Positions 1-21,319 of a stretch of DNA of 21,319 nt are shown piece after piece. How positions within the stretch are numbered: the first letter of the stretch is position 1; each line of letters opens with the position of its first letter. The position numbers and the translations under genes are program-made. Under the pieces are notes generated by a model. It was not told the origin of the DNA. It did no database searches and saw only the letters and a program-made list of their open reading frames with translations. Source of the stretch: a virus; IMG/VR virus record IMGVR_UViG_3300035698_021077, positions 1-21,319 of that record; one strand, written 5' to 3'.

Positions 1-497
1 AATGTACTTACATCAAATACATCTACATTCCAATAAAAATTATCAGAATCAAAAGAAGAATCTTTAATAAAGTTTGCTATAGATCCATCAACATAATCTT
101 TTGTTACATCACCTGCATTTGCTAATGATCCATCAATGTAAGCTCTTGAATAAAAACTTGCATCAACATAAGCAAGATCAGCCTTTAAAGCTAAAGATCC
201 ATCTGTATAAGATATTAGAACATCAGTATATGCAACTAAGCTTGTGTCAACTGCAGAAACAGCAGCAACTATAGATCCATCAACATAATCAAATGTAACA
301 TCATTTGACCCAAAAGCATAAATACTTGCATCTTGTATTAACTGATATGCGTTGATAACATCTATCGAAGTATCCTGAATAAGATTATAAGCATCAATAT
401 ATTCTTTTGATACGCCTGTATATCCTATAAAGTTTGCAGTTAATCCATCTTCTGATAAGTTCGCAAATAATCCATCTTCTGATAAGTTCACATTCAT
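1..497 (-). CDS. Tail fibre protein, N-terminal part (cut by window edge)
   Basis: An open frame starts at the ATG at 497-495 and runs off the left edge, giving 165 codons without a stop. The N-terminus holds two copies of a nine-residue unit (LSEDGLFAN, LSEDGLTAN). After that come repeated D-x-S-[IL] motifs: AYNLIQDTSI, AYQLIQDASI, FDYVDGSI, SYTDGSL, AYVDASF, AYIDGSL and DYVDGSI. These motifs are very close to those in the 1033-residue fibre at 1636-4737, so this is probably a second fibre built from the same stalk module. I infer a trimeric, partly coiled-coil shaft; the distal receptor-binding end would lie outside the window. The ATG is preceded by an A/T-rich leader and sits 34 nt after the propeller gene, so it belongs to the same operon. 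The exact function is unknown. The D-x-S-I stalk assignment is solid; the fibre role rests on it and on position. Confidence 0.75.
   Translation of the reverse strand, partial: MNVNLSEDGLFANLSEDGLTANFIGYTGVSKEYIDAYNLIQDTSIDVINAYQLIQDASIYAFGSNDVTFDYVDGSIVAAVSAVDTSLVAYTDVLISYTDGSLALKADLAYVDASFYSRAYIDGSLANAGDVTKDYVDGSIANFIKDSSFDSDNFYWNVDVFDVST
442..489 (-). repeat. 27-bp direct repeat coding the LSEDGL duplication
   Basis: The same 21 bases occur at 442-462 and 469-489, in phase at 27 bp. They encode two copies of a nine-residue unit right after the start of the left-edge fibre gene. This looks like a recent in-frame duplication in the N-terminal segment. Confidence 0.8.
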
Positions 498-531
498 TAT
501 TTTCAATTTATTTTATTATATATTCAATTTT

Positions 532-1632
532 TTAATCTATTGTATAACTTCGCATTCCTCCAGATAACCCTGAAACCACAAAAACATTATCAAGAAATAC
601 TGGACAACATGATTGATCAAAAACACTTGGTGGTGGGCCAGTTGTAGATTCATAAACTAAATCATTATTTTCATCTAAGCGAAAACAGTATACGTAATAT
701 TTATCTGTAAAAAATAGAAATTCATCAGTATGTGCTATATCATAACAATAACTAATACTATCTAATTCATAATTATCTTCAAATGTTAAGTTACCATCTA
801 TATCATAACTATAAATTACAGCATGACCTGTACCATCATCATCATCTTCCATAATATATAACAACCCATCATTATTTCCGTTTATAGCACAAAATATACC
901 TGAAACTGAACCTGTATCTACAACAGTAAGTGCTCCAGTAGTTTGATTAACAGAATAACTTGTTAGACCATCTTCACCTACGCTAAATAATATAGGGGCA
1001 TCTGTTGGGTGAAATATATCATATAAACGTTCATCAAATTGTTGATTAACTAATTCACTAATATTGCCATCAACATCATAGGTTAAAACTTGTATAAATC
1101 CATATTCAAACGAACCAAAAAAATTACAGGTAAATATTAATTTATTACCATCACCAGTTATATTTTCTTTATATGTCCAGCCAAACGTTATATGTTCATC
1201 TAGAAGATTTAAAATTCCATTTTCATCATATTCATAGCATGCTACAACTGTGCGAGATACTCCTGAGCCTTGGATAGTTACAAATACAAAATCATTTTCT
1301 GTATGAACATCTATATAAGATCCATTAATAAAATAATGTTCTGTATCTACATGAGTTAAAGCACCATCTGAATCACAAGTATAATTTACTAAACCATTAA
1401 GTCCTGTTGCAACAAAAATATAATCATCATTAGATGTTACTCCTTGATAAACTCCACCATCATCTTCAGTTTCAACATAAGTTAAAGACCATGGAGTAAA
1501 TGTGTAAACATCTTTCCAAGTATCACCAATGTTTATTTTTATGTCTTCAACAGTTTTCCAAACATCACCTATATTGATTTTTAATTCTCTTAGATCTTTC
1601 CAATTATCTCCTATGTTTATATTTACTCCCAT
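532..1632 (-). CDS. Beta-propeller tail/adhesin protein with N-terminal INIGDxWK repeats
   Basis: This 366-residue protein has two parts. Residues 4-40 hold three copies of INIGDxWK spaced 14 residues apart (NINIGDNWK, KINIGDVWK, KINIGDTWK). From about residue 45 to the end there are about seven repeats of roughly 40 residues, each with a hydrophobic strand (YIFVATG, FVFVTIQ, KLIFTCN, ILFSVGE, LLYIMED, FLFFTDK, VFVVSGL), most followed by a Y-x-x-D-x-x-G-x-L turn. That pattern fits a seven-bladed beta-propeller of the lactonase/YncE type. There is no signal peptide. It lies between two fibre genes, 3 nt after the large fibre, so I infer a structural tail adhesin or receptor-recognition protein, with the short repeats perhaps acting as an attachment segment. 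An enzymatic role cannot be excluded, but no catalytic motif is visible. The fold is fairly sure, the role is not. Confidence 0.65.
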   Translation of the reverse strand: MGVNINIGDNWKDLRELKINIGDVWKTVEDIKINIGDTWKDVYTFTPWSLTYVETEDDGGVYQGVTSNDDYIFVATGLNGLVNYTCDSDGALTHVDTEHYFINGSYIDVHTENDFVFVTIQGSGVSRTVVACYEYDENGILNLLDEHITFGWTYKENITGDGNKLIFTCNFFGSFEYGFIQVLTYDVDGNISELVNQQFDERLYDIFHPTDAPILFSVGEDGLTSYSVNQTTGALTVVDTGSVSGIFCAINGNNDGLLYIMEDDDDGTGHAVIYSYDIDGNLTFEDNYELDSISYCYDIAHTDEFLFFTDKYYVYCFRLDENNDLVYESTTGPPPSVFDQSCCPVFLDNVFVVSGLSGGMRSYTID

Positions 1633-1635
1633 TTT

Positions 1636-4600
1636 TTATGCTGTATATTTTATGAACAATGTTCCTTCAGTTGTTGTTGAAGCAGTAGGTGGTGAACCAG
1701 TACCATAACAAACGTTTATTATTTGATCTGTTGCTGCTGTTCCATGATCTTTTGCAACTGCATTAGAAGCTAATGTCGTATCAAGATTTCGATCATGAGA
1801 TTTTGTATAAGCAGTATCCCAATTTGTATTTTCTGTTGTACTAACATGAACACTATTTCCACCTGCAATTTCTGAATGAACATATGCTGCATTCCATTCA
1901 CCACTATCACCTGAGGCAGCAGTTAAGAGTCCACCTACATTAACACTTCCATCAGAATCAATATCCAACCAAGTTGTAAAAACTGCATCTTTTCTTGTAC
2001 CTAATATTAACTTACTATCAGTATCAGCTCCATCTCTTATAGCACCAATATAAGCAATGTTATTATCAGCACCTGGATCTTTAATTCCAAAGTATAAACC
2101 TGCTCCAAATCCATCTGCCATATCTCCTGAAGTTTCATGAGCACATTTAATAGCACCTGTCATGCTATTCGTTATGGCGGTTGGTCTAATTGCTTCAAAT
2201 GGTGGGAATGCAGCATCCCTAACTAATAATTGTCCATTAATACTTGTGTCTCCTGTGACATTTAATTTATTTCCATTCCATGTGAAATTAGTATCTGTTT
2301 CAATTTCTCCTGTAGCATTAATATGAAGGATTGCATTATCATCTGTATATTGATTAAACTGCACCAATCCACTTTCTGAATCTCCATTAAATGTGGCCAC
2401 TGCATCTCCATCAACTTGTAATTGTATTAATGAACTAAGCTCCTCACTATTTATATCTGCTTGTAAGAATAATGAACCAACTCCTGATTCAGCTGAAATT
2501 GCAGTATCTGCACCTGTGTCTGTATCTATAAAATTAATAATTGGGCTGGCACTATTAATAGTTAAATCTCCATCAATTTGTAAAGTACCTCCATCCCATG
2601 TTAAATCAGCACTTCCTGTGATTGTTGAAGAGTCTGCTCCAGTCCAAAAAGCAACTTGAGTTGTGAGTGGAGTTCCTGATATTGTAATAGGACTTCCACC
2701 TCCTCCACCTGCTGTTGGTACCCAGGTTCCATCAGCTCTTAAAAAGTTTGTTGTACCACCACCTGAAGCAGGAGCTAAACCATCAACAGCATCACCAAAA
2801 GTATCTGAAATGAGAGTATTTTTTATTTCTACATCTCCATTTCCTAAAATAGTCAGTCCGGATGTAGTTGCAGATGAACCACCAATATTAATTGGATAAA
2901 AATCTGTATCACCTTCATCATAATGATACATACGAACACAATCAGCCTCATTCAGATTGATTGTTAATCTTCTGTCTGTTTCTTCAGTGGAATATATTGA
3001 AATATTGTTTTTAAACTTAGTTTGCCCATCAATAGTTAAAGTGCCTGTAAAAGTGTCTGTAGTTTTAGCTAAATACGAAGCGTCATGTCCAATATCTAAA
3101 TTGTAAAGAGAAGTATCAGTTAATAGTAAGCTATTATTCACATGATATAAAGAGGTATCTTGAATAGTTTGATAAGTCGTTAAATTAGTTTTAGTTTCAT
3201 AAAGTCCAAATGATGCATTTCTATTAAGATCTAAATTATAAATTGATGTGTCTTGAATGAGATTATAAGCTCTTAATGCAACTACTGAAGCATCTGTTGA
3301 TTTTATCTTGAAAATAGAACTATCTTGAATTGTATCATAAAGTTTTTGTGTATAAATTGATGTGTCTTGAATGAGATTATAAGCTCTTAATGCAGTTATT
3401 GAAGCATCAGTTGATTTAATTTTGAAAATAGAACTATCTTGAATTGTATCATAAAGTTTTTGTGTATGTATTGAAGTGTCCTGAATAAGATTATAAGCTC
3501 TTAATGCAGTTATTGATGCATCAGTTGATTTTATCTTTAGAATAGATGAATCTTGAATTGTATCATAAAGTTTTTGTGTATGAATTGAAGTGTCCTGAAT
3601 AAGATTATAAGCAAGCGTACCAAAATGTACAGTTTCAAAATCAAAAGTAGTTTCTCCTGTTGCTCTTAAAAAATCTCCTGCAGTCAATCCAGTTCCTGTA
3701 TGTTTAGACAATAAATCATGTTGTTTCGGATTTCTTTCATCATCTACTGTATCTAAATCTGAACCTCCTATTATATCATTAAGATTATTTAATGTTGAAG
3801 TTATATGAATTCCATCCTCCCCGCCCAAAGCATGACTTTCAGGCTCTCTTGAATCAGATAATCTAATATCATTTCCTTCACAAACTTCGTTAGATCCATC
3901 TCCATAAGTTATAGATAAACTTCCTGAATTAAGATTTAAACCTATATCACCTTGTATTTTAATATGCCCATAAAGTGCATCAGTTGCCAATCCATATGTA
4001 GTTTCTGAAGATGCATGAGCAGTAGGTGCTTTTGCATTAAGTGAAGCATCTACATATGTTAAATCAGTTTTTAGTGTAATTGATGTGTCTTGAATGAGAT
4101 TATAAGCTCTTAATGCAACTACTGAAGCATCTGTTGATTTTATCTTGAAAATAGAACTATCTTGAATTGTATCATAAAGTTTTTGTGTATGTATTGATGT
4201 GTCCTGAATAAGATTATAAGCAGTTAAAACACCGATAGAAACATCATGAATTGGAAGAAGATTATAAGCATAATAAAATGAAGTATCTTGTATAATTTGA
4301 TAAGCATCTAATCTAATTATTGAAGCATCAGTTGATTTAATCTTGAAAATAGAACTATCTTGAATTGTATCATAAAGTTTTTGTGTATGTATTGATGTGT
4401 CCTGAATAAGTTGATAAGCGTCAATCCTGATTACACTGGCATCTAACTGATTAATTAACCTTTTATTATCATTTATTGATGTATCTCTGACTATCAGAGA
4501 TGCATCTACATACGTAATATCTGCTTTAAGTGTTATTGATGTGTCCTGAATTAATTGATAAGCATCCCTTGTTAATAATGATGGGTCTACATATGTGAAT

Positions 4601-4737
4601 TTTGTATATGGGCTTAAGTCTTGTGGTGGTGTACCAGGTGTAGAAGTACCCATAACATAAGAACCACCTGCTGGTGAGTTGTAATAATCTTCATCTACGT
4701 AATAACTATCTATTACTATACTTACATCTAATGCCAT
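1636..4737 (-). CDS. Large tail fibre with DxSI repeat stalk and beta-rich C-terminus
   Basis: This 1033-residue protein is clearly modular. Residues about 55-235 and 370-565 are stalk blocks rich in D-x-S-[IL] motifs, built mostly from a 38-residue unit (AYNLIQDTSI, LYDTIQDSSI, KSTDASI) with motif spacings of 14, 10 and 14 residues. Between them lies a segment with motifs common in phage tail fibres: HASSETTYGLATDALYGHIKI-like text and GNDIRLSDSREP (about 240-310). The C-terminal half has NFLRADGTWVP (about residue 660), many Asp/Gly/Thr beta-strand repeats (LTIDGQTKF, LQIDGDLTI, LNVTGDTSI) and a tip ending YGTGSPP...GTLFIKYTA. This fits a trimeric fibre with a receptor-binding tip. No intramolecular chaperone/peptidase domain was recognised. 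It follows the tail-hub gene by 17 nt, preceded by an A-rich leader. Fibre assignment is firm; the receptor is unknown. Confidence 0.88.
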   Translation of the reverse strand: MALDVSIVIDSYYVDEDYYNSPAGGSYVMGTSTPGTPPQDLSPYTKFTYVDPSLLTRDAYQLIQDTSITLKADITYVDASLIVRDTSINDNKRLINQLDASVIRIDAYQLIQDTSIHTQKLYDTIQDSSIFKIKSTDASIIRLDAYQIIQDTSFYYAYNLLPIHDVSIGVLTAYNLIQDTSIHTQKLYDTIQDSSIFKIKSTDASVVALRAYNLIQDTSITLKTDLTYVDASLNAKAPTAHASSETTYGLATDALYGHIKIQGDIGLNLNSGSLSITYGDGSNEVCEGNDIRLSDSREPESHALGGEDGIHITSTLNNLNDIIGGSDLDTVDDERNPKQHDLLSKHTGTGLTAGDFLRATGETTFDFETVHFGTLAYNLIQDTSIHTQKLYDTIQDSSILKIKSTDASITALRAYNLIQDTSIHTQKLYDTIQDSSIFKIKSTDASITALRAYNLIQDTSIYTQKLYDTIQDSSIFKIKSTDASVVALRAYNLIQDTSIYNLDLNRNASFGLYETKTNLTTYQTIQDTSLYHVNNSLLLTDTSLYNLDIGHDASYLAKTTDTFTGTLTIDGQTKFKNNISIYSTEETDRRLTINLNEADCVRMYHYDEGDTDFYPINIGGSSATTSGLTILGNGDVEIKNTLISDTFGDAVDGLAPASGGGTTNFLRADGTWVPTAGGGGGSPITISGTPLTTQVAFWTGADSSTITGSADLTWDGGTLQIDGDLTINSASPIINFIDTDTGADTAISAESGVGSLFLQADINSEELSSLIQLQVDGDAVATFNGDSESGLVQFNQYTDDNAILHINATGEIETDTNFTWNGNKLNVTGDTSINGQLLVRDAAFPPFEAIRPTAITNSMTGAIKCAHETSGDMADGFGAGLYFGIKDPGADNNIAYIGAIRDGADTDSKLILGTRKDAVFTTWLDIDSDGSVNVGGLLTAASGDSGEWNAAYVHSEIAGGNSVHVSTTENTNWDTAYTKSHDRNLDTTLASNAVAKDHGTAATDQIINVCYGTGSPPTASTTTEGTLFIKYTA
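3271..3612 (-). repeat. Three tandem 114-bp repeats inside the fibre gene
   Basis: Three consecutive, exactly in-phase 114-bp units (3499-3612, 3385-3498, 3271-3384) each encode 38 residues beginning AYNLIQDTSI and ending near DASITALR or DASVVALR. A fourth, truncated unit begins at 3270. The units differ by only a few bases, mainly third positions and a few substitutions (ILK/IFK, H/Y), so they are recent duplications. Confidence 0.92.
4108..4221 (-). repeat. Separate copy of the 114-bp fibre repeat
   Basis: A further complete 38-codon unit (AYNLIQDTSI to KSTDASVVALR) sits in the proximal stalk block. It is nearly identical to the tandem copies at 3271-3612 although about 500 bp away, suggesting duplication or gene conversion within the gene. 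Confidence 0.85.
4306..4419 (-). repeat. Separate, slightly diverged copy of the 114-bp fibre repeat
   Basis: This unit encodes AYQLIQDTSI through DASIIRLD, the same 38-residue layout with small changes at both ends. It lies at the N-terminal side of the stalk. Confidence 0.8.
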
Positions 4738-4754
4738 TAATCTTTAATTTATTT

Positions 4755-7304
4755 TTAGGGTTTAATAGCAGGATCTTGATATTGTAACCACATACCCCAA
4801 GCACCTGCACCTACATCTCCTGATTTTGTATATGCTTGATAAAAGTTATTCCAATATGGTGAAATTGGAGCATAATCACCTGTTCCACCAATCCCTATTT
4901 TAAGTTTGTTATATCCAATAAAAGTAAAATCTTCATTTGGCCAATTGCTTTCAGCTATAAATGATAAAGTGCTTGCCTCTTGAAGAACAATGTTAATCCA
5001 TCCTTCATCATTATCTGAAGAAGTACCTTCTGTTGTATTTAAGTTTATTTCATGTCCATCTATATAATAATCTATTTTAGAAACACAATTAACTGTAGGT
5101 GTTCCAGTTATCACATTTTCTGATTTATAATAAAGTGAAACATCATATTCACCAGTTGCAGCTATTACATCATATAAAATTCCTGTTGAAGAACCTGAAA
5201 GGCCAGCCATATAACCACCAGAATTTTGATTTCCATCAGGACTAAAATATTCTGTAAAATTAGGAATGACTGAAGATGCATCAATAGGAGCTTGTTCAGC
5301 AGTTTCATCTGAAATATAAACATTTGTTCTATTATCATATTCATCCCATTCACAAGCATATTTATCTGATATAGGTGAATGAGTAAAAGAAGTTAATAGA
5401 TATTGAGTAGATGGATCATATTCATCCCACCACATTGATAGAGGTTTAAGAATGTCAGTTGAGTTTATTGTAGCACTTATTTTCTTTCTTGTTTTTCTAT
5501 ATAATTGAGATTTGTTTCTTAATATCTTATGTGCTAATTTATGATATGCAGTAGCAGATGAATCATCAACCCATGATTGAGTTCTTACATTATAACTTGG
5601 ATCAGTTAATATTACAGACCTATCATTTAAAGTATCTGAATCATAAAAATCAAGACTGATAGTTTTTTCATCCATAAAATTATTAGTAAGACTTACTTCA
5701 TTTACATTATCTTGTTTTTCTGCTGAAATAGCAATTTTAACATCACCCATTACAGACATCTTAAGATGTTCCCATGCATCTTCTGATCCTGCAGTTCTTT
5801 TTTGTTCCCATAAAATACCAAGTATAAATTCATAATCACCAGTTAAACCAATTGAAGCATCAGCCAAATCAATAGTTTCATCAACTTCTCCTAAATAAGT
5901 AGTAGAGTTTAATTGACCTGAATTAACTTCTACATGCTTTATTCCATTTGATGCTTCTATTGCATCATTTAATGTATCATATCCTGCATACCAACGACTG
6001 TTAGTTTCATCCCACATAATATAATATTCATTTGTAAAGTCATCTTGATAGGGTTTTAATTTTAAGAACCATCTTGCTCTATAATCCCGACTTAATACAG
6101 CAGGTATAAGCGGTATGAATTTATATTTTAAATTCATTGATGTTCCTAAATCTGGATCAATAGTTATTTTTAATTTTGTATAAGATCCTTGAATTGTAAA
6201 AGCAGTGTAGTTATCTTGTCGTCTCATACTTTTAACACCATCTGCAATTTCATAATAATTATCTACCTTTGACCATTCAATACCCGAATCATTCTTTATA
6301 CCAAATTCCCAAGTGTTTAAATCAGGCACCACAACATTAGGTGCAGCAGGAGTTAAACTATTTAAAACATCAGTTGTTGTAGCAGGAAATTCAGTTGCTA
6401 AGTTAGCATATGAATTTCTATTTAATTTAACTTTAATCTTATTAAGACCAGGTTGAAATGTTCTTGTTTGAGATTGATTCATTATAGTTAAATCATGGAA
6501 ATTGGTTGAAACATCAGTTGAACTTTCTTCATCAGTGCCAGGAAAAAGATAACTATAAGTAGAACCATGTGCATATTTAACATACTTTCTGGGACATTGC
6601 CAAATATCTTCATATCTTTCAATATACCAATCATCATTGTATTTGTATAAATATGAATCAAATGGTTTTAATAACATATTGATTGTTTCAAATCCACTTT
6701 TTTTCTCTTGATTGTTTTTCCAAAAGTTTTCTGTATCAATGCCACAAAAGTTAAATGCAGTATTTGCTGTAGTGTTAAGAGCAGAAACATCAGAAGGAAA
6801 TAAACTACAATTTACATAAATGTCATGTTCTAATCCTGTTAATTTAAGAGTTTCATTTAAAACATCTATTATACTTTCTTTACCGATAGTATCTACAATT
6901 GTAGCATGAGTATTTGTTAACTTAGAAACATAGTTTGATGCAGTTAAATTAATAAACTTATTTGTTAAATAAGGTTCTGAAACAGTGTTCACATTTAAGA
7001 AACCTTTAAATAAAACATTAGCACCTGTAGTATCTGTAACTAATACTCTAAATTCTTTTTCTTCATTAGTAAGAAGTTCATCAAGAGTAAAATAATCAGT
7101 AAGGTTATTTAAAATTCTAATTGTGCAGTTTTGTTGTAAAACAGGTTCGTTCCATCCTTTAAACTTACAAGATATTTTCACACCATCTCCAGCTATATCA
7201 AGATGTGTAGAAGTACCTGCAAATCCATCTTCTTGAATATAGACTGAGACATCATTTCCACTGAATGATGTGTTTTCTGCATGATATTTATTTACCCAAG
7301 CCAT
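4755..7304 (-). CDS. Tail-tip / baseplate hub-like structural protein
   Basis: This 849-residue protein lies directly after the tape measure gene (13-nt gap) and before the fibres, the place of distal-tail and tail-associated proteins in siphoviruses. The first 250 residues look like a hub-type beta-rich module (KISCKFKGWNEP, NCTIRILN, FKGFLNV, ASNYVSKL), followed by a helical stretch (ESIIDVLNETLKLTGL) and KPFDSYLYKYNDDWYIERY. The middle is mixed beta, and the C-terminal 170 residues (from about NQNSGGYMAGL) look like a separate beta-sandwich with ITGTPTVNCVSKIDYYIDG. No cell-wall hydrolase motif is visible. It may combine the roles of separate Dit and Tal proteins, since no other gene lies between tape measure and fibres. 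Assignment is mainly positional. The start ATG is supported by an AAAATAAATAAATA leader. Confidence 0.65.
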   Translation of the reverse strand: MAWVNKYHAENTSFSGNDVSVYIQEDGFAGTSTHLDIAGDGVKISCKFKGWNEPVLQQNCTIRILNNLTDYFTLDELLTNEEKEFRVLVTDTTGANVLFKGFLNVNTVSEPYLTNKFINLTASNYVSKLTNTHATIVDTIGKESIIDVLNETLKLTGLEHDIYVNCSLFPSDVSALNTTANTAFNFCGIDTENFWKNNQEKKSGFETINMLLKPFDSYLYKYNDDWYIERYEDIWQCPRKYVKYAHGSTYSYLFPGTDEESSTDVSTNFHDLTIMNQSQTRTFQPGLNKIKVKLNRNSYANLATEFPATTTDVLNSLTPAAPNVVVPDLNTWEFGIKNDSGIEWSKVDNYYEIADGVKSMRRQDNYTAFTIQGSYTKLKITIDPDLGTSMNLKYKFIPLIPAVLSRDYRARWFLKLKPYQDDFTNEYYIMWDETNSRWYAGYDTLNDAIEASNGIKHVEVNSGQLNSTTYLGEVDETIDLADASIGLTGDYEFILGILWEQKRTAGSEDAWEHLKMSVMGDVKIAISAEKQDNVNEVSLTNNFMDEKTISLDFYDSDTLNDRSVILTDPSYNVRTQSWVDDSSATAYHKLAHKILRNKSQLYRKTRKKISATINSTDILKPLSMWWDEYDPSTQYLLTSFTHSPISDKYACEWDEYDNRTNVYISDETAEQAPIDASSVIPNFTEYFSPDGNQNSGGYMAGLSGSSTGILYDVIAATGEYDVSLYYKSENVITGTPTVNCVSKIDYYIDGHEINLNTTEGTSSDNDEGWINIVLQEASTLSFIAESNWPNEDFTFIGYNKLKIGIGGTGDYAPISPYWNNFYQAYTKSGDVGAGAWGMWLQYQDPAIKP

Positions 7305-7317
7305 TTATTTATTTATT

Positions 7318-9960
7318 TTAAAATGATGATGATACTCTTTCATCATACTCTAGTTTTCCTTGTATTGCACCATCTTCAAACTTAACAAGAACTGTTCCAC
7401 CTATGTTAGTAGATAATAAACCTTCTAAATCACTTAATGGAGCAATAACTTCAGGGTTTGATCTTGCACCAGGATATTCACCAACATTTGCTAATGTTTC
7501 ACCGTATGCTATACCACCTTGAGCCATTCCTTCAAATGTTTGTGAACCTATTATACCCATTTGAGTTGCTCCTATTGCACCAGCTAATGCTATACCAACC
7601 CAAGCTGCAGGATTTAAAACAGATAAAGGCACATTAGCAATAATATTAGTTATTGCTAAAGCAGCATTCATAGCAGCTTGAGCCATAGCCATACTCTTTT
7701 GTCTATAAAAATATTTCTTTTCAATCTCATATCTTTTCTTTGCATTATCACCTACTTTAGATAATTCATCAGCTTTTTGTCTATCAATTAAAGCAACCAT
7801 ATCATTTGAAAACTTTGATGCGTTTTGAAACAATACTCCTAGTATTTCTCTTTGATTAGTTATTTTATCTGTGTCTGCTGCAATTTGTGCTGCATTTTGT
7901 TCTTCATTTATTCCTGCTAATTTATCACTATATTCATGTTGAGAGATTACAAAAGAATCTAATAAATCTTTTAATGCTGTTTTTCTACCTTCAAATGTAT
8001 GTTCAAGATCATATGCAGCATTCATTTGTGGAGCTAAATCTTCCATTGCTTTTATAAAATTAAGTTCAGCATTTATCATATCCGCATTATGAATCATTTG
8101 AAGATTAGCTTCTCTGTCTCTTCCTTCATCTGAAGTTCTAGCACGTTTATCTAAATAATCATCTAATGATATTTCTCCTTTTTCATACATTTCCTCATTA
8201 AGTGAAAGTCTATCTGCAACATCTAATTCCATCAGCGATATATGTTCACGGTTTTTAGCTTCTATTTCTTGCTTACGTTTTGCATAATTTTCTTTTTCTA
8301 TTTCCCAAAGAGATTTACTTTCTTGTTCTTTTATTACTTCTAATGCTGATTTAAGTTTCTCTGCTGCATCTTCTGCAATTTTTTGATGTCCTGCCTGAGC
8401 TTCTTTATATTCTTTTTCTGCCATTTCAATAGCTCCACTATTATCAATAGATTCTTTTTCTGGAACTGCAGTCATCCAATCTTCTAAACGTATATCTGGT
8501 TCAACAATAGGTATCTTAATCTCCTTTATAGTTGCTAATAAAGCTAATTCCTCTCTCGTTCGTGCTATTCCAGCTTTAATTAATTCATAATCTTCTGCTG
8601 TTGCTTCAGTTATGTTTTTGAATATATTTGCACTAATAACTAAATTACCATAAATACTTGATCCTTCAGCTAATAAGTCTACTGCTGAGCCTATTTTTAT
8701 CCAAGAAAATCCGTCAGAAAAGCTATCAACATCTTTTCTAATATTTCTTATTATTCTATTCCATTCATTTTCATCTATTGGTTGAAAATTAGCATCTTTT
8801 ATCATTTTTTCTAATTCATCAAAACCATCTACAACTTCTTGATTAAATTCATCAGGAGTATCTTCTATTTGCTTATTATATTTAGCTCTTATTACATTTA
8901 AAGTTTGTAATGATTCAGATTGAGATTTTATTAATTTAGCACTTGCTCTGCCTCTATCAGATAAAATTCTATTTTCCTCAGCAGATAGACTTTCTAATGC
9001 AATATTTGCAATGAGTACTTCATTATAAAAATTTAGACTCTCTCTTAAAGTCTCTAAATTAACATTTTCTTTATCTTGTCCTGCTAATATATCTGGATAT
9101 AACTTCTTTAATTGATCATATGCTCTATTTCTATCCTCTAATGGTACATTTGCTAATAATAAAGTAGTAGCTAAATCATTTACATCACTTTTTTGTTTTT
9201 CTAAATCTTGTATAAGAGTAAATTGAGTTATTTTTAATATTGCTTCTCTAAAAGGAGCTAAACCCTTTAATACTAATTCACCAAAAGCAACTTTAGCATT
9301 TTCAGCTTCTGCTTTAAGTTGTTGCATTCTTTGAGCATCAGTTAATAAAACATCTCCCATTTTCGTTAACTCACGTTCAGTAATATTACCAACAGCCTTC
9401 ATAAAGTCACCTGTTTTAGCAACCTCTGCATTTAATGCAAGAGCTGAAATACCTAAATTATCAAGGATAAGAACAGATTTTCTACCAAGACCTGTTACAA
9501 ATGAATCAACTAAATAATCAACACTTTCTCCAGTTTGAGCAGCTCTCTTTGTAGCAAATTCAAGACCTCTAGCTAAAACATCCATAGGAATACTAAAGTT
9601 TTCAGCTTTAATAGCTTGTTGCATTAACTCTAATTCAGATACAGTTCCTCTAGTTGCTATTTTTAGACTTCTTAAAACTTCAGGATAATCTTTAAACTTT
9701 TCAAAAGCTTTACTTACTCCTTGAGTTTGAGCTGCTAAATTTGCAGATTCTTTAGCAAAGTTCTTTATTGCACTTAAAGCAAATGCTCCTGCTATAGCAA
9801 CACCCATTCCTTTAAAAGCACCTGATATTTTTTTAGAAAACTTTTCAGATTGTTTTTGGAATTTACTTAAATTCTTATTAGCTTTAGAAAGGCCTTTTTT
9901 CAGTTCAGCAGTTTGTGTTGAAAGCTTTATTGATAATTCAGCTATTGTTTTTCCAGCCAT
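7318..9960 (-). CDS. Tail tape measure protein
   Basis: This 880-residue protein fixes tail length and is ejected ahead of the DNA. The N-terminus (MAGKTIAELSIKLSTQTAEL) and the following Lys/Ser-rich amphipathic helix with KISGAFKGMGVAIAGAFALS (about 43-62) are typical of tape measures. Residues about 75-240 (AAQTQGVSKAFEKF, GLEFATKRAAQTGESVDYLVDSFVTGLGR) match the usual conserved N-terminal domain. A long charged helical middle (about 490-740) is followed by a hydrophobic stretch around 775-825 (AALAITNIIANVP, AWVGIALAGAIGATQMGIIG) that could cross a membrane. The C-terminus (NVGEYPGARSNPEVIAPLSDL) is also characteristic. No lysozyme or peptidase domain was seen. At about 0.15 nm per residue this would suggest a tail near 130 nm. 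A terminator lies just upstream, so it is probably expressed less than the tube and chaperone genes. Confidence 0.93.
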   Translation of the reverse strand: MAGKTIAELSIKLSTQTAELKKGLSKANKNLSKFQKQSEKFSKKISGAFKGMGVAIAGAFALSAIKNFAKESANLAAQTQGVSKAFEKFKDYPEVLRSLKIATRGTVSELELMQQAIKAENFSIPMDVLARGLEFATKRAAQTGESVDYLVDSFVTGLGRKSVLILDNLGISALALNAEVAKTGDFMKAVGNITERELTKMGDVLLTDAQRMQQLKAEAENAKVAFGELVLKGLAPFREAILKITQFTLIQDLEKQKSDVNDLATTLLLANVPLEDRNRAYDQLKKLYPDILAGQDKENVNLETLRESLNFYNEVLIANIALESLSAEENRILSDRGRASAKLIKSQSESLQTLNVIRAKYNKQIEDTPDEFNQEVVDGFDELEKMIKDANFQPIDENEWNRIIRNIRKDVDSFSDGFSWIKIGSAVDLLAEGSSIYGNLVISANIFKNITEATAEDYELIKAGIARTREELALLATIKEIKIPIVEPDIRLEDWMTAVPEKESIDNSGAIEMAEKEYKEAQAGHQKIAEDAAEKLKSALEVIKEQESKSLWEIEKENYAKRKQEIEAKNREHISLMELDVADRLSLNEEMYEKGEISLDDYLDKRARTSDEGRDREANLQMIHNADMINAELNFIKAMEDLAPQMNAAYDLEHTFEGRKTALKDLLDSFVISQHEYSDKLAGINEEQNAAQIAADTDKITNQREILGVLFQNASKFSNDMVALIDRQKADELSKVGDNAKKRYEIEKKYFYRQKSMAMAQAAMNAALAITNIIANVPLSVLNPAAWVGIALAGAIGATQMGIIGSQTFEGMAQGGIAYGETLANVGEYPGARSNPEVIAPLSDLEGLLSTNIGGTVLVKFEDGAIQGKLEYDERVSSSF

Positions 9961-9984
9961 AATTTCTTTATTTTAATTTATTTT

Positions 9985-10017
9985 AAAAAAGAGGTTAACT
10001 TAGTTAACCTCTTTTTT
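9985..10017 (-). terminator. Hairpin terminator between chaperone genes and tape measure
   Basis: A 15-bp perfect inverted repeat (AAAAAAGAGGTTAAC pairing with GTTAACCTCTTTTTT) with a 3-nt loop ends in a T run on the minus strand. The stop codon of the downstream chaperone frame (10006-10004) lies in it. It should terminate part of the late transcript before the tape measure gene. Because of the A and T flanks it may also act on the plus strand. Confidence 0.85.
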
Positions 10018-10321
10018 CTAAACTAGCCCAATCTTCAGAAGTTAGATTTTCTAATTTGTCTTTTGTTTCTTTTTCATCTTTTGATATTTCATCCCATGTA
10101 AATGGTAGATATTTTTTACAAAAGTCTTGATATGTTACATTATTATCTTTTTTTACATTTAACAAATAAGTAAAAAATGTTTGTATTCGCATACTTTCAT
10201 ATATTCTTTTTGTTTTTTCTTCTTTATCTTTTCCCCATAGTTCATATAATAAATTATATTCTCTGTATGTTAATTTTAAAAATTCCTTTTTCTTAATATT
10301 AAACCTAAGTCTTGCTATCAT
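10004..10321 (-). CDS. Tail assembly chaperone, downstream frame (GT-like 'T' part)
   Basis: This 105-residue charged protein (MIARLRFNIKKKEFLKLTYREYNLLYELWG...EDWASLEKRG) lies between the first chaperone frame and the tape measure, where siphoviruses carry the second chaperone frame. In lambda this part is made only as a -1 frameshift fusion (gpGT). Here the -1 frame is open all the way from the A9 run at the end of the upstream gene into this ATG, adding the linker IKIDYLNLR; the fusion would be 251 residues. Separate initiation at 10321 is also possible, because the 23-nt gap is A/T-rich, but no strong start signal stands out. Position and frame relation make the role likely; sequence similarity to lambda T is not visible. 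Confidence 0.75.
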   Translation of the reverse strand: MIARLRFNIKKKEFLKLTYREYNLLYELWGKDKEEKTKRIYESMRIQTFFTYLLNVKKDNNVTYQDFCKKYLPFTWDEISKDEKETKDKLENLTSEDWASLEKRG

Positions 10322-10344
10322 TCTTAAATTAAGATAGTCAATTT

Positions 10345-10356
10345 TTATTTTTTTTT
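10345..10356 (-). promoter_or_regulatory. Predicted -1 programmed ribosomal frameshift site
   Basis: The upstream chaperone frame ends CCT AAA AAA AAA TAA. The nine-A run (10356-10348) contains the slippery heptamer A AAA AAA in the right phase, immediately before the stop codon. Slipping back one base gives the open path ATA AAA ATT GAC TAT CTT AAT TTA AGA ATG into the downstream frame. This matches the known tail-chaperone frameshift arrangement. A clear stimulatory pseudoknot was not identified. Confidence 0.75.
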
Positions 10357-10758
10357 AGGTTCTTCTGGTATTTCTTTAATTGCATCTTCAACCATATCTC
10401 CTGATGTTGAAAAAGCTTGATCTTGTAATTTTGTAAAAAACTCAGGTATCATCTTTACAAGTTGAGACCAATTATGATCTAAGATATATTGTAAATCATC
10501 TTTTTTAACTCCATATTTAGTCTTTGTAAAAATAAGATTTAATAAAGTCTTAACAGGATTTCTCTTTTCATATGCATATCCTGACTCTAAACCTAACTCA
10601 AGAATTAAAAGTAAACTTTTTCCTAGTTTTAATAAATCATTTGAATTTAATAACATTTGAAGAAAATCTTCTTTATTCTTCTCTGAATAGTTAATCAAAG
10701 TAGACATAGTAATAATAAAAGGTAGTTTTCTTTTTCTAAAATTGATGTATTTTAACAT
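10345..10758 (-). CDS. Tail assembly chaperone, upstream frame (G-like)
   Basis: This 137-residue mostly helical protein (LQMLLNSNDLLKLGKSLLLILELGLESGYAYEKR; LQYILDHNWSQLVKMIPEFFTKLQDQ) ends in a flexible acidic then lysine-rich tail (EEPKKK). It follows the third tail-tube gene by 3 nt and precedes the second chaperone frame and the tape measure, the standard position of the G-type chaperone that coats the tape measure during tail assembly. The stop lies directly after a nine-A run that can support a -1 shift. The start shown has other in-frame Met codons nearby (MSTLINYSEK at residue 18), so the true N-terminus could be shorter. Function inferred from position, size and frameshift layout. 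Confidence 0.75.
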   Translation of the reverse strand: MLKYINFRKRKLPFIITMSTLINYSEKNKEDFLQMLLNSNDLLKLGKSLLLILELGLESGYAYEKRNPVKTLLNLIFTKTKYGVKKDDLQYILDHNWSQLVKMIPEFFTKLQDQAFSTSGDMVEDAIKEIPEEPKKK

Positions 10759-10761
10759 TTT

Positions 10762-11196
10762 TTAATAATTATTTGTAGATAAATCTAATGGTCCTATTCC
10801 TTTAATAGTTCCTGCAAAAGTATTTGGTGAACTCACTTTAACACTATGAGATAATGAATCTAAAATTCCAAAGCCTGTATAATATTTGTTTGAACTTACG
10901 TCAGCAGTGTTGGGTTGTACTCTAATACCCACTGATGTATCTGACTCCATAATGTTATACATTAAATCATCATAATCAACATCTGCACCTGCATCAACAG
11001 TTTTTGTAACAAGGCCATTAAATTTTACATGCCATGACTTTAAACCACCCTTGTAATCTTTATAACCAGCTGAATTAGGATATGATGCAATTTCAAACGT
11101 ATCTTTTTTAAAATTTAGATCAAAGTCTGTGCAACAAGCCATAGCTTTATTATCAAAGTAGACAAGCATATGTTTACCAAAAAGTGGTACCGCCAT
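10762..11196 (-). CDS. Major tail (tube) protein paralogue 3
   Basis: This 144-residue protein shares the full layout of the two preceding genes: MAVPLFGKHM start, CCTDFDL, a K-S-W core (GLKSWHVKFNGLV), the DYDDLMYNIMESDTSV segment, YYTGFGILDSLSHS and GPLDLSTNNY at the end. That is the fold pattern of phage major tail proteins of the TP901-1 type, which stack as hexameric rings to form the tail tube. It is the most diverged of the three copies: it has TFEIASYPNSAGYKDYKG where the others have NTQEIPKCLG. It is last of the three in transcription order and next to the chaperones. It may be the main tube protein or a specialised ring; the sequence alone does not tell which. Confidence 0.8.
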   Translation of the reverse strand: MAVPLFGKHMLVYFDNKAMACCTDFDLNFKKDTFEIASYPNSAGYKDYKGGLKSWHVKFNGLVTKTVDAGADVDYDDLMYNIMESDTSVGIRVQPNTADVSSNKYYTGFGILDSLSHSVKVSSPNTFAGTIKGIGPLDLSTNNY

Positions 11197-11211
11197 TAGT
11201 CTATATTTATT

Positions 11212-11634
11212 TTATACTGTTGCTAATGTAAGAGGACCCGTTCCTTGTATATTTCCTGAGAATGTTACAGGACTTGCTCCAGCAGCACTAGATTGTGATA
11301 GTGAAGTTATAATTCCATAACCATCGTAATATTTGTTACTAGCTATACTAGGACGAATTGAAACGTTTACAGACGTATCTTTATTCATTACATCAAACAT
11401 CAAGTTATCATAATCTAATGTAGACGCATCTACATCAGTTCTTCTAACCATTCCATTAAATGATGCTGACCAACTTTTAAAGTCGGCTTCATGATCCATG
11501 TAACCTGTTTCACCTAAACATTTAGGTATTTCTTGAGTATTTTTTGATATTTCAAGGTCGAAGTCAGTTGTACATGAAACAACACTTGAATCATAAAAGA
11601 AACTCATATTCTTTCCAAAAAGTGGATTTGCCAT
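11212..11634 (-). CDS. Major tail (tube) protein paralogue 2
   Basis: This 140-residue protein is a close relative of its upstream neighbour: MANPLFGKNM, NTQEIPKCLGETGYM, DFKSWSASFNGMV, DYDNLMFDVMNKDTSV, YYDGYGIITSLSQSSAAG and IQGTGPLTLATV. It lacks the PADVSS residues present in both other copies, which accounts for its shorter length. The C-terminal coding part contains a 74-bp block identical to the upstream gene. It has its own A-rich leader (AACTAAATTAACAAATTAAACA before ATG), so it is separately translated. Tube or ring subunit, as for the other copies. Confidence 0.82.
   Translation of the reverse strand: MANPLFGKNMSFFYDSSVVSCTTDFDLEISKNTQEIPKCLGETGYMDHEADFKSWSASFNGMVRRTDVDASTLDYDNLMFDVMNKDTSVNVSIRPSIASNKYYDGYGIITSLSQSSAAGASPVTFSGNIQGTGPLTLATV
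11246..11319 (-). repeat. 74-bp block identical to 11714-11787
   Basis: Bases 11246-11319 in tail-tube copy 2 are identical to 11714-11787 in copy 1 (offset 468 bp), encoding the GIITSLSQSSAAG...SGNIQGTG region. Flanking coding DNA is clearly diverged. The sharp edges point to gene conversion or recombination between the copies. Confidence 0.9.
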
Positions 11635-11673
11635 TGTTTAATTTGTTAATTTAGTTTATATATTTAGTTATTA

Positions 11674-12111
11674 TTAATAACTATTTGTAGAAATGTCCAG
11701 TGGACCTGTTCCCTGTATATTTCCTGAGAATGTTACAGGACTTGCTCCAGCAGCACTAGATTGTGATAGTGAAGTTATAATTCCATATCCTTCATAATGA
11801 GTTAAAGAACTCACATCTGCAGGATTTGGTTGTATGTAAAAGTTTACAGAAGTATCTGTATTCATTACATCATACATCATATCATCATAATCTAAATCAT
11901 TTGCTTCACAATCTGTTCTAGTCACAAGTCCATTAAAACTTGCTGACCAGCTTTTAAAGTCTGGTTCATTTTCCATGTAACCAGTTTGTCCTAAGCATTT
12001 AGGGATCTCCTGAGTATTTTTTGTTACCTCAAAATCAAAGTCTGTGCAACATGCTACAGTGCTTCCATCATATATGAATTGCATGTGTTTTCCGAATAGT
12101 GGGTTTGCCAT
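11674..12111 (-). CDS. Major tail (tube) protein paralogue 1
   Basis: This 145-residue protein has the TP901-1-like major tail protein layout: MANPLFGKHM, CCTDFDFEV, NTQEIPKCLGQTGYM, DFKSWSASFNGLV, DYDDMMYDVMNTDTSV, HYEGYGIITSLSQSSAAG and GTGPLDISTNSY. It comes directly after the tail terminator-like gene, the usual site of the tube gene, and has two paralogues behind it. In families of this type one copy is enough to build the tube, so the triplication is unusual. Which copy is the bulk tube protein is not determined by the sequence. Confidence 0.85.
   Translation of the reverse strand: MANPLFGKHMQFIYDGSTVACCTDFDFEVTKNTQEIPKCLGQTGYMENEPDFKSWSASFNGLVTRTDCEANDLDYDDMMYDVMNTDTSVNFYIQPNPADVSSLTHYEGYGIITSLSQSSAAGASPVTFSGNIQGTGPLDISTNSY
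11714..11787 (-). repeat. 74-bp block identical to 11246-11319
   Basis: Partner of the identical block in the neighbouring tail-tube gene; see 11246-11319. The third paralogue is not identical over this stretch. Confidence 0.9.
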
Positions 12112-12136
12112 TGTTTCTAATTATTTTTAATTTAAT

Positions 12137-12514
12137 TTAATTACCAAAAATGCTTTCAAATTCTAAAACATTTTCAAAGGTTTTTCTTTCTAAGTCTTCT
12201 TGTAATGTATCATTTTTAAATGTGATATCTAATATACCTGAACTTGTAGCTCCATTTAGATAATCTATAATAACTGTTGATAATGTATTAATAGTATCTA
12301 AGTTTGTAGATAAAAGTTTAACACTTAGTGTATAAGTAAGTAATGCATTTTTAGATCCTAATAAATCTGTTTGATCTATTTTATCAAAATCATATACTAT
12401 CCAATTCTTGGAAAAATCCTCATTAATATCTAAATGCTGGTATAAAATTTCTTCAACAGTATTCATACTTGCATCTGCATTCATTATAGTATTTAATTCA
12501 CTTCCAAAACTCAT
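12137..12514 (-). CDS. Tail terminator / tail completion-like protein
   Basis: This 125-residue protein (MSFGSELNTIMNADASMNTVEEILYQHLD...LTYTLSVKLLSTNLDTINTLSTVIIDYLNG...LDITFKNDTLQ) has the size and alpha/beta pattern of tail terminator or DUF3168-type proteins, which cap the tail tube and bind the head-tail connector. It lies between the HK97 gp10-like gene, with which it shares an ATGA overlap at 12511-12514 (translational coupling), and the first tail-tube gene. This is the classic place for a tail terminator. Similarity is by pattern and position only. Confidence 0.65.
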   Translation of the reverse strand: MSFGSELNTIMNADASMNTVEEILYQHLDINEDFSKNWIVYDFDKIDQTDLLGSKNALLTYTLSVKLLSTNLDTINTLSTVIIDYLNGATSSGILDITFKNDTLQEDLERKTFENVLEFESIFGN

Positions 12515-12945
12515 AATCTTTTTAATTTTTTTGCTAGTATATTACTTATTTCTTTTCCTAGTTCTTTTTCTGTATATTTTATAATTGGTCTTATTTGAGA
12601 ATTTATAATTGGACCTACTCTATGTCTTCCTCTTATACTTCCTCTATTAGCTCCTGTTCTTGTATTTCTATCTACTGTTCCTAATTCTGCCCATCTTAAC
12701 CAAAAAGATTGAGTAGTAACACCTGCATATATATGTGTTCTATTAGGGTCTCTTCTAGAAGTTGTTATTTTAATACCTCTTTTACTTCTTTTAGAATAAG
12801 GAAGTGAACCTCTTAGATTTTTTACTATAAATCTTGTTCCTGCTTTTCTATTAAAACTTCTTAAAATTTGATTAGATAATTTAGGACCAAGACTATTTAA
12901 AGCATCTTGTATAGCTTTAATTCCCTCTATTTCTAATTTAATCAT
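12511..12945 (-). CDS. HK97 gp10-like head-tail joining protein
   Basis: This basic 144-residue protein starts with an amphipathic helix region (LEIEGIKAIQDALNSLG), contains a PYSKRSKRG-type segment and the hallmark FWLRWAELGT (residues 81-90; the family usually has a phi-x-E-x-GT motif here), and ends with a C-terminal helix (IKYTEKELGKEISNILAKKL). This matches the HK97 gp10 / tail-component family found between head closure protein and tail terminator. It overlaps the upstream gene by 8 nt and the downstream gene by 4 nt, so the three are translationally coupled. Confidence 0.85.
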   Translation of the reverse strand: MIKLEIEGIKAIQDALNSLGPKLSNQILRSFNRKAGTRFIVKNLRGSLPYSKRSKRGIKITTSRRDPNRTHIYAGVTTQSFWLRWAELGTVDRNTRTGANRGSIRGRHRVGPIINSQIRPIIKYTEKELGKEISNILAKKLKRL

Positions 12946-13282
12946 CCGCTTCTAAAGGAGTGTTATTTTCATATACAGTTGTTGATATCTCTAAAGCTTT
13001 AGCTCTTCCTAAAGTTCTTATATGGTTAATTATACAATCTTGTCCATCATAAACTATTATACTTTCATAATTAAGTCCGCTTATCCATCTAATTGTAAAT
13101 GTAATGTTTGAATAAGATGATGCACTAATTTCATCATATTGCATATCTCCACCTTGATAATCAACTTTTGCATAAACTTCTTTAAAAACTTCCCAGTCAT
13201 CTTTAAGATAACCTAATGTTTCACTTTTAGTTGTATTTCTATTTTTTATTGTTATAAGTCTATTAAAATCACTTGTCATCAT
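12938..13282 (-). CDS. Head closure / head-tail joining protein (SPP1 gp16-like)
   Basis: This 114-residue beta-rich protein has the head-tail joining pattern: DFNRLITIKNR near the N-terminus, LGYLKDDWEVFKEVYAKVDYQGG, TFTIRWISGL, and IVYDGQDCIINHIRTLGRAKALEI. In SPP1 and HK97 relatives this protein plugs the connector after packaging and offers the tail-docking surface. The gene follows the gp6-like connector and overlaps the gp10-like gene by 8 nt. Two Met codons open the frame (MMTSDF), so the start may be one codon later. Confidence 0.88.
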   Translation of the reverse strand: MMTSDFNRLITIKNRNTTKSETLGYLKDDWEVFKEVYAKVDYQGGDMQYDEISASSYSNITFTIRWISGLNYESIIVYDGQDCIINHIRTLGRAKALEISTTVYENNTPLEADD

Positions 13283-13297
13283 ATCTTCTATATTATT

Positions 13298-13831
13298 TTA
13301 AAAAATTATTAATTTATAAGAATTTAGTATTCTATTTCCAGCATTTGTAAATCTTATTCCTTCAACATAATTTTGTCTGTCAACATCATATAAATCTCCT
13401 ATTTTCATAAGGATTGCTTGTTTGATGTCAGCTGGGCAAGAAGAATAACCTGTTGTAAATTGTACTTCAACTGGTTCTGTTTCAGATGTAGATGAAAAGC
13501 TAGAGTTTAACTCTATTGTAAAATAATTAACATAATTCTTAGAAACTTTTACACCTAAAAGAGTTGATGTATCAGAAATAACATAATCTGTTGAAACAAA
13601 ATTACCTTCTTCAACAGTAAATTTATCACCACCCCAATCATAATATTTTGCAACACATGAAGTTAATGCTATATCTTTAGAAATATAGTTTTCACATTGT
13701 AAAGTTGCAGACTCTATTAAAGCATTAATATAATCATCATCATCATGATATGAAGCAGAAACTCTAAGATGAATTTTTGCATCATTCAATGATATAGGAA
13801 ATGATGTTTTAGTTTTTTCTATATACAACAT
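13298..13831 (-). CDS. Head-tail connector protein (gp6-like)
   Basis: This 177-residue protein carries the connector signature: ISLNDAKIHLRVSASYHDDDDYINALIESATLQCENYI at residues about 14-51 (usual pattern: AK-x-HLR, then D/E-rich turn and a helix), a beta middle, and FTTGYSSCPADIKQAILMKIGDLYDVDRQ near the C-terminus. Such proteins form a ring below the portal. A terminator and an A-rich leader separate it from the capsid gene upstream. Assignment is firm at family level (phage gp6-like / QLRG-type DNA packaging connector). Confidence 0.88.
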   Translation of the reverse strand: MLYIEKTKTSFPISLNDAKIHLRVSASYHDDDDYINALIESATLQCENYISKDIALTSCVAKYYDWGGDKFTVEEGNFVSTDYVISDTSTLLGVKVSKNYVNYFTIELNSSFSSTSETEPVEVQFTTGYSSCPADIKQAILMKIGDLYDVDRQNYVEGIRFTNAGNRILNSYKLIIF

Positions 13832-13847
13832 AAGAATAATTTATTTT

Positions 13848-13880
13848 AAAAAAAATGGGAGGAAGTTTTAGTTCCTCCCA
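13848..13880 (-). terminator. Rho-independent terminator after the major capsid gene
   Basis: On the minus strand the sequence reads TGGGAGGAA, loop CTAAAAC, TTCCTCCCA, then eight T (13855-13848). A 9-bp GC-rich stem followed by a U tract in such AT-rich DNA is a strong intrinsic terminator. It lies 23 nt after the capsid stop, inside the late operon, so it likely limits read-through to the connector and tail genes. Confidence 0.93.
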
Positions 13881-13903
13881 GTTTAGTATTTAGATTCTAT
13901 CTC

Positions 13904-15058
13904 TTAAGCAGCTACAGAACAGTCAGTATAAAGAGTAATTGCTCTTGGAGTTACCCAAGCCGTGTCATAAAGCCCGATTGCCGCTATTTCTATGCTCCCC
14001 TTTTCTTTGTGCGTGTAGGGATCGTACACTAATTCAATTCCAGAACCCCATGAAGCAACAGCTCCTTGAGACCAATCAGCAAAATATAGGTGATCACCTT
14101 GAACAACAGATGACGCTTTAGCATCGTATCCATTTACTTGATCTTGATCATTCCATAAGAACTTAATACCTGCACTACCTTGGTTATATTGCTTCATATA
14201 TGTTTTAACATTTGAAGCTGCAACATAACCTGGTCTATTTAGTACAAAGTTTATTGAAGATTCTTGACCAATAACATCAGCAGCATTTAAACCGTTTGAT
14301 ACAAGACTTGCAGTTCCAGTTGAACCAGGTGAATCTGTAATAGCATTCACAAAGAAGTCTGTTGCAACAGCAGTACCAATTGCATCAACTAAGTTTTGTA
14401 TAATTCCATTGATTACACTTGGATTAGATTGTGTTAACAATTGTTTTGAGAAACCTTGAGTAACACCAACATTCCTTGGAGCAAGTGTAACAGTTGAAGG
14501 AGTAGCATCACCAGTTGAAACATCTGTATTTTCATTTACAAAACCTGCAATCATACCTGTCATGCTTGCAAGAGGGAGGTTACCATTTAAACCTTCATAG
14601 AATTGTACACCTAAGTCTCTAAGCATCTGTAAAGCTGGAGGAACTAAGATTGATATACCATCTGCGGGATATTTATTCACTAAGCCTGTGTCTGTACTTG
14701 AAAGTACAGGATCAGCTCTAAAGAATTCTACAGGAACTTTAAATCCTGTTTCACCTTTAAATTCATCAGCAATTCCATCACCATCGATATATGCTCTAAA
14801 AGATGTAACAAATCTCTCTGCTAAGCTTCTTTCTAATTCTGTTACAACTGTAGTTTCAGGTGAAGTTTCAACAATAGTTTTGTTTAATTTCTCTTGTCTT
14901 TCAGCCATTTCAATAGCTTTGTCAAGCTTTTCAACATCATCACTTAAAGTTGTCCACTCTGATCTTTTTTCATCAGTAAGCTCTTCTACCTTTGTAATTT
15001 CTTCCATTTGAGATATAAAATCGGCTCTTTCTGATTTTAATTCGTTTAATTTTTTCAT
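13904..15058 (-). CDS. Major capsid protein (HK97 fold)
   Basis: This 384-residue protein follows the prohead protease, with a one-base TAATG overlap. Residues 1-60 form a charged coiled coil (KLNELKSERADFISQMEEI, EWTTLSDDVEKLDKAIEMAE), the delta-type scaffolding segment that the protease removes. The N-arm and core follow from about residue 75 (LERSLAERFVTSFRAYI), with typical elements such as AGFVNENTDVSTGDATPSTVTLAPRNVGVTQGFSKQLL (about 168-207), INFVLNRPGYVAASN, and a C-terminal beta region (GDHLYFADWSQGAVASWGSGIELVYDPYTHKEKGSIEIAAIGLYDTAWVTP). The last part matches the end of many HK97-family capsids. The exact cleavage site, probably near residues 65-80, cannot be read from the sequence. 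A terminator follows the gene. Confidence 0.93.
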   Translation of the reverse strand: MKKLNELKSERADFISQMEEITKVEELTDEKRSEWTTLSDDVEKLDKAIEMAERQEKLNKTIVETSPETTVVTELERSLAERFVTSFRAYIDGDGIADEFKGETGFKVPVEFFRADPVLSSTDTGLVNKYPADGISILVPPALQMLRDLGVQFYEGLNGNLPLASMTGMIAGFVNENTDVSTGDATPSTVTLAPRNVGVTQGFSKQLLTQSNPSVINGIIQNLVDAIGTAVATDFFVNAITDSPGSTGTASLVSNGLNAADVIGQESSINFVLNRPGYVAASNVKTYMKQYNQGSAGIKFLWNDQDQVNGYDAKASSVVQGDHLYFADWSQGAVASWGSGIELVYDPYTHKEKGSIEIAAIGLYDTAWVTPRAITLYTDCSVAA

Positions 15059-15696
15059 TATTTAATTTTCTTAATTTTAGTTTTCATACGAAGCTTTTCA
15101 ACTTCGTCTCTTTTTTGAGTTTTTAAATTATCTTCCTCAAGTTTTTCTTTATCAACAAATTCATCTATGCCTCTTGCATAAACCTCTGTTTGTTCATAAG
15201 CCGCAAATACGACTGTAGAAACGTCAACCAGTCTCTTAACTTCAGTAATTCTTCGGAGCAATACTCCTTCATCATTTCTTGTTAATGCTTGGCCTTCGTC
15301 ATCTACCAAAAAGGCAAATGAGTTTTCAAATAAATCACCTCTTTTTATTAATGTATATAAGTCATTGGCATAAGTTACATCAGGAACTTCAGCTTTAAAT
15401 CTAAGACCTTTATCATCTGTAGATAATTCTAATGTTCCATTAATTGTTCTTGCACTAATTAAATTCCTGTCATGATTAAAGTTATAGATAGTATTTAAAT
15501 CAGGGTCAGCTAATACTTTATCAAATGCTCCTCGTTCGATTATTTCATGAAATATTTTACCTCTTTCATAAATTAATTTTGATTCAACATTAAAAACACT
15601 GGCATATCCCTCAATAAAGCGTTTTCCATCTTCTTCAAATGCTCTAATTTCTAAACCTTCTTGAGGTGTTAAAGACCTCTTTTCTATTTTATTCAT
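15058..15696 (-). CDS. Prohead maturation protease (HK97 family, S78)
   Basis: This 212-residue serine protease cleaves the capsid scaffolding segment. The family pattern is plain: IEGYASVFNVES (28-39), EIIERGAFDKVL (51-62), NFNHDRN with the likely catalytic His75, LFENSFAF with the likely nucleophile Ser126, and VDVSTVVFAAYEQTEVYAR near residue 160-175. The C-terminus is a lysine-rich tail that would be consistent with self-processing. It sits between portal and capsid as usual, and its stop overlaps the capsid start by one base (TAATG), implying coupled translation. An A10 run lies in the leader between portal and this gene. Confidence 0.93.
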   Translation of the reverse strand: MNKIEKRSLTPQEGLEIRAFEEDGKRFIEGYASVFNVESKLIYERGKIFHEIIERGAFDKVLADPDLNTIYNFNHDRNLISARTINGTLELSTDDKGLRFKAEVPDVTYANDLYTLIKRGDLFENSFAFLVDDEGQALTRNDEGVLLRRITEVKRLVDVSTVVFAAYEQTEVYARGIDEFVDKEKLEEDNLKTQKRDEVEKLRMKTKIKKIK

Positions 15697-15742
15697 ATTG
15701 TTTAATTATTTTATATATCATCGATTAATGTTTTTTTTTTCT

Positions 15743-17002
15743 TTATTGAGATATTTCATCATCTTTTTTATTTACAGGAGTTAAACCTGTTGTGACATAA
15801 TATTCATCACCTTTAGGATAAGTATTAAAACCTTCTAATTTTATTATCTGGTTTGAATTTAAAGCTCCTAAGTTAAATAAAGATTTATAACCTTCAAATC
15901 TTGTTTTACTATCTACTTCAACTAATCCCATTGTATTAAACTCAATAGACTTACCTGCACGTCTTTCTTCTAAATTTAAGAGCTTGTACTCTAATTCTTG
16001 TCGATAAATTCTTATAATTGATGCGAATGTATTTACTTTATAATTTAATTGGAGTTGTTCAACGTTATTAAATTTAGATGCTTCATAGTTTCCTACTAAA
16101 TGTGGAGGCACACCAAAAAGTGCACTTATTTGATTAGCATTGAACTTTATTGTTGAAATAAACTCTGCATCAACCATATTCATATTTAAACTTACTAATT
16201 TTGTAAATTCAGGTAAAATGGTCATTATACCTGCCTTTGTTGGACCAGAATAAGAATTCATAAATTGATCTTGTGATTTAACAAGATTTGTTCTGTTTGC
16301 ACCATCAGGAATGTTTGTTTCTAATGCATGAGGTGAAAGTGCATTGTTATCATAAAATGAATCAATAGTTGTCATACCCTTATAAGTAGTAGAAAGATTG
16401 AGTCTTAGAGCTTCAATAGGATTTAAACCCCATATTCCATCTTGTGATAACATTTTAAAATGTAAAATATCTTCACTATTTATAGCTTCATCAATATATT
16501 TTTCAACATCTGTTTTAGTTCTTAATAAGTAGTACAATATACCATTAAGTAATTTATATCCAATTATACGTCCTGGAAGTAATATTTCTAAGTTTATTGC
16601 TTTTCCTGTAGAAGGATTTCTATGAATCCTTGCAAATGAATTTCCTTTTAAATTTCTATAATATTCTAATGTTGAAAAGAAAGATTGAGATGTAGTATAG
16701 TTATTAGGGTTATAATGAAGAAGATTATATCTATAATCACTTTTATCTATTAATCTTCCATGTGAATCAGTAGTTTGATAAACATTTAGTGGAAGTCTAC
16801 TTAAAGTTTCAGATAATATTTTTATACATGTGAAGACAGTAGATATGTTATGTGCATTATCTATATTGAATGTTTTTCCAGAAATTATTCCTGAACGTAT
16901 TGTTCTATAATTATCTTGAGTTGCTACTACTATATTTTCAGAAAAGATCTTACTAATATTTTGAAATAATGCTCTTTGTCGGAGATTTTTAAATATTGTC
17001 AT
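15743..17002 (-). CDS. Portal protein (HK97 family)
   Basis: This 419-residue protein forms the dodecameric DNA channel at one capsid vertex. It has the family signature NISTVFTCIKILSETLSRLPLNVYQ (about residues 52-76), then YRYNLLHYNPNNYTTSQSF, LKGNSFARIHRNPSTGKAINLEILLPGRI, LHFKMLSQDGIWGLNPI, and later FNANQISALFGVPPHLVGNYE, all typical for HK97-type portals. It lies 27 nt after the large terminase, in standard order. The A-rich leader (AAAAATAAAGTTAAAT) supports the start. Length is normal for the family. Confidence 0.93.
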   Translation of the reverse strand: MTIFKNLRQRALFQNISKIFSENIVVATQDNYRTIRSGIISGKTFNIDNAHNISTVFTCIKILSETLSRLPLNVYQTTDSHGRLIDKSDYRYNLLHYNPNNYTTSQSFFSTLEYYRNLKGNSFARIHRNPSTGKAINLEILLPGRIIGYKLLNGILYYLLRTKTDVEKYIDEAINSEDILHFKMLSQDGIWGLNPIEALRLNLSTTYKGMTTIDSFYDNNALSPHALETNIPDGANRTNLVKSQDQFMNSYSGPTKAGIMTILPEFTKLVSLNMNMVDAEFISTIKFNANQISALFGVPPHLVGNYEASKFNNVEQLQLNYKVNTFASIIRIYRQELEYKLLNLEERRAGKSIEFNTMGLVEVDSKTRFEGYKSLFNLGALNSNQIIKLEGFNTYPKGDEYYVTTGLTPVNKKDDEISQ

Positions 17003-17029
17003 ATTTAACTTTATTTTTATATATATCTT

Positions 17030-18715
17030 TTATGTTTGGAATTTTTTCGTAAAATCGTAGGTAACGAATTTATCAGAATTTTCCATATATGCTGATATAG
17101 CCATAGCTAGTGCTACAACACCATCAACCGCATCCAAACTTTTATTTTTCATGACTTTAATATTGCCATTACCATCTATCCAGAGAGCAACATTATAAAA
17201 TTGCCACTCAAGTGCAGGGTTATTATCAATATCAATAAGTTTATCGTAAACTAATTTTTCTATTTGTTTCAAAGGAATGTTAAAACGCATACAGGTTTGT
17301 GCAAATCCTTTTGTATATATGTAATCATCTATTTCCTTTATCTTAGGAAGAAGAAATGGCATATAGTGAGGGTCATAATAAAGAGCTTGTATATCATATT
17401 TATCATTTATATCACTTATGATGTTTTTTAACAACTCATAATCTATTGTGATAGTTGAACATTTTCTTATATATCCTTTTTCAACCCACTTTAATATATT
17501 ATATCCATTTTTTCTTATGAAATTTTGTGGATTATTAGCAAGTAAAAAATAAGGAATAACTTTTACTCTTCCATCAATATCAAAAACACATACTAGTGAA
17601 GTTAAATCTTTTGTTCCACTTAAGTCTAATCCAATCCAGCATGGTTTTCCTAATAGTTCTTCTTTATTAATATCTTTAAAACAAGGCTTTAAGGATTCTG
17701 GCTCTATCCATCCATTTTGAATATTAGGTACAAATATATTTAAATGCTTAGTCACAAATGCATTTAATTCGGATTTTTTATGTCTAGCTTTATTAAAATC
17801 AACAATTAATTCATTCTTATCTATAAGAATGTCTAATGTTGGATTTGCCTTATACCAATTATCTGTATTAGATGGGTCATCATTATCATCTAATGTGTAT
17901 AATAATGCAAATGTTTTGTCATCTTCAACTCTTTCTTCTAATATATTTTTACAATATTGTACATGATCACTAAAAAACCCTGTAGTAGAAAAGCCTGCAG
18001 ATGATATAAGATAGATTAATGAATTTTCTCTTGCTTTAGTTCCACTTACTATAACTGAATATAATGAATTATCATCATATGTATGAAGTTCATCTAAGAT
18101 TGCAGTTGATGGATGAAACCCATCAATATTATCTGCTTTTGGAGATGTTGTTTCACAATATGCAACTTCTGTTTCATCTGTTGGAATGATTCTATTTCTA
18201 ACTATACGTAATCTTTTTCTTAAAGCTGGTGAATGTTTAACAATTCTCTCTGCTCTTTCAAATGCTATATTTGATTGAGGTCTTGTATTAGCTACTAATA
18301 ATGACTCTGCATCAACTACACCATCAGCAATAAGTCCATATAATTGTAATGCTGAAGCAAATGTAGTCTTCCCATTTTTCCTAGCCATAAACAACGTACA
18401 CTCTTTATATCTTCTTCTTTCACTTTCTTTCCAATAGAACCCAAATATGTTCATAATAATAAATGTTTGGTAAGGTTCTAATTCAAATTGTGAGTATTCA
18501 TTGTTCTTATTTATGTTAATAAATGAAAAAAACTTAAAAACTCTATCTACTTTTTTTACCCGAAATTCAAGATCATCTCTATTTATATCTTTTTTAGTTC
18601 TTTCAATAGATAATTTAATCCATTTGTTTGTAATAATATCACCAGACAAAACATTATCCATGTACTCACGAGTTTTATCCCAACACAAATCACAATATTC
18701 ATTTGGATCTAACAT
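17030..18715 (-). CDS. terL: Terminase large subunit (TerL)
   Basis: This 561-residue packaging motor has both domains. In the ATPase domain the Walker A-like motif is MARKNGKT (110-117), preceded by YQTFIIMNIFGFYW (82-95), and Walker B is TAILDELH (204-211) with the catalytic Glu209. ISSAGFSTTG (237-246) is the coupling-motif region. In the nuclease domain the acidic residues are probably in CWIGLDLSGTKDL (Asp364), ALYYDPHY (Asp448) and the C-terminal LDAVDGVVALAMAI (Asp528/Asp531). The deviant ARKNGKT Walker A and this C-terminal motif fit the HK97/phage-type Terminase_1 lineage. It translocates DNA through the portal and cuts at genome ends. It follows TerS with a 9-nt gap. Confidence 0.95.
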   Translation of the reverse strand: MLDPNEYCDLCWDKTREYMDNVLSGDIITNKWIKLSIERTKKDINRDDLEFRVKKVDRVFKFFSFININKNNEYSQFELEPYQTFIIMNIFGFYWKESERRRYKECTLFMARKNGKTTFASALQLYGLIADGVVDAESLLVANTRPQSNIAFERAERIVKHSPALRKRLRIVRNRIIPTDETEVAYCETTSPKADNIDGFHPSTAILDELHTYDDNSLYSVIVSGTKARENSLIYLISSAGFSTTGFFSDHVQYCKNILEERVEDDKTFALLYTLDDNDDPSNTDNWYKANPTLDILIDKNELIVDFNKARHKKSELNAFVTKHLNIFVPNIQNGWIEPESLKPCFKDINKEELLGKPCWIGLDLSGTKDLTSLVCVFDIDGRVKVIPYFLLANNPQNFIRKNGYNILKWVEKGYIRKCSTITIDYELLKNIISDINDKYDIQALYYDPHYMPFLLPKIKEIDDYIYTKGFAQTCMRFNIPLKQIEKLVYDKLIDIDNNPALEWQFYNVALWIDGNGNIKVMKNKSLDAVDGVVALAMAISAYMENSDKFVTYDFTKKFQT

Positions 18716-18724
18716 TAATAAAAT

Positions 18725-19063
18725 TTATTTTGAATTAAAAATATCTGAGAAAAGGTCATCTTTTTCTTTAAGAAGTATTTTTAGCTTAGCTCTATCTTGA
18801 GGTGAAAGAGTAAGTTTAGTGAAGATTGTTAAGATATTTCTTAATGTCATTTGATAGGCAGACATTGACCTTGATAATTGAAAAAATGGAGCTTTATCAG
18901 CATCTCTGGTTACATCTAATTGGAATCCATTTGAATTGATATCTTCTTTTATTGTTATTAACAATTCAAGATTAAATAATAGTTCTTCTATAAGTATGTT
19001 ATCGCTATCAATATATCTCTCATTGCTCTTTAAATAATCAATTATTACTTTTTTTACATCCAT
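18725..19063 (-). CDS. terS: Terminase small subunit (P27 family-like)
   Basis: This 112-residue helical protein has the P27-type layout: a helical pair (IIDYLKSNERYIDSD, LIEELLFNLELLITIKEDI), a short G-F-Q-L-D-V turn (about 46-51), then AYQMTLRNILTIFTKLTLSPQDRAKLK, where L-x-L-S-P-x-D-R-x-K-L (84-94) is characteristic of P27-like small terminases. It recognises the packaging site and recruits TerL. It is the first gene of the late module, directly before TerL and after a non-coding island that is a candidate for the packaging site. Role is well supported by motif and position. Confidence 0.85.
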   Translation of the reverse strand: MDVKKVIIDYLKSNERYIDSDNILIEELLFNLELLITIKEDINSNGFQLDVTRDADKAPFFQLSRSMSAYQMTLRNILTIFTKLTLSPQDRAKLKILLKEKDDLFSDIFNSK

Positions 19064-19074
19064 ACTTAGTATTA

Positions 19075-19092
19075 TTTAGATATATATCTAAA
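19075..19092. promoter_or_regulatory. 18-bp perfect palindrome, possible operator
   Basis: TTTAGATATATATCTAAA is a perfect palindrome lying in the 46-bp space between the divergent starts of TerS and a small plus-strand gene. A half-site copy (ATATCTAAA) follows at 19095-19103. Its place suggests a regulator-binding site controlling both directions; no protein is identified. Confidence 0.45.
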
Positions 19093-19109
19093 CATATCTA
19101 AAAATTAGT

Positions 19110-19292
19110 ATGATACTCTGGAATAAATATAGTAAATTTCAATTTCTAATAAGAGAAACAGCACACCAAGATGTCTATTCAGCAGGATATAATACACATA
19201 GTGAATGTTTAAAAGAATATTATATTTTTAAAAAATCGGGACTTTCTTCAAAAAAAGAATTTGATAAACTAAGAGAAAAACAAAAATCTTAG
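19110..19292 (+). CDS. Small plus-strand protein, unknown function
   Basis: This 60-residue frame (MILWNKYSKFQFLIRETAHQ ... SKKEFDKLREKQKS) is the only likely gene on the plus strand. It fills most of the gap between TerS and the 250-residue gene, starts 46 nt from the divergent TerS start and ends in a strong hairpin terminator. There is a WNKYSKFQFLI beta/aromatic start, then YSAGYNTHSECLKEYYIFKK and a charged C-terminal helix. No domain is recognised, and there is no signal peptide or membrane segment. With its own terminator and opposite orientation it resembles a moron-type insertion. It could also be a chance frame, because the region is short and AT-rich; the balanced amino-acid mix and terminator make me lean to real. 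Confidence 0.5.
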   Translation: MILWNKYSKFQFLIRETAHQDVYSAGYNTHSECLKEYYIFKKSGLSSKKEFDKLREKQKS

Positions 19293-19313
19293 CTTGCTAA
19301 GGCTAAGATTTTT
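19282..19313. terminator. Bidirectional hairpin terminator
   Basis: AAAAATCTTAGC and GCTAAGATTTTT form a 12-bp perfect stem with an 8-nt loop. On the minus strand the stem is followed by GTTTTTC, ending transcription of the 250-residue gene before TerS. On the plus strand it follows the small gene, whose TAG stop lies in the stem. Its position between convergent genes fits a two-way terminator. Confidence 0.85.
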
Positions 19314-19329
19314 GACAATGAAAGGAGAT

Positions 19330-19360
19330 GTGGACCTTGCTCCACGAACATTGGAATGTT
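19330..19360. other. Two compact hairpins in a non-coding island
   Basis: GTGGA-CCTTGC-TCCAC (19330-19345) is followed by AACAT-TGGA-ATGTT (19347-19360). The segment is richer in G and C than its surroundings. It lies between the terminator and the end of the 250-residue gene. It could be part of a structured RNA, a terminator part, or the packaging site near TerS. I cannot decide. Confidence 0.3.
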
Positions 19361-20111
19361 AGAATAATTTTTTTGTTTTTAAATTATAAACATTTCTTTT
19401 TTTGTTGCCTTTTTTTCTCTCAGCATATTTATAATATTCACATAAACTATGCTCAATTTGAGCATAGTTTAAATTAGTCTTAGCTTTAACTGTTTCTAAA
19501 TCTTCACCTATAAGTCTAAGTCCTCTTATGGCTCCAATTCCTATTTCACATTCTGAATCTATATCTATATTATTATCTAAATAACTTAAATCTAAAGTAA
19601 CTTGATGTATTAAAAACAAAAGTCTACGTTTAAAATTAATAATATCAAGAATATCTTTTGTAGCTTCTTTAATAGTTATATACTTATAAGACTTAATTTT
19701 ATCTTCTATTTCTTTTAACTTTGGATAAACATATTCAATTAGATATCTCTTAACAGACATATCTTTTTCATATGAAGTAAATTGATAGACAACAAATCCT
19801 TTTTGATAACCATTAACATTTTTATAAATATAAGTTATTATTTCTTCAATACTTAAATTTTCTATTCTTTGTAAGATATCAAGTCCAGAAGATGCTATTC
19901 TATAAGTAAATATTATATAAAGTTGATGTAATAAATCTTTACCATCAATAGCAGATAATAAAGTTTGTGTGCCTTTATCATTCTTTCTATCAATATTACA
20001 AAATTTGTACTTATGTAATATCTTATCTTCTGTCCAAGGTCTTAGCAAACCACTCTCTTTTTTTAAGCGTATAGATTCTCTTTCTTTTATGAAATATAAA
20101 TAATCTTTCAT
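19359..20111 (-). CDS. Alpha-glutamyl/putrescinyl-thymine pyrophosphorylase / HMUDK helical-domain family protein
   Basis: This 250-residue all-helical protein carries motifs I recognise from the family named alpha-GPT-pyrophosphorylase, related to the helical domain of 5-hydroxymethyl-dU DNA kinases, found in phages with hypermodified thymines (SP10, phiW-14 type). They are FIKERESIRLKKESG (7-21), RPWTEDKILHKYKFCNIDRKND (24-45; usual form G-x-PRPWTxDPIL-x-x-YRFxN-x-x-R-x-x-D), GIGAIRGL (191-198), and IEHSLCEYYKYAERKKG (219-235; usual form E-x-x-LCE-x-x-KY-x-R). No P-loop is present, so this is a stand-alone helical protein, not a full kinase. Known members are thought to act on modified bases in DNA after replication. 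Its substrate here, and whether this phage has modified DNA, are inferences. It overlaps the 86-residue gene by ATGA and ends at a terminator. Confidence 0.75.
   Translation of the reverse strand: MKDYLYFIKERESIRLKKESGLLRPWTEDKILHKYKFCNIDRKNDKGTQTLLSAIDGKDLLHQLYIIFTYRIASSGLDILQRIENLSIEEIITYIYKNVNGYQKGFVVYQFTSYEKDMSVKRYLIEYVYPKLKEIEDKIKSYKYITIKEATKDILDIINFKRRLLFLIHQVTLDLSYLDNNIDIDSECEIGIGAIRGLRLIGEDLETVKAKTNLNYAQIEHSLCEYYKYAERKKGNKKRNVYNLKTKKLF
19443..19471. repeat. 13-bp perfect inverted repeat inside the coding region
   Basis: TAAACTATGCTCA and TGAGCATAGTTTA flank a 3-nt centre (ATT), near the 3' end of the 250-residue gene, coding roughly NLNYAQIEHSL. Such a perfect hairpin is rare within coding DNA. 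It could fold in the mRNA or be a DNA-binding site. Confidence 0.6.
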
Positions 20112-20368
20112 ATGTTTTTACCATCATGTTTTGCTACACAATCAAGAGCCATTTCCCAGATATCACCACCTGATAATTTTGATAATTTTTCAAATTTCTT
20201 ATTTTTTGTATGATACTCTAATGCTAATTGTTGTCCTCTCATATGTTTAAGTTTTATTCCTCTCGCTTCATAAATCATAGAAATAAATGTAGAAAACAAT
20301 CCATGATTTGTTCTAGGAGTTTGCCAATCTGATCTTTTTATTTCATTAAACTTTTTTTCGTAATTCAT
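20108..20368 (-). CDS. Small protein coupled to the thymine-modification-type gene, unknown function
   Basis: This 86-residue protein (MNYEKKFNEIKRSDWQTPRT ... LSKLSGGDIWEMALDCVAKHDGKNI) has no domain I recognise. It is basic in the first two thirds, with WQTPRTNHGLFSTFISMIYEARGIKLKHMRGQQLALEY in the middle and a helix ending GDIWEMALDCVAKH. There is no signal peptide or membrane segment. Its TGA overlaps the ATG of the 250-residue gene in ATGA, so the two are translationally coupled and likely work together or need matching amounts. It follows the 80-residue gene by 10 nt. A small accessory factor for the base-modification protein is possible but unproven. Confidence 0.7.
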   Translation of the reverse strand: MNYEKKFNEIKRSDWQTPRTNHGLFSTFISMIYEARGIKLKHMRGQQLALEYHTKNKKFEKLSKLSGGDIWEMALDCVAKHDGKNI

Positions 20369-20378
20369 TGTTTATGTT

Positions 20379-20621
20379 TTAATTAGTCTTGAAGAAATTA
20401 ACAAGGTTCTCAGGGTTATAATTTTGAAGAATTGATTCTTCATGTTCTTCATTTATAGCATAATCTGCTAATTTTTCTAATACAAATGTTTTATATTTGT
20501 CCTCATATGCATCAATAGTCTCTTGATCATACTCTTTCACTGTCTCAATTTTAAAGATAGAGCTTAACATTAAGCCTGTGTTACCATAATTTTTTGGACT
20601 TTTCAATTTCAAAGTTTTCAT
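20379..20621 (-). CDS. Small acidic protein, unknown function
   Basis: This 80-residue protein (MKTLKLKSPKNYGNTGLMLS ... YKTFVLEKLADYAINEEHEESILQNYNPENLVNFFKTN) is not recognised. The C-terminal two thirds are acidic and helical. The start at 20621 overlaps the end of the upstream gene by 41 nt; it is favoured because an A-rich leader (AATAAAAATTATAAAC) precedes it, whereas the next Met (residue 18) has none. Codon usage and layout match the neighbouring small early-type genes. Confidence 0.65.
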   Translation of the reverse strand: MKTLKLKSPKNYGNTGLMLSSIFKIETVKEYDQETIDAYEDKYKTFVLEKLADYAINEEHEESILQNYNPENLVNFFKTN

Positions 20622-21015
20622 GTTTATAATTTTTATTTTTATTAAAGAAAGTTGTAAAAGTCTTTTTTACAAATTTCATATATCTAACGTATGTTAAATC
20701 TTTTACGTATATTTTACTTGGAGCTATTTTCCTTCCTTCCATAATATGAAGATCATCTTTTACAAGAATTTTCATATTTTGTTTGAAATAATAAAATAGA
20801 TTTTTATCTATTGGAATTTCTAACCAATTATTTGTATAATTTTTGTTTTTAATGTGTCTTTTAAGAAATTTATTTTGGTCAAAGGAATAATATAATGTGA
20901 GATCATTATAATAATTGTAGATAGAATGATAATTTAACCACTTTCTCATTGAATAGAAGAAGTGTTCATACATATTATCTCGTTCTTCTTCATTAAATGT
21001 GTTAATTTTATTCAT
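20581..21015 (-). CDS. Hypothetical protein rich in aromatic and lysine residues
   Basis: This 144-residue protein (MNKINTFNEEERDNMYEHFF ... NKNYKHENFEIEKSKKLW) has unusually many Tyr, Phe, Asn and Lys residues and no recognised domain or membrane segment. The middle (LEIPIDKNLFYYFKQNMKILVKDDLHIMEGRKIAPSKIYVKDLTYVRYMKFVKKTF) alternates beta and helix. Its 3' end overlaps the next gene by 41 nt, a long overlap for this tightly packed group. It is probably a phage early or accessory protein. Confidence 0.6.
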   Translation of the reverse strand: MNKINTFNEEERDNMYEHFFYSMRKWLNYHSIYNYYNDLTLYYSFDQNKFLKRHIKNKNYTNNWLEIPIDKNLFYYFKQNMKILVKDDLHIMEGRKIAPSKIYVKDLTYVRYMKFVKKTFTTFFNKNKNYKHENFEIEKSKKLW

Positions 21016-21040
21016 AATTTAATAGTTTCTTTTAATATAT

Positions 21041-21079
21041 ATTAACTAAAATATTTGAGGTTCTTCCATTTTAGTTAAT
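21041..21079. repeat. 12-bp inverted repeat upstream of the 144-residue gene
   Basis: ATTAACTAAAAT and ATTTTAGTTAAT flank a 15-nt centre. On the minus strand it follows the right-edge gene and precedes the 144-residue gene by about 25 nt. There is no T run, so an operator or leader hairpin is as likely as a weak terminator. Confidence 0.5.
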
Positions 21080-21097
21080 TTAACACATATTTAACTA

Positions 21098-21178
21098 TTA
21101 ATTTAGTTTATAACAAATAACAATAGAAGTGTTAGAAGCTACTTCAATTTCTTTTTCACTTACTCTCCATCTTAAATA
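21098..21178 (-). other. Orphan open frame that reads like the end of the right-edge protein
   Basis: After the stop of the right-edge gene, another frame is open for 26 codons (YLRWRVSEKEIEVASNTSIV ...) without a start codon, ending in TAA at 21100-21098. The text is protein-like and would join the upstream gene smoothly as TVLEK-YLRWRVSE if eight bases (21186-21179, TAGAATAA) were absent. It may be a decayed or indel-split C-terminus, a sequencing error, or chance. Apart from this, the stretch 21016-21183 holds only the inverted repeat. Confidence 0.3.
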
Positions 21179-21183
21179 TTATT

Positions 21184-21319
21184 CTATTTCTCTAATACAG
21201 TTTTCTTAGCATGTATAGCATAAATATATTTTGGAACTCCTCCAATAGGTATAACATAGAACTTTAATGCTTCATCATATTGATTTCTTATATTAACAAC
21301 TACATTATTATTCTTAACT
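21184..21319 (-). CDS. C-terminal end of an unknown protein (cut by window edge)
   Basis: From base 21318 a frame is open for 44 codons to the TAG at 21186-21184: VKNNNVVVNIRNQYDEALKF, then YVIPIGGVPKYIYAIHAKKTVLEK. The protein-like text, with a beta hairpin type IPIGGVPKYIYA, supports a real gene that begins beyond the window. Function not recognised. A possible displaced continuation lies just downstream in another frame. Confidence 0.5.
   Translation of the reverse strand, partial: VKNNNVVVNIRNQYDEALKFYVIPIGGVPKYIYAIHAKKTVLEK

Follow-up and report, generated by a model that had tools for sequence, protein, structure and literature searches.

The DNA of phages M6, ViI and phiW-14 has been described as hypermodified by way of 5-hmdU (PMC6449724), and phage SPO1 has been tabulated as an hmdU phage in a group with SP8 and SP10 (PMC5977210). 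Profile searches of whole phage records for the 5-hmdU DNA kinase helical domain (HMUDK_hel, PF18723) detected this family in M6, ViI, phiW-14 and Ab18, and did not find it in SPO1 (plain hmdU) or T4. The family evidently bore the earlier name aGPT-Pplase1, a designation still borne by a Klebsiella phage protein ('aGPT-Pplase1 domain-containing') that scores 270 bits. To our knowledge, SP10 alone among SPO1, SP8 and SP10 carries a modification beyond hmdU, and we know of no direct assay of the biochemical role of the HMUDK_hel domain itself. We refer to an HMUDK_hel gene or its protein as HEL, to thymidylate-synthase homologues as TS, to PF18748 as HMUD1 and to PF18724 as ADDT. The distribution of HEL among these phages, together with the appearance of the SP10 kinase among the closest folds to the protein described below, bears out the tie to thymine hypermodification that a sequence-only reading of the present locus had put forward for the family.

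The viral relatives of HEL were drawn from 80 IMG/VR loci, some of which are near-duplicates. A TS homologue occurs in the fetched flank of 76 of the 80, on the 3' side of HEL in all but one of these (75/76), and a small P-loop protein lies near HEL in about one locus in five. At the level of whole records, leaving out the window, PF00303 was detected in 39 of the 43 that carry HEL, and PF18748 and PF18724 in 9 of 43 each. The commonest viral arrangement is HEL with TS and no linked kinase; a highly diverged kinase may reside elsewhere in the kinase-less records. In Ab18 the P-loop kinase comes first, followed by HEL and then TS; M6 has the same order with two small ORFs inserted between HEL and TS, and HEL is far removed from TS in ViI, phiW-14 and PWKp5 (in the last, HEL is at 21.7 kb and the kinase and TS at 72 kb). 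Four HMUDK_hel records of 44-144 kb (L012, L028, L072 and L079), which may be fragments, have no detectable TS. A search of TS-less records for TET/JBP, an alternative source of hmU, gave no match, and the controls were silent as well, so that this result is not evidence of absence. The pairing of viral HELs mostly with TS, and not with a linked kinase, means that the biochemical role of the domain itself deserves testing.

The locus examined here lies in a 21,319-bp stretch of viral DNA (the window; IMG/VR record IMGVR_UViG_3300035698_021077), of which the following features are relevant:

19359-20111, minus strand: HEL, 5-hmdU DNA kinase helical domain (ex aGPT-Pplase1), 250 aa (PF18723, 1.5e-24; alignment of 49 relatives; AlphaFold model)
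20108-20368, minus strand: ORF of 86 aa just upstream of HEL, no family (ORF list, family searches)
20379-20621, minus strand: ORF of 80 aa, putatively in the HEL operon, no family (ORF list, family searches)
20581-21015, minus strand: ORF of 144 aa, putatively the first visible gene of the operon, no family (ORF list, family searches)
19281-19314, no strand assigned: intrinsic-terminator-like hairpin with a 13-bp stem, after HEL (terminator-like site scan)
19110-19292, plus strand: ORF of 60 aa between HEL and TerS, maybe not a gene, no family (ORF list, family searches)
18725-19063, minus strand: TerS, start of the packaging and morphogenesis run (PF05119, Terminase_4, 2.9e-6; phrog_83/361)
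17030-18715, minus strand: TerL (PF20441, 1e-41; PF03354, 2e-26)

The ORF first noticed at 19359-20111 is real, with the correction that it belongs to the minus strand, on which it is intact over 250 aa; the plus strand there has many stops. Its product matches PF18723 at 87.3 bits (E = 1.5e-24; curated cut-off, 25 bits), far above chance, over residues 2-206 and a second, C-terminal stretch, and scores 119.6 bits against a profile built from 48 relatives; PHROG 2396 (function unknown) matches it at 2.6e-22. A single-sequence first scan with the protein found zero relatives. All four motifs singled out from the sequence, RPWTEDKIL, YKFCN, GIGAIRGL and LCEYYKY, fall on the most conserved columns in the alignment of 49 relatives. 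Of the profile families proposed at the outset, HMUDK_hel was recovered. An ADDT identity could be discarded, the protein having no PF18724 match in Pfam. Nor does it match PF18748. The reported lack of a P-loop is correct, there being no Walker A motif, but it is not a special trait, as most viral relatives are HELs beside a TS with no linked kinase. Membership in the HMUDK_hel family is secure, to the point of near certainty, and the window HEL is a genuine, highly diverged new addition to an already known phage family.

The extent of that divergence is considerable. No relative is more than 31% identical to the window HEL, whereas all others in the set have a best identity of 42% or higher, and its branch, at 3.79 (median 0.58), is the longest in a tree of 55 sequences, in which it falls among phage HELs and outside the Bacteroidota chromosomal clade, a placement that is unsure because of the long branch. 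Its composition is skewed. Of 49 positions that at least 85% of the relatives have in common, it keeps 34 and changes 15, with some of these calls resting on local alignment; the changes include the N of R..N, the P of GPG, the second G of GEG and the D of CEFDKY. Several residues that are invariant in the 48 relatives have been lost, and the C-terminal part is shortened, the stretch ahead of LCEYYKY being missing. All 16 family-invariant alignment columns are kept, and the second-longest branch in the tree belongs to gp72 of phiW-14, a phage with known hypermodified DNA.

The AlphaFold model of the window HEL (pLDDT 84) found as its best named folds in BFVD the HMUDK_hel proteins of phiRSL1 and phiW-14, the SP10 5-hmdU DNA kinase and ADDT proteins, in agreement, at the level of predicted fold, with the earlier assignment to the helical domain of the kinase group. 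In the PDB this model matched an AGOG-type glycosylase weakly (E 0.19, TM 0.47), and the model of a canonical relative (L017, pLDDT 93.5) matched best the PaMx11 5-PmdU glycinyltransferase (8z2n/8z2m; E 0.21, probability 0.97, TM 0.49), followed by the HhH glycosylases AlkA, OGG1 and MutY. The PDB E-values for both models, at about 0.2 or worse, are individually non-significant; because the two models agree, they suggest a glycosylase-like, base-handling fold and argue for a predicted HMUDK_hel architecture that is helical and HhH-glycosylase/ADDT-like.

The long branch and the lost invariant positions might mean that a small temperate phage acquired HEL as an accessory gene, and that the protein has kept its fold but dropped out of any thymine-modification pathway, through repurposing or decay. 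The lack of any pathway gene in the 21 kb and the absence of HEL from nine relatives of the window phage (see below) point the same way, against which stand the intact ORF, the retention of 16 of 16 family-invariant columns, the confident model and the second-longest branch, that of gp72 from the hypermodified phage phiW-14. We consider this outcome rather unlikely, though it is the alternative to be taken most seriously. The best single reading is still that the window phage modifies thymine and uses HEL in that pathway, which is plausible and which we put at about an even chance, given an incomplete genome and a HEL that is an outlier; it draws support from the family assignment, the fold resemblance and the way in which the family as a whole goes together with TS and with phages known to be hypermodified.

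Under the thymine-modification reading, HMUDK_hel would be an all-helical, HhH-DNA-glycosylase-like domain, most likely binding phage DNA, that would flip out a thymine derivative, either 5-hmdU or its phosphate, and offer it for modification. Its partners would be a TS homologue that hydroxymethylates and a P-loop kinase acting on 5-hmdU; the product might protect the DNA from restriction. A search for such partners, which had been suggested from the sequence, showed no TS (dUMP hydroxymethylase), no PF18748 kinase and no PF18724 in the 21,319-bp record, itself apparently an incomplete virus fragment. The usual order of HEL then TS is missing as well, the 3' side of HEL being fully visible and consisting of structural genes. 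The partners would then have to be encoded at a distance, in genome sequence beyond this record (ViI/PWKp5 and phiW-14 have such remote partners), or the host would have to provide them. HMUDK_hel proteins evidently reach apparently small temperate phages in which no pathway is visible, and if the virion DNA of such a phage were modified, it would represent a minimal thymine-modification system.

HEL closes a run of at least four ORFs on the minus strand. The 86-aa ORF upstream, which has no P-loop, overlaps its start by 4 bp (ATGA), and the two are probably translationally coupled. The hairpin that follows HEL, one of 3 terminator-like sites found versus 0.3 expected, also marks the 3' end of the opposite-strand 60-aa ORF. 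TerS, the next same-strand gene downstream, opens a new run, and the remainder of the window encodes a head and tail module of siphovirus type (TerL, portal, S78 protease, capsid, major tail protein and tape measure). At 10762-12111 the window carries a tandem array of three paralogous genes for major-tail-like proteins (144, 140 and 145 aa) and, at 1636-4737, a 1033-aa protein with abundant repeats of the AYNLIQDTSI/DASI type that is probably a tail fibre. GC content is 29% for the window and 23% for HEL. With the entire window as query, megablast against phages gave no match, and a search of viral_contigs for close relatives of the 144-aa ORF and the capsid gene found none. None of 22 genes checked has a Shine-Dalgarno site and their leaders are A-rich; these traits, with the Arm-DNA-bind_5/SAM_5 integrase of a relative (L086), make the Bacteroidota host proposed earlier plausible.

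The earlier remark that HEL sits beside the packaging genes holds for distance, TerS being 295 bp downstream, but not for transcription, as the hairpin and the opposite-strand ORF lie between separate units. That HEL is a terminase accessory or otherwise packaging-related might be argued from this proximity and from the name 'terminase small subunit' given to some HEL and HMUD1 genes in phage records. The window phage already has a TerS of its own, HEL occupies its own transcription unit closed by the terminator-like hairpin, and the examples checked match PF18723 or PF18748, so that the name is probably a spreading misannotation (HMUD1 kinases or HMUDK_hel proteins so named occur in M6 NC_007809, gp54, and in PP974339, PQ066595 and PP931173). 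With the terminator between, and no HEL beside the terminase in nine relatives by portal and TerL, we rejected the packaging role as very improbable; the placement looks like operon geography.

HEL was sought in these nine portal/TerL relatives and found in none, several of them being short fragments and no positive control being among them; the same profile found HEL elsewhere in 12 of 15 records. Their records are at most 31 kb, and no DNA polymerase was noticed among the ORFs listed. Unexpectedly, L127 (lineage G447), the related L139, and L140 carry a truncated TS homologue of 142-154 aa ahead of TerS, in the slot that HEL occupies in the window, with at most one ORF of about 55-60 aa separating it from TerS. 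The truncated homologues in relatives of the window phage (140-154 aa; all but one lie shortly ahead of TerS) are:

L127, 7135-7593
L139, 8001-8465
L140, 8001-8429
L132, 181-603, minus strand

A truncated TS of the same kind stands at a contig end in lineage G445, where it would adjoin TerS only if the contig were circular; no overlap of the contig ends was found. The catalytic Cys and the RS motif are kept, and in place of the base-recognition Asn of classical TS there is an Asp, as in the dCMP hydroxymethylase of T4. A profile of the truncated TS gave nothing significant against all frames of the window. It is conceivable, at the level of a doubtful conjecture, that a lineage of small temperate phages, whose hosts are probably Bacteroidota, keeps diverged and minimised parts of the thymidylate-modification machinery in the pre-TerS slot (a short HEL in the window, a truncated TS with its catalytic Cys in relatives), and that these work as a pared-down base modifier or counter the defence exerted by a host operon of TS, kinase and HEL.

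Such operons exist. Strong PF18723 proteins (295-382 bits) occur in 6 of 395 genomes sampled from the phylum to which the L100 genome (titled Cytophagaceae) belongs, in addition to that genome, and the Bacteroidota chromosomal loci L108-L113 carry dTMP-kinase-like, TS and dCTP-deaminase-like (DCD) genes beside HEL; L110 encodes a kinase-HEL fusion of 563 aa. A 5-hydroxymethyluracil kinase and TS are among newly validated anti-phage defence domains (PMC13092281), and the Bacteroidota operons might be the same system. If so, the phage-borne HEL, like the truncated TS homologues in the relatives, could interfere with the chromosomal TS/dTMP-kinase-like/HEL operon, for which these neighbours and the validated systems speak. 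The window HEL groups with phage HELs and not with the chromosomal clade, if unsurely on its long branch; we hold this putative function to be improbable.

Among known systems, M6 gp55, Ab18 ORF13 and ViI Vi01_130c resemble the window HEL in family, motifs, fold and stand-alone polypeptide; they are longer, and their genomes hold TS and an HMUD1 kinase (adjacent in M6 and Ab18, unlinked in ViI), whereas no partner is seen for the window HEL, whose identity with its relatives does not exceed about 31%. The Bacteroidota chromosomal HELs have the PF18723 domain and adjoin TS; they differ in being chromosomal, full-length and strong members (295-382 bits) and in forming a different clade. The PaMx11 ADDT, or 5-PmdU glycinyltransferase (8z2n), is similar in fold by structure comparison of the family models and differs in acting at another reaction step and in its PF18724 domain, which the window protein does not match. 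The SP10 5-hmdU DNA kinase (F8WQ30) aligns with the window model (TM 0.69 by query) and is much larger, at 637 aa, its extra part presumably being the P-loop kinase that the window protein does without. The phiW-14 gp72 (C9DG43) is, like the window HEL, divergent and unlinked, with a PF18723 score of 92 versus 87 bits; unlike it, gp72 is full-length (335 aa), has a TS elsewhere in its 157-kb genome and belongs to a phage whose DNA is known to be hypermodified.
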